NCBI GenBank assembly: GCA_019359695.1
Contig: JAHHGV010000008.1
Coordinates: 62,001 to 126,000 of the forward strand
DNA: 64,000 nucleotides
Direction of reading: 5' to 3'
Source of the DNA: Brasilonema angustatum HA4187-MV1
GTDB lineage: Bacteria; Cyanobacteriota; Cyanobacteriia; Cyanobacteriales; Nostocaceae
This document shows, piece after piece, positions 1 to 64,000 of the stretch (position 1 is its first letter; each line of letters begins with the position of its first letter). The notes beneath the pieces were generated by a model. The model did not search any database and was not told where the DNA came from. It saw only the letters and a list, made by a program, of their open reading frames with translations. Made by a program: the position numbers and the translations under genes.

Positions 1-662
1 AAAAAGCTTTTTGCTCGCTGACATTTTTTAGAAAGACTAACTGAGTTTAAAGGAAGTTGCCACATCTCCATAAATTTCTGATTGTAGCAAAGGATTTCTC
101 CTTCAATGTTGACTGCAAGTATTCCATTTGCAGTGGATTCCAACGTTGATCGAAGTAGGGAAAGAGATATTTCTAGCTCGGTTTGTGTTCTTTGATATTC
201 AATAACTTCTTGCTCGAACTCTTGTTTTGAGTCAGAGTTTCTGTCAACATACTGCTGTACGCTCAAGTTTACTAAATCATCACTAATATTACGAGCAAAG
301 CCACAGCCAAATTCTTTGCCTTGATACTCTATATAAGTAAGATTGATTTCTACTAGAAAAACTCGACTTGTTTTTGTTTGATATCTAGATTTAAACGTGA
401 GGGAACCTTGTTGCTTGAGTGCTGTCCATTTTTCTGACCAATCCTGTGCCGAAAAATCTACATCTATATCTTCCACTCTCATCCGGAGTAATTCCTCACG
501 GGAATACTCACTCATACGGCACATGGAATCATTGACGTAGATAATTTGTGCGTTCAACCCCACGCAAAAAGCAGCATCTGCAACTTGGTTAATAAGAAAT
601 TGTGCTAACTTCAATTCCTCTTCAGGTTCCAAGACTAATTCAGAATTTATTTGAAATAACAT
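1..662 (-). CDS. PAS-domain sensor protein, partial (3' part beyond window)
   Basis: This open frame starts with ATG at 662 and runs off the left edge, giving about 220 residues with no stop. The N-terminus (roughly residues 15-130) reads as a PAS fold, with the segments QVADAAFCVG, IIYVNDSMCRMS and YSREELLRM. A hydrophilic, probably coiled linker follows near residues 135-165, and then a second PAS begins with STLESTANGILAVN. No kinase domain is visible because the gene is cut. It is divergent from scyA across 1.3 kb. In Nostoc punctiforme a two-component pair (Npun_F1277/F1278) sits divergently beside scyA and the regulator is needed for scytonemin production, so this is probably the sensor kinase counterpart. 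The PAS content is read from the sequence; the regulatory role is inference from position. Confidence 0.75.
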   Translation of the reverse strand, partial: MLFQINSELVLEPEEELKLAQFLINQVADAAFCVGLNAQIIYVNDSMCRMSEYSREELLRMRVEDIDVDFSAQDWSEKWTALKQQGSLTFKSRYQTKTSRVFLVEINLTYIEYQGKEFGCGFARNISDDLVNLSVQQYVDRNSDSKQEFEQEVIEYQRTQTELEISLSLLRSTLESTANGILAVNIEGEILCYNQKFMEMWQLPLNSVSLSKKCQRAKSF

Positions 663-1990
663 AGACTCACCACAACTGATCACCCTTTGCTACCCCACTG
701 TATAATTTTAGACTCTAAGGGTTTGTAGACTTTTAAATCGAAATCTCGTAAATTTGCTGTTACGTTTTATTTTCTGGACTACATAACTTTATCAAATCTT
801 TGGAAAAATTAATATAAATTTACAATAAAGCTACGATTATTAATTTTTGTCGCAACAAAATGGAATTAATGACTTGACACTACATCAACTATGTGTTATT
901 AATAATCGCAAAACTGACTGGCTCAATCTTAGGTATGAATTATTACCTTTGATTTTCTGTTGAACATTTGCTTCTTAATATTGTTACTAGCCAAAAGTAG
1001 TATTAGCTTAAAGATTTATGTTGGCTTATTAATTGCACAAATAAGTCTATCAATTCTAAGTAGTATTGTTTTGTATAGTTATTACAAACACGCGTTAACA
1101 TTAAGTGATATTCAGCTAATAAATTACCAGCAAAGTTGGCTGAACCTCCGATAGAGAAGTGCGATACCTCCCTTAAAGTTGTAAATTCTTTCTCAGAAAC
1201 TGCCTAAATTGGTTCATCAGAATAGAGATCAAACAAATTTCTAAATTTTCATGGCTGAATTGCTTTTAGTCAACTTAATTTCTTTTGATTTACTCTTTTA
1301 TGAATTCAACTACAAAAGATTTGACAAGTTCATCTGTCAAAAGATATACCATAAGACCTCATCACTATGTATCTGCCAATACTCATCTATCTTGAGACAG
1401 ATTATAGTAGAACCGAAGTGAGTGTTTTTAATAAGTGAATTTCTATTGAAAGGGAGTTTTGCAGCAAAATGACTACAATTTGTTTCAAATATCGAGTAGG
1501 GACAAGCAAAACATTAAATTTTTATTAAGAATAACAGCAACTCTTTTTTGTGGTGATTTTGTCCACCGCTTGTCCTGAGTTTTTCTCAGATAACTTTATT
1601 TTTAGGTAACAATTAAGACATGTAAAAAACCAACAAAATAACATACTGTAAAGTACCAAAAGGTAGAGAAAAGTTGTTTAAATAGTTCTACATATCATAT
1701 TTAGTACAAACAAAAAATCTGACAACCTAATCAAAAGATTTTTCATTGCAGTAGAGTATCTAGCTTTTGTAGTCTTGTTTCCATAAGCACAGCCTCAATT
1801 GTTTAACTTCTTCGCAACAAGTTTTTTACTGACGAAAAAGCGATGACTCGCCTTTGCCAGTGTTCGTCAAACTGGGTCATAAAAATGTAGAAAAATGGGG
1901 ACATGAGGGATACTTAAGGCTGTGTGTGCAAGTGCAGCCTGAGAAAGCAAACTGGTAGCCTCTCCAACAATCAGGGAACATGTAGACGCA
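663..1990. promoter_or_regulatory. Long AT-rich divergent intergenic region upstream of scyA
   Basis: About 1.3 kb separates the PAS sensor gene from scyA. It is AT-rich and holds no convincing gene; a 64-codon TTG-started frame at 960-1154 has no ribosome site or recognisable family. No clear Shine-Dalgarno precedes the scyA ATG at 1991. The length and position suggest that it carries the control region for both the sensor gene and the scytonemin operon, but no specific operator was identified. Confidence 0.5.
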
Positions 1991-3865
1991 ATGAGCCAAA
2001 ATTATACTCAGACAAACTCTCAAGCCGGCACTCAGCCATACGACGTGTACCAACCAACTGACTCTTCCAAAGACCAGACAAATGGTAATTCCAATGGTCA
2101 CTCGGAAAGTGCAGGAGTTTTACAAAAGCGATCGCCAACGGTTGCAGATGCGATCGCCAACATGATGGAAGATTTAGGAGTCAGCTGCGCTTTTGGCGTC
2201 AATGGGGGTGCGATGGCAGGTCTTTGGGGATCGCTATCGAATAGCCTCTTACAAGTGATGAACTGTCGTCATGAAGCCGGAGCTGCTTTTGCAGCAACTG
2301 AAGCATACTTCGCAACTGGTCGTCCCACCGTAGTATTTACTACTGCAGGACCAGGCATAACCAATGCTCTGACTGGATTATTTGCTGCTAGAGGTGAGGG
2401 TGCAAAAGTGATTTTGCTGTCAGCTTGCACTTCCTCACCACAGCGCGGACGGTGGGCAATACAAGAAACCAGCAGCGACACTCTGCCAATTGAGGGAATT
2501 TTTACCTCAGGAGCGCTGTTTAACTATGCCACCACTGTGGAGAGTGCTGCACAACTGCCACAGATTTTTCGCAAACTGGCTCTGGGTTTCTCGCAACCAG
2601 GAGGCTTTGTCGCCCATTTGAGCATTCCCACCGCTGTGCAAACAAGTCCGCTTGATAGGACGCTTTTGTTCCAAGGAATTAATTGTTCTTTGGTAGTGCC
2701 ACATCAAGAAACAATTGTTAAATGTACACAGTTGCTATCAGAAGGACCGTTTGCCATTTGGGTAGGCTTTGGTGCCCGTGGCGCAGCAGAAGAAATTCTT
2801 CAATTCGCCGAGAGAACTGGGGCAGCAGTGATGTGTTCACCCCGTGGTAAAGGTATTTTTCCCGAGGATCATCCTCAATTTGTCGGGGTGACAGGTTTGG
2901 GAGGTCATGGTTCCGTTATGACCTACATGCAACAGCAAACACCTTTACGAACACTTGTGCTGGGAACGCGCCTGAGCGAACCAACTTCCTTCTGGAATCA
3001 AGCATTGGTTCCCCCAGGAGGATTTGTGCATGTCGATATCGACCCAACAGTCCCAGGAGTCGCGTATCCAGAAGCGGAAACTTTTGCTGTCCAATCAGAC
3101 ATCAAAGCATTTTTACAAGCGCTGTTGCAATTTGACGATGACTTTGTAGCCAGTACAGCAGTTACATCTTTATGGTTACCTCGTCCTGAAGGTCAGACAA
3201 TTCAACCAGGTTCAGACTCTCCAGTCAGACCAGAGGTGTTGATGGAAGCTATTCAAAAGGTAATCATCGATAACAGCGATGCCATAATCATGGCGGAGTG
3301 TGGTAACTCGTTCCTTTGGTCAACACATTTACTGCGATTTGCAAGCGCAAATCGTTACCGGATCAGTACCGGAGTTGGAGCTATGGGTCATGCTGCGGCG
3401 GGAGTTATCGGAGCAGCAGCCGCGCGCAATGGCAAAGCAGTCGCCATCGTTGGGGATGGGGCAATGCTGATGAATAATGAAATCAACACAGCTGTGAAAT
3501 ACCAAATTCCTGCCGTCTGGATTGTTCTCAACGATGCTCGCTACAACATGAGCTACCAAGGCATGGAAATGTTGGGACTCAAAGGTGCAGATGCATCAAT
3601 TCCACAAGCAAATTTTGCGGTGATAGCTCGCGGTATGGGAGCCGAAGGAATCCGCATCAGCAAAGAAATGGATGTTTTCTGTGCGCTAGAGCAAGCAATG
3701 GCAGCCACTGGTCCAATCGTTGTCGATGTCGTGATTAACCCAGATAGACGCGCACCCTCCAAAGGACGCAACGCCGGTCTGGCATTACAAGGAATCAAAT
3801 CAACTCCAGCCCAAAAGACAGAATTGCACGTGTCATTTCCACAAGTATCATTTCCCAATGCCTAA
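1991..3865 (+). CDS. scyA: ScyA, thiamine-diphosphate-dependent acyloin-type synthase of scytonemin pathway
   Basis: A 624-residue acetolactate-synthase-like enzyme. In scytonemin synthesis ScyA couples indole-3-pyruvate with p-hydroxyphenylpyruvate to the beta-keto acid monomer precursor. The ThDP N-terminal domain has the conserved glutamate in the RHEAGAAFAA segment (E95). The C-terminal ThDP-binding motif starts GDGAMLMNN at about residue 488 and ends near VLNDARYNM. The first 45 residues are a polar Gln/Asn/Ser-rich extension before the core begins at PTVADAIANMM; a later start is possible but no better ATG stands out. The gene heads a run of same-strand scy genes, with scyB 56 bases downstream. 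Family and order match known scytonemin loci, so the specific name is well supported over ordinary ilvB. Confidence 0.95.
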   Translation: MSQNYTQTNSQAGTQPYDVYQPTDSSKDQTNGNSNGHSESAGVLQKRSPTVADAIANMMEDLGVSCAFGVNGGAMAGLWGSLSNSLLQVMNCRHEAGAAFAATEAYFATGRPTVVFTTAGPGITNALTGLFAARGEGAKVILLSACTSSPQRGRWAIQETSSDTLPIEGIFTSGALFNYATTVESAAQLPQIFRKLALGFSQPGGFVAHLSIPTAVQTSPLDRTLLFQGINCSLVVPHQETIVKCTQLLSEGPFAIWVGFGARGAAEEILQFAERTGAAVMCSPRGKGIFPEDHPQFVGVTGLGGHGSVMTYMQQQTPLRTLVLGTRLSEPTSFWNQALVPPGGFVHVDIDPTVPGVAYPEAETFAVQSDIKAFLQALLQFDDDFVASTAVTSLWLPRPEGQTIQPGSDSPVRPEVLMEAIQKVIIDNSDAIIMAECGNSFLWSTHLLRFASANRYRISTGVGAMGHAAAGVIGAAAARNGKAVAIVGDGAMLMNNEINTAVKYQIPAVWIVLNDARYNMSYQGMEMLGLKGADASIPQANFAVIARGMGAEGIRISKEMDVFCALEQAMAATGPIVVDVVINPDRRAPSKGRNAGLALQGIKSTPAQKTELHVSFPQVSFPNA

Positions 3866-3921
3866 TCAATTTGTGGTAAGCGCAAAGACTGTTTACTACA
3901 AACACGATAGGTGATATATAG

Positions 3922-4998
3922 GTGAGCGAGGAGATAGTGTTGAATCTTTTTGAAACTGTTACACAGATGGGTCATGAGCAGATTTTGTTCTGTCATGGAA
4001 AAGACCCAGATATTAAGGCAATTATTGCCATTCATGATACGAGTCTAGGACCTGCAATGGGGGCGACACGATTGTGGCCTTATGCGAGTGAGGCTGCTGC
4101 GTTAAATGACGCTCTTCGTCTAAGCCGTGGTATGACTTATAAGGCTGCTTGTGCTAACATTCCGGTTGGTGGAGGCAAAGCTGTTATTATTGCTAATCCA
4201 GAAAATAAGACAGAAGATCTGTTTAGAGCCTACGGACGTTTTATAGAAAGTCTCAAAGGACGATTTATTACAGGTCAAGATGTGAATTTGACACCCGAAG
4301 ATGTCAGAATCATCAACCAAGAAACTCAATATGTCGTGGGGGTAGAAGAAAGGTCTGGAGGACCTGCTCCAGTGACGGCATGGGGAGTTTTCCTGGGAAT
4401 AAGATCTGCTGTTGAGTTTCGTTTGCAAACTCAAAACTTAAAAGGATTAAAGGTCGCAGTTCAAGGTCTGGGAAATGTCGGTCAAAATCTTTGCCAACAC
4501 TTGCATGAACATGGGGCAAAACTATTTGTTAGCGATATAAGTAGAGATAAAACAGAGCAAGTCAAACATCTTTTTGGTGCCACTGTTGTAGAGCCAGACA
4601 AAATTTACTCTCTAGATGTGGATGTCTTTTCTCCTTGTGCTTTAGGCGGAATTCTTAATAGTGAAACTATTCCTCGCATCAAGGCTTTAATTGTTGCTGG
4701 TGCTGCCAACAATCAGCTAGGAGTTGAAGTACAGCACGGTCAAATGCTTGCAGCAAAACAAATTCTTTATTGTCCAGATTATGTTATTAATGCTGGCGGG
4801 CTAATCAACGTCTACAACGAAATGATTGGCTACAACGAACAAAGAGCCTTACAACAAGTACGTAATATTTACGATACACTAACTGAAATTTTTGACATAG
4901 CGCAAAAGCAGGGTATCACTACCAACGATGCTTCTAAGCAGTTGGCAGAAGACAGAATCCTGAAAGCCCGACATTTCAAAACTATGGCTGTGGCGTAA
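3922..4998 (+). CDS. scyB: ScyB, leucine/phenylalanine-dehydrogenase-like tryptophan dehydrogenase
   Basis: A 358-residue Glu/Leu/Phe/Val dehydrogenase family member. ScyB oxidatively deaminates tryptophan to indole-3-pyruvate, the substrate of ScyA. Catalytic lysines of this family are seen at K74 (TYKAACANI) and K86 (PVGGGKAVI), and the Rossmann NAD motif QGLGNVGQNL lies near residue 180. The C-terminal segment CPDYVINAGGLINVYNE is typical of leucine dehydrogenases. The start used is GTG at 3922; no upstream in-frame ATG fits. It lies between scyA and scyC, with only 11 bases to scyC, so the three are probably cotranscribed. General family identity is certain, and the tryptophan-specific role rests on the neighbourhood. 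Confidence 0.95.
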   Translation: MSEEIVLNLFETVTQMGHEQILFCHGKDPDIKAIIAIHDTSLGPAMGATRLWPYASEAAALNDALRLSRGMTYKAACANIPVGGGKAVIIANPENKTEDLFRAYGRFIESLKGRFITGQDVNLTPEDVRIINQETQYVVGVEERSGGPAPVTAWGVFLGIRSAVEFRLQTQNLKGLKVAVQGLGNVGQNLCQHLHEHGAKLFVSDISRDKTEQVKHLFGATVVEPDKIYSLDVDVFSPCALGGILNSETIPRIKALIVAGAANNQLGVEVQHGQMLAAKQILYCPDYVINAGGLINVYNEMIGYNEQRALQQVRNIYDTLTEIFDIAQKQGITTNDASKQLAEDRILKARHFKTMAVA

Positions 4999-5009
4999 AG
5001 GAGTGACAA

Positions 5010-5966
5010 ATGGTAACGGAAAGAAATACATTTGCAACATCGGCATATATTGCAACCACTCCAGAGACTGCCTATGAATATCTTTGCAGTCTCAAAAACC
5101 TAAATGAGTGGACGCTGTATAGCCGCATGGAAGAGCAAGTTGACGAAGATACCTGGCTAGGAACTGCGTCTGGTTATCAGAAAAAGCTCTACTATCACGT
5201 CAAAAGACTGGATCACCCGCATTTTTACGGCATTGAGTGGCACTGCGGGTTAGAGTATCAGAAATATTATCAGGTTTATCCTGTCCTGCTCTTTCCTGCC
5301 GACTACATTGAGCCGGGAACGGATGAAAAGGGTCTATACTTACACTGGATCAGCTTTGTCGATCCTAAGCGGCGCAGTCCGTTGATTATGGAGGGAATTC
5401 ACACGGTACACACTTCCGAGTGCCGTTCTCTCAAAGGTAATTTGGAACGCAAGGCTGGTCTTAGCGCTGCAGCAAAAGGGCGTTATTATATCGATACTGA
5501 CACTGTTTATGTAAATGCTCCAATCGAGATGGGGGTCGAGTTCTTGTCGGAACTCCAGAACATGGATGATTGGGCACACCTGCTGCGAGCAGATGGCGAA
5601 ATTACTCCCTCTGCGGGCGAGTTTCGCGATGAATATGGCCAAAAGGTAAAAGTGACTCAGCGAGTGCAACCTGCAGGCAAATGGTACTTGCTGGAACACG
5701 AATTCTTCTATCCAGACTACGGATTTTATCAACGCTCTCCGGTGCTACTTATCCCAGCATCCTATGCTTTCGGTGATCCGGAAGCGCCTGGTTTCATCCA
5801 GCATCGGATTACGTTCTGGAAAACAGGTGAGCAATTGCCTCACGGCAAACTCCAGATTGAAGACTTTGGCTCTGAGAGTTTGAACATCAAACGTCTGTTG
5901 GAAGCCAAAGCTGGCAACCTTGATACATTGGCTCAAGGTTTGAGCTATATGCCACAAGCTAAGTAG
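5010..5966 (+). CDS. scyC: ScyC, cyclase forming the scytonemin monomer ring
   Basis: A 318-residue protein of the ScyC family. ScyC cyclises the ScyA product to the tricyclic ketone monomer with loss of carboxylate and water. The sequence appears to have two related halves: an N-terminal one beginning with ATTPETAYEYLCSLKNLNEW and a C-terminal one with NAPIEMGVEFLSELQNMDDW. This suggests an internal duplication of a START/polyketide-cyclase-like helix-grip fold. The ATG at 5010 has a GGAG eight bases upstream. It is soluble, without a signal peptide. It follows scyB by 11 bases and is followed by two hairpins before scyD, which suggests that the enzyme block scyABC forms its own transcription segment. 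Confidence 0.93.
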   Translation: MVTERNTFATSAYIATTPETAYEYLCSLKNLNEWTLYSRMEEQVDEDTWLGTASGYQKKLYYHVKRLDHPHFYGIEWHCGLEYQKYYQVYPVLLFPADYIEPGTDEKGLYLHWISFVDPKRRSPLIMEGIHTVHTSECRSLKGNLERKAGLSAAAKGRYYIDTDTVYVNAPIEMGVEFLSELQNMDDWAHLLRADGEITPSAGEFRDEYGQKVKVTQRVQPAGKWYLLEHEFFYPDYGFYQRSPVLLIPASYAFGDPEAPGFIQHRITFWKTGEQLPHGKLQIEDFGSESLNIKRLLEAKAGNLDTLAQGLSYMPQAK

Positions 5967-5970
5967 TGAC

Positions 5971-6086
5971 TTGTTAGTAGTTAGTGGTTAATAAAACAAC
6001 TAACTACTAACAATGAATAATTAATAAAAAAATAAATTTATATAGTCAGGGTGAAAACGCTGTCATTGCTTGTTGTTAGCAATGAC
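5971..6086. terminator. Two consecutive hairpins between scyC and scyD
   Basis: The first hairpin has perfect 15-base arms at 5971-5985 (TTGTTAGTAGTTAGT) and 5999-6013. The second has 9-base arms at 6062-6070 (GTCATTGCT) and 6078-6086. Neither has a strong T-run, so they may attenuate or stabilise mRNA ends between the enzyme genes and the propeller genes rather than stop transcription fully. Confidence 0.5.
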
Positions 6087-6129
6087 ACCTTCTATACAGA
6101 AAATTTAAAGCCGACCTCTGTTGTGACAT

Positions 6130-7242
6130 ATGAAACTGGAACAACTTACTGTTACGTCTTTTACGGTGCTTGCCGACGGTCTTGATAATCCGAAAGGTCT
6201 AAGCTTTGATCCCGACGGTAGTCTCTATATTACAGAGGCTGGTAGAGGGGGAGATGGAGCTAGCGTTCCATCACCTAGTGGTCAAGGTTCTTTACTTTAT
6301 GGCACAACAGGTGCTATATCAAGAGTAGAGAATGATACAATAAAATGTATACTAACCGGACTCCCTTCCTTGGCATTTCCAGATGGCACTGGAGCCGCCG
6401 GGCCTCACGATATAAAGTTTGATACTACAGGCAAGCCTTATGTTCTCGTTGGGTACGCTGCAAATCCAGCTTTACGCGACAGCACATTCGGTAACACTGA
6501 CTTAGGAAAAATTATCACTCCCGATTTCGATACGAATTCGTGGACTACTGTTGCCGATATAGCCAACTACGAACTGACTCATAACCCTGATGGAGGTGAT
6601 GTCGTCAGTAATCCCCTGGCTTTTTTAATAGATGGCGACAAGATTGTAGTTGTTGATCCGGGTGCAAACGATTTGCTGAGTGTAGGCACCGATGGAAGTC
6701 ATTTGGACGCAATAGCTGTACTTCCCCAGCAACCTGTTACTAATCCAATCTTTCCTGGTTCTAACTCGCAAAATTTTGACCGGGGACACGTGCCACCTCC
6801 CAGTGCTTACCGTAATGCAACACCATCGCAAATAACGATTCAATCTGTACCTACAGGAATCGCCAAAGGTTCAGATGGTGCTTATTACGTCAGTACATTC
6901 ACTGGTTTTCCTTTCCCAGAAGGTGAAGCAAAAATCTACCGAGTGGATGCTGATGGTCAACTATCTGTCTATGCTGATGGCTTTACACAACTGATTGATC
7001 TGACTTTCGATGCCCAAGGCAACTTGTATGCATTGCAACACATGAATCAGTCAGGCTGGAAAGGAAAGCTGGATGGAAGTCTGATCAAAATCACTCCTGA
7101 TGGCACTCGCACAACTATTCTCAGTGGTGATGGATTAGAGGCTCCTAGTGCATTGACTATTGGTCCTGATGGTGCGCTTTATGTCATTAATCGAGGCGGT
7201 CTCCCAAAAAAAGGGCAAGTCATAAGAATTGATCATCATTGA
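6130..7242 (+). CDS. scyD: ScyD/ScyE-family beta-propeller protein without export signals
   Basis: A 370-residue protein of the ScyD/ScyE family with SMP-30/NHL-like repeated blades, for example DNPKGLSFDPDGSLYIT near the N-terminus and APSALTIGPDGALYV near the end. It is clearly paralogous to the next gene, with matching segments such as SVPTGIA, ADGFTQL and LYALQHMNQS. Unlike ScyE it starts directly with the first blade (MKLEQLTVTSFTVLADGL) and ends at KKGQVIRIDHH, so it has neither a signal peptide nor a PEP-CTERM tail. The ATG at 6130 is the only sensible start. In N. punctiforme scyD is dispensable for scytonemin formation, and its precise role is unknown. Position between scyC and scyE supports the symbol. 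Confidence 0.88.
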   Translation: MKLEQLTVTSFTVLADGLDNPKGLSFDPDGSLYITEAGRGGDGASVPSPSGQGSLLYGTTGAISRVENDTIKCILTGLPSLAFPDGTGAAGPHDIKFDTTGKPYVLVGYAANPALRDSTFGNTDLGKIITPDFDTNSWTTVADIANYELTHNPDGGDVVSNPLAFLIDGDKIVVVDPGANDLLSVGTDGSHLDAIAVLPQQPVTNPIFPGSNSQNFDRGHVPPPSAYRNATPSQITIQSVPTGIAKGSDGAYYVSTFTGFPFPEGEAKIYRVDADGQLSVYADGFTQLIDLTFDAQGNLYALQHMNQSGWKGKLDGSLIKITPDGTRTTILSGDGLEAPSALTIGPDGALYVINRGGLPKKGQVIRIDHH

Positions 7243-7249
7243 TCTTTGT

Positions 7250-7275
7250 GTTCATTCAAAGTCTGTTGAATGAAC
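7250..7275. terminator. Hairpin after scyD
   Basis: Perfect inverted repeat with arms GTTCATTCAA at 7250-7259 and TTGAATGAAC at 7266-7275 and a 6-base loop, eight bases after the scyD stop. There is no T-run, so terminator function is tentative. Confidence 0.45.
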
Positions 7276-7502
7276 CAGTTCTAGAGTCATAACCAACCGA
7301 TAAGAGCCTCTACACAAAACAAGAGCCAGACTCCTGCCACTTTGGTAAAAAATTTCAAGCTAAACCAATGCCAGTTCCTCTCTATCGGCAAGGACTATTG
7401 CGCTAGATGCTTGATTTTTACATCTCAGTCACTGGGACTGTTTATCTCTAACACCGTACAACACTCCACAACTACCAACGCTCGATCTCAATCTAAATAA
7501 CT

Positions 7503-8858
7503 ATGAAATTCAAGTCATTTGCTCTTCTTTTCTCTGTTTGTGTCACTGCTACTTGTGGAACACAAGCTGCGCGAGCAGCATCGCTGTCAGTAGTAGCTGA
7601 CGGTCTTGATAATGCACGTGGTATTAGCTTTGCTCCTGACGGCAGTATTTATGTGACACAGAGTGGTAAAGGGGGCGACGGAAACGGCGGAGTAAACTGC
7701 ATACCATCACCCAGCGCGCAATACATTCCTTTATGTTCTGGTAATACTGGTGCCGTTACCAAAATTACTGCTGATGGTCAGAAAGTACCTTTACTCACAA
7801 ATCTTCCATCCATAGCATTAACGCCCTCTGGAGAACAAGCTGCTGGTCCTGCGGACATTAAATTTGATTCCAAAGGCGACGCTTATCTTTTGTATGGCTT
7901 AGCTGGCGATCCGAACTCGCGCGACACCAAGTTAGCAAGCCCTTTACTTGGACAATTATACAAAGTAGATTTAAACACCGGTTCGTTGACAAGTCTTGCC
8001 GATTTTGCAAGCTACGAAGCTAAAAATAATCCCGATGGCACTGATTTGATTAGCAACCCCTATGCTTTTGCAATTAAGGGTGATACTGCTTACGTCGTTG
8101 ATGGGGGTGGCAACTCGATCTATTCTGTAGGACTAGACGGCAGCGGTATTAAGAATGTAGCAGCCATACCTCAAAAAATAATATCACTAAGTACAGACCA
8201 ATTCCCAACTCTTCCTGAGGGGACAACAGACCCAACAGGAGGCGCACCACTACCCCCAGGTTATACTCGTGCTTCCAATGGTCTTCCGGTATCAAACCAA
8301 TCAGTGCCTACAGGTATCGCTGTTGCTCCTGATGGCAGCTTAACCCTAAGCGAATACACTTATTTTCCTTATCCAGAAAAGGAAGCACGTATCCTTAAAG
8401 TTGACCCCGATACTTTGCAAACACAAGTCCTTGCTGACGGCTTTACACAGCTGACTGGCGTCACATACGACTCTGATGGCAATTTGTATGCGTTGCAACA
8501 CATCAACCAGTCAGAATGGAAGGCAATTCAACAGGGCGGTGTGATCACTGGTGATATCAGTGGTTCTGTGATCGAAATAGCCAAGGATGGAACTCGCAAA
8601 ACTATTTGGAGTGGTGATGGACTAGAGGCAGCTTCTGAATTGACTTTCGGTCCTGATGGTGATTTGTATATTTCTAACAGAGCCAGACTCGCAGGAACAT
8701 CACAAGTCATCAAGATTGATCCTAGATCTTCTGGTGGCGCGACAAAAGTTCCTGAACCCGCTTCTGTTATTGGTTTATTATTGGCTACTGCTGTAGGTGT
8801 AAAAGCAATGAAGCGCAAGCGCCAAGAAGAGCTGTTGGATAAGGTAGAAACTATCTAA
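7503..8858 (+). CDS. scyE: ScyE, secreted beta-propeller protein with PEP-CTERM anchor
   Basis: A 451-residue ScyD/ScyE-family protein. The N-terminus is a signal peptide (FALLFSVCVTATCG, cleavage probably near AARAAS). Propeller blades follow from VVADGLDNARGISFAPDG through to the SELTFGPDGDLYIS segment near residue 380. The C-terminus is a PEP-CTERM sorting tail: VPEPASVIGLLLATAVG followed by a basic cluster KAMKRKRQEE. ScyE is therefore exported and probably processed at or anchored in the envelope, fitting the idea that late scytonemin steps occur in the periplasm. It follows scyD after a 260-base gap and precedes scyF. Confidence 0.92.
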   Translation: MKFKSFALLFSVCVTATCGTQAARAASLSVVADGLDNARGISFAPDGSIYVTQSGKGGDGNGGVNCIPSPSAQYIPLCSGNTGAVTKITADGQKVPLLTNLPSIALTPSGEQAAGPADIKFDSKGDAYLLYGLAGDPNSRDTKLASPLLGQLYKVDLNTGSLTSLADFASYEAKNNPDGTDLISNPYAFAIKGDTAYVVDGGGNSIYSVGLDGSGIKNVAAIPQKIISLSTDQFPTLPEGTTDPTGGAPLPPGYTRASNGLPVSNQSVPTGIAVAPDGSLTLSEYTYFPYPEKEARILKVDPDTLQTQVLADGFTQLTGVTYDSDGNLYALQHINQSEWKAIQQGGVITGDISGSVIEIAKDGTRKTIWSGDGLEAASELTFGPDGDLYISNRARLAGTSQVIKIDPRSSGGATKVPEPASVIGLLLATAVGVKAMKRKRQEELLDKVETI

Positions 8859-8926
8859 TTCCTTGTTTGTTTCTTGGGATTAAACCAAAGAATCCCCAAG
8901 AAATAGGCTGCTACCTCAAATAGAAA

Positions 8927-8947
8927 GCTGTCTTTCAAAAAGACAGC
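8927..8947. terminator. Hairpin after scyE
   Basis: Inverted repeat GCTGTCTTT (8927-8935) and AAAGACAGC (8939-8947) with a 3-base loop. An imperfect hairpin TTCTTGGGATT/AATCCCCAAGAA lies just before it, near 8871-8902. Together they may form the scyE 3' end. Confidence 0.45.
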
Positions 8948-9035
8948 AACGCAATATTGAATGAAGTTCCCAGACTAGATCCGGGAACGACATAAACCTA
9001 AGTAAAAGTGTAACTCATCACACAGAAAATTCATT

Positions 9036-10238
9036 ATGGGATTAGTCAAGAATTTGTCACTTGCCTTTATCGGTGCGGGGTTTCTGGTAGCGGCTGCAGC
9101 AGCCCAAGCTATGGCGTTAAGCTTACAGTACGATCGCTCTATTGGTAGTCCTGGTTTCGGTCCTGGGCAGCTGTTTGTTCCCCAAGGTATAGCGGTGGAT
9201 GGCTCAGGAAATATCCTTGTAAGTAACGGTCGCGGTGTTAACCCGGATGGCACTCCTAATTACAACCTCGGTGACAAAATCGAAAAATTTAGTCCTAGCG
9301 GTGAGTATATTGGAGCAATTGGCTCCGGCGGCACAGGACCCGGACAGTTTGACGAGCCAACAACTGTAGACTTTAATCCAGTAACAGGGGATCTGTATGC
9401 AGGTGATGTTTACAACAACCGCATCAATCAATTCGATTCTCAAGGTAACTTTATTAGATCCTTTGCAAATGGAGAATTTACCCCTCTGGTACCAGGTAGG
9501 CTTTTCTTTGGACCATCTGGTGTGACATTTGACAAAGCTGGCAACGTGTACGTTGGTGATTTTAACGGTGAAAGGATTCTTAAATTCACACCAGACGGAC
9601 AGCAAATTGGTGTCATTGGTGGCACCACTGGCACTGCACTTGGAGAATTCCAAGGTGTAGCCGGTACAAGAATTTCCCCAGTTAGTGGAAATATCTATGT
9701 AGCTGACCAGTATAACAACCGCGTTCAAGTACTCGATCCAAATGGTAAACCTCTGTTCACATTTGGTTCAGCAGGTAGCGGACCAGGACAGCTTCTTCAG
9801 CCAATTGGCATCGAAGTGGACGACCAAGAGAATGTCTATGTAGCTGATTCTATCAACAGCCGTGTTCAGGTATTCGATAAAAACGGTAAGTTCCTGACTT
9901 CCTACGGTCAACCAGCCCTCGATGCATCAGGCAACCCAGTCCCGCCTCCAGGATTAACCGATCCTCCATTCGGCAACCCCCTCGACCTGACTCCAGGCAG
10001 ATTTAACTGGACAGGTGGCACAGCACTCAAAGATAACAAGCTGTATGTAGGCGATTTCTTCCAAGGTCGCGTTCAAGTATTGGACGTCGTTAAGGATGGG
10101 GCAACCAAAGTACCTGAACCTGCTTCACTATTAGGTTTAGGCTTGTTAGGAATTGGCGCTACTGCCAGCACATTGCGGAAAAAGCAGCAAAAGGCAACCT
10201 TCAGTATACAGGCAGAACCAGAAAAAGCTGCTGTTTAG
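9036..10238 (+). CDS. scyF: ScyF, NHL-repeat protein with signal peptide and PEP-CTERM tail
   Basis: A 400-residue NHL-repeat beta-propeller. Residues 1-30 form a signal peptide (LSLAFIGAGFLVAAAAAQAMA). The repeats show the NHL pattern: GFGPGQLFVPQGIAVDGSGN, GPGQFDEPTTVDFNPVTG, GPGQLLQPIGIEVDDQEN and others, each followed by a YVAD.INSRVQVF-type strand. The end carries a second PEP-CTERM tail in this locus, VPEPASLLGLGLLGIGA plus basic residues. NHL propellers usually act in protein binding or as lyase-like scaffolds; the role of ScyF in scytonemin assembly is not settled. Placement immediately before the ebo genes matches other cyanobacterial scytonemin loci. Confidence 0.92.
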   Translation: MGLVKNLSLAFIGAGFLVAAAAAQAMALSLQYDRSIGSPGFGPGQLFVPQGIAVDGSGNILVSNGRGVNPDGTPNYNLGDKIEKFSPSGEYIGAIGSGGTGPGQFDEPTTVDFNPVTGDLYAGDVYNNRINQFDSQGNFIRSFANGEFTPLVPGRLFFGPSGVTFDKAGNVYVGDFNGERILKFTPDGQQIGVIGGTTGTALGEFQGVAGTRISPVSGNIYVADQYNNRVQVLDPNGKPLFTFGSAGSGPGQLLQPIGIEVDDQENVYVADSINSRVQVFDKNGKFLTSYGQPALDASGNPVPPPGLTDPPFGNPLDLTPGRFNWTGGTALKDNKLYVGDFFQGRVQVLDVVKDGATKVPEPASLLGLGLLGIGATASTLRKKQQKATFSIQAEPEKAAV

Positions 10239-10283
10239 ACACTCGTAATTTTGTACTTCCTCAACCTTAATTTTGTTTTGCCT

Positions 10284-10309
10284 CGTTCCCAGGCTGTAGC
10301 CTGGGAACG
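10284..10309. terminator. Strong hairpin between scyF and eboA
   Basis: Perfect 12-base arms CGTTCCCAGGCT (10284-10295) and AGCCTGGGAACG (10298-10309) with a 2-base spacer. It lies 45 bases past scyF, a possible boundary between the scy and ebo segments. The same word, CGTTCCCAGGC, is a widespread cyanobacterial intergenic palindrome, so it may be a mobile repeat rather than a dedicated terminator. Confidence 0.5.
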
Positions 10310-10358
10310 TATTCCTAGAGATATTAGCTCTCTTAGATAACTAAATGCTTATAAAGTA

Positions 10359-11252
10359 ATGGTTTCTGCAAGTTATTTAGAAAAAACAACAATTAGTGCT
10401 AGTGACTTACTGCATAATTGGTTGAAGCAACGCCTTAATAGTCAAGCTCTTACCTGGCTAGAACAGAAGATAGAGCAAATCAAAACCGCTGTCAATACGC
10501 TAGTATTTTTTAGTGCTTTTAGCGCTGTGCCTCGTCATACAGGCAAAAACGATTTGCAACTGACAAAAGCGGAACTAGAAGCAGCCTGTTCTGCCCGGAC
10601 AGCTTGGTTTCCTAGTCATTGGAGTGTAGATCAAGCTGCTCGCACCTTACTGGTACTGGCTTTACCACAGGATAATGAACAGAAGTATTTACAAACCTTA
10701 GAGCGAGTTTTTACAGCCGCTGATGTAGGAGAGTTAGTCGCACTTTACCAAGCATTACCACTTTTGCCTTACCCAGAAAAGTTTCGTGATCGTGCAGCTG
10801 AGGGAGTTCGCAGTAATATGACCGCAGTCTTCAACGCTGTGGCTTTGGAAAATTCCTATTCAGCAGAGTATCTGGGTGATCTTGCTTGGAATCAGATGGT
10901 ATTGAAAGCCCTATTTGTGGGCAGCCCTTTACATCTGGTTCAAGGGCTTGACCAGCGTGCAAATCCAGAACTAGCTAGAATGCTAGTTGATTATGCCCAT
11001 GAACGTTGGGCAGCAAAGCGTACAGTATCTCCGGAACTCTGGCGACTGGTAGGGCGATTTGCTAATGATGCGATGTTCGCTGATTTGGAGCGAGCAATAC
11101 AAGACCCCGATCCGGTTCAACAAGCAGCGGCGGCGATCGCCACTTCTGAGTGTCCTTTACCACAGGCTCAAACACTCCTTGCCCGTTATCCAAACATACA
11201 AGCCGAAATTCAAGCAGGGCATTTGACTTGGAATAGCTTAATTATTTCGTAG
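10359..11252 (+). CDS. eboA: EboA-type protein, metabolite-trafficking cluster
   Basis: A 297-residue soluble protein of the EboA family. It has no recognised catalytic motif and is mostly helical, with HEAT/ARM-like helices in the second half (TLERVFTAADVGELVALYQALPLLP, then a segment near DLAWNQMVLKALF). The start is ATG at 10359. It is the first of three closely spaced genes eboA-eboB-eboC. In cyanobacteria the ebo cluster is needed to export the scytonemin monomer from the cytoplasm to the periplasm; the individual role of EboA is unknown. The name rests on length, position before a TatD-like EboB and overall character. Confidence 0.82.
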   Translation: MVSASYLEKTTISASDLLHNWLKQRLNSQALTWLEQKIEQIKTAVNTLVFFSAFSAVPRHTGKNDLQLTKAELEAACSARTAWFPSHWSVDQAARTLLVLALPQDNEQKYLQTLERVFTAADVGELVALYQALPLLPYPEKFRDRAAEGVRSNMTAVFNAVALENSYSAEYLGDLAWNQMVLKALFVGSPLHLVQGLDQRANPELARMLVDYAHERWAAKRTVSPELWRLVGRFANDAMFADLERAIQDPDPVQQAAAAIATSECPLPQAQTLLARYPNIQAEIQAGHLTWNSLIIS

Positions 11253-11298
11253 TCACCGCTCAAGCGCTGACTACAAGTTTATAACTATTTTTGTAAAA

Positions 11299-12225
11299 AT
11301 GAACACTACTCCTATGATGTATATAGATCCTCACATTCACATGAGTTCCCGCACAACCGACGATTACCAAAAGATGCGGGACTCTGGCATTGTCGCTGTG
11401 ATTGAACCTGCTTTCTGGTTTGGACAACCTCGTACGAGCGTTGGATCATTCCAAGATTACTTTAGCAGCTTAGTGGGATGGGAGCGATTCCGTGCGGATC
11501 AATTTGGTATCAAACACTACTGTACAATCGGCTTGAACTCCAAAGAAGCCAATAATGAATTATTGGCAGAGCAAGTCATGGAACTTTTGCCTTTATACGC
11601 TTGCAAAGAAGGAGTTGTAGCCATTGGTGAAATTGGTTACGATGACATGACTCCACAAGAAGACAAATACTTTCGCTTGCAGCTAGAACTCGCAAGAGAA
11701 CTGGATATGCTGGTGATGATTCACACACCTCACCGGAATAAAAAAGCAGGCACCAGTCACAGTATGGATGTTTGTATCGAGCATGGCTTAGATCCATCAA
11801 AAGTGATTGTAGATCACAACAACGAAGAAACTGTGCAAGAAGTTTTAGATCGGGGCTTTTGGGCAGCTTTTACAATTTACCCCAATACCAAAATGGGGAA
11901 TGCCCGCATGGTTGAGGTTGTACGCCAGTACGGATGCGATCAGATCATCGTAGACAGCAGTGCTGATTGGGGTGTGAGCGATCCACTCGCAGTTCCTAAA
12001 ACTGCTCAACTCATGCGAGAAAGGGGAATTCCAGAAGCGCATATACGAGCTGTCTGTTACGAAAATGCACTTGCTGCTTATAGCCAAAGTGGTCAAATGC
12101 AGGAGTCAGACTGGCTTAACCCATCACCCATCGACCAGCGACAACTATTTAACGGTAACTCGGTACTCCGGGGACAAAAACCCGTTATTGAGTCTCCCAC
12201 TCGTGAATATGCATTGATCGAGTAA
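11299..12225 (+). CDS. eboB: EboB, TatD-like metal-dependent hydrolase
   Basis: A 308-residue TIM-barrel amidohydrolase of the TatD type. Metal ligands are visible in order: the HxH motif in YIDPHIHMSS near residues 10-14, a glutamate in AIGEIGYDD near residue 110, histidines in MIHTPHRNK and IVDHNNEET, and the terminal aspartate in IIVDSSADWG near residue 217. The substrate is unknown. It lies 46 bases after eboA and 144 before eboC, and this trio is characteristic of the ebo metabolite-trafficking cluster. A soluble cytoplasmic enzyme is expected because no signal peptide is seen. Confidence 0.9.
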   Translation: MNTTPMMYIDPHIHMSSRTTDDYQKMRDSGIVAVIEPAFWFGQPRTSVGSFQDYFSSLVGWERFRADQFGIKHYCTIGLNSKEANNELLAEQVMELLPLYACKEGVVAIGEIGYDDMTPQEDKYFRLQLELARELDMLVMIHTPHRNKKAGTSHSMDVCIEHGLDPSKVIVDHNNEETVQEVLDRGFWAAFTIYPNTKMGNARMVEVVRQYGCDQIIVDSSADWGVSDPLAVPKTAQLMRERGIPEAHIRAVCYENALAAYSQSGQMQESDWLNPSPIDQRQLFNGNSVLRGQKPVIESPTREYALIE

Positions 12226-12283
12226 AAAGTTAACAGTCCTCATGGACATTTGCCCACCAGCAACTATTTCTCCCAGCCTACGG

Positions 12284-12345
12284 CGACCTACGGTCCACTA
12301 GCCCCTAAAAGGGGCGCTGCGCAAACGTTAACGCTCCGCTAACAC
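12284..12345. repeat. GC-rich intergenic repeat between eboB and eboC
   Basis: A short GC-rich stretch with words such as CTACGGCGACCTACGG and GGGGCGCTGCGCAAACG. A close relative of the second word occurs at 52860-52880 (GGGGGCGCTACGCAAACG). Its composition differs from the surrounding AT-richer DNA, which is typical of dispersed cyanobacterial intergenic repeats. Confidence 0.5.
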
Positions 12346-12369
12346 TTTCTCCCTTTCTCCCTCCTTGCT

Positions 12370-13284
12370 ATGAACGCTGCAACCTTAAATTCTTCTCGCT
12401 TTTGGGCATATCTCCAGTTACTCCGACCTGCTAACATTGTTACCGCGTGGGCAGATATTCTCGCTGGTTTCGCTGCCTCAGGATGCATTGTCTTTATTAC
12501 CCCATCTTCTTCTGATTTGATATCACTTGCATGGTTGGTTTTAGCAACAACAGGTTTATATGGCGGTGGTATTGTTTTTAATGATGTCTTTGATGCGGAA
12601 ATAGACGCTGTTGAAAGACCTGAACGACCTATTCCCAGTGGTAGAGCATCTCAATTGACAGCATCTATTCTAGGAAGTTTACTTTTGAGTATTGGCATAC
12701 TAGCAGCCTGTCAAGTGACCTGGTTGAGTGCCACTCTCGCTTGTGGGATTGCTGCTGCTGCGATTCTCTACGATGCATATAGCAAACATCACCCTATTTT
12801 TGGCCCGCTCAATATGGGGGTTTGTCGCGGTGGCAACCTCATGCTTGGTGTGAGCGCAGTTTCACCAATGGTATCAAACTATTGGTTTTTAGCGCTGATT
12901 CCCATTGTTTACATTGCTGCCATAACAACCCTTAGCCGAGGTGAAGTTCATGGGGGTAAGAGTACTACTGGTGTGTTCACACTTGTGCTAATTGGCACAG
13001 TCATAGCTGGACTGTTAGGATTAAGTTTGTTAAAGAATTATCACCTGCTTGCAGTTTTGCCATTCATTTTGTTGCTAGCTGTGCGAGTGTTACTACCTTT
13101 TATTAAGGCAGTGAGCAAACCATCTCCAGAAAACATCCGCACAGCCGTGGGTGCAGGAGTCTTGTCACTCATTGTTTTAGACGCCGCAGTCGCTGCTGGT
13201 TTTGCTAGCTTGCCATATGGATTACTGGTTCTGAGTCTGTTACCAATTTCAATGGCTTTGTCACAAATATTTGCTGTTACTTGA
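12370..13284 (+). CDS. eboC: EboC, UbiA-family prenyltransferase-like membrane protein
   Basis: A 304-residue polytopic membrane protein of the UbiA superfamily. The first aspartate-rich motif reads FNDVFDAEIDAVERPERPIP (about residues 70-89). The second signature is in ILYDAYSKHHPIFGPLNMG. Eight or nine hydrophobic segments alternate with short loops. UbiA proteins attach prenyl chains to acceptors; EboC may make a lipid-like carrier or anchor for metabolite export, but its substrate is not known. It is the third gene of the eboABC block; the ATG at 12370 lies just after a CT-rich stretch. Confidence 0.9.
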   Translation: MNAATLNSSRFWAYLQLLRPANIVTAWADILAGFAASGCIVFITPSSSDLISLAWLVLATTGLYGGGIVFNDVFDAEIDAVERPERPIPSGRASQLTASILGSLLLSIGILAACQVTWLSATLACGIAAAAILYDAYSKHHPIFGPLNMGVCRGGNLMLGVSAVSPMVSNYWFLALIPIVYIAAITTLSRGEVHGGKSTTGVFTLVLIGTVIAGLLGLSLLKNYHLLAVLPFILLLAVRVLLPFIKAVSKPSPENIRTAVGAGVLSLIVLDAAVAAGFASLPYGLLVLSLLPISMALSQIFAVT

Positions 13285-13453
13285 GGCACACGTTAAAATT
13301 CTATCTTAGAGCTTATATCAGGAGTAAACATTAGAGAATATGCTGGATTTATACTACCCAGCTTAGCCTCATACCGCTACTCACCGTGCATCTTGTAAGA
13401 AAACGACAAAACTCACACCTTCGATTTGACCTTACCCAACAAAGAAACGGATA

Positions 13454-14749
13454 ATGCGGATTCTCATTTATTCTTACAACTATCATCCAGAGCCAATCGG
13501 AATTGCCCCTTTAATGACCGAACTGGCAGAAGGACTGGTAAAGCAAGGTCACCAAGTGCGAGTGATTACAGGAATGCCTAACTATCCCCAACGGGAGATC
13601 TACCAAGAGTATCGAGGCAAGTGGTACATGACCGAACAAAAAAACGGCGTGACCATCCAGCGTAGTTATTTACGGATTAAATCTAAACCAAACCTGATAG
13701 ATAGATTGCTCTTGGAGTTGAGCTTTGTGTTTACAAGCTTGCCACAAGCTCTCAACGGTTGGCAAGCTGATGTTATTCTCCTGACAGTACCACCACTATT
13801 GGTCTCCTTACCAGCAACGCTACTTGGTTGGTTACACAACTGTCCAGTCATACTAAATGTACAAGATATATTACCAGAAGCCGCTGTGCGGATGGGGCTA
13901 ATTAAAAACAAATTGATGATTCGTGCATTGAGGGCGATCGAACAATTTGCATATCGTAGCGCACACACTATTAGCGTGATTGCCGATGGATTTGTTGAGA
14001 ATTTAGTTGACAAGGGAGTCCCAGCTCAAAAAATTGTTTGCATTCCCAATTGGGTGAATGTGAATTTTATCCGCCCCTTACCAAAAAAGGGCAACCCATT
14101 TCGCATAGCCAATCAACTCCAAGATAAATTTGTTGTGCTTTACTCCGGCAACATTGCCTTAACACAAGGATTGGAAACAGTCATCGAAGCTGCATCTAGG
14201 CTGCGTCACATACCACAAATCGTCTTTGTTATTGCTGGAGAAGAAAAAGCATTGAAAAGATTGGAGGCATTTTGTCAAAAATGTGGGGCTGACAACGTGT
14301 TGCTTGTACCTTTGATGCCGCGAGAAAAACTACCCGAAATGCTTGCAGCGGCCGATGTGGGTTTGGTGGTGCAAAAGCGCAATGTCATCTCCTTCAATAT
14401 GCCTTCCAAAATCCCACTGTTGTTGGCTAGCGGTCGTCCGATTGTCGCTTCTGTTCCCGTCTCTGGTACAGCAGCACGGGCAGTGCGTAACAGTGGCGGC
14501 GGCATAGTTGTCGCACCAGAATCACCAGAAGCGCTAGCAGAAGGAATCGTGGATTTGTATAACAATCCAGCAAAAGCTGCAAAGCTGGGTTACTTTGCAA
14601 GGCTGTTTGCTGTAGAACACTATTCGTTTGAGCAAGCCTTAGCTGAGTACAAAGCCCTATTTAGCGAAGTTGTTGCTACAAGCTCCGAATCACCTTCTTT
14701 AGGTATGTTACCAAAATTGACCGCTAGTGAATCGATTATTGATATTTAA
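13454..14749 (+). CDS. Family 4 glycosyltransferase (WcaI/WbuB-like)
   Basis: A 431-residue GT-B glycosyltransferase. The N-terminal domain starts ILIYSYNYHPEPIGIAPLM, typical of the WcaI group. The C-terminal domain has LYSGNIALTQGLETVIEAA and a PSKIPLLLASGRPIVA nucleotide-sugar region with the EX7E-like element near residues 330-360. N. punctiforme has a group 1 glycosyltransferase (NpR1270) between scyF and tyrA in its scytonemin cluster, so this is its probable counterpart. It may glycosylate a pigment intermediate or contribute to the sheath polysaccharide. Here it separates eboABC from eboDEF. Confidence 0.85.
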   Translation: MRILIYSYNYHPEPIGIAPLMTELAEGLVKQGHQVRVITGMPNYPQREIYQEYRGKWYMTEQKNGVTIQRSYLRIKSKPNLIDRLLLELSFVFTSLPQALNGWQADVILLTVPPLLVSLPATLLGWLHNCPVILNVQDILPEAAVRMGLIKNKLMIRALRAIEQFAYRSAHTISVIADGFVENLVDKGVPAQKIVCIPNWVNVNFIRPLPKKGNPFRIANQLQDKFVVLYSGNIALTQGLETVIEAASRLRHIPQIVFVIAGEEKALKRLEAFCQKCGADNVLLVPLMPREKLPEMLAAADVGLVVQKRNVISFNMPSKIPLLLASGRPIVASVPVSGTAARAVRNSGGGIVVAPESPEALAEGIVDLYNNPAKAAKLGYFARLFAVEHYSFEQALAEYKALFSEVVATSSESPSLGMLPKLTASESIIDI

Positions 14750-14818
14750 CTTATTCTCATTCCGAGGCAGTGTGCCCTAGGTATAAGGGCGCGAATGACG
14801 GCTTTGTTGTTACTAGGC

Positions 14819-14884
14819 GACTGGTGTTAGGCTTCTGGCGTGCGCTTTGCGCATACCCGGAAGGGGGTCTTTCCCGTGGTAGCA
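14819..14884. repeat. Dispersed GC-rich repeat upstream of tyrA
   Basis: The gap between the glycosyltransferase and tyrA contains a locally GC-rich block with palindromic words (GCGTGCGCTTTGCGCA, then CCCGGAAGGGGGTCTTTCCCG). It resembles the intergenic repeats at 17600 and 54500 in style. No gene is seen in the 218-base gap. Confidence 0.45.
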
Positions 14885-14967
14885 CCTACTTTTGATTAGT
14901 CATCAGTCAGTCTTGACGTTAGAGCGTCTTTATGTGGTTTGCATCTGTTGATTTGTTCTAAAAACCT

Positions 14968-16104
14968 ATGACCCAAGAATTGTTTAAGCAAACAGATCAA
15001 AACCTGTATGATCTGCTGCGCGATACTCACACAGCAAGCCTTGCCCTTGGGAGCGATGGCGATCGCCATACACTTTTAACAGCATCACAAATTTCACCTA
15101 TACAAGAACAACTGGCAACTCTCGCCTCCTCACTTGCTCAAGCTGGTGTTCCTGAATCAGTTTGGGTAAATTTAGTTAACAGTTGTTATGCAGCCCTTTC
15201 CACTGTTGCCTCATATTCGTCTACACAGATAACACCCCGGAAAATCACCATCATAGGTGGGCGTGGCAGAATGGGTAGATTCTTTACCCAGCAACTGACA
15301 GCTGCTGGTCACAATGTCAGTATTCTCGAAAATGAAGACTGGGAATATGCAGATAAGCTCCTCAGTTGTGCTGAATTTGTGATCATCTGTGTTCCAATTC
15401 AATGGACAACAGATGTTATAAAGCGTGCGGCCCAATATCTTGCACCAACCACAGCACTTTGTGACATCACAAGTCTCAAAACTGAGCCGATGTCAGCGAT
15501 GCTTGAATACCATCGTGGTCCGGTTATGGGATTACATCCCATGTTTGGCCCAAATGTCAAATCCTTTGCAGGACACAAGGTAATAGCCTGTTCAGGTCGG
15601 AACGACGATTCATTTGAGTGGTTATTAGACTTTATCAAAAGTCAGGGTGGGGAAGTCATAGTCTCAACACCTGAAGAACATGACTACATGATGGTGATTA
15701 TTCAGGCAACAAGGCACTTCTCCCGATTTAGCGTTGGTGTTTTCTTAGCACAAGAAGAAATTGACATAGAGCGCAGTTTGTGCGTCTCAACTGCCAGCTA
15801 CCGTCAAGAAATAGACATCATCAAGCGTTTGTTTACTCAAAGCCCAGACTTATGTGTAGACATTATGCTGGCTACACAAGATAGATGTCATGCCATTGCT
15901 AAATTAGCCGATACTTATGAGCGTTTGGCAAGCTTAGTCGCACACAAAGATCGAGCTGCAATCATCCAGGAATTTGAAACTGCTCAAAGCTTTTTTGGTA
16001 AGGAAAGCATTACTTCTGCCAACCTGAGTCACGAAAAGTATGCTGATCGACATCTATCAAGATACCCTTCGGGTTCGCAGTCGCCTACGCATGGATTCTA
16101 CTAA
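14968..16104 (+). CDS. tyrA: TyrA, prephenate/arogenate dehydrogenase
   Basis: A 378-residue dehydrogenase that oxidatively decarboxylates prephenate (or arogenate) and so supplies p-hydroxyphenylpyruvate or tyrosine for scytonemin. The NAD-binding motif IIGGRGRMGRFFTQQL lies near residues 93-108, after a helical N-terminal segment of about 90 residues. GLHPMFGPNVKSF near residue 190 is the TyrA signature, and the catalytic histidine is in this block. The last 25 residues (RHLSRYPSGSQSPTHGFY) are unlike the family and are encoded by a repeat-like sequence, so the native C-terminus has probably been replaced. It is a cluster-specific copy, as in other scytonemin loci. Confidence 0.9.
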   Translation: MTQELFKQTDQNLYDLLRDTHTASLALGSDGDRHTLLTASQISPIQEQLATLASSLAQAGVPESVWVNLVNSCYAALSTVASYSSTQITPRKITIIGGRGRMGRFFTQQLTAAGHNVSILENEDWEYADKLLSCAEFVIICVPIQWTTDVIKRAAQYLAPTTALCDITSLKTEPMSAMLEYHRGPVMGLHPMFGPNVKSFAGHKVIACSGRNDDSFEWLLDFIKSQGGEVIVSTPEEHDYMMVIIQATRHFSRFSVGVFLAQEEIDIERSLCVSTASYRQEIDIIKRLFTQSPDLCVDIMLATQDRCHAIAKLADTYERLASLVAHKDRAAIIQEFETAQSFFGKESITSANLSHEKYADRHLSRYPSGSQSPTHGFY

Positions 16105-16306
16105 GTTACGACTGCAATTGAACGATAACGCTCTTGCCGATAGAGTTCTAGCTAAGTCAACATTTGCTCGATTGAATGGCATCACTAGCGTACCTTTTTA
16201 CGTTATCAACAACAAAGTCAAGGTTAACGGTTCACACTCAAGCGAGGTGTTCCTTCAAGCTTTAAATCGTGCCGCGCTTCTAGAAATATCCGCAAAAATA
16301 TGGTAA
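16105..16306 (+). pseudogene. dsbA: C-terminal remnant of a DsbA/FrnE-family oxidoreductase
   Basis: The frame following tyrA encodes a C-terminal thioredoxin-fold segment, with NDNALADRVLAKSTFARLNG, then ITSVPFYVINN containing the conserved cis-proline, then SEVFLQAL. This matches the end of DsbA/FrnE proteins. The N-terminal part with the CxxC active site is absent, leaving about 65 residues of a usual 210-220. N. punctiforme has a full dsbA-like gene (NpR1268) at exactly this point, between tyrA and the aroB-like gene. The stop TAA overlaps the eboD start (ATGGTAA). An in-frame ATG at 16040 lies within tyrA, so a short product cannot be excluded, but it could not be a redox enzyme. Confidence 0.82.
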
Positions 16307-17538
16307 TTGACATCAAGCAAAAGGCTACACTTAATTTGCAACCCATCCGGCAAAGTTTCTCACTCACCTTCCAGTACAAGGTGCACTTCACCAATAATGT
16401 GTTTGATCTGAAAAATTCCCTGCTGGCACAAGTGATTGCTGCCGATGGGGAAGTAGGACCAAAAAAAGTTTTAGCAGTTGTAGATTCAGGATTGTTGGAG
16501 TCTCGACGGACGCTACTCAAGCAAATTGCTGCTTATTGCGATCGCCATCCAGATACACTTAAACTTCTTGCCGATCCAATCATCATCACAGCAGGAGAAG
16601 CAGCCAAAAACGATCCAAATGAACTCTCAAAAATTCACAAAATCATAGATGAAGTGGGGCTTTGCCGCCACTCCTACATATTAGGAATTGGTGGTGGTGC
16701 TGTATTAGACTTAGTTGGATATGCAGCAGCAACAGCACATCGAGGAATTCGTCTGATTCGTATTCCGACAACAGTGTTGGCACAAAATGATTCTGCTGTT
16801 GGCGTAAAAAACGGAATTAACGCCTTTGGCAAAAAGAATTTTCTTGGTACTTTCGCTCCACCCTATGCAGTTTTAAATGATTTTAGCTTCTTAACTTCCC
16901 TAAATGACCGTGACTGGCGTTGTGGAATCGCAGAAGCAGTAAAAGTCGCGCTGATCAAGGATGCTGACTTCTTTGAGTACATCAGTACCCACGCTGACGC
17001 GCTCATCTGTCGAGACATGAACTCCATGCAAGAAGTCATCTACCGTTGTGCTCAATTGCATATGGATCATATTGCTAACAATGGTGATCCCTTTGAAGTG
17101 GGTTCATCTCGTCCATTGGATTTTGGTCACTGGGCAGCACATAAACTTGAGCAGCTGACAAACCATAGATTACGTCATGGGGAAGCAGTGGCGATCGGCA
17201 TTGCCTTAGACAGTACCTATTCCTACCTGATAGGGCTGCTGTCTCGGTTAGAGTGGCAGCGGATATTAAATACTTTGTTGTCATTAAACTTTGAATTGTA
17301 CGTACCTGAACTGTCTGAAAAAATAACAGAACTGGAACATCCTCGTTGCTTGTTCCGGGGGCTGAATGAGTTTCGCGAACACCTGGGCGGTGAATTAACT
17401 CTCACACTATTGCAAAGTCTTGGTAAAGGTATAGAGGTTCACGAGGTAGATATATCTCTATTTCGGCAAGCAACTTGGTTGTTGGGCGAGTTTTACAATT
17501 ATTCCTTACCAGCCTCAGGTTGGGAATGTGTGATGTGA
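16300..17538 (+). CDS. eboD: EboD, sugar-phosphate cyclase (3-dehydroquinate-synthase-like)
   Basis: A 412-residue member of the dehydroquinate synthase/sugar-phosphate cyclase superfamily. The NAD-binding glycine motif is GIGGGAVLDLVGYAAA near residue 130. The substrate loop reads NDSAVGVKNGIN, followed by GKKNFLGTF. The three metal ligands are the glutamate of CGIAEAVK and the histidines of DFGHWAAHK and RHGEAVAIG. The loop has VKNGIN where true AroB has a GKTAVN-type sequence, so it belongs with the EboD/valiolone-synthase-like cyclases. The same gene is often labelled aroB in scytonemin loci. The start ATG overlaps the stop of the dsbA remnant, suggesting former translational coupling. 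Confidence 0.87.
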   Translation: MVIDIKQKATLNLQPIRQSFSLTFQYKVHFTNNVFDLKNSLLAQVIAADGEVGPKKVLAVVDSGLLESRRTLLKQIAAYCDRHPDTLKLLADPIIITAGEAAKNDPNELSKIHKIIDEVGLCRHSYILGIGGGAVLDLVGYAAATAHRGIRLIRIPTTVLAQNDSAVGVKNGINAFGKKNFLGTFAPPYAVLNDFSFLTSLNDRDWRCGIAEAVKVALIKDADFFEYISTHADALICRDMNSMQEVIYRCAQLHMDHIANNGDPFEVGSSRPLDFGHWAAHKLEQLTNHRLRHGEAVAIGIALDSTYSYLIGLLSRLEWQRILNTLLSLNFELYVPELSEKITELEHPRCLFRGLNEFREHLGGELTLTLLQSLGKGIEVHEVDISLFRQATWLLGEFYNYSLPASGWECVM

Positions 17539-17599
17539 AACGGTTGAAAAATTTTGAAAAATACCACAGATGGACACAAATGACACAGATAAACTATCT

Positions 17600-17735
17600 G
17601 CACGGCAGGTGCTACCCTATGGCTGACGCCACGCCTTACGGCTATCGGGAAGCCGCCTCCGGCGTCTACAAGTCGGGCGTTGCCGGACGCTAGATACCTC
17701 TGTCGGGAAACCCTCATCAAGTACTGGCTCACGCC
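17600..17735. repeat. GC-rich dispersed repeat between eboD and eboE
   Basis: The 344-base eboD-eboE gap contains a block sharing words in reverse orientation with 54540-54740: CCTCTGTCGGGAAACCC followed by AGTACTGGCTC here, against GAGCCAGTACTG and GGGTTTCCCGACAGAGG there. No gene is visible in the gap. It is a dispersed element of the family described in the findings. Confidence 0.7.
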
Positions 17736-17882
17736 ACATGCCTCAACGCGCTTAACCCGCGCACGGCACTGTCCTCCCCAACGCACTGCCTCGTCTATCT
17801 GTGTCCATCTGTAGTTCCAAACCTCTAAGTAGGCTTTCATCACAAGTTGAGTCAACGATAACAGGCACGATTAAAAATACAG

Positions 17883-19136
17883 ATGAAAATAGAAACAAAT
17901 CACAACTTTCACCTAACCTACTGCACGAATATTCATCCTGGTGAAGAATGGAGCAAAGTCTTTGCCAACTTAAAGCAATACATTCCTGCACTCAAAGCAC
18001 AGCTAGCCCCAGAAAAACCCTATGGTATTGGATTGCGTTTAGCAGATGTCGCAACCAGAGAACTGCTACAAGGAAACGCCTTAGCCGAGTTTCAGTCATG
18101 GTTAACAGAACTTGACTTATACGTGTTTACCTTAAATGGTTTTCCCTTCGGTGGATTTCATTGGCAGGTTGTCAAAGACCAAGTTTATGCACCAGACTGG
18201 TCTAAGCAGGAGCGATTGGAGTATACCCTACGACTGGTAAATATCCTGGCACAACTCTTGCCCGCCGATATGGAGGGTAGCATTTCTACACTACCGTTGT
18301 CATATAAACCTTGGTTCAAAGGAAATCAACTTTTCCTGACGTCATTAACAAGTAGTGCCAGCCTCAACTTAGCACAGGTCGTGGCACAAATGGCACGCAT
18401 CCGAAGCGAAACAGGAAAACTCCTGCACATAGATTTAGAACCAGAACCAGATGGATTGATAGAAAATGCGGCTGAAGTGGTTGATTATTTCCAGACGCAG
18501 TTGTTGCCGATTGGGGGAGAATATTTAACAAAGCATCTGGGGATTTCTTTAGAAGCAGCTGAAGCTCTAATACTAGAACACGTCCGTGTTTGTTATGATA
18601 CGTGCCACTTTGCTGTGGAGTATGAAAACCCAGTTTCGGTTTTCAAGCAATTTCAAGCAGCAGGAATTCAAGTTGGTAAAATTCAAATCAGTGCTGCGTT
18701 GCAAGTGAACATACCCAACGATATAGAACAGCGCTCTTTAGTGAAAAAGCGGTTACTTCCTTTTGCTGAGTCTACGTACTTACATCAAGTCATAGCCCGC
18801 GAAAGTACAGGACGCTTACGTCATTATACAGATTTGGAAAAGGCTTTACCAGATTTGGATAATACCACAGATCGTGAATGGCGGATTCACTTTCATGTCC
18901 CGATTTTTATCCATGATTACCAACTGTTCCAATCTACTCAAGACGACATTTCTACCGTGTTAGACTTGCTGCAAATCAATCATGCCTGTAGCCACCTGGA
19001 AATTGAAACTTATACTTGGGAAGTGCTGCCGACTGAGATGAAACTAGATTTACTAGCATCAATCCAACGAGAGTATGAGTGGGTGTTATCAAAAATGTTA
19101 GTGAATAGCAGTCCTTTAGATTTGATCAGCTGTTAA
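17883..19136 (+). CDS. eboE: EboE, xylose-isomerase-like TIM-barrel protein
   Basis: A 417-residue protein with the character of the sugar phosphate isomerase/epimerase TIM-barrel family. It starts with HLTYCTNIHPGEEW, a signature of EboE proteins. Putative metal ligands appear in LHIDLEPEPDG near residue 180 and in VCYDTCHFAVEYEN near residue 240, with later acidic and histidine positions (HFHVPIFIHDYQ, LEIETYTWEVLP). Cytoplasmic; no signal peptide. The ATG at 17883 is preceded by a weak site. It is followed 37 bases later by eboF, consistent with one operon. Substrate unknown; it belongs to the metabolite-trafficking set linked to scytonemin monomer export. Confidence 0.88.
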   Translation: MKIETNHNFHLTYCTNIHPGEEWSKVFANLKQYIPALKAQLAPEKPYGIGLRLADVATRELLQGNALAEFQSWLTELDLYVFTLNGFPFGGFHWQVVKDQVYAPDWSKQERLEYTLRLVNILAQLLPADMEGSISTLPLSYKPWFKGNQLFLTSLTSSASLNLAQVVAQMARIRSETGKLLHIDLEPEPDGLIENAAEVVDYFQTQLLPIGGEYLTKHLGISLEAAEALILEHVRVCYDTCHFAVEYENPVSVFKQFQAAGIQVGKIQISAALQVNIPNDIEQRSLVKKRLLPFAESTYLHQVIARESTGRLRHYTDLEKALPDLDNTTDREWRIHFHVPIFIHDYQLFQSTQDDISTVLDLLQINHACSHLEIETYTWEVLPTEMKLDLLASIQREYEWVLSKMLVNSSPLDLISC

Positions 19137-19173
19137 GCTTCCTACTGAATTATAAAGTTATTTACATCAGACT

Positions 19174-20544
19174 ATGAATAAAACTGTTGTTCTCAACGTA
19201 GTAGGATTAACGCCTAGTCTACTGGGAGAGAATACACCGTCGCTGTCACGTTGGGCGGCTTCTGGGAAAGTGAGTGCGATCACCCCCGTGTTACCTGCTG
19301 TCACCTGCACCGCTCAAGCAACCTATCTCACAGGCAAAATGCCGAATGAACATGGCATTGTTGCTAATGGGTGGTACTTTCGCGACGAGTGTGAAGTAAA
19401 ATTTTGGCGACAATCTAACAAACTCGTTCAGGCTCCTAAAGTGTGGGACATAGCACGCTCGTTAGATCCATCTTTTACCTGCGCCAATTTGTTTTGGTGG
19501 TACAACATGTACTCGTCAGCGGACTATACAGTGACTCCCCGACCAATGTATCCGGCTGATGGGAGAAAAATTCCCGACATTTATACACAGCCTCATGAAT
19601 GGCGATCCCAACTCCAAGCTGAACTAGGTCAGTTTCCTCTGTTTAATTTCTGGGGTCCTAACACATCCATTGCTTCTACTAAGTGGATCGCTAAGAGCGC
19701 CAAGTGGGTAGAAGAAAGCTGCGATCCAACGCTGACTTTAATTTACCTGCCTCATCTGGACTATTGCTTGCAAAAGTTTGCTCCTGAGGACAAGCGAGTC
19801 ACCAAGAATTTACAAGAAATTGACGCTGTTTGCGGCGATTTGATTCAGTACTACGAAAATCGAGGTGCTCAAGTTATTGTTTTGTCAGAATACGGTATTA
19901 CACCCGTATCCCAACCCGTCCACCTCAATCGGAAACTGCGGGAAAATGGTTTGCTAACCGTGCGTGAGGAATTGGGGCGAGAACTGCTTGATCCCGGTGC
20001 AAGTCAGGCTTTTGCTGTCGCTGACCATCAAATTGCTCATGTTTATGTGAATGACCCGTTTTATATTCCTAAAGTGCGATCGCTCTTAGAAGACACCCAC
20101 GGTGTTGCTCAAGTTTTAGGCGAAGACGAAAAGCCAGCTTACGGTCTGAATCACTCAAGGTCAGGAGAATTAGTGGCGATCGCAAATTCAGATGCTTGGT
20201 TTACATACTACTATTGGCTTGATGACAATCGTGCCCCTGATTTTGCCAGAACAGTTGATATTCATCGTAAGCCTGGTTATGATCCTGTGGAATTATTCAT
20301 CGAGCCGGATATCAAATTTCCCCAGTTCAAAATTGGTTTAAAACTGCTGAAAAAACAGCTTGGTTTTCGCTACTTAATGGATGTTATTCCCTTAGATCCT
20401 ACTTTAGTGCGTGGCTCTCATGGTTGTGTCACTGCTCCTCCTGCCAATAGACCATTATTTATGACTCGCCAAACTCACTTACTTGAGTCTGAATCAATAG
20501 CCGCCAGAGATGTTTGTCACTTAATTCTTAAACACCTTGAATAA
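19174..20544 (+). CDS. eboF: EboF, alkaline-phosphatase-superfamily phosphodiesterase-like protein
   Basis: A 456-residue type I phosphodiesterase/nucleotide pyrophosphatase family protein. The probable nucleophile threonine lies in PAVTCTAQATYLTGKMP, around residues 43-47. Metal-binding positions expected of the superfamily are seen in YLPHLDYCLQ and in the HSRSGELVAIANSDAWF segment. The C-terminus has RGSHGCVTAPPANRP, also typical. No signal peptide. It is the last of eboDEF and ends the ebo block. The substrate is unknown; release of a phosphorylated or nucleotide-linked carrier would fit a trafficking role, but that is inference. Confidence 0.88.
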   Translation: MNKTVVLNVVGLTPSLLGENTPSLSRWAASGKVSAITPVLPAVTCTAQATYLTGKMPNEHGIVANGWYFRDECEVKFWRQSNKLVQAPKVWDIARSLDPSFTCANLFWWYNMYSSADYTVTPRPMYPADGRKIPDIYTQPHEWRSQLQAELGQFPLFNFWGPNTSIASTKWIAKSAKWVEESCDPTLTLIYLPHLDYCLQKFAPEDKRVTKNLQEIDAVCGDLIQYYENRGAQVIVLSEYGITPVSQPVHLNRKLRENGLLTVREELGRELLDPGASQAFAVADHQIAHVYVNDPFYIPKVRSLLEDTHGVAQVLGEDEKPAYGLNHSRSGELVAIANSDAWFTYYYWLDDNRAPDFARTVDIHRKPGYDPVELFIEPDIKFPQFKIGLKLLKKQLGFRYLMDVIPLDPTLVRGSHGCVTAPPANRPLFMTRQTHLLESESIAARDVCHLILKHLE

Positions 20545-21091
20545 AAATTTTTAAAAAAAATTATAACTTTGGGTAGAAGCGACACAATACACTCATATAC
20601 TTTTAGGAATTGTATCTAGTCACAATAGTATGAGCCAAAGATTTGACACATCTATCAAAAAATTGTTCATATCTCATTGCTTAACATTTAGATACGCTAA
20701 TCTCATACCAAGTAGCATTCAAATCTAAAACTTTGCTTGAGGTTTTGACTGTTGACACTAAATAGTTAGCATTCAAAAGTTGAAAGTATAAGCTTGTTAC
20801 CTGATTGAATGTAACATCATATTCCAACAGGTTTATTAGTTCGTTTTATTTAGGCAATAAAATTCTTATTTGAATAGACAACTAGAATGACACCCAGTTT
20901 TGGACAAGTTCTATGTGTGATTTCTTGCTGATCACAGCTTGTATGATTTTTTTAGTGTGAATATATAGTTACATAGTTTAGATACACAATAATTTAGAAT
21001 AATTAGTCATTTCACCACTTGCTACAACGCGCCTAACGCCCAAAAATCAAGTGGTTCCCAATGACTGATGACTACTTCAGAGAAATAGCGC
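20545..21091. other. Intergenic gap between eboF and trpE
   Basis: A 547-base AT-rich gap with no convincing gene or strong hairpin. It probably holds a promoter for the trp block, since this is the longest break inside the scytonemin locus. No leader peptide with clustered Trp codons was recognised, so classical trp attenuation is not evident. Confidence 0.4.
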
Positions 21092-23290
21092 ATGATTGTT
21101 GATTCTCATTCCTACACAACTGTTGGCGGTATAAATATATTTCGCTCAATCAGTGAAGTACAGACGGACACAGCTCTCGACGAAATTTTGTTTCACCTGA
21201 ACTCTCAGCGTGGAGGTTTACTCAAAAGTAGCTACGAGTATCCAGGGAGATATAAAAGGTGGGCGATTGGATTTGTTAATCCACCACTGGAGGTGACAAC
21301 ACGTGAGAACACTTTCACGCTAAGAGCGCTCAACAATAGAGGCAAAGTGCTTCTACCAGTTCTTTTGACGCGATTGTCGGCGCATTCTCAACTTCAAGAG
21401 GTTGAATTAGAGAATCATGACATCAAGGGTTTTGTCAAGCCAGCTGTGCAACTATTTGTAGAAGAAGAGCGCAGTAAGCAACCTTCTGCATTCACACTTA
21501 TCCGCGATATCCTCCATACTTTCTCTAGTAATGAAGACGAGCATTTAGGACTGTATGGAGCATTTGGATATGACTTGGTATTCCAGTTTGAACCCATTCC
21601 CAGGCGTTTAGAGCGTCCCACAGATCAACGGGATTTAGTACTGTATCTACCAGATGAACTACTGATTGTTGACTACTACTCGCAACGATCATACCGTATA
21701 CAGTACGAGTTTGAAACAGGGCATGGTAGTACCAAAAATCTTCCACGAACAGGTGACTCGGTTGATTATAAAGGAGAGCGCCATGTTCCCGTTCTAGCTT
21801 CTGACCATAAATCAGGAGAGTATGCAAATCAAGTAAAAGTCGCACTAGATTACTTTCGTCGGGGAGACTTATTTGAAGTTGTTCCCAGTCAAAGCTTTTT
21901 TGAATCCTGTGAACAACCACCGAGCAAACTATTCCAAACACTACAGCAAATCAATCCCAGTCCCTATGGGTTTATATTTAACTTAGGTGGAGAGTATCTG
22001 ATCGGTGCATCTCCAGAAATGTTTGTGCGAGTCGAAGGTAGGCGTGTAGAGACTTGCCCAATCAGTGGGACAATTACCCGAGGACAAGATGCTCTAGATG
22101 ATGCTGAGCAGATTCGTCAACTCCTCAACTCTGGAAAGGAAGAAGCTGAACTGACCATGTGTACAGACGTGGATCGTAATGACAAATCACGGATTTGCGA
22201 ACCAGGCTCGGTACAAGTGATTGGTCGTCGTCAAATAGAATTGTATAGCCACTTGATTCACACAGTGGATCATGTAGAAGGATTATTAAGACCAGAATTT
22301 GATGCTTTGGATGCCTTTTTGAGCCATACTTGGGCAGTCACAGTCACAGGCGCACCCAAACGCTCAGCAATCCAGTTTATCGAAAACCATGAGCGGAGTG
22401 CTCGACGTTGGTATGGTGGCGCTGTTGGTTACTTAAACTTCAACGGCGATTTTAACACCGGATTGATTTTGCGGACAATTCGGTTAAAAGACTCAATCGC
22501 CGAGGTGAGAGTTGGCGCTACAATTCTTTATGACTCCTTGCCATCAGCAGAAGAACAAGAGACAATGACTAAAGCTGCGGCTTTATTTGAGACAATTCGT
22601 CGCGCGAAGCAGGAAAAAAAATCAGAAGAATCTCAGCTAACAAAATTGAGCGCCTGCATCCAAGATGTTGAACCTAGTAAGCGCATCTTACTCATCGACT
22701 ACGAAGATTCATTTGTTCACACACTCGCAAATTACATCCGCCAAACCGGTGCTACAGTCACAACACTACGTCATGGTTTCTCAGAATCGCTGTTTGACAC
22801 AGAACGTCCAGACTTAGTTGTTCTATCTCCTGGTCCTGGTAGACCGAATGATTTTCGTGTTCCAGAAACTGTCCAGGCTTGCTTACGTCGGCAAATTCCA
22901 CTTTTTGGAGTCTGTCTAGGACTTCAAGGCATTGTTGAATCGTTTGGTGGAGAACTGGGAGTTCTCAACTATCCTCAACATGGCAAGTCTTCACGGATTT
23001 TTGTCAACGATTCAAATTCTGTCCTGTTCAAGGGTTTGCCAGAATCGTTTTCTGTGGGTAGATATCATTCCTTGTTTGCCTTACCGGAAAAATTGCCAGC
23101 ACAACTGAACGTAACAGCCATTTCTCATGACCATGTGATCATGGCAATTGAGCATCAAACACTTCCTATAGCAGCTGTGCAATTTCATCCAGAATCCATT
23201 ATGACTCTGGCAGGAGAACTTGGTCTGGCAATTATTAAAAACGTAGTGCGTGCATACACCCAAACTCAAGAGTCAATAGTCATTCGTTAA
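21092..23290 (+). CDS. trpE: Fused anthranilate synthase (TrpE-TrpG)
   Basis: A 732-residue single-chain anthranilate synthase, making anthranilate from chorismate and glutamine. The TrpE part (about residues 1-510) has [18 protein letters not shown], the [10 protein letters not shown] loop, [16 protein letters not shown] and [17 protein letters not shown]. The TrpG amidotransferase part starts at [18 protein letters not shown] and holds the nucleophile C608 in GVCLGLQG and the His-Glu of FHPESIMTL. This fused form is the one reported for scytonemin clusters and some proteobacteria, in contrast to separate housekeeping trpE and trpG. It supplies tryptophan for ScyB. trpC follows after 28 bases. 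Confidence 0.95.
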
Positions 23291-23318
23291 AATCACTCCC
23301 TCATCTGGTAAGCAGCAT

Positions 23319-24155
23319 ATGAGTAACTCAGTCGCTACTGCTAATGTCCGTCCACGCCACATTCTCGAAGAGATTGTGTGGTACAAGAAGCAAGAGGTCG
23401 CACAAATGCGGCAAGAACTGCCACTAGCGACTTTGCAACAGCAGTTAAATGCTGCTCCAAGTGTACGAGATTTTCTAACGACTTTAAAGCAAAATCCTCA
23501 TCAACCAAGCTTGATTGCAGAGGTTAAGAAAGCTTCGCCGAGTCGTGGAGTTCTCCGGGCTGACTTTGATCCAGTGGCGATCGCCCAAGCTTATGAGCAA
23601 GGTGGTACAGCTTGTCTATCTGTTTTGACTGACACTAAGTTCTTTCAAGGCAGTTTTGATAACCTGCGTAATATCAGACAGCAAGTTGCACTTCCACTAC
23701 TGTGTAAAGAGTTTATCATCGATATCTACCAAATCTATTATGCACGGGTAGCAGGCGCAGACGCTGTACTGCTGATTGCTGCCATCCTTAGCGATGAAGC
23801 ACTTCAAGACTTTTTGCGCGTGATTCACGATTTGGGAATGAAAGCTTTGGTAGAAGTTCATACCTTAGCTGAACTGGATCGAGTGCTAAAACTTGATGAC
23901 CTGCGCTTAGTGGGGATCAATAATCGCAATCTAGAAGATTTTACTGTGGATATCAGACTCACTCAGCAACTTGTAGAAGAGCGACGCTCAAAGTTGCAAA
24001 GCTTTGGTATTACCATAGTCAGTGAGTCTGGTTTATATACTCCTGCTGATTTATCATTTGTCGCCCAAGCGGGTGTTCGTGCCGTTTTGGTAGGAGAGTC
24101 GTTAGTCAAACAAGCTGATCTACAGCAGGCTGTGCGTAGTCTGCTCAACTCCTAG
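23319..24155 (+). CDS. trpC: Indole-3-glycerol phosphate synthase
   Basis: A 278-residue TIM-barrel enzyme closing the indole ring in tryptophan synthesis. The family motif [15 protein letters not shown] lies near residues 66-80, with the catalytic lysine there and a second in [23 protein letters not shown] and VSESGL complete the active site. Length is normal for a stand-alone cyanobacterial TrpC. It is the second gene of the cluster-specific trp block, 28 bases after trpE and 32 before the reductase gene. Confidence 0.95.
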
Positions 24156-24187
24156 CACCTCACAGTAGTGACAAAGGAAAAACGGGC

Positions 24188-25147
24188 ATGAAAGCTATGG
24201 TGATAACAGGCTTCGGAAGTCCAGAAGTTTTTGCTCAGCGCGAGGTGGATAAGCCGATACCAGGTAAAAACGAAGTTTTGGTCAAGGTTTATGCAACATC
24301 AGTTAATCCTGCTGATTGTGGAGTACGCCAAGGACTGTTTGGATCTAGGATAAAACTACCTGCAATTCTCGGCTACGACGTTTCAGGAGTCGTTGAGGCG
24401 ATTGGAGAAAACGTCAGAGATTTTCAGGTCGGTGACGAAGTCTATTACGCCATAGGACTTATGGATGGTCAGGGTGCAAATACTGAATATCATGTCATTA
24501 ATGAGTCAATTCTTACCAAAAAACCCGCCAATTTATCGCATACAGAAGCGGCTAGTGTGCCGGTGGCGGGCGGTACAGCATGGGCTGCTTTGTTCGATAG
24601 AGCAAGTCTTAAAGTAGGCGAGACCATACTGATTCATGGTGGTGCAGGGGGTGTAGGCTGCTTCGCTATCCAAATTGCCAAAGCAGCAGGTGCTTATGTT
24701 TACACAACCTGCGGCAGTTATGATTTTGATTTGGTGAAGTCTATCGGTGCAGATAGAGTGATAGACTACCGTAACGAAAACTTTATCGACATTATCTTGA
24801 AAGAAACGGGTGGTGAAGGAGTTGATGTGACTTTTTCTACCGTACCAGGCGAAGTTTTAGCCCAAAGCCTAACAGTAACGAAAGTTGAGGGTCGCGCTGT
24901 GACAGTCACAGGCGTACAGGGTGACCTTAACCCAGCTATTTTCAAAAATATTACAGTTCACTTTGTACACTTAGAAAATGCCCGCCCGAAACTCGAAGCT
25001 TTGAGAAAGCTCATTGAACGGGGTCAAATCAAACCTGTGGTTGGAATGACGTTTCCTCTAAGTCAAATTGCCCAAGCCCATCAAAAACTTGAGAAAGGGG
25101 GCAAAGGTGTACGCGGTAAGATTGTTGTGCAAGTTGCTGACTCGTAG
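24188..25147 (+). CDS. Zinc-type alcohol dehydrogenase/quinone reductase (MDR family)
   Basis: A 319-residue medium-chain reductase of the quinone oxidoreductase type. A GroES-like N-terminal domain (VYATSVNPADCGVRQG, then LGYDVSGVVEAIG) is followed by a Rossmann NADPH motif HGGAGGVGCFAIQIAKAAGA near residues 150-170. Structural zinc cysteines are lacking, as in QOR proteins. It sits inside the trp block, with 32 bases from trpC and 58 to trpA, so it is probably cotranscribed. This gene is not part of the N. punctiforme core cluster as I know it. It could reduce a pigment intermediate or a quinone, but the substrate is not visible from sequence. Confidence 0.88.
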   Translation: MKAMVITGFGSPEVFAQREVDKPIPGKNEVLVKVYATSVNPADCGVRQGLFGSRIKLPAILGYDVSGVVEAIGENVRDFQVGDEVYYAIGLMDGQGANTEYHVINESILTKKPANLSHTEAASVPVAGGTAWAALFDRASLKVGETILIHGGAGGVGCFAIQIAKAAGAYVYTTCGSYDFDLVKSIGADRVIDYRNENFIDIILKETGGEGVDVTFSTVPGEVLAQSLTVTKVEGRAVTVTGVQGDLNPAIFKNITVHFVHLENARPKLEALRKLIERGQIKPVVGMTFPLSQIAQAHQKLEKGGKGVRGKIVVQVADS

Positions 25148-25205
25148 TAGGCGATTGCAACACTGACTACTAAACCAATACTCATTACTTAGGTGCATTA
25201 TTCTG

Positions 25206-26033
25206 ATGAGTTCCATTTCCCAACGTTTTCAATCTTTAAGAGATCGCAATCAGCGCGCTTTAATTCCCTTCATCACAGCTGGAGATCCTGACTTACAAAC
25301 CACAAAAGAAGCTTTACGCATCTTAGACAGCAATGGTGCTGACTTTATTGAACTCGGTGTTCCTTACTCTGATCCACTAGCAGATGGTCCTGTGATCCAA
25401 GCGGCTGCTACTCGTGCGTTGCACAAGGGAACTAAGTTAGAGCATGTGTTAGAGATTGTTGCCGATGTGAGTCCAAACTTGCAAGCGCCGATCATTTTAT
25501 TTACTTACTACAATCCAATTCTCAATCGGGGTGTTGAGTCGTTTCTGGCGCAACTCGCCAAGGTTGGAGTACGGGGATTAGTCGTACCAGACTTGCCGTT
25601 AGAAGAAGCAGAATATCTAATTAACACGGCTGCAGAATTTGGAATAGAAGTCATTTTACTTGTCGCTCCTACCAGTTCCAAAGAGCGAATTGAGGCGATC
25701 GCCAAGCAATCCCAAGGATTTATCTACCTTGTAAGTGTGACTGGTGTGACTGGTGTTCGCTCCCAACTACAAGATCGCGTCAAAACCTTACTAACCCAGA
25801 TGCGAAGCATAACTGATAAACCGATTGGTGTTGGCTTTGGCATCTCTGGACCAGAACAGGCACGTCAGGTAAGCGATTGGGGCGCAGATGGTGTTATTGT
25901 TGGCAGTGCCTTTGTTCAAAGATTAGCAAATGGTAGTCCCACAGAAGGACTGCAAGCTGTTGAACAACTTTCTCAAGAATTGAAAGCCGCAATTGCCCAA
26001 CCGTCTCTTCAAACGGTAGGTTCAATACAGTGA
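25206..26033 (+). CDS. trpA: Tryptophan synthase alpha chain
   Basis: A 275-residue TIM-barrel subunit that cleaves indole-3-glycerol phosphate to indole, which is channelled to TrpB. The catalytic acids are E49 in [16 protein letters not shown] and D60 in the same block. VAPTSS and [11 protein letters not shown] give the mobile loop, and [10 protein letters not shown] the phosphate site. Located between the reductase and trpB, with a 92-base gap to trpB that includes an STRR-like sequence (GTTATCAGTTATCAGT). Confidence 0.96.
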
Positions 26034-26125
26034 ACAGTTATCAGTTATCAGTCAAAAACAACTGTTGACTGTTAACTATTATTAAGACTCCTGAAAAGTT
26101 ACTAGAAGCTAAGAGGTTATATCTA

Positions 26126-27367
26126 GTGGTTAGCATCTCAGATATCAATAATAAAGTTGAATTGGCGACTGCAAGACCCGACTCCTTGGGGAGATTCGGA
26201 AAGTTCGGCGGTAAGTATGTTCCTGAAACCTTAATGCCCGCATTAAGTGAATTGGAAACAGCATATGAGCAATACCGCAACGAGCCAAGCTTCCAAGCAG
26301 AGTTACAAAATTTACTAAAAGACTATGTGGGACGCTCCACTCCCTTATATTTTGCCGAGCGTCTCACTACACACTACGCTCACAGTGATGGCACAGAACC
26401 ACAAATCTATCTCAAGCGGGAAGATTTAAATCATACAGGTGCTCACAAAATTAATAATGCTTTAGGTCAGGTGTTGTTGGCAAAGCGCATGGGTAAGCAA
26501 CGCATTATCGCTGAAACCGGAGCCGGTCAACATGGGGTCGCAACTGCGACCGTGTGCGCTCGCTTTGGTCTACAATGCGTGATTTACATGGGCATCCAGG
26601 ATATGCAACGCCAAGCCCTGAATGTGTTTCGGATGAAACTGATGGGGGCAGAAGTCCGTCCAGTAGAGGCGGGTACTGGAACACTCAAAGATGCAACCTC
26701 CGAGGCGATTCGGGACTGGGTGACAAACGTGGAAACGACTCACTACATCCTCGGTTCTGTTGCAGGTCCCCATCCGTACCCGATGATAGTACGCGATTTC
26801 CACGCTGTGATTGGTAAAGAAACTCGCGCTCAGTCTCAAGAAAAATGGGGAGGAATACCTGATATTCTCTTGGCTTGTGTTGGCGGTGGTTCCAATGCGA
26901 TTGGACTGTTCCATGAGTTTGTGGATGAACCATCTGTGCGCCTGATTGGAGTTGAAGCAGCGGGTGAAGGTGTTGACACCCAGAAGCACGCAGCAACTTT
27001 AACACTGGGACGAATCGGCGTGTTGCACGGGGCTATGAGCTATGTACTGCAAGATGATGATGGTCAGGTTATCGAAGCACATTCGATTAGTGCTGGTTTG
27101 GACTATCCAGGGGTTGGTCCTGAGCATAGCTATCTCAAGGAACTTGGTCGCGCGGAGTACTACAGCGTCAGCGATTCTGAAGCTTTGGAGGCGTTGCAGC
27201 TTTTGTCTCAACTAGAAGGAATTATTCCAGCTTTGGAAACCGCTCATGCGATCGCCTATTTAGCAAAGCTGTGTCCTCAGTTAAATGGTAGTCCTCGGAT
27301 TGTCATAAACTGCTCAGGCAGAGGCGACAAGGATGTGCAAACTGTTGCTAAAATCCTCAATTCTTAA
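26126..27367 (+). CDS. trpB: Tryptophan synthase beta chain
   Basis: A 413-residue PLP enzyme that condenses indole with serine to give tryptophan. The PLP lysine is K108 in [15 protein letters not shown]. The glutamate of AETGAGQHG and the phosphate-binding [10 protein letters not shown] motif are intact. The start is GTG at 26126, giving [12 protein letters not shown] before the conserved [15 protein letters not shown]; a GAGG lies about 12 bases upstream. It is the last gene of the scytonemin locus in this window. tyrP, trpD and aroG, which accompany it in N. punctiforme, are absent here. Confidence 0.95.
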
Positions 27368-27411
27368 TCTTTGTCCAAATATTAGGGACTATTGACTATT
27401 TGAAACGCAGT

Positions 27412-27522
27412 TATAGCAGTCCTAAATGAGATTGTAAATTGTCTCATGAGGGCGCTTAACAGGGAACAGGGAACGCTTAACAGGGAACAGGAATTGTTTA
27501 TAAATGATTTAGGATTGCTATA
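27412..27522. repeat. MITE-like inverted-repeat element with heptamer repeats inside
   Basis: About 111 bases bounded by inverted ends TATAGCAGTCCTAAAT and ATTTAGGATTGCTATA. Inside are tandem GGGAACA heptamers (27465-27490). The ends and size fit non-autonomous elements common in Nostocales. Confidence 0.7.
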
Positions 27523-27668
27523 TCTATTCAGTAGCTAGTCAGTTTGGTTCAGGAATTGTCAGTTTTGGGTAAAGTCGTTGATCGCAGATCCACACCCGAT
27601 CAACGTAGTTTAGTAGCTTCAGGACAGGTGTAGGAAGTAAAGTGTAGTATTTTGTGTTTTTAACAGAG

Positions 27669-27790
27669 ATATAGGAATCCGGTTTGATTTCTGAACAGCT
27701 CGTCAGGGCAGGGAACAGGGAACAGGGAACAGGGAAAAAGCAATACAGGTATACTGAGTTTTTTTCAAAAATCAAATAGGAGTCCTATAT
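27669..27790. repeat. MITE-like inverted-repeat element, family with TATAGGAATCC ends
   Basis: Inverted ends ATATAGGAATCCGGTTTGAT at the left and ATCAAATAGGAGTCCTATAT at the right, with tandem GGGAACA heptamers near 27712-27737 in the loop. A second member lies at 38993-39115. Confidence 0.75.
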
Positions 27791-28311
27791 TAATACTTTT
27801 GAGTTAGGGGGAAAGGGAAAAATTCATCCTTTGCCTCTTTCGCTTTAACGTTTTCCCAAGTAGCAAGGAAAATGAGTAGTGCTTATCCGAAAAGTATAGC
27901 CAGAGGTACTGCTATAAATTGAGCAGAAAAAACTATAATTGTCGATGTTCAACATCTTTCCAACGATATATTTTTACACTTATATTTTTTATATTTAACT
28001 AATAGAAAAATAACATAAAAAAATCTAAAAAAATGACAAATAAATCAAAAGAATTTTGATTGATAATTTTCTGAAAATTGCTTATTTTTTAGAGATAGTA
28101 GCGTTAATTACAGTTTTCATTAAGTGCTCTCTACATTCATTGGAGAATTTCCGAAACAAAGCCATTATTGATTTGTAATGCCCAGATAAATAATTACTAG
28201 TTTTGGCAATAACAGAGCAAGAAAAAATTAAAAAGACAGGCTTATTTTTTGCCTAGATTATATGCCTGTGCTTTCGTAACTTTTCACCTGGAAATAGGAG
28301 GATTCTCTCTA
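27791..28311. promoter_or_regulatory. AT-rich region upstream of the low-complexity protein genes
   Basis: About 520 bases, very AT-rich, with no gene. It ends in a perfect Shine-Dalgarno AGGAGG near 28296-28301 before the ATG at 28312. A promoter for the three low-complexity protein genes is expected here, but no specific element was identified. Confidence 0.4.
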
Positions 28312-28938
28312 ATGGCAACTGACAACAATAGTAGTGGTGATCTCGGGAGTGTACTGCAACAATCTCCCTGGGGTCGCTTGAGTGAAGTTACTTCTACTGA
28401 GAACGTATTAGAAGGCTTTAGCAATGCTACTGGTGGTGGTACGATCGGTGGCGCTCCCAGTGGTGCTGGTAGCGGTAGCCCCTTTACTAACTTTGGTAAC
28501 CCGAATGCTGCTGGTAGCCCGCTTACTGGTGGTATCAACCCTTGGGCTGCTATTGGCACTAGTAGTGGCAGTGCTCCCTCTGGTGGCGGTAGCACTGACG
28601 TGTTGACTGGCGCTTCCTCTGATGGCAGTGCTGGCGGGTTCAGTGGCGGCAGCCAAGGTGGCATCGATTTTGGAAGCGCAACCGATTCGTTGTCGTTTCA
28701 GAACAGAATACTGATTGATCAATACCTAGCTGCTGGTCCTACTGCCGAAAGTACAGATGTGTTGTCATGGCAACTGACGAATAATGTTGTCAACGGGGTT
28801 TCCAGCCTGGGTAGCACATCAGCTGTAAATGGTGACAGCAGCAGCGGCGGCTTTGATCCTAACAGCATCGGCAGCTTTGGTGGTGGCAACCAGTTTGGTG
28901 GTGGCAACCAGTTTGGTGGTGGCATCCCGTTTGCTTAA
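28312..28938 (+). CDS. Gly/Ser/Thr-rich low-complexity protein 1
   Basis: A 208-residue protein of unknown function. The ATG at 28312 is chosen over an upstream in-frame TTG-type start because an AGGAGG lies 10 bases before it. The sequence begins with an ordered stretch (LGSVLQQSPWGRLSEVTSTE), continues with Gly/Ser/Ala-rich low complexity, has a short helical block (NRILIDQYLAAGPTAESTDV) and ends in a tandem FGGGNQ repeat. There is no signal peptide, membrane segment or cysteine. It is first of three adjacent genes with the same ribosome-site context. It could be a sheath, surface or matrix protein; that is a guess from composition only. Confidence 0.75.
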   Translation: MATDNNSSGDLGSVLQQSPWGRLSEVTSTENVLEGFSNATGGGTIGGAPSGAGSGSPFTNFGNPNAAGSPLTGGINPWAAIGTSSGSAPSGGGSTDVLTGASSDGSAGGFSGGSQGGIDFGSATDSLSFQNRILIDQYLAAGPTAESTDVLSWQLTNNVVNGVSSLGSTSAVNGDSSSGGFDPNSIGSFGGGNQFGGGNQFGGGIPFA

Positions 28939-29131
28939 AGTTTCACCTTGAAAGAAAAATTGTTGGGTTAACCAATACCTAAGGCAACCCTACATCATTC
29001 CAAGACCTACTAGCCAAACTAGTCTCCTGTGAGGAAACCAAAGAAGAAACTTAGAGACCGATCTAGCTTGCTTTCTTTAGTTTCCCTAGTTCAACAACAT
29101 TTTTGTTCTAACAATAGGAGGATTTTTAGTC

Positions 29132-29662
29132 ATGGCAACTTCTAACACTAACTCTGCTGCTAGTAGTGACAGTGTTTTTCCGCAGTTATCATCCAATTTT
29201 TTGGAGAACATGCGGACAGACATTTCAACCTTTACTGACATTGTCAACCAATATAGAAGTGACAACGCCGATGCAAGTGACGATCAGCCTCTGGCACCTG
29301 TGGTTGATTTGGTGAATGCAGTCTATGGCAGCGATTCACCCTTCTTAAATGGCAATGCCAGTGCATCTAGTGGTAAGGACACAGTTGTTGGTAATGACAG
29401 TGTGTTAAGTGGTAGCAGTCCAGTGACTGATAGTAGCAGTGTGTTTCCTTTGCGTTCTGAGATTTGGAAGCAAGTAAAAGCTGATATCTTAAGCTCTGAC
29501 AACCTTGCTAATCAGAATTCTGGTGTCGGCAGTCAGCTTCCGCAATCATCAACTGAAGTCTTGCAACTGTTCGTGAATGACATCACAACTTTGAGTCAAG
29601 CTATTGATTCATTGCACTCTGGGAACAATGCGATCGCTAGTACTAGCACTCCGATTATTTAA
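29132..29662 (+). CDS. Ser/Asp-rich low-complexity protein 2
   Basis: A 176-residue acidic protein without cysteine or signal peptide. Ribosome site AGGAGG lies near 29117-29122, 10 bases before the ATG. It opens MATSNTNSAASSDSVFPQLS, close in style to the next gene, which also has a Ser/Thr/Asn start and SVFPP. Two related helical blocks are seen: SNFLENMRTDISTFTDIVNQ and STEVLQLFVNDITTLSQAID, and a third, SEIWKQVKADILSSDN, partly fits. Similar blocks occur in the 667-residue protein downstream, so the genes are distant paralogs. Function unknown. Confidence 0.75.
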   Translation: MATSNTNSAASSDSVFPQLSSNFLENMRTDISTFTDIVNQYRSDNADASDDQPLAPVVDLVNAVYGSDSPFLNGNASASSGKDTVVGNDSVLSGSSPVTDSSSVFPLRSEIWKQVKADILSSDNLANQNSGVGSQLPQSSTEVLQLFVNDITTLSQAIDSLHSGNNAIASTSTPII

Positions 29663-29684
29663 CGTCCCAGTTTGAAGTCAAAAA

Positions 29685-29718
29685 TGTTGGGTTGACCGGT
29701 AAAAGGATCAACCCAACA
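29685..29718. terminator. Hairpin after the second low-complexity gene
   Basis: Arms TGTTGGGTTGA (29685-29695) and TCAACCCAACA (29708-29718), 12-base loop. The flanking sequence, including CATTCCAAGA and CTACTAGCCAA further on, is also found after the first gene near 28960-29020, so the intergenic regions are themselves duplicated. Confidence 0.6.
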
Positions 29719-29855
29719 ACATTCCAAGATCTACTAGCCAATAAATAGCCTGCACTTAAAAAACCAAAGACTAAAGCAATAAGGCAGGCTTTATGTATTT
29801 AATTTCCCACATTTTACGAGGTTTGAGTCCTAAAAATTAGGAGGATTATTTTTAT

Positions 29856-31859
29856 ATGACAACTTCTACCGTTAATCCTGACACCAATTCAGTTTTTCCC
29901 CCAGCTACTGATCTAGCTGGTGTTAGCAACTACTCGGCTGGTAGTGTAGCACCAGTTTCAGATCCCCTAACTACTGGTGGCAGTTCCCTACCGGTTGACA
30001 CTTATTCTGCTAGCACCTTTGTGCCTACTGATAGCACCTCTTTGCCTACTGATAGCACCTCTTTGCCTACTGATAGCACCTTTGTGCCTACAGCTAGCAC
30101 CTTTGTGCCTACAGCTAGCACCTCTGCTCCTACTGCTAGCAGTCTGGCTCCAATCAGTAACACCAACTCATCTGCAAGTGGTACTAACACCTTAGCCAGC
30201 AGCAGCAACTTGTTTGCTAGCAGCTCAGGTACTAGCGCTGTTGGTGGTAGCAGCAACACGTTTTCTAGCATCTTAGGTGCTAGCGACTTAAGTAGTACCG
30301 GCTTAGGATCTGGCAGCACCAACACCTTTGCTGGTGCTGCAAACAATCCGTATGCTGGTGGTGGCGGTCAACCTTTCGCTAGTCTTGGCAACGTAGTTGT
30401 TGGTGAGAGTCAATGGATCATCGGTAAAGAAAATACACCGGAAAGATTTTCAAAAGCGATAAATTTTACTGTCGAGCAGTTGGTTGACTCAGTCATGGAC
30501 AAACTGAGTTACAAAATATCTCAGAGTGGCATTACTATTTCTTCCAGTGGTGGAAACCCATTTGCTGGTGGAAACAACCCGTTCGGTACTACCAGTGCGT
30601 CAGATCTCAATAACTTCAAACAGGCATATGGTACAAATTTCGCTATACCTAAATCAACTGAGAGTTTGCTGACATCCGTCTATAGTCAAACCTTGCCAAG
30701 TGCGTCTGGTACCTCGGTTGCTGGTGCTGGTACTTCGGTTGCTGGTGCTAATACCTTGGTTGCTGGTACTGGTATCCAAGGTGCAAGTGGTGGCAACCTG
30801 CTTGTACCTACTAATAACACGAGTATTGCTCCTGGCAGTATACCTCAGCAACCATCTGTAGATATTGTGCAAGTCCTGTTTGGTCAGGACTTAAAAGGCG
30901 CTGGCGGAAGTAGCTCACCCTCCGACATCTTAAGGATTGTCCAAGATGACCTGTTAAACTTCACCAAAACAGTCAACTCTGCTACAGGTAAAAAACTGTT
31001 CAGTGCTAACAATACGCCTTTGAAATCACCTTCCGATTTGTTGACGCTCTATAAAAATGACATACTGAGCGCAAATACTAGTATTAATACTGGTATTCAA
31101 AACATTAGTAATGGTGATCCGTACAGCAACGTATTTGCTGGTAGTGGGACTCAAGGTGGATCTCAGGCTGTTCAACCACCCACCGATATCTTGTCCACTG
31201 TCCTTGGTGGTCTGTTACCCTTCAGTGGCGCTGACAACATTTTTAACACTGCTGAAGGCGGCATACCCATTGGTTATGGCAATAAGGACTTTGGTGGTAA
31301 CAACGCTGTCATTGGTAATGCCAACTGGAACTACGGACAATCCAATGTAAGCGTAGGTAATGCTAACTGGAATTGGGACTCCACTAAGAACAACGCAACC
31401 ATTGGTAATGGCAACTGGAATTTAGAGTCTAGTCAAAACAACAGAACCATTGGTAATGGCAACTGGTACTGGGAGTCAACCAGTGACAACGTAACTCTCG
31501 GTAATGGTAACTGGGATTTTGGAAATAACAACACAACCATTGGTAATGGTAACTGGGACTTCGGTAGTAATAACACAATCATTGGTACTGGTAACCATGT
31601 CTTTACCAGCAACAGCGTAGTTATTGGTGATGGCAATTGGTCTGTGATTATTGACAAATCCAACACTGCTGCTGGTGAGTTTCTCGGTAAGTTGGATAAT
31701 TTGGTCTTGTCGATGGGAATCAAAGACGCTGGTGATAATCTAGTTAATTCCCTGTTCAGCAAATTCGCTGATGCTTTCCAACCCTTAACAGGTAACCTTG
31801 GAGAATCTGGCCTCAAGACATATAATCAACTGTTCTACTCCGGTGGCAATAACACCTAA
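29856..31859 (+). CDS. Large low-complexity protein with GNGNW solenoid repeats
   Basis: A 667-residue protein with no known family that I recognise. Ribosome site AGGAGG precedes ATG 29856 by about 10 bases. Layout: residues 1-50 Ser/Thr-rich; about 53-97 a heptapeptide tandem repeat of the type STSLPTD; about 98-180 Ser/Gly/Ala-rich; about 185-220 an ordered block with VVVGESQWIIGKENTPERF; helical blocks such as SPSDILRIVQDDLLNFTKTV and SPSDLLTLYKNDILSANT at about 350-410; residues 482-597 eight imperfect repeats with the core TIGNGNW; then a helical C-terminus (SNTAAGEFLGKLDNL). There is no signal peptide, cysteine or membrane segment. The GNGNW array resembles a beta-solenoid or YadA-like roll and suggests a structural or surface role; export route unknown. 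Confidence 0.8.
   Translation: MTTSTVNPDTNSVFPPATDLAGVSNYSAGSVAPVSDPLTTGGSSLPVDTYSASTFVPTDSTSLPTDSTSLPTDSTFVPTASTFVPTASTSAPTASSLAPISNTNSSASGTNTLASSSNLFASSSGTSAVGGSSNTFSSILGASDLSSTGLGSGSTNTFAGAANNPYAGGGGQPFASLGNVVVGESQWIIGKENTPERFSKAINFTVEQLVDSVMDKLSYKISQSGITISSSGGNPFAGGNNPFGTTSASDLNNFKQAYGTNFAIPKSTESLLTSVYSQTLPSASGTSVAGAGTSVAGANTLVAGTGIQGASGGNLLVPTNNTSIAPGSIPQQPSVDIVQVLFGQDLKGAGGSSSPSDILRIVQDDLLNFTKTVNSATGKKLFSANNTPLKSPSDLLTLYKNDILSANTSINTGIQNISNGDPYSNVFAGSGTQGGSQAVQPPTDILSTVLGGLLPFSGADNIFNTAEGGIPIGYGNKDFGGNNAVIGNANWNYGQSNVSVGNANWNWDSTKNNATIGNGNWNLESSQNNRTIGNGNWYWESTSDNVTLGNGNWDFGNNNTTIGNGNWDFGSNNTIIGTGNHVFTSNSVVIGDGNWSVIIDKSNTAAGEFLGKLDNLVLSMGIKDAGDNLVNSLFSKFADAFQPLTGNLGESGLKTYNQLFYSGGNNT
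30012..30146 (+). repeat. 21-base coding tandem repeat
   Basis: About six copies of a 21-base unit of the form AGCACCTCTTTGCCTACTGAT, encoding a heptapeptide such as STSLPTD, with later copies drifting to STFVPTA. Near-identical neighbouring copies (30033-30075) point to recent slippage. Confidence 0.85.
31299..31650 (+). repeat. Coding array of GNGNW-type repeats
   Basis: Eight imperfect units of 13-16 codons with the core ATTGGTAATGGCAACTGG (IGNGNW). Representative units are NNATIGNGNWNLESS, DNVTLGNGNWDFG and NNTTIGNGNWDFGS; the last two units degrade to IIGTGNHV and VIGDGNWS. Confidence 0.9.
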
Positions 31860-31939
31860 GTAACGCGATCTGCCTCACGCTCATGCTGAGCGCTTTGCGC
31901 GTGAGGCAAGCGAATCTATCGCCAACAAGTAGCCCCGAA

Positions 31940-31979
31940 GTTCAACCATCAAAACCCAAAAAAGTTTTGATGGTTGAAC
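31940..31979. terminator. Strong bidirectional hairpin between convergent genes
   Basis: Perfect 16-base arms GTTCAACCATCAAAAC (31940-31955) and GTTTTGATGGTTGAAC (31964-31979) with an 8-base loop. It sits between the 3' ends of the large repeat protein and the WD40 gene, and probably ends both transcripts. Confidence 0.75.
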
Positions 31980-31990
31980 CATTATGTGAT

Positions 31991-33163
31991 TTACTGACCA
32001 ACTAACCAAACATTAACTCTTGTATCAAATCCACCAGTAGCAAGCTTTGTTCCATCAGGACTAAAGGCTACAACGCTCGCCCAGTCGGAATGTCCATAAA
32101 GTGTGGTTATTAACTCGCCTGTTGTTAAATTCCACAGCTTAATTCCATCTCTAGCAGCACTGGCAAGGGTTTGTCCGTTTGGGTTGATGGCGATATCATT
32201 TACCCAGTTGTTGTCTCCTGTCAGGGTGCGAACTGATTGTCCAGTGGTAACATTCCAGACTTTAATTGTGCGATCGCGACTCGCACTGACAAACGTCCTT
32301 CCATCTGGGGTAAAAACTATTTTAGTGACTGTATTATAATGCGCCCCTGCAATTGTGCGGATTAATCTTCCACTACTCAAATCCCATAGCTTAATCACGC
32401 CAATATTATCACCACTCGCCAGCGTCTGACCATCAGGACTAATCGCCACTGTATTAATCGAGTTATCAAAACGTGTCAAAATCCCAAGTGGGCGCTGTTG
32501 TAGCAAATCCCACATCCGAATACCATCTAATGCGCCACTCACAAGAACTTTACCATTTGGAGTTACGGCTAAAGATAGTACATTGCTTGTATGTTCCACA
32601 AAGGAGCGAGTAAATTTGCGGCTTTTGAGATTCCAAAGGTTAATAGTGTTGTCATCACTGCAACTGGCAAGAGTTTGACCATCTGGCGAAATCACGATAG
32701 ATTCTACTGCGCTTTTTTGTGCTCTATTAATAATTCCAATCCTTCTGCCAGTTGTTGTATCCCATAAGCGAATGATGCCTTCATTATCATAGCCACCACT
32801 CACAAGAATTCGGCTATCTGGAGTGAAGGCGAGAGATTTAATAGTTCCGGTATGCTGTATGAATGTGTAAAGAAGTTGTGGATTAGCAACACTCGTGGTG
32901 GGTTGAGCCACTGGTGTCACTTGAAACTCAACAGGGATTGCAGATGGTATTTGGATAAGCGAAGTGATGGCAACAGCACCTGCTACGCTCATGAGTATCA
33001 CAAAATTCTTGGTACTGGTTATTTGAGACTGAAATTCCTTTCTACGCCCAGAAAGCTTCGCATTTTGGATAAGTAAGAGGAATTTATTGTGATTATTCAT
33101 ATATTTAAAATATCTCAAGATAGCCTGTACCATATTGACAGGCGGTAAACCTCCGCCCATCAA
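31991..33163 (-). CDS. WD40 beta-propeller protein with N-terminal membrane anchor
   Basis: A 390-residue protein with seven WD40 blades. A hydrophobic anchor, FVILMSVAGAVAITSLIQI, lies near residues 50-68. The blades begin at HTGTIKSLAF and show GH/WD-type repeats, for instance SGGYDNEGIIRLWD, SASRDRTIKVWN and LATGGFDTRVNVW at the end. It is probably membrane-tethered with the propeller outside the cytoplasm or in the lumen. The long start at 33163 is used; the ATG at 33100 (MNNHNKFLLL) is an equally plausible start. Such cyanobacterial WD40 proteins serve as interaction platforms; no partner is indicated here. Confidence 0.88.
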   Translation of the reverse strand: MMGGGLPPVNMVQAILRYFKYMNNHNKFLLLIQNAKLSGRRKEFQSQITSTKNFVILMSVAGAVAITSLIQIPSAIPVEFQVTPVAQPTTSVANPQLLYTFIQHTGTIKSLAFTPDSRILVSGGYDNEGIIRLWDTTTGRRIGIINRAQKSAVESIVISPDGQTLASCSDDNTINLWNLKSRKFTRSFVEHTSNVLSLAVTPNGKVLVSGALDGIRMWDLLQQRPLGILTRFDNSINTVAISPDGQTLASGDNIGVIKLWDLSSGRLIRTIAGAHYNTVTKIVFTPDGRTFVSASRDRTIKVWNVTTGQSVRTLTGDNNWVNDIAINPNGQTLASAARDGIKLWNLTTGELITTLYGHSDWASVVAFSPDGTKLATGGFDTRVNVWLVGQ

Positions 33164-33262
33164 TGATCATACTGGCGCTATAGGTAGCAAAGCATACCAT
33201 ATTTGATTTTTTTTAGCAACAATCAATAATAAATATGATGACTCAAATTTCAGAGTCAAAAT

Positions 33263-33562
33263 CTACTGGTATGGTGGCTTTTTCTTAGAAACGCTCAGCA
33301 TCGGTAAAGCAGCACTTGACGATCGCGAAGGCAGATAATGTTGCACCACAGGTTCCTCAGGCAAGGGTGGCCGTTGCTGAATCCGCCACCATTTGTAAGC
33401 TAGCGCTATTCCTGTTGTCCCTAAGCCAAAAGCAAACAACGACCAGCTATCGTCTAATCCACCAATCAATGCATCTATGACTCCCATTGTAATCAATACA
33501 CTGATAATTGGTTCTTTACGGTAGGTTGACTTCAAAAAACGAGGAAATACAGCATTCATCAC
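33263..33562 (-). CDS. Small membrane protein of unknown function
   Basis: A 99-residue protein with two hydrophobic segments, EPIISVLITMGVIDALIGG and WSLFAFGLGTTGIALAYKW (about residues 18-58). A basic Pro-rich tail follows (IQQRPPLPEEP and later SVSKKKPPYQ). No family recognised. Start near MMNAVFPRF; the second methionine is equally possible. It lies 100 bases upstream of the WD40 gene on the same strand, but with no sign of a shared operon. Confidence 0.65.
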   Translation of the reverse strand: MMNAVFPRFLKSTYRKEPIISVLITMGVIDALIGGLDDSWSLFAFGLGTTGIALAYKWWRIQQRPPLPEEPVVQHYLPSRSSSAALPMLSVSKKKPPYQ

Positions 33563-33905
33563 AAGCTTTTTTGTTCCTGTTCACCTTTATATGTATATTT
33601 ATATTTTCTGAGACCACCTCAAGAGCAATTGACGCTTTTGTGATAGAGCCTCAATTTCATTATAGTTCGGTTCAGTTCTACTACCATTAACGCTCAAGCA
33701 AAGGTTTGATAAAGTCAACAATTAGGTTAGGGGTGTAAGGGTGTAAGGGTGTAAGGGATAAATATCTGGTTCACGGTTTCTGTTTTTATATCTCCTACTC
33801 ACCTACACCCAAGTGTCTTGGTCAAAACCAGCTGGGATATTCAGCTGGTTTGAGCTTTTGGTCATTTACTAAGTACAACAATCACTCTTGTACTTAGTAA
33901 AAATG
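33563..33905. other. Intergenic gap with short tandem repeat
   Basis: 343 bases without a gene. It includes a tandem GGTGTAAG heptamer-like repeat at 33731-33758 and an imperfect hairpin around 33830-33860 (AACCAGCTGGGATATTCAGC then TGGTT). Confidence 0.5.
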
Positions 33906-34073
33906 CTACTTAAGACCGAGCCATGATAAGACTCCTTGGTTGGTAACATACTCTATTACCACCATGATTAGGAAGCCAATCATTGCAGCTCGACCATTCA
34001 GACGCTCAGCATATTCATTAAACCCGAACTTTGGCTCTTCCAACTTAGGAGTTACGCTTGGCTGTATCATCAT
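33906..34073 (-). CDS. High-light-inducible protein (Hlip/Scp)
   Basis: A 55-residue single-helix chlorophyll-binding protein. It reads from ATG at 34073 (MMIQPSVTPKLEEPKFGF) to a TAG at 33906-33908. The chlorophyll-binding signature is NEYAERLNGRAAMIGFLIM, with the conserved Glu, Asn, Arg and Met of the Lhc-like helix, followed by VTNQGVLSWLGL. Hlips protect photosystem assembly and dissipate energy under high light. It lies alone between the small membrane protein and alanine dehydrogenase genes. A light-induced promoter is expected in the 34074-34200 region, but none was defined. Confidence 0.93.
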   Translation of the reverse strand: MMIQPSVTPKLEEPKFGFNEYAERLNGRAAMIGFLIMVVIEYVTNQGVLSWLGLK

Positions 34074-34496
34074 TGAAAACCTCTTTTTGGCAAATGAACT
34101 TTTAAGTGGATATTTGTAAATGGATATTTAAGTGACAACACACCTGAGCTATTTTGCAGGATTGTCACTGTTTACATTTCTTTACGATTCTTATCTTAGT
34201 TTATTGTAGAAGTACTTTGGTAATCGTCAAGAGTAAAAGTTTGAACTACAGTGGTGGTATCAAAGAAAGTTCAGTCGTCCGGAGTAGTCAAGTGTAGAGT
34301 CCCAAAGGTTAATCCCCCATAAAGGTATCCTCTGTTCGAGGGTGAAACAGCGCTGTGTTCTCAAAGCTGAGTGTAGTCTTTGCACTTCTATACTTTCGAC
34401 TTCAATACGAGTTCTAAAATTCGTAGTTTCTGATTCAACAGAATATAGATGAGACTGACAAACTATAGCTATACAAAAATTCATAAGAGGCAATAA
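34074..34496. other. Divergent intergenic region between hlip and ald
   Basis: 423 bases with no convincing gene. It contains the promoters for the minus-strand hlip gene and the plus-strand ald gene. An AGAGGCAATAA stretch just before 34497 contains the ald ribosome site. Confidence 0.4.
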
Positions 34497-35588
34497 ATGG
34501 AAATTGGTATTCCTAAAGAAACAAAAGATCAAGAGTTTCGAGTTGGGTTAAGTCCTTCTAGTGTGCGAGTCTTACAAGAAAATGGTCATAGAGTTTTCGT
34601 AGAAACTCAAGCAGGTATCGGGGCAGGATTTACAGATGATGACTACATAAGCGCTGGCGCGAAGATAGTCACCACCACTGACGAAGCTTGGAAGTGCGAA
34701 CTTGTTGTCAAAGTCAAAGAGCCACTGTCTGCGGAGTATAAGTTTTTGCAGAAGGGGCAAATTTTGTTTACATATCTGCATTTAGCCGCCGACCGGAAGT
34801 TAACCGAACATCTGATTGATTGCGGTGTAACGGCGATCGCCTATGAAACTGTAGAACAACCAGGGAACAACAAATTACCTTTGCTGACTCCCATGAGCAT
34901 TATTGCAGGTCGGTTATCCGTACAATTTGGGGCAAGATTTCTAGAGCGTCAGCAAGGTGGTAGAGGAGTTTTGCTGGGGGGTGTACCTGGAGTTAAACCG
35001 GGCAAAGTCGTGATTTTAGGCGGCGGTGTCGTCGGTACAGAAGCGGCGAAAATTGCTGTGGGTATGGGCGCTGCTGTCCAGATTATTGATGTTAATGTTG
35101 AGCGCCTCGCGTATCTGGAAACCTTGTTTGGTTCCAGAGTCGAACTGCTTTACAGCAACTCCGCCCATATTGAAGCTGGAGTCAAAAATGCTGACTTACT
35201 CATCGGTGCTGTTTTAATCCCAGGACGTAGAGCACCCATCCTTGTGTCCCGCAACTTGGTTAAACAAATGCATCCTGGTTCTGTCATAGTCGATGTTGCT
35301 GTTGATCAAGGCGGTTGCGTGGAAACTGTACACCCCACATCCCATACTCATCCTGTGTATCTTGAAGAGGGTGTGGTGCATTATGGCGTTCCTAATATGC
35401 CGGGGGCAGTACCTTGGACTTCAAGCCAAGCATTGAACAATAGTACTCTACCCTATGTCTTGCAGTTAGCAAACTCGGGGATAAAAGCACTGACGAACAA
35501 CCAAGCATTAGCCAAAGGTGTGAACGTACAAGATCATCGCTTAGTTCACCCTGCACTACAGGAGGTATTTTCTGACTTAGTCGTGTAG
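34497..35588 (+). CDS. ald: Alanine dehydrogenase
   Basis: A 363-residue NAD-dependent L-alanine dehydrogenase, interconverting alanine and pyruvate plus ammonia. It starts with the family block [20 protein letters not shown]. The Rossmann motif [21 protein letters not shown] lies near residues 170-190, and [17 protein letters not shown] near residue 300 is typical. Full length. In diazotrophic filaments it is linked to nitrogen transfer between cell types. Its last 43 bases overlap the end of the convergent sensor kinase gene. Confidence 0.95.
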
Positions 35589-37363
35589 TTGGTTATAAAT
35601 TTAGTAGTCCGCTCTTCGTCTTCTTTTTCCTCCTGTTGTTCTGGCGTTTTCCCTGTACCCATCAGCGGCAGCTTCACAGTAAAAGTAGCTCCTTGTCCTA
35701 CTCCTGGACTTTCGGCATGAACGCTTCCCCGATGCATTTCCACCAGAGAACGTACAATTGCTAGTCCTAGTCCTAGTCCACCTTGGTGTCTGGTGATGCT
35801 ACCATCAGCTTGACGAAAGCGCTCAAAAACATAGGGAAGAAAATCTGGGCGGATACCACTACCTGTATCGCTCACCCGAATAAGTGCTAAGGAGCTTTTA
35901 GCGGCAGATGACTGGTGTTGCTGAGGTTGAAGTGTTTCTGAGGAAGACTCAGCACTGAGTAACAATCGTACCTCTACCCTTCCATCTTTGGGTGTGAACT
36001 TGAGCGCATTACTCAGTAAATTCCAAACTATTTGCTGTAAGCGGTTTGGATCACCACAAACGACAAAAGAGGTGGAGGAGTTCAAAGTCCCCTCTGGGGA
36101 TGAAGAGAGTGAGGGAAAATTCTCCCTCCCTCCTATTGTCTCCCTTGTTCCCTCGTTCTGCGTGTTAGTGTGTTCAATAATGTACTCAAGTTGAATATTT
36201 TTTTTCTCAGCTTCTAAGCGTACGCTATCTACAACGGTTGCAATCACAGATGTTAAATTAAGTTGACAGAGATTGAGCTTTAGTTTGCCACGCATAATCC
36301 GCGAGACATCAAGAATATCGTCTATAAGTTGTGCCTGCAAAGTAGCGTTGCGTTCAATCGTTTCTAGAGCGCGTATAATGGCTTTTTCATCCATCTTTCG
36401 CTGGCGTAGCAGTTTAGACCAACCTAGTATTGAAGTTAAAGGTGTACGAAGTTCATGGGAAAGAGTGGCTAAAAACTCATCTTTAAGGCGGTTTGCTGTT
36501 TCAGCTTCTTGTCGTGCTGCTTGTTCGCGGATTAACTTAATGTGTTCTTCTTCTGCTTGTTTACGCTCTGTAATATCTTCTATAGTGCCGATATATCCAA
36601 TAACTTCGCTTTGATCCGAAAGCATAGCCGACGAGGACATATGAACCCAACGCTCAATTCCTGTCGAGGTGAGTATGCGAAACTCTCCTGTGTATTCCTG
36701 TCCTTGAGCTGATATAGCATACCAATCAGTAATCACTCGCCCTCTATCTTCAGGATGAATTGTTTGTGTCCAACCGTCGCCTAAACTCTCCTCCAGTGTC
36801 ATCCCATAGATAGCTTGATATCGTGGATTAATATAAGTGCATTTACCTAATGTATCTGTGAGAAAAATGCCTACAGGCGAGCAAGCACTCAAAGAGCGAA
36901 ACATCTCTTCGCGCTTTCTCAGCTCGGTATTCATCTGTGTTAATTGTGCCGCTTGTCGCTTGACTTCGACAGTTTTTTGAAACAGATCAACAAATGCGGC
37001 TACCTTGGATTTTAAAATTTCTGCATGAATGGGTTTGAAGAGGTAGTCTACAGCACCAACAGAATATCCTTTAAACACCATGTTATCACTCGTGCTAAAT
37101 GCTGTGAGAAAAATAATTGGTGTATGGCGCGATCGCTCTCGCTGTCGAATCAGGGCTGCTGTCTCGAAGCCGTCCATGTCGGGCATTTGCACATCCAGCA
37201 GAATCACCGCAAAGTCCTGATTGAGCAAACATCGCAGTGCTTCCGCGCCGGATGTAGCCCTCACCACATTTTGACGCTGACTATCTAAAATCGCCTCTAA
37301 GGCTAATAAATTTTCTGGATGGTCATCTACCAACAGAACGTTAACTTTTGGTTCAAATGGCAT
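35546..37363 (-). CDS. Hybrid sensor histidine kinase: receiver-PAS-HisKA-HATPase
   Basis: A 605-residue cytoplasmic hybrid kinase. An N-terminal receiver domain (residues 5-125) has the phospho-acceptor D57 in [13 protein letters not shown] and the conserved K110 in YLFKP. A PAS/PAC sensor (about 152-270) has [19 protein letters not shown] and ends [15 protein letters not shown]. The kinase core has H303 in [13 protein letters not shown], the N-box [15 protein letters not shown], then DTGSGI and the GLGLGLAIV box. The final 45 residues are a charged tail ([12 protein letters not shown]). Adjacent CheB and CheR genes upstream on the same strand suggest a chemosensory-like module acting on a shared signal. 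Confidence 0.93.
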
Positions 37364-37528
37364 TTCTATCTGTATGCTTTAGGAAATAGATAAAAACGTT
37401 TTCACGTCTTCCTATTGACTTTGACGTTTGCGCTTATTTTATTCACACTATCTTAAGTTAGAAATTTAGTTATTCTTTCTGACTGCAGCTAACAGCTTTT
37501 TTGTATGAAGAATTAGGGAACAACTACA

Positions 37529-38113
37529 TCATAAATTACAAATCTTCACTAAGTAAGGTGCAATATCTGCCAAAGGTAGGACTTTATCTGCGACTCCAGC
37601 GGCGATCGCCGCTTCAGGCATTATTGGACAAGCTGCTGTTGAAGGTTCCTGTACCACAGTTTTGCCGCCCCGTGCTTTGATTTTTTTCATCCCTTCAGTA
37701 CCATCATAATTTGCACCTGTCAAGAGGACTGCAATCAACCTTTCGGCATAAGTATCGGCAGCGGTTTCAAATAGCACATCTATTGACGGGCGTGCATAAG
37801 TTACAGGAGCATCAACGCATAAGGAAAAAGTTGGATAAGAAACCGTATCGCTTGTTACTTCTATCATCAAATGATAATCTGCTGGAGCTAAATATATATA
37901 GCCAGGCACAATTTCTTCTTTATCTTGCGGCTCGGTGACAACTAAAGCACTGTACTCCTGTAACGCGACTTTCAATTTTTGATCTGAAGATTTGTAGCGA
38001 TGCTGAACAATTGCTATAGGTACTGGGAAGTTTTTTGGCAATCCAGCGAGTAAAACTTCAAGGGCTTCTAACCCTCCCAAGGATGTACCAATAGCAATGA
38101 ATTGAATTGTCAT
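37529..38113 (-). CDS. CheB-type methylesterase domain protein
   Basis: A 194-residue stand-alone CheB catalytic domain with no receiver domain. The catalytic triad is visible: S11 in AIGTSLGGLEAL, H38 in AIVQHRYKSS and D137 in LLTGANYDGTEG. It removes methyl groups from glutamyl esters of receptor-like proteins. It follows cheR by 54 bases and precedes the hybrid kinase by 165. The triple CheR-CheB-hybrid kinase arrangement is common in Nostocales and probably controls a signalling pathway other than classical chemotaxis. Confidence 0.93.
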   Translation of the reverse strand: MTIQFIAIGTSLGGLEALEVLLAGLPKNFPVPIAIVQHRYKSSDQKLKVALQEYSALVVTEPQDKEEIVPGYIYLAPADYHLMIEVTSDTVSYPTFSLCVDAPVTYARPSIDVLFETAADTYAERLIAVLLTGANYDGTEGMKKIKARGGKTVVQEPSTAACPIMPEAAIAAGVADKVLPLADIAPYLVKICNL

Positions 38114-38167
38114 GAGTAGTGAGTGATAAGTCGTTAATACTTAGTAGTTTATGGTAATTATCAACAA

Positions 38168-38992
38168 CTATCGAATTTTACGGTAAAACTTTTCCCCACC
38201 TTCTAATTGCTCATAGTCTTGTTCATGCGGAGTGAACTTCATTGTTTCTTGACGTCCCAAACCCAAAATTCCGAACGGAACAAGGCTTTCATGAAAAAGA
38301 TTAAATACTCGCTCTTGTAAAACTTTATTAAAGTAAATTAAAACATTACGACATAAAATAATGTTAAATTCGTTGAAAGAATTATCGATTACTAAATTAT
38401 GTTGTGAAAAAATTATATTTTCTTTAAGAGAGGAAGAAAAAATAGCATGTTCATAAGCTGATGTATAATATTCTGAAAAAGCTTTTTTTCCACCTGCTTG
38501 CAAATAATTTTGAGTATAATCTTGCATTGCATCTAATGGATAAATTCCAGCTTTTGCTTTTTTTAAAACCATCTCATTGATATCAGTAGCATACAATCTA
38601 CAACGATGATAAAGTCTCTCTTCCTGGAGTAAAATTGCCAGAGAATAAACTTCTTCACCGCTAGAACATCCCGCATGCCAAATGCGAATGAAAGGATAAG
38701 TTCGTAATATTGGTACAACTTTTTTCCGAAACATCAAAAAAAAGTTAGGATCACGAAACATAGTCGTTACATTAACCGAGAGGCTACATAGAAATCTCTC
38801 CATACATTCGGGATCATGGAGAACTTTTTCTTGCAGTCCAGAAATAGTGGTTAAACTTTCGGCTCGAATAATTTTCCAAATTCGTCGTTTGAGTGAAGCT
38901 AAGGCATAATTTCTAAAATCAAATCCGTAATAACGATGTATGCCTTCTAATAACAATTGAATTTCAATATCTTCAAGCTGTTCTTTCAGCAT
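38168..38992 (-). CDS. CheR-type protein-glutamate methyltransferase
   Basis: A protein of 274 residues from ATG at 38992 (MLKEQLEDIEIQLLLEGIH). An N-terminal helical CheR domain with DFRNYALASLKRRI is followed by the SAM-binding domain, whose motif IWHAGCSSGEEVYSLAILL lies near residue 105. LYATDINEMVLKKA and the later NIILCRNVLIYF are typical CheR segments. A longer frame would start at 39022, but those ten residues are encoded inside an inverted-repeat element, so the ATG at 38992 is preferred. It starts the cheR-cheB-kinase series. Confidence 0.93.
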   Translation of the reverse strand: MLKEQLEDIEIQLLLEGIHRYYGFDFRNYALASLKRRIWKIIRAESLTTISGLQEKVLHDPECMERFLCSLSVNVTTMFRDPNFFLMFRKKVVPILRTYPFIRIWHAGCSSGEEVYSLAILLQEERLYHRCRLYATDINEMVLKKAKAGIYPLDAMQDYTQNYLQAGGKKAFSEYYTSAYEHAIFSSSLKENIIFSQHNLVIDNSFNEFNIILCRNVLIYFNKVLQERVFNLFHESLVPFGILGLGRQETMKFTPHEQDYEQLEGGEKFYRKIR

Positions 38993-39115
38993 ATATAGGA
39001 ATCCAGTTTTGTTTATGAACATACTCGTGAAGAGAGGGAATGCTTAACAGGGAACACCCGATCGCTTAATGTAAACTATACCTAGTTGAGCAAAAATAAA
39101 ATAGGATTTTTATAT
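38993..39115. repeat. MITE-like element abutting the cheR start
   Basis: Inverted ends ATATAGGAATCC (38993) and GGATTTTTATAT (39104-39115) match the family at 27669-27790. The element starts at the base next to the cheR ATG, so the native leader of cheR has been displaced. Confidence 0.72.
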
Positions 39116-39270
39116 AAGGTGTTTTCTTTAAAAGGATGGTTAAGATCATAGGAAAACCGCAAAATATCAATTATTAAATTAGTGTATAAAAAAACATGTA
39201 AATTTCAGTTATAAATAATGTCCAGTATACATCGTTCTTTCAAACTTATGGGATATACTTGCACCATAAT

Positions 39271-40434
39271 ATGAAGAATCAAAATATGCTACATCAAAAC
39301 CTTAGAAAATTAGTCTCGTTCAGTTTTATAAGTTTTTGCTTTTGCTTGGGTCTTGGTATAGGATTATTCATCCGCTTCGGACAATTGCAGCGAACAAACG
39401 CCTCTACGACATCTACTGAGACAGAACCAATTCCGTTTTCTATACCAGAGTATACATCTCCAGACACGATCACAATTCAAGCTGTGGGAGATGTTATTCC
39501 TGGCACAAATTACCCTAACTACAAACTTCCACGTAACCGCAATCTGCTTTTCCCAAACTCAGTCAGAGCATATTTACAAAGAAGCGATATTTTGTTTGGC
39601 AATTTTGAAAGCAGTTTAACAAACTACCCTTATAGCACCAAGGATATCACTCAAGGAGCAGTTTTTGCTTTTCGCTCTCCACCCACTTATGCTCAGCTTT
39701 TAGCTGATGTTGGGTTTGATGTGATGAATATAGCAAATAACCATGCTTTAGATTTTGGTTCAGTGGGATTTAAAGACACAGTTAAGAATCTTAAAGCTGC
39801 TGGTATTGAAACATTAGGTCACAAAAACCAAATTCTCTTGCTAGAAGTGAATAATATTGTTGTTGGCATGATTGGGTTTGCTCCCTATGAATCTTATAAT
39901 TCTATTCTCGATTTAGAAGCAGCCAAAGCACTGGTACAAAAAGCGAAGACACAAGCAAGTGTTGTGATTGTATCAATGCATGCAGGAGCAGAAGGAACTG
40001 ATGCACTGCGCGTTCACAATAAAACTGAGTTTTTTTATGGAGAAAACCGAGGAAATTCTATTGAGTTTGCCCGGACAATGATTGATGCAGGTGCAGATTT
40101 AGTTATCGGACATGGTCCTCATGTTCCAAGAGCTATTGAAATTTATAATGGAAAACTCATCGCTTATTCTTTGGGAAACTTTTTAGGATACCGAACTTTA
40201 TCCACAACTGCTGAAACTGGGTATTCAATGATATTAGAAGTGAAACTAAATTCAAAAGGAGATTTGGTGTTCGGGAAAATTATCCCTGTTCACCTTGATG
40301 CTCAAGGAATTCCTCATATTGACCAGCATTTCAGGACAGTGGGACTGTTGCGTTATTTGAATAATAAAGATTTCCCTGATGATTTAGTGAAGATTAATAA
40401 AAAGGGTGAAATTGTATTGGCTGATAAGAAATAG
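39271..40434 (+). CDS. CapA-family metallophosphatase-like protein
   Basis: A 387-residue protein from the ATG at 39271. A possible TTG start lies four codons upstream. The N-terminus is a membrane anchor or signal (KLVSFSFISFCFCLGLGIGL). The CapA/PgsA fold follows: AVGDVIPGTNYPN, FGNFESSLTN, MNIANNHALDFG, VVSMHAGAEG and IGHGPHVPRAIE, with IAYSLGNFLGY near the end. The NNH and GHGPH histidines are the expected metal ligands. CapA proteins act in poly-gamma-glutamate or capsule synthesis in other bacteria; the role here is likely in the cell envelope, but not proven. Confidence 0.9.
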   Translation: MKNQNMLHQNLRKLVSFSFISFCFCLGLGIGLFIRFGQLQRTNASTTSTETEPIPFSIPEYTSPDTITIQAVGDVIPGTNYPNYKLPRNRNLLFPNSVRAYLQRSDILFGNFESSLTNYPYSTKDITQGAVFAFRSPPTYAQLLADVGFDVMNIANNHALDFGSVGFKDTVKNLKAAGIETLGHKNQILLLEVNNIVVGMIGFAPYESYNSILDLEAAKALVQKAKTQASVVIVSMHAGAEGTDALRVHNKTEFFYGENRGNSIEFARTMIDAGADLVIGHGPHVPRAIEIYNGKLIAYSLGNFLGYRTLSTTAETGYSMILEVKLNSKGDLVFGKIIPVHLDAQGIPHIDQHFRTVGLLRYLNNKDFPDDLVKINKKGEIVLADKK

Positions 40435-40455
40435 GTTGCAACGGATGCAATAATT

Positions 40456-41484
40456 TTAATTTTTTATTTGATTCCGGAGTAAGCCTAAACTTAAAACGAA
40501 CATACTCACCAATAAAGTTACACCTTGAGGTTCAGGGACTGAAGTTGATTTCGTCCCTCTTGTCACCGCATATATTTTACTTGCTGAAGGCTCTCCTTCA
40601 AAAAATGTAGAGAACAGAAAGTCTCCCGTCACCGGATCAATAGTTGCTCCCATCACTCCAGTCAGAGATGTTGGTGAGTGAAAGCCAAGTCCGGTGATAA
40701 AATCTCGACGGGTATTGGCGATCACATCTCCATTTGCATCTATTGTATAAGCAGAAACGCTGCTGTTATCATATTCTTCAATTAACAGACTGTCTTCAAA
40801 AAAGCCAGGATTTCCTGCTTTTACATAGAAAAAACCATCCAGTCCACCATCAAGCTGAACACTTCTGGTGGGCGTTGCAATATCATATGTACCTGAGCTA
40901 TCTGGAGTGATAGTTGTGTCATAAAAAATATTACTTGTATAAGAAGTTATTTTAAGCCGACCTGCTCCAGCAAATCCTTCAGGGACAAAGTTCAATGCAC
41001 CTGTGGAAGCAGCAAAGCCAAGAGTGTTTAAATCAATTTGTTTATTAGGACTACTGCTACCAGGCTTTATTTGACCAATGCTGTTGTCAGGATAGGACGT
41101 ATAGAACAACACATCAGCTTTGGGACTATAAGCTAAACCAGCATCAATTCCTCCTGTGCTGATTCCGGGGGCTTGTGTCAAAAAGGATGGGATACCAAAA
41201 TCAGTGATGTGATTGTTACTATCACGGCTGACTTCAACTGCATAAATTCCTGCATCTGGGGTATCAGCTAAACCGCTGATTAACAGCGTATTAGGTTCTC
41301 CTGGCTGAAATGTTATTCCACCATAAGCAGGTGGAATTTGTTCGATTGAACCGAGATCTGTTATTGAATAAAAATTTGAGAAATCTGATGCCAGTTTTGG
41401 TGTCACTGTTGCTCCCAACGCTTGACTTATTACTGCAAACGCAAGGAACATTCCTCCAGCAGCAGCCATGAAGAAATTTTTCAT
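40456..41484 (-). CDS. Secreted PEP-CTERM protein with DUF-type propeller character
   Basis: A 342-residue exported protein. The signal peptide is MAAAGGMFLAFAVISQALG, with cleavage after the ALGA region. The central part has repeated blade-like segments (GGIDAGLAYSPKADVLFYTS, GFHSPTSLTGVMGATIDPVTG, DFLFSTFFEGEPS). The C-terminus is a PEP-CTERM tail, SVPEPQGVTLLVSMFVLSLG followed by Arg/Lys. It is the third PEP-CTERM protein of the window. Function unknown; the export and sorting signals are clear. Confidence 0.85.
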   Translation of the reverse strand: MKNFFMAAAGGMFLAFAVISQALGATVTPKLASDFSNFYSITDLGSIEQIPPAYGGITFQPGEPNTLLISGLADTPDAGIYAVEVSRDSNNHITDFGIPSFLTQAPGISTGGIDAGLAYSPKADVLFYTSYPDNSIGQIKPGSSSPNKQIDLNTLGFAASTGALNFVPEGFAGAGRLKITSYTSNIFYDTTITPDSSGTYDIATPTRSVQLDGGLDGFFYVKAGNPGFFEDSLLIEEYDNSSVSAYTIDANGDVIANTRRDFITGLGFHSPTSLTGVMGATIDPVTGDFLFSTFFEGEPSASKIYAVTRGTKSTSVPEPQGVTLLVSMFVLSLGLLRNQIKN

Positions 41485-41878
41485 ACACAGTTATTCTCTA
41501 AGTAGCAATACTTTATCTTACTTTTTTTAACTATGTTTGTCAGTAATATTATTTAGATCAGGGAACAGTGAACAGGGACTGATAACTGATAACTGATCGC
41601 TGGTAACTGGTAACTGCTATATATCAATTCAAAAAATGTTTGCGACAAATAACCCCACCCACCCTATCGGGCACCCTCCGCTTAGCAACTACGGTGTACA
41701 CACAAGTCATCCTATGACTCAAAATTTCCTTAGAACCTCACCCTGCCCTATTGGGCATCCCTCTCCTTGGCAAGGAGAGGGAAAGATTTTAGCTACGCTA
41801 AAAGCGAGGGTGAGGTTTCGCTAGAGATGTGTATAGAAGTTAAACTCCTTATGGCGCATAGGGGTAAAAGGATGGGGC
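41485..41878. other. Intergenic repeat-rich gap
   Basis: About 390 bases with no real gene. It contains heptamer-like repeats (GATAACTGATAACTGATC around 41581), a block with ACCCACCCTATCGGGCACCC and the pair CTCACCCTGCCC/GAGGGTGAGG. These are typical Nostocales intergenic repeats. Confidence 0.5.
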
Positions 41879-41986
41879 TTGATCGATCGCATTTCTTTCG
41901 TAGTCATGAAGGAAGCGGGAGTAAGTCAAGCTTTGACTTTTGATCAGCATTTCGTACAAGCAGGGTTTCAGGCGTTGATGAGGTAA
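41879..41986 (+). pseudogene. C-terminal remnant of a PIN-domain (VapC-like) toxin
   Basis: The frame ending at the TAA 41984-41986 reads LIDRISFVVMKEAGVSQALT followed by FDQHFVQAGFQALMR. This matches the end of VapC-type PIN ribonucleases, which have a D..SF.VM segment and a TFD.HF..AGF tail with the last catalytic aspartates. The upstream 100 or so residues are missing and no antitoxin gene is next to it. It is a decayed fragment, about 36 residues. Confidence 0.65.
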
Positions 41987-42210
41987 AAAACACCCCTCGA
42001 CTGCTTTGAGAGGATTTTGTTGCCAATATCGATTAGGAGGTTTTGTGCGATCGCCTAGGGTTAGAAACCCCAGCCTAATAGCAAAAGTTCTCTCAAGAGG
42101 ACTAAATTCTTTCGGTGATTTAGTTTTCAGTCTACTTAAGTAGACTTATACTATTAGCCCATAACTTGAGTTATGGGCGGATGAGATTGCTCGAAGATCT
42201 CAACAAATTA
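41987..42210. repeat. Palindrome-rich gap downstream of larE
   Basis: Contains AGTCTACTTAAGTAGACT (42129-42146) and CCCATAACTTGAGTTATGGG (42158-42177), both perfect palindromes, plus AGGGTTAGAAACCCC. The second could end larE transcription. They are common dispersed palindromes in this group. Confidence 0.6.
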
Positions 42211-43038
42211 TTATTTCACACTCGCAACTTCTCGATTCAAAACTTGATTTAACTTCCCACTACGAAAACCTTCCAAATCTAATGTGACGTAAATAAAACC
42301 AAACTCCTGAAAAGCAGAAATAATTGATTGCAAATCAGTTTTTAAAACAAAATCTTTGATTTGTTCTGGCGGTAATTCAATTCGTGCTGTATCTCCCTCA
42401 GAACGCACTCGCAAATTCTGATAACCCAACTTGCGTAAATAAATTTCTGCCCTACCGACTCGTTGTAACTTAGTTACGGTAATCTCTTCACCGTAGGGAA
42501 AGCGTGAACTCAGACATGGTTGCGCAGGTTTCTCCCACCAAGGTAAACCGAGTTCTTGGGAAATTTGGCGGACTTGCGCTTTGGTGATACCGATTTCTGC
42601 TAAGGGCGATCGCGCACCTCTTTCTTTTGCTGCTTGAATTCCTGGGCGATAATCATGTAAGTCATCCGCGTTGACTCCATCCACCACATACGGATAACCC
42701 AACTCAATCGCTAAAGGTTTGAGGGTGTCGTGCAGTTCACTTTTGCAAAAGTAACAGCGGTTCACAGGGTTGGAGGTGTAATTGGGATTTTCCATCTCGT
42801 GTGTTGAAATAATTTGATGACGAATCCCAATCGTCGCTGCTTGCAAAGAGGCGTCTTCTAACTCTTCTGGTAACAGTGAGGGAGACATAGCTGTGACAGC
42901 CAAAGCGCGATCGCCTAAAACATCATAAGCCACCTTGGCTACCAAAGTGCTATCCACTCCGCCAGAGTAAGCTATCAAAGCCTGCTCCATTTCTACAAAT
43001 AATGCTTTTAATTTTTCAAGTTTTTCTGTTAGCATCAT
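42211..43038 (-). CDS. larE: LarE, ATP-dependent sacrificial sulfur transferase
   Basis: A 275-residue PP-loop enzyme that donates its own cysteine sulfur to build the nickel-pincer nucleotide cofactor. The PP-loop SGGVDST lies at residues 25-31, NRCYFCKSEL near residue 85, and the cysteine of QPCLSSRFPYG near residue 174 corresponds to the sacrificial residue. The start is placed at the ATG 43038; a TTG two codons upstream is less likely. No larB or larC is next to it, which is normal in cyanobacteria, where larE homologs often stand alone. A sulfur-transfer role is likely; the acceptor is not evident. Confidence 0.9.
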   Translation of the reverse strand: MMLTEKLEKLKALFVEMEQALIAYSGGVDSTLVAKVAYDVLGDRALAVTAMSPSLLPEELEDASLQAATIGIRHQIISTHEMENPNYTSNPVNRCYFCKSELHDTLKPLAIELGYPYVVDGVNADDLHDYRPGIQAAKERGARSPLAEIGITKAQVRQISQELGLPWWEKPAQPCLSSRFPYGEEITVTKLQRVGRAEIYLRKLGYQNLRVRSEGDTARIELPPEQIKDFVLKTDLQSIISAFQEFGFIYVTLDLEGFRSGKLNQVLNREVASVK

Positions 43039-43120
43039 TTCCAATCTTGTCTAAACGGTATCGCGCCCCATCAATTCCATTTTAGGTGGGCAATAAAGGA
43101 TTGAGGGAAAAAGATACAGC

Positions 43121-43205
43121 AGTTACCAGTTACCAGTTACCAGCGATCAGTTATCAGTTACCAGTTATCAGTCCCTGTTCACTGTTCCCTGTTCCCTGTT
43201 CCCTA
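43121..43205. repeat. Short tandemly repeated heptamers (STRR)
   Basis: Runs of GTTACCA and TTATCAG heptamers followed by TGTTCCC heptamers fill most of the larE-permease gap. The reverse complement, GGGAACA, recurs at 27465, 27712 and 39050. Similar runs are at 51160-51195 and 57740-57813. Confidence 0.8.
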
Positions 43206-43245
43206 TTTCCTGCTATACAAGTTATAAATTTTAGATGTCAGGACT

Positions 43246-44112
43246 ATGAATGCACAATTCGCTCAATTAATTGTTAACGGTATTGCTTTGGGTAGCATTA
43301 TCGCTTTAGCATCTGTTGGACTTACTCTCACTTACGGGATTTTACGGTTATCTAACTTTGCTCACGGTGACTTTTTAACGTTGGGAGCTTATCTGACGCT
43401 GCTTGTTAATAGCTTTGGTGTTAATATTTGGCTGTCTATGGTAATAGCTGCAATTGGCACAGTAGCAGCAATGCTGTTGTCGGAAAAGTTGCTATGGTCC
43501 CATATGCGTTCTATCCGTGCCACTTCCACCACTCTTATTATTATCTCTATCGGGCTTGCCTTATTTCTTCGTAATGGCATTATCCTTATCTGGGGCGGTA
43601 GTAACAAAACTTACGATTTGCCCGTGGTTCCGGCTATGGATATTCTGGGTGTGAGAGTACCCCAAAATCAATTGTTGGTTTTGTTCCTAGCTATTGCAGC
43701 AATTGTTGCATTACACTACATTTTACAAAACACCAAAATTGGCAAGGGAATGCGAGCAGTTGCCGACGATTTAGATTTAGCTCGGGTTTCTGGTATTAAT
43801 GTAGACAAAATTATTTTATGGACTTGGGTGATTGCTGGCACTCTGACATCCTTGGGTGGAAGTATGTACGGCTTGATTGGAGCCGTGCGACCAAATATGG
43901 GATGGTATTTGATTTTACCTTTATTTGCCTCAGTTATTTTAGGAGGAATTGGCAACCCCTACGGTGCGATCGCAGGAGCTTTTATCATTGGTATTGCCCA
44001 AGAAACGAGTACTGTATTGCTGGGTGCTCAGTATAAACAAGGCGTAGCGTTGTTACTCATGATTTTAGTGTTGCTCATTCGTCCCAAAGGTTTGTTCAAA
44101 GGTACGATTTGA
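43246..44112 (+). CDS. LivH-type branched-chain/neutral amino acid ABC permease
   Basis: A 288-residue polytopic inner-membrane permease of the LivH family. It begins QLIVNGIALGSIIALASVGL, has the SNFAHGDFLTLGAY segment near residue 40, and the ABC-coupling loop RAVADDLDLARVSGINVDK near residue 180. About eight membrane segments. In Anabaena the N-I neutral amino acid transporter has such permeases (NatC/NatD), and this could be one; no partner ATPase, second permease or binding protein adjoins it, so the gene is an orphan of a scattered system. Confidence 0.9.
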   Translation: MNAQFAQLIVNGIALGSIIALASVGLTLTYGILRLSNFAHGDFLTLGAYLTLLVNSFGVNIWLSMVIAAIGTVAAMLLSEKLLWSHMRSIRATSTTLIIISIGLALFLRNGIILIWGGSNKTYDLPVVPAMDILGVRVPQNQLLVLFLAIAAIVALHYILQNTKIGKGMRAVADDLDLARVSGINVDKIILWTWVIAGTLTSLGGSMYGLIGAVRPNMGWYLILPLFASVILGGIGNPYGAIAGAFIIGIAQETSTVLLGAQYKQGVALLLMILVLLIRPKGLFKGTI

Positions 44113-44269
44113 GAAATTAAGTAGCGATCATGAACACAGTTGATGACGGCTACTTAATACCCATGAATCCAGCGCGCGTGTTACCTCACCCCGGTTTTGG
44201 CGTAAGCCAAAACCTCCCCTCTCCTTAATAAGGCTATCCATTACCCGGATCTTTCTTAACATTTCACCG

Positions 44270-45189
44270 AAAGCAGGCGGGAGTAGAGTTGTAAAGGAAG
44301 AGTCCAGTTGGAGGAGTTGACATGGAGAAGTAGATGTGTATCGAACCGAAACATTGATGTAGGCGTTCTAACTTGTAGGACAAAAAGTTGACGAATGTTC
44401 CCCATCCTGTATCAGATATCGCCTTTGCTAGTTTGTGGTTCGCCACTGCGTTGCGGAGAGCAGCGCCTTGCGGAGAGAAGTTTGAGCGGTGAGTCCAGCC
44501 CCCGTCTTGGCGGTTTCCGTCACGGAGCGCGTAGCGTCTGGTGCAGGAGATTGGGGGACTGGCGAACCCGGAGGGAGGTTTCCTCCGTAGACGCTTTGCG
44601 GCTTGCCGCAGGCATCAAAGCTTCGGAGGGTTCCCCCCGTTGTGGCAAGTGGCGAACCCGTGAGGGTTACGTACCATGCCCTTGACATTCAGGTTTTCAA
44701 CTACTACGACTTGATTATTATCAACTATCTTTTTCGATAGTTTGTGTAAGTAATCTTGGCGGATATTGCTAACTTGTTCGTATACCCTAGCTACAATCTT
44801 TGTTGCTTTTCTACAGCGATTATTACTACCTTTTACTTTGCGTGCAGTAATACGTTGTTTTTTGGCTAGCTTTTTCTCATATTTAGCTAAGTGTTTAGGA
44901 TTCGGATATTTGGAAACTTTTTCGCCATCATAGGTAATTGCAAAATCCTTTATTCCTAAATCAATACTGACTACCTTTCCCTCTGAATTTGATGTTGGGT
45001 AGTCACCCTCATATTCCATCAACATAGAAGCATAGTATTTACCCGATGGACATTTGCTGATAGTGACAGTCTTTATAGTCCCATCAACTGAGCGATGTAT
45101 TTTTGCTCTTACAATGCCCAATGTCCCAGGAAACTTCAAACAGTTATCGACTTGTTTTACGCTCTGGGGATTATTGGAAAGGTAATTTT
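44270..45189 (-). pseudogene. tnpB: TnpB of IS200/IS605 type, truncated and interrupted
   Basis: A fragment of TnpB. It begins near 45189 with NYLSNNPQSVKQVDN, continues CLKFPGTLGIVRAKIHRS, and has the RuvC-I aspartate in VSIDLGIKDFAIT and the RuvC-II glutamate in VVVVENLNVKGMVRN. At codon RN (44669) it is interrupted by a 228-base repeat. The coding sequence then resumes at 44437 with HKLAKAISDTGWG and VNFLSYKLER, after which it no longer matches. The N-terminal third and the RuvC-III/zinc-finger end are missing. No TnpA is seen. Inactive as a nuclease. Confidence 0.88.
44441..44668. repeat. 228-base GC-rich element inserted in tnpB
   Basis: The uninterrupted tnpB can be rebuilt exactly by joining 44440 to 44669. 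The insert is flanked by the triplet GTT at 44438-44440 and 44666-44668, possibly a target duplication. It is GC-rich with inner palindromes (GCGGAGAGCAGCGC, CACGGAGCGCGTAGCG, TTTCCGTCACGG) like the elements at 17600 and 54500. Confidence 0.85.
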
Positions 45190-45252
45190 GGAGAGGCTTA
45201 GCCTCCCCAAGCTATTCCCGGGCAAAGCGTGGGAACGAGAAATATTCACCAA

Positions 45253-45795
45253 TCATGCAGATACCAAGCGTCGCAAAGATTCAGAACGGCGTTTTGCTGT
45301 GGCATTATTTGGCTGAATTTTCAGGGCGTCTTCATAAGCTTGCAGGGCTTGAGCATTTAATTTTTTCCGCTCGTATGCATGACCAAGATTATTCATTCCT
45401 ACCACATAATCAGGTTTGATTTTCAGAGCTTCTTTATACTGGCGAATAGCTAAGTCATACTGTTCTTGAGCAAAGTAAGCATAGCCTAACCCATTGTAAA
45501 TATAGGCTATATTTTCTTCTTCTTTTTCGCCTTCTTCCCTTTCTTCTTCAGCAGCTTTGAGAGCTTTTTGAAAGAGAGTTATCGCTTGGGAAAATAGTTT
45601 TTTCTCAGAATAAATACTGGCTAACTCGTAATATTCTTGAGTGGTACCGTTTTCTTTGGTCAGTTTTTTTCGCAACCTTGACATGGAACCTTCAACTCTA
45701 CGACTTTTGAAGACCTGGCGGAAAATACTGACAACTGCAATTAAGAGCAGACCGACTAAAACTGACAGATAAATAGTTGCTAGATTGCTATCCAT
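45253..45795 (-). CDS. Membrane-anchored TPR protein
   Basis: A 180-residue protein with one N-terminal membrane segment (IYLSVLVGLLLIAVVSIF, residues 8-25) and a basic cytosolic stretch. About three TPR units follow, including YELASIYSEKKLFSQAITLF, YIYNGLGYAYFAQEQYDLAI and GMNNLGHAYERKKLNAQALQ. A Lys/Glu-rich linker EEEREEGEKEEE separates the first two. TPRs mediate protein-protein contacts, and a thylakoid or plasma membrane scaffold role is likely. The end lies about 60 bases from the tnpB remnant. Confidence 0.85.
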   Translation of the reverse strand: MDSNLATIYLSVLVGLLLIAVVSIFRQVFKSRRVEGSMSRLRKKLTKENGTTQEYYELASIYSEKKLFSQAITLFQKALKAAEEEREEGEKEEENIAYIYNGLGYAYFAQEQYDLAIRQYKEALKIKPDYVVGMNNLGHAYERKKLNAQALQAYEDALKIQPNNATAKRRSESLRRLVSA

Positions 45796-45911
45796 TGTAT
45801 TTAGTAAAAGTTTCTTCTTATCTATATATCAGCTTATATGAAACAATGAAAATTATGAATTATGAATACTAAAAAATTTCATTTATAATTTCTAACTGAG
45901 AGGTTCCTAAT

Positions 45912-46736
45912 TTAGCGTAATCCCCAATATGTAGCGCGTTGCTTAAGCCACCCAGAATTAATATAACGGGCAATGGCTTGGTTAACCTGTCTTCGTAATG
46001 GATCGTACTGCAATCCCTTGGGCATGACCACAGATAACGGTTGGGTTGAGAGCTTAGCTGAAAGTAAGCGATATTGGGGATATTGTTGCACCCAACTACT
46101 TAAAACACTAGCATCTGCGGCAAAGGCATCGGCTGCGTTATTTTCTAACAGTGCGAAGGCTGCTTGATAAGAATCTACTCCCACTAACTCAGCTTTTGGT
46201 ATATAATAGCGCACATCGGCAATAGTGCTGGAATTGTTGAGGACGGCAACTTTCCGTTTTCCCAAATCACTTAGTCTTTGAAATAATGTGTTTTTTGTGA
46301 CTAATACAGTGCCATCGAAGTAGTAAGGAACACTGAAGCTGACTAAGCGAGAACGTGAGGCAGTTGCTGTAACTCTGGCGATCGCCAGATCAACTTTATG
46401 ATCCAAAACTGCGGATAGGCGATCGCTATTGGTAACTGGTTGTAATTTCACTGCATCTGCTTTGCCTAGTAAGTCTGCTGCCAATGCCTTAGCTAAATCA
46501 ATTTCTAAGCCTTGTAAGTTACCGTTTGTATCTCTAAATCCTAACGGAGGCAAGTTATCTTTAACGGCAATCCTGATGTAGCCCCGCCGCTGAATTTCGG
46601 ACATTTCTGCGGCAGATGCTGATAGTTGTGTATCTGCGACTGTGACAATGGAAAAAGTCAAGAGGAAAAAAATGGCAGCGGATATCAGCAGATGTAACCG
46701 ACAACCTGCTTTCCATCTGTTACATCCGATGTCCAT
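45912..46736 (-). CDS. Family 3 extracellular solute-binding protein
   Basis: A 274-residue periplasmic binding protein for amino acids or similar solutes. The signal peptide spans roughly residues 10-40 (LHLLISAAIFFLLTFSIVTV, then SASA). The family 3 domain starts IQRRGYIRIAVKDNLPPLGF, and LQGLEIDLAKALAADLLG and DLAIARVTATASRSRLVSFS are typical. No permease or ATPase gene is adjacent. It lies only 12 bases downstream of rplT on the same strand, an unusual neighbour, so partial read-through from the ribosomal operon is possible. Confidence 0.9.
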   Translation of the reverse strand: MDIGCNRWKAGCRLHLLISAAIFFLLTFSIVTVADTQLSASAAEMSEIQRRGYIRIAVKDNLPPLGFRDTNGNLQGLEIDLAKALAADLLGKADAVKLQPVTNSDRLSAVLDHKVDLAIARVTATASRSRLVSFSVPYYFDGTVLVTKNTLFQRLSDLGKRKVAVLNNSSTIADVRYYIPKAELVGVDSYQAAFALLENNAADAFAADASVLSSWVQQYPQYRLLSAKLSTQPLSVVMPKGLQYDPLRRQVNQAIARYINSGWLKQRATYWGLR

Positions 46737-46748
46737 CTGTTTCCACCT

Positions 46749-47105
46749 TTATCCTTTAGGTTGGGTTGCCAATTCAGCGACTTTGCTGAAGCTTGCTGGA
46801 TCGAGGACTGCTAATTGTGCCAAAATTTTGCGATTGAGTTGGACATCAGCTTTTTTGAGATTCCCGATAAACTGGCTGTAACTCAAACCATGTTGGCGTG
46901 CAGCAGCGTTGATGCGGGTGATCCAGAGGCGGCGGAAATCGCGCTTACGTTTTTTGCGATCGCTATAGGCGTTCCGCAGCGCCTTCATGACTCTTTGATT
47001 CGCCGTTCTAAACAGAGTTGAGTGAGAACCGCGAAAACCTTTAGCGAGTTTGAGAATTTTTTTGCGGCGTTTGCGAGCAACGTTACCGCGTTTTACCCGT
47101 GTCAT
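46749..47105 (-). CDS. rplT: 50S ribosomal protein L20
   Basis: A 118-residue L20, starting [19 protein letters not shown], with [21 protein letters not shown] and the [18 protein letters not shown] segment. Complete and of usual length. It follows rpmI by 22 bases. L20 binds 23S rRNA early in assembly and can autoregulate the rpmI-rplT mRNA; infC is not next to it here. Confidence 0.97.
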
Positions 47106-47127
47106 ATTGTTTTAGTTCCTGAACAAA

Positions 47128-47325
47128 TTACAAATAAGGGAGCATGAGCCGCACGTTTTCTGCATCGCGCTCATCGACAACTGCCATTTTCGACATGCTG
47201 CGTTTCTTAGCGGAAGATTTGTGCTCTAGCAAGTGGTTTTTGAAGGCTTTGCGACGTACAATTTTGCCGCTACCTGTGGCGCGGAATCTCTTTGCCGCTG
47301 CTTTACGGGTTTTGAGTTTAGGCAT
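47128..47325 (-). CDS. rpmI: 50S ribosomal protein L35
   Basis: A 65-residue L35 from ATG at 47325 ([20 protein letters not shown]), ending in [12 protein letters not shown] longer frame begins seven codons upstream (MSNQSQS), but the family starts at MPKLKT. It heads the rpmI-rplT operon, with the solute-binding gene following. Confidence 0.96.
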
Positions 47326-47580
47326 GGACTGGCTTTGATTGGACACAATCCATCATTATAAACTAAGAATTTAGAAACAAACGGCATCAGGCGCTGGGAA
47401 ATAAGAGTTTGTCCAATCCAAGCAACTTTGAATCTAGCTAGGACTTACACATTGAGTAGATCAAAAAGTTTTCCACAAGCCTTATCAGCCATTCGCCACT
47501 CAAAAAATGCAACCAAACCAGTAAAATGCTTCTAGTGATTTAAAACTAGTGGTCTGTCAAGCTAAAAGAAGATATTGAGT

Positions 47581-47685
47581 TATAGCGGTTCTCATTTGAA
47601 TCACATACACCACCACGAATAATGTAGAGCACGTAAATGCTACGTCTCTACAGCTGTGTATTGTACGCAACTGAGAAGCGCTATA
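47581..47685. repeat. MITE-like element with nested palindrome
   Basis: Outer inverted ends TATAGCGGTTCTCAT and CTGAGAAGCGCTATA. Nested inside is TGTAGAGCACGTA paired with TACGTCTCTACA around 47623-47652. Typical of the palindromic elements scattered through this window. Confidence 0.75.
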
Positions 47686-47890
47686 GTTGTAGAACAGAAC
47701 GAGCGCGAAAATAGCAGCGAGGAGCGATCGCTGCTGATAACGCAACGTGATAAACTGCTCGTTAAACATCTGGGTTAAGTTGACGTGACCCATTTGAATT
47801 CTCAAGCCAATTCACGGGCGTTCTGTCCGCTCCTATTCACGCCAATTATCCGTCAGCCTGGGCTGGATTCGAGATAGTCGAGCAATCCTC

Positions 47891-47965
47891 TCAATCCCCT
47901 ACCTTTAAATCGTAAACAGCCCAAGTCACAGCCGCAGCCACAAACCCAGCCACATTCCCAACCAT
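47891..47965 (-). CDS. Possible 24-residue hydrophobic microprotein
   Basis: An ATG frame at 47965 reads MVGNVAGFVAAAVTWAVYDL then KVGD and stops. It is one hydrophobic helix with Trp and Tyr, in the style of photosystem or NDH small subunits, but matches none I can name. There is no clear ribosome site. It could equally be a remnant of a larger membrane protein. Weak support. Confidence 0.25.
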   Translation of the reverse strand: MVGNVAGFVAAAVTWAVYDLKVGD

Positions 47966-48039
47966 CGTGCAAACTATATATTATGGGGTTTGTGTAGTTG
48001 TGATCTCAAACCCTAAAATGCGTCTCACAGATGAAATTA

Positions 48040-49410
48040 TTATTTCTTGTTTTTGTCCTCATCTCCTAACATTTTGAGTAATTTTCTTGCAACTAAAACA
48101 CCTACGACTGCACCACCAACTAACTCCGCTGTCTGCACTACTTTCTTGTTCACAGTTTTGGGATCAACGTGGTGGCGAAAAATCTCTTCATTTAGCCATT
48201 CTGTGGTGGCTTTAAAGTTATGAATTGGCGTCGGCAGTAGCTCTAGATAAGTTCCTTGACGAATTAAGTGAGCGGCTTCGCCCGTTACTTCAAAAGCGTC
48301 GTAAATGTTAGCTGCAGCTTCATTTAATCCAAGTTTTAGCAGAGTACCGCGTAAGCTAACCTTAGGAGTTTTCGGTTCCTTTTCTAAAGCAATGGCTTTG
48401 AGGTTGTGGGCAATTGTAGATCCTAGCTGATATGCAACTTGTGCAGTAGCGGGCATTGATGTATCTTCTACAAAAGCACAATCTCCACCTGCAAAAACTT
48501 CTGGAAAATCAAACAATTGTAAGGTTTTGGTGACTTTTAATCGACCGTGCTTGTCTCGGTGTTCATCTGGGATTGGCAAGTTTTTGATCAGCGGATGAGT
48601 CGCAGTGCCAGCTGTCCAAATTGTAGTGTATGTTGGCAGCGTAACAGACTTGCCATCGCGCTTATACTCGACTGTGTTGGCACTAACACCTGTGACTTCT
48701 GCCCCCAACAGCATCTCCACAGGTACGGTTCGTTTTTGCAATTGTTTTTCAGCAGTTTCACGTAATTTGCTGTTGACATCGCCCTTAAGGATTTCCTTGC
48801 CGTGGTTAATGAGTGCAACTCGCACTTCTTGAGGGTTACCTTTGAGTGCTGCATACCAATTCGGTAACAAATCGCCTAAAGTGGCTGCCATTTCCACACC
48901 TGAAGCACCACCACCAATGACTGCAAATGTAAGTAATTTTCGACGTTGTTCTGGATCTTCGGTTTGCGCGGCTTTTCGCAAACAGTCATGCAAATGTTGG
49001 TCGATAGCGATCGCATCTTTTTCCGTCCAAAAAGGTAGAGCATACTCTTTTGCTCCCTCGACGCCAAAGTAGCCGCTTACACTACCTAAAGCTAATACCA
49101 AATTGCTGTAATCGTAGCGGGTTCCTGAAGTTAACTTAACTTGTCGTTGATGCAAGTCAATCGATTCCACTGTATCTTGAACAAAAATCACACCGCTTCC
49201 TTTGAGCAATTCTGTAAAACGCGGTAATACCTGAAAGGCATCCATCTCACCACTAAAATACTCATAAAGTAATGGCTTAAAACAAAAGCGTTCGTTGCTA
49301 TCAATTAAGATCACAGAGCGAGGATAGTGTTCGTGAGCAAGCTGCAACGCTGTATAAAGCCCAGTAAAGCCACCGCCTAAAATAACTGTTTGATAAACTG
49401 GATTATTCAT
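48040..49410 (-). CDS. Type II NAD(P)H dehydrogenase (NDH-2)
   Basis: A flavoprotein of about 456 residues that passes electrons from NAD(P)H to quinone without proton pumping. The FAD motif VILGGGFTGLYTALQLA is at the N-terminus, the NAD(P)H motif FAVIGGGASGVEMAATL near residue 162, and the second FAD element FAGGDCAFV near residue 306. A C-terminal hydrophobic stretch (VGGAVVGVLVARKLLKML) may bind membrane. The start is set at the ATG 49410 because GGAG precedes it suitably; a six-codon-longer ATG start at 49428 is possible. Confidence 0.92.
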   Translation of the reverse strand: MNNPVYQTVILGGGFTGLYTALQLAHEHYPRSVILIDSNERFCFKPLLYEYFSGEMDAFQVLPRFTELLKGSGVIFVQDTVESIDLHQRQVKLTSGTRYDYSNLVLALGSVSGYFGVEGAKEYALPFWTEKDAIAIDQHLHDCLRKAAQTEDPEQRRKLLTFAVIGGGASGVEMAATLGDLLPNWYAALKGNPQEVRVALINHGKEILKGDVNSKLRETAEKQLQKRTVPVEMLLGAEVTGVSANTVEYKRDGKSVTLPTYTTIWTAGTATHPLIKNLPIPDEHRDKHGRLKVTKTLQLFDFPEVFAGGDCAFVEDTSMPATAQVAYQLGSTIAHNLKAIALEKEPKTPKVSLRGTLLKLGLNEAAANIYDAFEVTGEAAHLIRQGTYLELLPTPIHNFKATTEWLNEEIFRHHVDPKTVNKKVVQTAELVGGAVVGVLVARKLLKMLGDEDKNKK

Positions 49411-49467
49411 AAAACAATTTTTCTCCATTATTTTGTTCGCAGATACGTTTATTGATAAACTGCTCTG

Positions 49468-49719
49468 CTATAACGTTAAAAAGAAAACAATCAAAATCAC
49501 ACTGAGGGTAACAGCGAATAAGATAGCGTATTCGACTCTGCGACTAAAATATCCAATCACAGCAATCAGGGCGATCACAAAACCGAAAATGCCTAGATAT
49601 TGTCCCTTTTGCAACCCTTTAGCAATCAAAGGGTCATTTTGAGTACCTGGTGGCGGAGTTTCTTGAATTCTGCCTTCATACTGATTTTTGGGTTGCAACT
49701 CTTGCGTTGGTAAAGCCAT
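49468..49719 (-). CDS. Small two-helix membrane protein
   Basis: An 83-residue protein. The N-terminal half is polar and Pro/Gln-rich (TQELQPKNQYEGRIQETPPP), followed by two hydrophobic segments: YLGIFGFVIALIAVIGYF and YAILFAVTLSVILIVFFLTL. A GGA lies about 9 bases before the ATG at 49719. It is 57 bases upstream of the NDH-2 gene on the same strand and may be cotranscribed. No function assigned. Confidence 0.7.
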   Translation of the reverse strand: MALPTQELQPKNQYEGRIQETPPPGTQNDPLIAKGLQKGQYLGIFGFVIALIAVIGYFSRRVEYAILFAVTLSVILIVFFLTL

Positions 49720-50272
49720 AAAATTATTTCCTACAACAAACTAACCAACTTGCCATTCTTTCAATAGTGCTACTTTACCCGCATCCTGTGAATTCCATGA
49801 TGGCTGACTATAAGAGCCCCATATGAACCGAATCGTCAAGACACTTAAGAACACAAAGGTATGATTAGACAACACAATTTTTTTTTAACACTCGTATATT
49901 AGTACTACACAATTCACTTTTTTGTTTTTTATATTTTTTGAAGACCACATATAATGTTTATTTATTATTGAAAATAGGGCAGAAAAATACTATCTAAAGA
50001 GTGATTTTTGGAATACATGAAAAAGTAAAATTGATTATCTTACAGTATAATATATTTTGATTTATTCCTATCGCCGCAGAAAAGTCACATATTTGCCATA
50101 TAAAATTCATAGATTGAAACACTCTTTACCAAGTGTTAAACAATCAGATTCAGAACACAAGTGCGGCGGGTAACGCCTGTAGTAAGGTTTTTTTACAAAA
50201 TTCAGAGACTTGCGTACTGCGATCTCAAGTAAAATTGGGATTGTTTAGTATATTTAAATATTTGACTCTCCT
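49720..50272. other. AT-rich divergent gap upstream of the AraC gene
   Basis: About 550 bases, AT-rich, no gene or strong hairpin seen. It holds promoters for the minus-strand membrane protein and the plus-strand AraC-type regulator. Confidence 0.4.
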
Positions 50273-51121
50273 ATGCAACCATCCAAGCTTCAACCAACGG
50301 CTAGTATTCTTAAAGCCGAGTGGAATGACTTGATTGTCGAGTATGCTTGTTTGGAAATGGTCGGAGATTTTGACTTTGCGATGCCCAAAGACGCTATCAG
50401 TGTAGCATTTTATCCCCATGAGCGTGTTGCTTGGTCGGTGGATGGGGGTCAAACACAAACCACAGCCTTGCCTTCTGGAAGCGTCTTTATATATTCATCT
50501 TGTGAGTTTGTATGGCATAGCCGGGAAAAGGAGGGCAAATATGTGAATATCATGCTAGATCAGCGCTTGCTCAACCAACTGGCAGCCGAAAACGGACTTT
50601 CTACTCCCGTCGAGCTGGAATACCGCGTGCTTTTTCCAGATCCAACTATCATGCATATTGCACAGTTATTGAAATCAGAGGTCATCAGTGGCGGTTTAGC
50701 AGGCAATTTGTATGTCGAGTCGTTGCGAAACTTACTAGCAGTGCATCTGCTGCGAAATTACAGTGGAGTATTGAGTGACTCTACCCCCCAAGTCGGTGTT
50801 CTTGGTGTGCTCAAGCTCAAGCAAATTAAAGATTTTATTGAAGAGAATTTAGCTGAAAAATTGGCGATCGCCAATCTAGCCGTACTTGTGCCAATGAGTC
50901 AGTTTCATTTTGCGCGTGCCTTCAAGATGCAGGTAGGAGAAGCGCCACACCGCTACGTTCTGCAACGGCGAATAGAACGGGCAAAAGTCTTGCTAAAGGT
51001 AACGCGGTTTTCGTCAGCAGAAATTTCCTATCAAGTAGGCTTTTCCAATCCAAGTCACTTTAGTGCACAATTTAGCAAACTTGTAGGGATAACACCGAAG
51101 CAGTTTCGCGACAGTGCTTAA
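50273..51121 (+). CDS. AraC-family transcriptional regulator
   Basis: A 282-residue regulator. The N-terminal part (1-170) is a sensor domain with HSREKEGKYVNIMLD and DPTIMHIAQLLKSEV. The C-terminal AraC DNA-binding domain has two helix-turn-helices: LAIANLAVLVPMSQFHFARA and SAEISYQVGFSNPSHFSAQF, ending GITPKQFRDSA. It is followed 413 bases downstream by an aldo/keto reductase, a common pairing, so it probably controls that gene. Confidence 0.93.
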   Translation: MQPSKLQPTASILKAEWNDLIVEYACLEMVGDFDFAMPKDAISVAFYPHERVAWSVDGGQTQTTALPSGSVFIYSSCEFVWHSREKEGKYVNIMLDQRLLNQLAAENGLSTPVELEYRVLFPDPTIMHIAQLLKSEVISGGLAGNLYVESLRNLLAVHLLRNYSGVLSDSTPQVGVLGVLKLKQIKDFIEENLAEKLAIANLAVLVPMSQFHFARAFKMQVGEAPHRYVLQRRIERAKVLLKVTRFSSAEISYQVGFSNPSHFSAQFSKLVGITPKQFRDSA

Positions 51122-51241
51122 ATTTAAGGGAACTCCAAGAAATAAAACAACCCCTAGAAGTTGTTGACTGTTGACTGTTAACTGTTAACAGTCAACAATT
51201 TAGTTTGGAATATTTTTTATTTGAAAGTCCTTAAGCACTAA

Positions 51242-51335
51242 TAGGACTTACACACGAGTTACTAATGAACAAGACTTGTGAGATTGCTTCCTTACGTCGC
51301 AATGACACAACTACGTTATTTTTGCGTAAGTCCTA
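51242..51335. repeat. MITE-like element, TAGGACTTAC ends
   Basis: Inverted ends TAGGACTTACACA and TGCGTAAGTCCTA around 80 bases. A second copy, with an inner insertion, is at 63061-63252, and a lone end is near 47440. A run of CAACTGTT-type heptamers lies just before it at 51160-51195. Confidence 0.75.
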
Positions 51336-51534
51336 ACTAAATTGAACTGAGCAAGAATTTGATATAAGCACGCAAGAATCCAGCGTGAATGCAAAGGGCA
51401 AAATCTCTAAATTGGATTTAACAAAAAATAAGGGAAAATCAACGCTAAGCAACCGAGACAGGTGCAACTACTATGGCAAACAACCTCCCAAACCAATGCC
51501 TTCAGACTTTTATACGTATTCAGAAGTTACTAAT

Positions 51535-52647
51535 ATGTCTCTCAACATTTACTACACTCTCGGACGTTCTGGACTGCGCGTCAGCCGTCTGGCTCTCGGT
51601 GCGATGACTTTCGGCACTGAATGGGGTTGGGGAGCCAATGAAGCGATCGCACGCCAAATGTTTAATACCTACGTTGATGCAGGTGGTAACTTTATCGACA
51701 CGGCAGATTTATACACAAACAGTACCAGTGAAACTTGGTTAGGTAAATTTATTGCCGAGCGTAACTTACGTGACCGTGTTGTTGTGGCAACCAAGTTTAG
51801 CTACAATGCTGAACCAGGAAATCCCAATGCAGGCGGAAACGGACGCAAAAATATTATGCGGGCGGTGGAAGGTTCGCTGCGGCGACTGGGGACTGACTAC
51901 ATCGACCTCTACATTCTCCACACTTGGGATACGATTACTCCAGCAGAGGAAGTGATGCGAACGTTAGATGATTTAGTTCGTTCGGGTAAGGTGCGGCACA
52001 TTGGACTGAGTAATACACCAAGTTGGTATGCAGCACGAGCGCAAACCATAGCCGAGTGGCGCAACTACGAACCACTGTGTACTCTTCAGCTACAATACTC
52101 ACTGATTGAGCGTAACATCGAGCGGGAATTTATTCCCCTCGGTCTGGAACTGGGGATGGGGACCATGGTGTGCAGTCCGTTAGCAAATGGTCTTCTCACT
52201 GGTAAGTACAAGCCCAGTAAAGATGGATTTACAGGAGTTGGACGACTAGATACAACTTGCAAGATCCAAAATCCGACATTTCCGAAGTTTAGCGAACGCA
52301 CCTGGAAAATTGTCGCAGAACTCGAAACTGTTGCAAAAGAACTTGGGCACAGTATGGCTCAAGTTGCGCTTAACTGGATACTAAATCGCCCTGGCGTCGC
52401 ATCGGTGATTCTGGGAGCGAGCAAGCTATCGCAACTAAAGGACAATCTCAAAACACTGGATTTTGAGATTCCTACCGAACTGGCTAATCGTCTCGAAGCT
52501 ATCAGCCGTCCTGAACTACAGTTTCCCTACAGCTTTTTTGGTTCAGAAATTCAGGCAATGATTCACGGCGGCGCAACGGTTGAATATAAGCATTCTGGAT
52601 ACGATCCCGATGTGTTGATTCAATCAAAGGGGGCAGACATGTCTTAG
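51535..52647 (+). CDS. Aldo/keto reductase
   Basis: A 370-residue NADPH-dependent oxidoreductase, counted from the ATG at 51535 (MSLNIYYTLGRSGLRVSRL). The open frame extends 50 codons further up to 51385, but that part is polar and unlike the family. The catalytic tetrad is seen: Asp and Tyr in NFIDTADLYTNSTSE, Lys in VVATKFSYN and His in LYILHTWD. The C-terminus has VILGASKLSQLKDNL, the cofactor region. It probably belongs to the regulon of the upstream AraC gene. Substrate unknown. Confidence 0.92.
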   Translation: MSLNIYYTLGRSGLRVSRLALGAMTFGTEWGWGANEAIARQMFNTYVDAGGNFIDTADLYTNSTSETWLGKFIAERNLRDRVVVATKFSYNAEPGNPNAGGNGRKNIMRAVEGSLRRLGTDYIDLYILHTWDTITPAEEVMRTLDDLVRSGKVRHIGLSNTPSWYAARAQTIAEWRNYEPLCTLQLQYSLIERNIEREFIPLGLELGMGTMVCSPLANGLLTGKYKPSKDGFTGVGRLDTTCKIQNPTFPKFSERTWKIVAELETVAKELGHSMAQVALNWILNRPGVASVILGASKLSQLKDNLKTLDFEIPTELANRLEAISRPELQFPYSFFGSEIQAMIHGGATVEYKHSGYDPDVLIQSKGADMS

Positions 52648-53033
52648 TTTTTCTAATGTACTAAAATCCGAAAAAATTAACGAACCGCGCCGAAATTATT
52701 GATGCCGTGAACACTATCGAGACTCGAAAACATGTTGCACAGCTTTCGTAGATAAAGCTTGACAGTGGGAACGGGAAAAACTAGGAACTCCGTGGGTTCT
52801 ACAATCATGAGCTAACCCACGGAGTGCGATCTGCTGAAAGCAGCAGCGCTAGCCCCGAAGGGGGCGCTACGCAAACGCTATCGCCCTAAAGTTCAAAAAT
52901 AGACAAGATTGCAAAAGTGAGGTTTTACGAGGTTCTGTTAAGCGTTCCTAACTTCTGCCACGAAGTCTAATTAAAATGACCTGGACTTGGGAAGACGGTA
53001 CTTGCCCCGGTTAATTGCTTGATTAATTGTATT
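52648..53033. other. Intergenic gap with GC-rich repeat
   Basis: 386 bases without a gene. It includes ACTCCGTGGGTT/AACCCACGGAGT inverted repeats near 52788-52824, and GGGGGCGCTACGCAAACG near 52860-52880, shared with 12310. Confidence 0.5.
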
Positions 53034-53459
53034 ATGCAGCCTGATATTTGCATCCTCAAAGCCTCTTGGGATGGACTTAGTGTCAAGTACGTTGTTTCAG
53101 ATAAACTACCTCTTTGCTCAGGCAATACTTTAATGATGCGTGTTGCCATACTCCCAAAGGGAGTCGTTGCTGCAAGCATAGAACAATTTGAATCCGATTG
53201 GTTGAGCGAGGCCCAGAAAACCCCACTTCCAGACTATCTGCAAATTATACTCAGCCTGTCGCGATTTGAGCAAATTGTTGACCAAAAAATCCTTTCTCCC
53301 AATCAGCTGCCCATCCTTGTGAAGGAGATTACTGACCCCTCGATTCTTCATTTAGCACACCTGCTACGAGCCGAAATGGAAACTCCAAAACCCCTGAGTC
53401 AACAGTTTATTTGTTCGATTGTCACTATTCTCACAACGCATTGCTTGCAGCAATTGTGA
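53034..53459 (+). CDS. Stand-alone relative of the AraC sensor domain, no HTH
   Basis: A 141-residue protein from ATG at 53034 (MQPDICILKASWDGLSVKYV). Its start and end resemble the first 170 residues of the AraC regulator at 50273: MQPSKLQPTASILKAEWNDL against its own first residues, and DPSILHLAHLLRAEM against DPTIMHIAQLLKSEV. The DNA-binding domain is absent, with a clean TGA after THCLQQL. It could be a decayed AraC gene or a small ligand-binding decoy that dimerises with AraC relatives. A TTG five codons earlier is less likely as start. Confidence 0.7.
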   Translation: MQPDICILKASWDGLSVKYVVSDKLPLCSGNTLMMRVAILPKGVVAASIEQFESDWLSEAQKTPLPDYLQIILSLSRFEQIVDQKILSPNQLPILVKEITDPSILHLAHLLRAEMETPKPLSQQFICSIVTILTTHCLQQL

Positions 53460-53550
53460 CTTTAGTGGAGAAGCCAGAAATAACAGATGTTGTTGGCGAA
53501 TTCCAACAACATCATTTACCTCGCTACCACTTTTGATGGGTTCTTTTAAA

Positions 53551-53581
53551 AAGGAAGCGGTAGCCGTCAGCTAACGCTTCC
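53551..53581. terminator. Hairpin downstream of the first double-glycine peptide gene
   Basis: Arms AGGAAGCG (53551-53558) and CGCTTCCT (53574-53581), extended by TAGC/GCTA inside. It is placed between the 3' ends of the convergent AraC-like gene and the peptide gene, with TTTTAAAA on its left side; a terminator for the minus-strand peptide gene is plausible. Confidence 0.6.
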
Positions 53582-53599
53582 TCACCCCCCTAAGGTATC

Positions 53600-53797
53600 T
53601 CAATTAGAGGAAGAGATACGGTTTGAGTAGAAGCCTGCGTTGGTATAAGTTGTGGTAATGGTGTAAGCAAAGTTACTACCCTGTGCAAATGCAAATGCAC
53701 CCGCGTTTGCCTGGGAAGGAGAATATTGAAATCCACCTTGAACTTCTTTTGCTTGTTGAGCAACCATTTCTATGTGAGATAGATCTTTGATAATCAT
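53600..53797 (-). CDS. Double-glycine leader peptide precursor A
   Basis: A 65-residue precursor. The leader is MIIKDLSHIEMVAQQAKEVQ followed by GG at positions 21-22, the classical peptidase C39 cleavage motif. The 43-residue core begins FQYSPSQANAGAFAFAQGSN and is rich in Ser, Thr, Ala and Tyr, with no Cys. Ribosome site AGGAG is 10 bases before ATG. It shares the leader signature DLSHxE...QGG with the precursors at 54790 and 55992. The product is probably exported through the neighbouring HlyD system; whether the core is modified cannot be told. Confidence 0.8.
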   Translation of the reverse strand: MIIKDLSHIEMVAQQAKEVQGGFQYSPSQANAGAFAFAQGSNFAYTITTTYTNAGFYSNRISSSN

Positions 53798-53935
53798 GAT
53801 ATTGCTCTCCTGAAAATTGCTAGTTCATTCGTCTAAGTTGGTGTCAACATAACAAAAAAGCTATTGAAGAAAACCACCTGTTTTATGGGGCTTCTATTCA
53901 ATAGCTTCTTGAACAAAAACTCAGTAAAACAAGCT

Positions 53936-54241
53936 TCATGAAGTACGTGCACTCGCATAGGAAGTGGTGTAAGTAGGTCCATTAGCAGCAGCACCAGCAG
54001 CAGCACCAGCAACAGCGTATTTATATCCATAGTCAATGCTATAGCTATACTTACCAGTTGCAGGGTTAAATGAATAAGATACGTTGTAACCTGAACCTGA
54101 ATCAGAGACAGCATAGGTTGATACACTGCTTGTAGGTGTGCTGAAACTCTGTTGAACTACTTGAAGTCCCCCATGCACTTGAGTATCACTCGTAAGTTCA
54201 GTTTCACAAAAGCTTAGGTCAACTATTTTTAATCGACTCAT
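53936..54241 (-). CDS. Double-glycine leader peptide precursor B
   Basis: A 101-residue precursor with a divergent leader, MSRLKIVDLSFCETELTSDT then QVHGG (glycines at 24-25). The core of about 76 residues is Ser/Tyr/Ala/Gly-rich with alternating Tyr patterns (YNVSYSFNPATGKYSYSIDY) and an Ala/Gly run near residue 80. No Cys in the core. An AAGGAGA lies about 6 bases before the ATG. It differs in leader from the other three, so it may serve the same exporter or belong to a second type. Confidence 0.72.
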   Translation of the reverse strand: MSRLKIVDLSFCETELTSDTQVHGGLQVVQQSFSTPTSSVSTYAVSDSGSGYNVSYSFNPATGKYSYSIDYGYKYAVAGAAAGAAANGPTYTTSYASARTS

Positions 54242-54266
54242 AATCTCTCCTTTTCTTCGCAGACAT

Positions 54267-54299
54267 ATCGCTGAAAGTTGTTTAATAACTTTCAGCGAT
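54267..54299. terminator. Hairpin, first copy of duplicated unit
   Basis: Arms ATCGCTGAAAGTT (54267-54279) and AACTTTCAGCGAT (54287-54299) followed by a T-rich tail. It lies downstream of precursor C on the minus strand, 25 bases upstream of precursor B, and may separate their transcripts. Confidence 0.65.
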
Positions 54300-54470
54300 T
54301 TTTAGTATTTGTTTAAAATGCCTCTGAGCAAAGTTTTCAGCCAATGCGCCAACAACTTGCATATTTCTTCGGACTGTCAGCGCATCACTAGTCATTAGAA
54401 GCCACTGCGCGGGTTCTCTCATTGAGTGCAAGTGGCGTTCATTACTCAGACAAAGGACTAATGACTAATG

Positions 54471-54738
54471 ACCCTTACGGGGAAGACCTCCGGTCTCGCT
54501 GCGCGCTCCGCCAGTCGCAGCCTACGGCTCGCTCCGCTAACATGGGGAGCCAGTACTGAAGCGCGTAGCGTGGCACTTTGTGCCATAGGAGGGTTTCCCG
54601 ACAGAGGTATCTGGCGTTGGAAACCACGCCACATGCTACAAGTCGGCAGAGCGTATCCCTTCGCAGTGGCTCGTCTTGGGGAGCCACTGCTGCAGGAGGG
54701 TTTCCCGACAGAGGCATATGGCGTCCGCGCTGGCTCAC
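54471..54738. repeat. GC-rich insertion in copy 1 of the duplication
   Basis: Absent from the same place in copy 2, where TAAGGAC-type sequence runs on directly (about 55940-55960). It contains two sub-blocks with GGGTTTCCCGACAGAGG (54590-54610 and 54700-54717) and GAGCCAGTACTG / GAGCCACTGCTG. Same family as 17600-17735 and 63120-63215. Confidence 0.82.
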
Positions 54739-54789
54739 TAAGGACGACCTGAACGAGTCAGTGTGCAAATTCAATGCGTAACAGCTTAC

Positions 54790-55026
54790 CTATGAAGCAG
54801 TGGAGCTAGAGTATGAGCCTGAGCTAGCACTATTGGGGTAGGAGTAGTAGTAGGGGTAGTAGTAAGGGTAGCCAGAAGTCGCACTTGTATATGTGCTGGT
54901 AGATGTAGTAGCGAAATAGCTACCGTTAGCATAAGCATTAGCAGATGCACTAGATGATGCAAATCCACCTTGAACTTGATGATTTTCTGCAGTGATTTCG
55001 AGGTGAGAAAGATCTGCGATAATCAT
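54790..55026 (-). CDS. Double-glycine leader peptide precursor C
   Basis: A 78-residue precursor. Leader MIIADLSHLEITAENHQVQ then GG at 20-21. The 57-residue core has FASSSASANAYANGSYF, a Thr/Ser stretch, then a Tyr/Pro-rich central block (PYYYPYYYSYP) and a Ser-rich end. No Cys. The ribosome site AGGAG stands a few bases before the ATG (AGGAGAATCATATG). It is a close paralog of the precursor at 55992, differing mostly in indels within the Tyr/Pro block. Confidence 0.85.
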   Translation of the reverse strand: MIIADLSHLEITAENHQVQGGFASSSASANAYANGSYFATTSTSTYTSATSGYPYYYPYYYSYPNSASSGSYSSSTAS

Positions 55027-55460
55027 ATGATTCTCCTAGACTTTACTAGTTTTGATGGGAAACTTTTTTGTAACCAAAACTCTCTTTTCGGTTACATGTA
55101 TAAACCTAACACTTCCATAAAATAAAAAATATAAAGTAACGATGAAGATGGATTTTTTTTGAGCAAGAAGATCTGTTCTTACATAGATTTTTTTCTATTA
55201 AAATAATACTAAAATAGGCAAGACAATGAATCTGGTTTTTTGAAATTTTTTAAACCAGAAATTTCGGTTTTAAACTAGAAATTAAAGCAAAAACTATAAG
55301 TTAAAAAATCAATAATTGATTTTTTTCATAAAAAACCTCTTTTTTGTTTTTGTGATAGTTTTGAAAATCCTTGCATGAATAGTTCGCAACGCAAAGTTTG
55401 ATTTGCGCTAAATAACCTCTAATATCTCCTAATTTTGGAGTGAAGAACTGATAACTAAAG

Positions 55461-55745
55461 TCAAGGCTGCATCAACACATCCTCTGATGCTTGAAGATAA
55501 GTGTCGGAATCTAACATGGTCAATGTTTCCATTAATTCAATTTGTTGCTTCAACCAATGATCAAACAATTATTGCTGAATTTGGTCAAGTAAGTGCTGAT
55601 CCAAGATAGGTTGAATCGTTTCTTCTACCCAAATCAAATAAACTCCCTTGGAGGTTGATATCGTCTTGATAAGAGATGGTGGAGTGGCAGCAAATACAGC
55701 TGCTGCAATCTCTTGTCGAAATTTGTACGACGTCAGATTCCTTAA
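55461..55745 (-). pseudogene. Decayed 3' fragment of the SurA/PpiC-type isomerase
   Basis: About 285 bases match the last third of the isomerase gene at 56762-57544, with FRQEIAAAVFAATPPSLI and GVYLIWVEETIQPILDQHL. A C-to-A change (55571) turns a Glu codon into TAA, and the 5' two-thirds are missing. It is a by-product of the tandem duplication. Confidence 0.9.
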
Positions 55746-55775
55746 TATGCTTTTTGTCGGCTTTTTGTCGCAGAC

Positions 55776-55812
55776 ATATCGCTGAAAGTTGTTAAACAAC
55801 TTTCAGCGATAT
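55776..55812. terminator. Perfect palindrome, second copy of duplicated unit
   Basis: Two 18-base arms, 55776-55793 and 55795-55812, around one central base (arm ATATCGCTGAAAGTTGTT). Same element as 54267-54299 but more perfect. Position after precursor D on the minus strand suggests a terminator or mRNA 3' stabiliser. Confidence 0.7.
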
Positions 55813-55991
55813 TTACTATTTATTTAGAATGCCTCTGAGCAAAGTTCTAAGCCAATGCGCATATAACTTGCATATTTTTTCGTGATCACTGTCAGCGCAT
55901 CACTCGTCATTAGTGATTAGTCAGATAAAGGACTAATCGCTAAGGACAACTCGAACGAGTCAATATGCAAGTTCAATGCGTAACAGCTTAG

Positions 55992-56234
55992 CTATGAAGC
56001 AGTGGAGCTTGAAGATGAGCTTGAGCTAGCACTATTGGGGTAGGAGTAGTAGGGGTAAGGGTAGTAGTAGTAAGGGTAGCCAGAAGTCGCACTTGTATAA
56101 GTGTTGGTACTTGTAGCAGCGAAATTGCTACCGTTAGCATTAGCACCAGATGATGCACTAGATGATGCAAATCCACCTTGAATTTGATGATTTTCTGTAG
56201 TGATTTCGAGGTGAGAAAGGTCTGCGATAATCAT
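55992..56234 (-). CDS. Double-glycine leader peptide precursor D
   Basis: An 80-residue precursor with leader MIIADLSHLEITTENHQIQ then GG. The core of 59 residues begins FASSSASSGANANGSNF, has a Tyr/Pro block (YPYYYYPYPYYSYP) and ends in a Ser-rich tail with TAS. It is followed upstream by an AT-rich leader and the full isomerase gene. It differs from precursor C by few substitutions in the leader and more in the core, so the core diversifies faster. Confidence 0.85.
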   Translation of the reverse strand: MIIADLSHLEITTENHQIQGGFASSSASSGANANGSNFAATSTNTYTSATSGYPYYYYPYPYYSYPNSASSSSSSSSTAS

Positions 56235-56520
56235 ATGATTCTCCTAGATTTTACTAGTTTTGATTGGAAACTTTTTTGTAACCAAAACTCTCTTTTTGAT
56301 TACATGTATCAACCTAACACTTCCATAATAGTAAAAAAATAAAGTAACGATGAAGTTCGATTATTTTTGATCAAAAAAAATAGTAAAAACATCAACTTTT
56401 CTCTATTAATAAATTATACAAAAATAGGCAAGACAAAATTCTGGTTTCTTTGAGAAAAAAACCAGATACTTAGGTTAATGACTATAAAATAAACAAAAAA
56501 ACATTAGTAAATAACAAAAT

Positions 56521-56616
56521 TACAGCAGTTTTCGGGTAAATAGACCACACTCTCCGGGACGCAATACCTTGTACCCCTATAAAAAATAGTGGTTCAAATA
56601 GATGAAAACCGCTGTA
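56521..56616. repeat. MITE-like element, TACAGCAGTTTTC ends
   Basis: Inverted ends TACAGCAGTTTTC and GAAAACCGCTGTA with inner ACCACAC / GTGGTT pairing. A second member is at 60196-60290. It lies in the leader region between precursor D and the isomerase. Confidence 0.78.
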
Positions 56617-56761
56617 AATAATAAATTTTGTATCCGAAATAACCTCTTTTTGTTTCTGTTATAGTTTTGAAAATCCTTGCATGAATAGTTCGCAAAGTTT
56701 GATTGGCGGTAAATAACCTCCAATATCTCCTAATTTTGGGGTGAAGAACTGATAGCTAGAG

Positions 56762-57544
56762 TCAAGCCTGCATCAATACATCCTCTGATACTTGAAGATG
56801 AGCGTCAGAATCTAACATGGTCAAGATTTCTATTGATTGAATTTGTTGTTTCAACCAATGATCAAACAATTCTTGCTGAATTTGGTCACGTAAGTGCTGA
56901 TCCAAAATAGGTTGAACAATTTCTTCTACCCAAATCAAATAAACTCCCTTGGAGGTTGATATCGGCTTGATAACAGACGGCGGAGCGGCAGCAAATACAG
57001 CGGCTGCAATCTCTGGTCGAAAATCTGTACGACGTCGCATTCCTTGATATCCTCCAGCACGTCGAAGTTCAGGCTGTTGAATATATTCACGAGTAATTTC
57101 TTGGAAAGTAATTTCGCCTGACTGCAGAGAATAAAACAGTTCTAGAGCTAAATCTCTGTCATCCAAGATGACTTCATAGGTGACAGCAGCAACGTAATTG
57201 AGTTGGTTTTCATAAAAGAATCGTTCCACCTGCGTAGCAAACAGGTGATTAGCTAACTTAGTAGCAAGTACGTTGTTATGAATCAATTCTTCAAACTCAG
57301 CCAGACACAGATGATGTTTTTTTAGCCAGTCCCAAGTGTCTTGAGCTTTGACAAGTTTTTTTGCAAAGCGTAATTTATCTCCTTCCTGTTGAAGTTCTTC
57401 TTCCGAGACTTGAATACCTGCTTCTTGGGCCGCCGATGCAATAATTTTTTGGCTTGCTATAGCACAGACAACATCAGGGATTTGGCAAGAAAGTTTTAAA
57501 TTGCGAACTAAGTCTGCACCGCAAATGATCAAACGTTTTGACAC
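56762..57544 (-). CDS. SurA/PpiC-type peptidyl-prolyl isomerase of the peptide export locus
   Basis: A 260-residue protein with a helical N-terminal SurA-like domain (residues 15-125, with SEEELQQEGDKLRFAKKL and DTWDWLKKHHLCLAEFEELI) and a C-terminal parvulin domain (about 150-230, with AGGYQGMRRRTDFRPEIAAA and STSKGVYLIWVEE). No signal peptide, so it acts in the cytoplasm or with the exporter. Isomerases of this type are regular neighbours of HlyD and peptidase-ABC exporters in cyanobacterial double-glycine peptide loci, where they may keep precursors unfolded or aid folding. hlyD is upstream on the same strand. Confidence 0.85.
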   Translation of the reverse strand: MSKRLIICGADLVRNLKLSCQIPDVVCAIASQKIIASAAQEAGIQVSEEELQQEGDKLRFAKKLVKAQDTWDWLKKHHLCLAEFEELIHNNVLATKLANHLFATQVERFFYENQLNYVAAVTYEVILDDRDLALELFYSLQSGEITFQEITREYIQQPELRRAGGYQGMRRRTDFRPEIAAAVFAAAPPSVIKPISTSKGVYLIWVEEIVQPILDQHLRDQIQQELFDHWLKQQIQSIEILTMLDSDAHLQVSEDVLMQA

Positions 57545-57739
57545 GACACGATTCTCCTAAAAATTTTAAATTTTGGCATTGGAGAATGGAAGTATGAAAT
57601 AGGGTAGTTCTGATTTGACGCCTTGTTGATTTATCAGAGGTTAGCTGAGGATTTACGCAGCTTGTCAAAGAAATATACGTTTCTTTACATCATCCCCCAA
57701 CTCAGCAATGCCAAAATTTGAGACTGGTAACGTTAAAAC

Positions 57740-57813
57740 AGTTATCAGTTACCAGTTACCAGTTATCAGGTAGGAAACGGACTGGTCCACCCCTTGTTCA
57801 CTGTTCACTGTTA
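57740..57813. repeat. Short tandem heptamer repeats between hlyD and the isomerase
   Basis: Runs of GTTATCA/GTTACCA heptamers and CTGTTCA heptamers, the same STRR family as at 43121. They sit in the 283-base gap after hlyD. Confidence 0.75.
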
Positions 57814-57827
57814 AGGTTGACTTTTGA

Positions 57828-59393
57828 CTAAACGTCTAAACCACCTTTGTGCAATTTCTGAAATGGATCTAAGATAAAGTCGATGACACGTCGGCGGCGG
57901 ATAACCACCTCAGCGGTTGCACTCTGTCCAGGAGTGAGTTGAATACGTTTGTTGCCATTCTGGATATACTGCTTATCCAAAGTTATTTCTAACTCAAAGT
58001 TTTCTACACTCCCTTGAGGTGTTTGGTTAACTTTGGAGTCTGGAGAAATCCAATTGACTTTTCCTGACACGATGCCATACTCCTGAAAAGGATAAGCATC
58101 AAACTTGGCTTTCACAGGCATACCTAATTTTAAGAAGCCACTATGCTGATTAGGCATCTGAGCCTTGAGTACTAAACCACGATTTAATTGTGCAATTTGA
58201 GCAACTTTCTGACCTGGTTGTAGTACTGCCCCAGGCTTGGTAGTCGGGAATTCAAAAATCACACCATCAACGGGCGATCGCACCACTCGTTGCTGCAGTT
58301 GAATCTTGTAAGATATCATCTGGCTTCCTGTTTGGGCAATTTCAGAGTGTAGGGAGTTGATTTGTGATTGCAGTTGTTTAAGTTCTTCTTCAGTTTTGAG
58401 TTGTGCAAGTTCACCTGTATGAACCTGGCTTTGATAATTGCGTTGTTCTTCATGGAAACGGAGTTCAGCTTGCTGGATTTGTGATTTCCCTTGCTGAATA
58501 GTCTTTTGATAACTGCTTTGTTGCTCTTTTAAACTGGACTGAGCTTGAGCAATATCAGACTGAGCTTGTACAAGGTGTTCGTAGTTTTCCTTGGCAGACT
58601 GTTGGATTTCCTCAAAACGCTCTTGTGGCATAACACCATCTTGATAGGCTTTTTTATAGCGTGGGACTTTTTCTTGAGAGGCTTGAAAACGAACTTCTGC
58701 TAATTTATAAGCTACCTTACTAGAATCGAGAGCTTGTTGCACCTGGTCTACTTTCGCCAGTTTTTCCTCATTCTGTAAGTTATAGACGGCTTTGAGAGCA
58801 TCTACATTTTGTCGCGCCTGATCCACTTGGGACTGCTTTGCTAAGAGTTGAGCTTGGTTTTGTTGTTGCTGAGTTTGCACTGAAAGCGTCAATTGATTTT
58901 TGACTAGCTGTAAGCTTTCTCGGCTATTTTTTAGTCCGTCCAACTTTGTTTGAACCTGCTTGAATTCAGTTTTGAGAACCTGTGAGTCCAGTTCCAGTAG
59001 AACCTGACCTGATTTTACGGTGTCGCCTTCTTTGACGTTGACAGCAGTCACACTTCCACCAACTGGACTATCTAATTTTTGGGTTGCACCTTTGGGTTCA
59101 AGACGTCCTCTAGCACTTTCTGTCTCATCCACCTTTGAGAACATCGCCCAAGGTAAAACAGTAATTGCAAAGACTAATAACAAGTACAGCGAAGAACGTG
59201 TCCAGGCTCTAGGTAAAGCATCTAACAGTTCTTCTGTTCCGAAATACCAATTTTCTTGTGCCTCATCTATTGATTCTGTTTGATCTGTTGACTCAATAGA
59301 TTCGGATACTTCTTCCGAAGGAATGTAGCTTTTATGCTTATCCGACTCCAGTTTGGTAAATGGAGATGGACAATGACGAGGTGTATTTGCCAT
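57828..59393 (-). CDS. HlyD-family membrane fusion protein
   Basis: A 521-residue adaptor from the ATG at 59393 (MANTPRHCPSPFTKL); a TTG start 13 codons earlier is less likely. Cytoplasmic acidic N-terminus of about 65 residues, one membrane helix (SLYLLLVFAITVLPWAMF), then the biotinyl-lipoyl half-motif SPVGGSVTAVNVKEGDTV near residue 115. A long coiled coil rich in Gln follows (about 150-370), then the second lipoyl half VRSPVDGVIFEFPTTKPGA and a beta-barrel end. It links an inner-membrane peptidase-ABC transporter to an outer channel; neither is in the window. It heads the minus-strand peptide locus. Confidence 0.92.
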   Translation of the reverse strand: MANTPRHCPSPFTKLESDKHKSYIPSEEVSESIESTDQTESIDEAQENWYFGTEELLDALPRAWTRSSLYLLLVFAITVLPWAMFSKVDETESARGRLEPKGATQKLDSPVGGSVTAVNVKEGDTVKSGQVLLELDSQVLKTEFKQVQTKLDGLKNSRESLQLVKNQLTLSVQTQQQQNQAQLLAKQSQVDQARQNVDALKAVYNLQNEEKLAKVDQVQQALDSSKVAYKLAEVRFQASQEKVPRYKKAYQDGVMPQERFEEIQQSAKENYEHLVQAQSDIAQAQSSLKEQQSSYQKTIQQGKSQIQQAELRFHEEQRNYQSQVHTGELAQLKTEEELKQLQSQINSLHSEIAQTGSQMISYKIQLQQRVVRSPVDGVIFEFPTTKPGAVLQPGQKVAQIAQLNRGLVLKAQMPNQHSGFLKLGMPVKAKFDAYPFQEYGIVSGKVNWISPDSKVNQTPQGSVENFELEITLDKQYIQNGNKRIQLTPGQSATAEVVIRRRRVIDFILDPFQKLHKGGLDV

Positions 59394-59432
59394 AGTTTTC
59401 GGCTTTAAGTTCGTCAAATCAATGTTGTGCAA

Positions 59433-60195
59433 ACAAGTTGGCTTCTGGTTTGCAGAAGCCTGTATGTAGGGTTGTGGTTAAGTTCTTGGCGCTATCTACA
59501 TAGTCTGAGTTTGCCACGAAGAACTATATATATTGATATGCTGCAATAGTGTCTGTTGTTTAGCAAAAACACTTTGTGAATGCTGGTTTCAGGATTTATG
59601 CCTATGCAAAGCACCCGAATTTTAGTTTTATTATGAAATATTTTAGCCGAAAGCTGGGGCTATTTGTTGACACTAGCTGAGTCGGTGCGAAAATTCTGAT
59701 GACATTTCCTTTCCTCCACCACAAAAATTAGTCTTTGGTGTGAACTAGTGGTTCACAACCACGAACTTTGGCGTGTTGCTTGCAGAAAAAATCTTAATTC
59801 TCTGCTTTGGTTCAAACCAGCGTGTCGGTTCGGCTTCGCCGTGCCGTCTGGGCATAGAGCTCATGACTCAGCTTCCTACGCTTGCCTTGCTTGCCTTAAT
59901 CTGGTAATTTTAGGTTGGTCGAGTACTAGATTCGGTTGAGCCTAAAGTACAGTCTGATTAAAGAACTGGTTGCTCATCCCAATATATGCGCGCTATAAAT
60001 CTGTTATGTAAGCTTGCTAAAGCTTGCCGTTGAATTGTCCGGTGTAAAATAGCATTTTCTGGCCGCACATGGTTGTTTTCAATTTTACTTTAGTAAAAAT
60101 TATTTTAAAGAGAAAATTCCAGGAAATTCTCAGAAGAACTTTTATCTTAATAAAAAAATATAATACTTCATTAAAAAACCACAACTTCTTTAGTT
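59433..60195. other. Gap upstream of hlyD
   Basis: About 760 bases without a credible gene. Two short frames, at 59748-59939 and 60017-60223, have no family match, and the second overlaps a repeat. The region holds the promoter of the minus-strand hlyD and, further right, an AT-rich stretch before the repeat at 60196. Confidence 0.45.
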
Positions 60196-60290
60196 TACAG
60201 CAGTTTTCACCTAAATGAACCACAGGGTTTGTAAGGGCGCAATGCTTTGCGCTCCTACGACTGTGGTCTATTTACCTGAAAATGGCTGTA
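60196..60290. repeat. MITE-like element, second copy of the TACAGCAGTTTTC family
   Basis: Inverted ends TACAGCAGTTTTCAC and GAAAATGGCTGTA, and inner GAACCACAG / CTGTGGTC pairing. Also a nested GGGCGCAATGC / GCTTTGCGCTCC. Same outer ends as 56521-56616 with a different loop. Confidence 0.8.
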
Positions 60291-60489
60291 ATCAGGCTTT
60301 GACTCTAGATAGGCTGCATGTAACAAAACCTCCTTCCTGGGAGGGAGTTGTAGTTACTATTACTATCATATAGTGTCGTTACTGTTACGAATGAAATCTC
60401 AGTAAAATTCTAACACTTAAGGATTTGATTAAGTAACAGACGGAACAACAAACTGTTTTGAGTCTGGTATTTGAGCAAGGAATAATGTT

Positions 60490-60693
60490 ATGGGTTTAGA
60501 AAACCGAATCAAAGCAACAGCTAAGAACATTGAGGGCAAAATTCAAGAAGTTGTAGGTGACATCACTGGCAATACACAAGACCAAGTGGAGGGGAAAGCA
60601 AAGCAAGCTGAGGCGCGTGCTCGTCACGTGGTTGAAAACGCAAAAGATAAACTTGAACAGATGAAAAATCAATTCAAGAAAGGGTTTGAATAA
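60490..60693 (+). CDS. CsbD-family stress protein
   Basis: A 67-residue CsbD-like protein: ENRIKATAKNIEGKIQEVVG followed by DITGNTQDQVEGKAKQAEAR, the usual two-helix pattern. Small, highly charged and soluble. Such proteins rise under general stress. A ribosome site AAGGA lies about 9 bases before the ATG. Confidence 0.9.
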   Translation: MGLENRIKATAKNIEGKIQEVVGDITGNTQDQVEGKAKQAEARARHVVENAKDKLEQMKNQFKKGFE

Positions 60694-60767
60694 TTAAAAT
60701 ACTCGGGCTAAAAGAGTAGAGCTTAAGAGTGTTCCAGCCATAATCAATTGCTGTTATAAAATACACT

Positions 60768-60795
60768 CTCATCAACGGATGCATCTGTTGGTGAG
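60768..60795. terminator. Hairpin after the CsbD-like gene
   Basis: Arms CTCATCAAC (60768-60776) and GTTGGTGAG (60787-60795), extended by GATGCATC in the loop. Likely terminator, 75 bases after the stop. Confidence 0.5.
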
Positions 60796-60931
60796 AAATA
60801 TTATGGTTGATTTTTTATACAGACCATTCGATGCTTTGAGTCGGTTAAATTTGAGTTCTCATAACTCACTGAGTTTTTCTTATGTGGATAGTTATCTTGT
60901 CATTTGAATTTTGGAGCAAAGGAGCGATGTC

Positions 60932-61159
60932 ATGCCAAGACTAGTCGGTCGGCGTTCTAACGGTAGTTTATACGTCCTATCTATTTTTATTGTTGCGATC
61001 GCAATAGTAGGAGTACTTCAGTACTCTGGTGTCATTAATATTCAGAACTTAGTTGAGCAGACGAAAGTCAGGTTTCACAAGAGTAGCCTGCCGAATGCGT
61101 TTGGTATTGCTAATTTACATGATAAACAAATAAGTGCCAAGAGGTTTGAAGATGCGTAA
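60932..61159 (+). CDS. Small single-pass membrane protein coupled to the PRC-barrel gene
   Basis: A 75-residue protein from ATG 60932 (MPRLVGRRSNGSLYVLSIFI); AAAGGAG stands 7 bases before it. One membrane segment, SLYVLSIFIVAIAIVGVLQY (residues 12-31), then a polar tail of about 40 residues. Its TAA is inside ATGCGTAA, overlapping the start of the next gene by 8 bases, so the two are translationally coupled. No family recognised; a partner role for the PRC-barrel protein is inferred. Confidence 0.72.
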   Translation: MPRLVGRRSNGSLYVLSIFIVAIAIVGVLQYSGVINIQNLVEQTKVRFHKSSLPNAFGIANLHDKQISAKRFEDA

Positions 61160-62981
61160 AGGAAGCGATTTAATCGGTAAGGTCGTCATTACATACGACA
61201 CCGGAGAACAAATTGAGCGGGTTCAAGATCTAATTTTCGATCAAGACAGCCATTCGCTTCTGGGACTAGTTGTGGATGAGGGAGGGTTCTTTCGTGCTAC
61301 CCGCGTTATTCCATTTTCCAGTATACAGGCAATTGGTCCGAATGCAGTCGTTGTACCATCCAAAAAGGCGATTGTGAAACTCAGGGCTGTGCCTGAAATC
61401 AGGGCGATAATGAAGCGCAATAACGTGCTTAAGGCAACCCGGATTTTCACAGTCAATGGGCGCGACCTAGGTACTATGGTTGACCTTTACTTTGACGAGC
61501 AGACAGGCTCTGTTGAAGGCTACGAAGTATCTGGCGGTTTGTTTGCCGATGCCTACTCTGGTCGCTCGTTTGTTCCTGCTCCTCAAACCCTGAAAATCGG
61601 TGAAGATGTGGCATTCGTACCAGTAGAAACAGCCGAATCGATGCAGGAGCAAGTTGGCGGTATTAAGGGGGCTGTTCAGGCTGCTGGTGATAGCTTGCAA
61701 GTCACGACTGCTATGGCTGGTCAGAAGCTTCAGGAAGTGACTCAGACTGCAACAGAAAAATTGCAAGAAACAACAGAGGCTGTTGGAAAGCGACTACAAG
61801 ATGTTAATCAGGCAACTGTTACCTCTATTACGAATGCGATCATTGATCCGGCTGCACAGAAAGCCTTCGTGATTGGTAAAGTTGCAGAGCAGAATGTGGT
61901 CGCTGCGGATGGAACACTATTAGTTATGCAGGGACAGGCAGTTACTTTGTTAATTGCATATGAGGCTGAGCGCCTTGGTATGCTTGATCAACTCTACCGG
62001 GCAACAGGAGGTCCTGTTGTCGGGGAGCTAAACCGCAAGATACAACAGACAGCCAACACAACCAGCGCACAATTCCAAGAAATTGTAGACACTACCAGTG
62101 AAAAGTTGCAACAGGGTGCTGGCGTTGCGAATGAAAAACTACGAGAAATGACTCGTACCGCCGCTGCTAAGTTAACAAATGCAGTGGTTGATCCAGAAGA
62201 GCAGAAGGCACTGATCATTGACAGAGTAGTTGAGTGCGATGTTATTGCACCAGATGGAACATTGCTCATTCCTCAAAGTCAGTTAGTCACATTAGAGATT
62301 GCCGATGAAGCTGAGCGTCTAGGTGTGCTGGATCAACTGTTTCGGGCAGCAGGAGGTAGTTTATCAACCGAGTTGAGCAACTTAGCAAATAACTTCCTTG
62401 CTGGTCATGCGGTTGAACAAGCGTTAGGTCGGCGTGTACATCATATCGTTCAGAGTAATGAAGCATTAGTCGTGGCTGCACCGGGACAAATTGTCACGCC
62501 GGAAGTGATAAAACGGGCGCAGACTTATCAACTTGAGCAGGCTTTACTCAATGCTGTTGGTTTAACCTCAACTGAAGCAGCTTATGCCAATGCCAACAAA
62601 ACATTTGCAGAGGCGAGTGATCTCGTCGTGGATGGTGTCATTCAAATACGGGACAATGCAAGTACTCTGTTAGTAGTGCTCAAAGAAAGGTTTGAATATT
62701 TACGTAAACATGCACTTCAAGTCCTAGAAGAACAACGGATGAAGCAAGCCTTGGGACGTCCAGTGAATCGAATTATCCTTGATTACAAGGATAACATCAT
62801 TCTCAGTCCTGGTGATGTCATCACTCATCGTGCGATTGAACTTGCTCGTCAAGCTGATGTACTTGATATCTTATTTAGTTCTGTATGGAAGACTCCGGAA
62901 CTTCCAGCTACCGTACTATTGAACTCATCGCCAAAGGCTGAGGTCAAAACAATTCAAAATTCCAAATCACCGAAGATTTGA
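61152..62981 (+). CDS. PRC-barrel protein with tandem repeated domains
   Basis: A 609-residue protein from ATG 61152 (MRKGSDLIGKVVITYDTGEQ); a GTG start six codons earlier is less likely. Two PRC-barrels are at the N-terminus: GKVVITYDTGEQIERVQDLI (5-75) and TRIFTVNGRDLGTMVDLYF (about 95-165). Then Gln/Thr/Glu-rich helical linkers (KLQEVTQTATEKLQETTEAV) alternate with related domains containing VVAADGTLLVMQGQAVTLLI and VIAPDGTLLIPQSQLVTLEI, each with AERLGxLDQL. A further related domain, ALGRPVNRIILDYKDNIILS, ends the protein. Soluble. PRC-barrels often bind RNA, photosystems or ribosomes; function here unknown. Confidence 0.85.
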   Translation: MRKGSDLIGKVVITYDTGEQIERVQDLIFDQDSHSLLGLVVDEGGFFRATRVIPFSSIQAIGPNAVVVPSKKAIVKLRAVPEIRAIMKRNNVLKATRIFTVNGRDLGTMVDLYFDEQTGSVEGYEVSGGLFADAYSGRSFVPAPQTLKIGEDVAFVPVETAESMQEQVGGIKGAVQAAGDSLQVTTAMAGQKLQEVTQTATEKLQETTEAVGKRLQDVNQATVTSITNAIIDPAAQKAFVIGKVAEQNVVAADGTLLVMQGQAVTLLIAYEAERLGMLDQLYRATGGPVVGELNRKIQQTANTTSAQFQEIVDTTSEKLQQGAGVANEKLREMTRTAAAKLTNAVVDPEEQKALIIDRVVECDVIAPDGTLLIPQSQLVTLEIADEAERLGVLDQLFRAAGGSLSTELSNLANNFLAGHAVEQALGRRVHHIVQSNEALVVAAPGQIVTPEVIKRAQTYQLEQALLNAVGLTSTEAAYANANKTFAEASDLVVDGVIQIRDNASTLLVVLKERFEYLRKHALQVLEEQRMKQALGRPVNRIILDYKDNIILSPGDVITHRAIELARQADVLDILFSSVWKTPELPATVLLNSSPKAEVKTIQNSKSPKI

Positions 62982-63060
62982 TCGGAGGAAACCTCCGCTC
63001 AAACTTCTCTCAAAGTTCAAAATTAAGAATCCCCATCCATTTGGGGGCTTGAAATATTGA

Positions 63061-63252
63061 TAGGACTTACGCATGGAAACGAGAAATCAAGGGTTTGGGC
63101 AAGGGGTATAGGGGTATAGGGGAGCCAGTACTGAAGGAGGGAAACCCTTTCGGCAGTCGCTCATGGGGGAAACCCCCAAGACCGCACTGCCTCACCCCGG
63201 CACTGGCTTCCCTTACACCCTCCCACAACTCAGGGTCTCGTTGCCTAAGTCC
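63061..63252. repeat. TAGGACTTAC-ended element carrying a GC-rich insert
   Basis: Outer ends TAGGACTTACGCA and GCCTAAGTCCT. Inside (63120-63215) is a GC-rich block with GGGGAGCCAGTACTGAAGG and GCAGTCGCTCATGGGGGAAA, related to the insert at 54471-54738. So one small element lies inside another. Confidence 0.72.
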
Positions 63253-63294
63253 TGATTGAGTAGGGTGGGCATTATGCCCACCCTACACTTTTAT

Positions 63295-64000
63295 TTAATT
63301 TTTAAGCCTTCCATTGATTTTGGGATCTAATACCAGTTGTGAACCTGATTCGTTGACATGGTATGTCCAAGATTGTCTGCCAACTTGGATAACAACTTCC
63401 CAGCCTTTAATGGGGTTATATTCTTTGGTGCAAATTTCGCCAAATTTGAATTCGCAGGGATTACCAAAGGTTTTCGGTGTGGCTTTGCTAACTTTTAGGT
63501 TAGAAGTTGGTATTCTCGAACGCTTGTAGGCATCCCGTAAAATTCTATCTTCGATTTCTTTTGAGAGTGCGCTTGATTGTGATGTACTCACTTTTGGATC
63601 TAATACCAGTTGTGAGCCGGATTCGTTAACGTGGTAAGTCCAAGAATTCTCTCCCACGCGAACAACCACTTCCCAACCTTTAATAGGGTTGAATTCCCTG
63701 GTACAAACTTCTCCAAATTTGAAGATGCAAGGATTGCTGAAGGTTTTTGCTGTAGCTTCGGTAATTTGTAATTCACGAATTGGTACGCCGGAACGTTTGG
63801 AAGCATCCTGCAGAATTCGATTTTCTATCCGTTTTGGCAGATCGTTTGAGTTCTGGTTTGTGGTTTGGGATATTTGAATGGTACTGTAGCTTGAGTTCTG
63901 GTTTGTAGTTTGGGATATTTGAACGCTGCTATAACTGCTCTGTATCTGCTCGTTTTCCCCAGAAGCAGCAGCAGGATAGTTTCCAACTACTCCGAGTCCA
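63295..64000 (-). CDS. Tandem-domain protein, partial (5' part beyond window)
   Basis: The frame is open from the stop at 63295 to the right edge, about 235 residues, with the start outside. Two copies of a domain of about 85 residues are seen. Each has RIxxxILxDAxKRS, an N-P-C-x-F-K-F-G-E motif (NPCEFKFGE and NPCIFKFGE), a second Cys (ICTKEYNPIKGWEV, VCTREFNPIKGWEV) and the end TYHVNESGSQLVLDPK. Upstream is a tandem SYSxxQISQTTNQN linker repeat. The two conserved cysteines per copy may form a disulfide, suggesting export, but no signal is visible in this part. Not recognised as a known family. Confidence 0.75.
   Translation of the reverse strand, partial: GLGVVGNYPAAASGENEQIQSSYSSVQISQTTNQNSSYSTIQISQTTNQNSNDLPKRIENRILQDASKRSGVPIRELQITEATAKTFSNPCIFKFGEVCTREFNPIKGWEVVVRVGENSWTYHVNESGSQLVLDPKVSTSQSSALSKEIEDRILRDAYKRSRIPTSNLKVSKATPKTFGNPCEFKFGEICTKEYNPIKGWEVVIQVGRQSWTYHVNESGSQLVLDPKINGRLKN

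Follow-up and report, generated by a model that had tools for sequence, protein, structure and literature searches.

Among the described systems comparable to the locus presented here are the group II bacteriocin-type clusters of cyanobacteria (Wang, Fewer and Sivonen, 2011; PMC3140520), for which a leader motif of KIxDLxYLEx10GG is reported. The same paper counts 11 incomplete clusters overall, and the portion of it available to us describes neither a transporter-deleted type nor a Tyr-rich core family. In the EbfG biofilm-matrix proteins of Synechococcus elongatus, the secreted N-terminus of EbfG1 is TTYNPPSYPYPSYPK (PMC4997328), EbfG1-3 behave as amyloids (PMC9981879), and the available EbfG text describes mature EbfG as lacking homology to other cyanobacterial proteins. 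A literature search for the present precursor family or for its candidate palindromic operator, covering part of the literature, returned nothing beyond these three papers and one on HetC (PMC10986499).

Organisation of the locus

The locus lies in a 64,000-base stretch of Brasilonema DNA, the whole of which is called the window. An initial annotation had placed four minus-strand genes for GG-leader precursors downstream of SurA/PpiC and HlyD genes, and its coordinates are exact. It had not noticed the 5' remnant of a transporter gene, the tandem duplication of two precursors (pC and pD) or the SurA 3' fragment between them. The features are as follows.

53600-53797, minus: precursor pA, short H-type, 65 aa, 22-aa leader; outside-genus HMM E 3.4e-16
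53936-54241, minus: precursor pB, C-type (DLSFCE leader), 101 aa, 25-aa leader; outside-genus HMM E 1.2e-21
54473-54736, strand not given: 264-base insert between pB and pC, part of a dispersed repeat of the same genome
54790-55026, minus: precursor pC, H-type, 78 aa, 21-aa leader; outside-genus HMM E 3.3e-26
55069-55096, minus: inverted repeat GTAACC...GGTTAC shortly before pC, from a comparison of upstream sequences
55467-55721, minus: SurA 3' fragment (residues 175-259) between pC and pD; tblastn 82%, and 81% with one internal TAA
55992-56234, minus: precursor pD, H-type, 80 aa, 21-aa leader, Tyr/Pro block in core; outside-genus HMM E 4.3e-23
56762-57544, minus: SurA/PpiC-type prolyl isomerase, 260 aa, GTG start
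57828-59393, minus: HlyD membrane-fusion adaptor, 521 aa, intact; TIGR01843 E 1.2e-63
59423-59747, minus: frameshifted 5' remnant of a cNMP-binding/C39-peptidase/ABC transporter gene, first ~90 codons and leader region
59993-60051, minus: conserved segment upstream of the lost transporter gene; blastn 83% to L011 10021-10080

The identities earlier given to the two export genes are borne out by the TIGR01843 match of HlyD and, for SurA, by a match to Rotamase (PF00639, E 2.4e-7); SurA also scores 2.6e-18 against TIGR04500, under that model's cut-off, and no signal peptide was seen in it by eye. Precursor pC is a tandem duplicate of pD (87% aa), the duplicated DNA pairing 54735-55307 with 55937-56514 (85%) and 55311-55751 with 56617-57053 (88%), and the SurA 3' fragment is a by-product of this event. 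The 264-base insert, which is missing at the corresponding site of relative L043 and has 43 matching places listed in its own genome, is outside the export system. The palindrome of the inverted repeat before pC is maintained by paired changes before pD and in relatives (window pC/pD, L043, L188, L189 and L051). A different palindrome, TGCCAAAATGGCA, marks related clusters and was considered as an operator for the window locus. This was rejected, with 0 copies in the 64,000 bases of the window and the three sites in the same genome all lying in stretches where tblastn finds no transporter, HlyD or SurA.

Loss of the transporter, and the intact sister cluster

The transporter was removed secondarily by an internal deletion, and a frameshifted 5' stub of its gene survives upstream of HlyD. 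The stub region is 76% identical by blastn to L011 9647-9958, the 5' end of an intact transporter gene, and by tblastn matches transporter residues 28-92 at 51%; relative to the paralogous cluster that the same genome has on contig C56, the remaining 2.9 kb or so of the gene are deleted. The frameshifts of the stub, read from three-frame translations and alignment, are common to the window, Brasilonema CT11 and L188, as they are to the window, L043 and L188. Across 79 loci with HlyD relatives, a transporter of at least 700 aligned residues lies 36-616 nt upstream of HlyD in 74. In the other five it is split into three pieces (L113), the locus reaches a contig edge (L057, L090) or the transporter is truly missing, which applies to L043 and L044 only. 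The initial annotation was thus right that no intact transporter stands beside the precursors, but to read this lack as a special architecture does not hold, since the deletion left a remnant at 59423-59747; a new transporter-free secretion architecture is rejected with the stub still in place.

The C56 contig carries an intact transporter-HlyD-SurA-precursor cluster, whose transporter is long and has a cNMP domain. Its HlyD and SurA share 81% and 80% identity with those of the window, and the window HlyD is 95% identical to that of L043. Because the core of this closest intact cluster, by ORF listing, likewise holds only transporter, HlyD, SurA and precursors, the missing modifying enzyme is no distinguishing mark of the window locus, contrary to what had been proposed. 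In an HlyD tree of 34 rows (5 from the same genome and 29 of the 79 loci), the window, L043 and L044 form one clade (support 99/96) adjoining the C56 type (100/98). This tree supports common descent of the window locus with group II clusters. HlyD and SurA genes are present along with double-glycine leader precursors, and of the long cNMP C39-ABC transporter beside HlyD/SurA there is a stub only.

Within the genus, the precursor set is kept in four of seven genomes, none of which retains its own transporter, and the C56 transporter is found at 93-97% in four of the six other genomes. Decay has taken different courses: L189 has lost HlyD and retains SurA only in pieces while its H, C and A precursors are still open with GG leaders, and B. 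bromeliae (L044) has no SurA left and carries broken precursors while an in-frame fusion leaves HlyD open. Genome G293 keeps the precursors but lacks a close C56 orthologue in intact form, the best reaching 68% and a nearer one being broken; the partner pump thus varies within the genus.

HlyD and SurA at the orphan locus are under purifying, though relaxed, selection. In comparisons among the window, L043 and L188, dN/dS is 0.16-0.25 for SurA (P 1.7e-6 to 6e-4) and 0.35-0.54 for HlyD (P 0.002-0.034), an approximately twofold relaxation of HlyD/SurA relative to the C56 pair (0.21, 0.08). Since the stub frameshifts are common to all three, the changes between them are younger than the transporter loss. 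For the precursors, one of 22 pairwise dN/dS tests gives P < 0.05, and pooled tests give 0.027, 0.12 and 0.032.

Precursors and their wider family

Each of the four leaders ends in GG, with DLSHxE...QGG common to pA, pC and pD and DLSFCE...HGG in pB, the former motif as initially described. The cores were likewise correctly seen as Cys-free and rich in Ser, Tyr and Ala (Y 9-21%, S 16-34%, A 15-16%), the pB leader having one Cys. HMMs built from outside the genus, on 26 proteins of one type from 17 loci and 8 of the other type from 8 loci, were searched against all 453 ORFs of at least 35 aa in the window. One places pC, pD and pA on top and the other pB, at the E-values listed above, which are somewhat flattered because the outside proteins were found with models (A4, A5) containing the window precursors. 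Leader-only HMMs give the same ranking (pC 4.9e-8, pD 1.3e-7, pA 5.4e-6; pB 1.1e-11). At the level of sequence, the resemblance of pA-pD to the outside family is beyond chance. In NCBIfam, pB, pC and pD have no match and pA has one at chance level; the family members (A6) share no Pfam or NCBIfam family and have nothing above cut-off. Assignment by their best matches was rejected as chance-level (DUF4394, E 0.021; PRK09968, E 0.0037; one of 26 members each), and the precursors match no curated bacteriocin/RiPP leader family (NHLP, Nif11 leader families).

Precursors of the main, H type occur across the order, with an intact transporter adjoining at 16 of the 20 loci examined; at the other four, transporter, HlyD or both are absent nearby. 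The cores are therefore neither unusual, as first supposed, nor unique to this strain, an idea rejected on the same finding. Relatives L158, L162 and L165 carry near-identical copies in tandem arrays. The H-type core shows an alternating pattern, A.A.A.A.A.G..FA.T.T.T.T.A, and the alternation of conserved small residues has a permutation P of 2.2e-4 (26 rows) or 4.6e-3 (17 non-Brasilonema rows), for segments picked after viewing the alignment. This suggests beta-strands, a sequence-based prediction to which AlphaFold2 lends no structural support, with mean pLDDT 46.3 and pTM 0.10 for pD (A4, 8 rows) and 45.5 and 0.30 for pB (A5, 7 rows).

Proposed export in trans and alternative explanations

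With modest confidence, we favour reading the locus as a satellite, now devoid of a transporter, of a group II peptide-export cluster, its products being exported in trans as matrix cores. An ancestral transporter-HlyD-SurA-precursor cluster was duplicated in the Brasilonema lineage, the C56 copy staying intact and the window copy losing its transporter by internal deletion, after which HlyD, SurA and the GG precursors stayed open, the first two with a purifying signal. The GG leaders and the SurA and HlyD partners agree with the earlier assignment of the precursors to a C39-ABC export route, and the C39 transporter sought elsewhere in the genome is represented by 13 PF03412 matches, so the refutation initially named, a genome lacking any such transporter, does not apply. 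If still exported, pA-pD probably leave through a sister pump, being cleaved after GG by a paralogous C39-ABC transporter; the likeliest would be C56, given the 81% identity of its own HlyD, and SurA may keep the chains soluble in the cytosol. The mature cores of 43-76 residues may be secreted matrix proteins, the H-type alternation folding as two beta-strands with a glycine turn between them, and the Tyr-rich block that comes next giving stickiness or cross-linking, as proposed for EbfG biofilm proteins. By this analogy relatives of pA-pD look like extracellular-matrix building blocks, and the matrix or sheath role raised initially is upheld as plausible.

A rather unlikely but weighty alternative is a decaying pseudo-cluster that has exported nothing since the transporter was lost, its HlyD, SurA and precursors vanishing stepwise. 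Relaxed selection on the orphan pair, the SurA fragment and duplications, partial loss in L044 and L189, and precursor dN/dS mostly not significantly below 1 all fit such decay, whereas frames open in four genomes since the loss, purifying selection that is significant for both SurA and HlyD, and the in-frame fusion preserving HlyD in L044 do not; nor do the retention of precursors in L189 though its export genes are gone and the recent duplication, rather than loss, of a precursor. That the cores are bacteriocins or microcins exported in trans is improbable: although GG leaders and the C39 route would suit them and PMC3140520 names such clusters so, the precursors match no NCBIfam or Pfam bacteriocin model, no immunity gene was recognised by eye among the neighbours, the cores are low-complexity Ser/Ala/Tyr and Cys-free, and the near-identical tandem copies in L158, L162 and L165 suit structural proteins better. 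Signalling peptides for cell differentiation, akin to the cargo of HetC, are very improbable. HetC is a cNMP-domain C39-ABC exporter (PMC10986499), HetP-like proteins with a C-terminal DLxYLE...GG occur in related clusters (L158, L173, L174, L177) and a HetP-like ORF lies near C56 (L011 12839-13180), yet cores of 43-76 residues in several near-identical copies are unlike signals and no regulatory receptor was seen.

Building on export in trans of matrix cores, a broader reading is offered tentatively, and it could well be wrong. The H-type precursors would form an undescribed silk- or amyloid-like family of secreted cyanobacterial matrix proteins, with two short beta-strands of alternating Ala and Thr that flank a glycine turn, then a Tyr-rich block for adhesion or cross-linking; they would be made in tandem copies and, in many genera, be under the control of a nearly cluster-specific palindromic operator, TGCCAAAATGGCA; in Brasilonema the family would have been freed from operator and transporter and use a paralogous pump in trans. 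For the question whether C39-ABC exporters act on precursors in trans, the window locus amounts to a natural experiment; it also brings to light a Tyr/Ser/Ala-rich GG-secreted protein family with a clearly periodic core and candidate operator. If structural, this family would help explain the products of many GG clusters in filamentous cyanobacteria as sheath or biofilm parts rather than antibiotics.

Comparison with known systems

HetC of Nostoc PCC 7120 has the cNMP-C39-ABC architecture of the paralogous transporter in the window genome but differs in its developmental role (PMC10986499). As far as the consulted part of PMC3140520 goes, the locus resembles group II clusters in its HlyD, SurA and several downstream GG precursors, in leaders close to the reported motif and in the long cNMP-domain transporter of its C56 paralogue, and is unlike them in its deleted transporter. 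The closest functional precedent, by analogy, would be EbfG1-4/PteB of Synechococcus elongatus PCC 7942, which in the text seen (PMC4997328, PMC9981879) likewise comprises four small GG-leader proteins, a C39-ABC route and no antimicrobial core. Judged from their sequences, pA-pD are predicted to be small GG-leader secreted proteins of this kind. The Tyr/Pro-rich mature N-terminus of EbfG1, given as a 15-residue peptide (PMC4997328), resembles the Tyr/Pro block of the window precursors, and the transporter, adjacent in Synechococcus, is deleted at the window locus.

Locus organisation and precursor identity

All six genes are minus-strand and sit where the initial annotation had placed them: HlyD comes first, followed by SurA and then by four double-glycine (GG) precursors, pD, pC, pB and pA. 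GG closes the leader in all four, after 21–25 residues; pA, pC and pD carry leaders of H-type and pB one of C-type (DLSFCE). The HlyD gene and the rotamase gene (SurA) are matched in Pfam and NCBIfam, in which nothing was found for pA–pD. When HMMs derived from proteins outside the genus are run against 453 window ORFs, the four precursors take the top ranks. This confirms that they belong to the family but is not a blind test, as those proteins were themselves found through models containing the window precursors. A recent tandem duplication gave rise to pC and pD, leaving a 3′ fragment of SurA between the two. Separately, a 264-base insert between pB and pC (54473–54736), missing from the same place in Brasilonema CT11, is a dispersed G+C-rich repeat, for which 43 matching places are listed in its own genome.

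Deletion of the transporter

A C39 transporter had been proposed for a search of the full genome, and 13 C39-domain matches are present in the assembly (98 contigs, completeness 99.7). Four of these loci, on contigs C56, C46, C70 and C88, have both HlyD (46–80% identity) and SurA (48–80%) of the window kind. The nearest paralogue, on C56, consists of a 1026 aa transporter with cNMP-binding, C39, ABC-membrane and ABC-ATPase domains, followed by HlyD (81%), SurA (80%) and its own GG precursors. Alignment of the window with C56 locates two remnants:

59423–59747, directly upstream of HlyD: 5′ end of a C56-type transporter gene, 76% DNA identity
59993–60051: match to the region upstream of the C56 transporter gene

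The stub is frameshifted, with identical lesions in Brasilonema sp. CT11 (L043) and in the locus of a further Brasilonema genome, G292 (L188). Deletion of the transporter at the window locus is established. A HlyD search of the genome collection, limited to the best 80 of 99 relatives, gave 79 loci. Of these, 74 have a transporter (at least 700 aligned residues) 36–616 nt upstream of HlyD; one has it in three pieces (L113), two are cut by contig ends (L057, L090), and only L043 and that of B. bromeliae (L044) lack it. A HlyD tree of 34 rows (the window, four own-genome paralogues, and 29 loci from the set of 79) groups the window with L043 and L044 in a single clade (99/96), whose sister is the C56 type. 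The locus is real and well delimited, and is for the most part explained as a satellite of a known cluster type that lacks its transporter.

Fate after the loss in Brasilonema

Full-length precursors are present in four of the seven sampled genomes of the genus (the window genome, G292, G293 and G295, the last carrying L043), none of which has a transporter at the precursor locus. HlyD and SurA are retained in G292 and G295. In G293, HlyD is gone, SurA is mostly gone and two transporter pieces remain with all three precursors open, while B. bromeliae has no SurA left and its precursors are broken. The genomes are thus losing export genes and precursors in differing combinations. At about 10000–10020 of L044, the transporter's first codons are fused in frame to HlyD, which may be translated from the lost transporter's start.

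All divergence among the window, L043 and L188 post-dates the loss, and their Nei-Gojobori dN/dS is 0.16–0.25 for SurA and 0.35–0.54 for HlyD, each below neutral (P 1.7e-6 to 0.034, simple binomial test) and about twice the C56 values (0.08 and 0.21, respectively). Among precursor pairs, significance is reached in 1 of 22, and three pooled tests give P values of 0.027, 0.12 and 0.032.

A wider precursor family

Across the order, model A4 (built on pA, pC, pD plus five relatives) has matches at E ≤0.01 in 47 of 291 genomes, many by the leader only, and at 1e-8 in 17 of 291, the own genome included. The wider H-type alignment A6 (26 rows) matches, at 1e-6, 11 of 386 genomes sampled across the phylum, all 11 labelled as own, same family or same order. 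Twenty H-type loci were compiled from the best place in 17 other genomes (≤1.6e-7), the weaker G285 and G033, and contig C57 of the own genome. The initial annotation regarded the Tyr-rich, Cys-free cores as unusual; they belong instead to a wider family, with transporter and HlyD matches at 16 of the 20 loci and SurA likewise in 16. In many of these loci the H-type gene is present in several nearly identical copies, accompanied by a C-type precursor. Mean core composition over 26 H-type proteins is Y 19%, S 25%, A 19% and G 9%, with Cys in one. The family deserves description.

H-type and C-type precursors also stand side by side in L169 of genome G240 (9497–10059), where no transporter, HlyD or SurA match was found in 19.9 kb; this is another satellite within the same family of cyanobacteria. 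Near the start of C57 (L175, 1789–2142) lies a further precursor of 117 aa with an H-type leader, and no transporter was found in the 12 kb examined. Proteins with a leader-like DLxYLE...GG motif in the C-terminal region (L158 7703–8119, L173 8908–9267, L174 3221–3601, L177 8611–9066) lie in gene clusters with H-type precursors and are, by eye, what we take to be HetP-like. Their motif resembles the HetP motif reported in PMC3140520.

Upstream repeats and core periodicity

The palindrome TGCCAAAATGGCA (TGCCA-N3-TGGCA) stands mostly 80–115 nt upstream of GG precursors in 20 related loci (L158–L177), as at these positions:

L158, 8318
L163, 10191
L172, 9667

The 20 H-type loci, 336,440 bases in all, contain 54 sites vs 0.23 expected from base composition, the pattern having been spotted by eye in the same sequences that were counted. 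For 28 of them a precursor start follows within 260 nt downstream, in 18 of the 20 loci; counted by gene, 24 of 60 precursor ORFs are preceded by such a site. Genome-wide, TGCCAWWWTGGCA is rare; the cluster holds all sites in G190 (3/3) and G245 (4/4), 4 of 5 in G079 and 2 of 4 in G062, while 7 of 16 fall on the cluster contig stretch in G104 and 5 of 17 in the stretch examined in G121. The palindrome is a candidate operator of an export regulon. It was not found in the window or in L188–L190, and the three sites of the window genome lie elsewhere. The Brasilonema copies have instead a GTAAYC...GRTTAC inverted repeat:

55069–55096: inverted repeat before pC
about 56278–56303: inverted repeat in the region before pD

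Its arms change as pairs between species (GTAACC/GGTTAC, GTAATC/GATTAC).

Within the cores, A6 has small conserved residues at every second column (A.A.A.A.A.G, then F, then A.T.T.T.T.A). Column shuffling inside two segments, chosen after the pattern had been seen, gives P 2.2e-4 (26 rows) and 4.6e-3 (17 non-Brasilonema rows). Such alternation would be expected of beta-strands with one small-residue face; AlphaFold2 gave no usable model.

Proposed export route and comparison with known systems

Export of the precursors would probably run in trans, through the C56 transporter or another of group II, the long cNMP-C39-ABC type. The C56 transporter is kept at 93–97% in four of six other genus members and at 79% in one; G293 has only transporters at ≤68%, plus a broken one.

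The closest functional precedent is EbfG1–4 of Synechococcus elongatus, four small GG proteins which biofilm requires and the C39 transporter PteB helps to export (PMC4997328). Amyloid behaviour is described for EbfG1–3 in a second report (PMC9981879). A matrix role, suggested by this precedent, is therefore preferred for pA–pD. The secreted N-terminus of EbfG1, TTYNPPSYPYPSYPK (PMC4997328), has a composition close to that of SGYPYYYYPYPYYSYPNS in pD.
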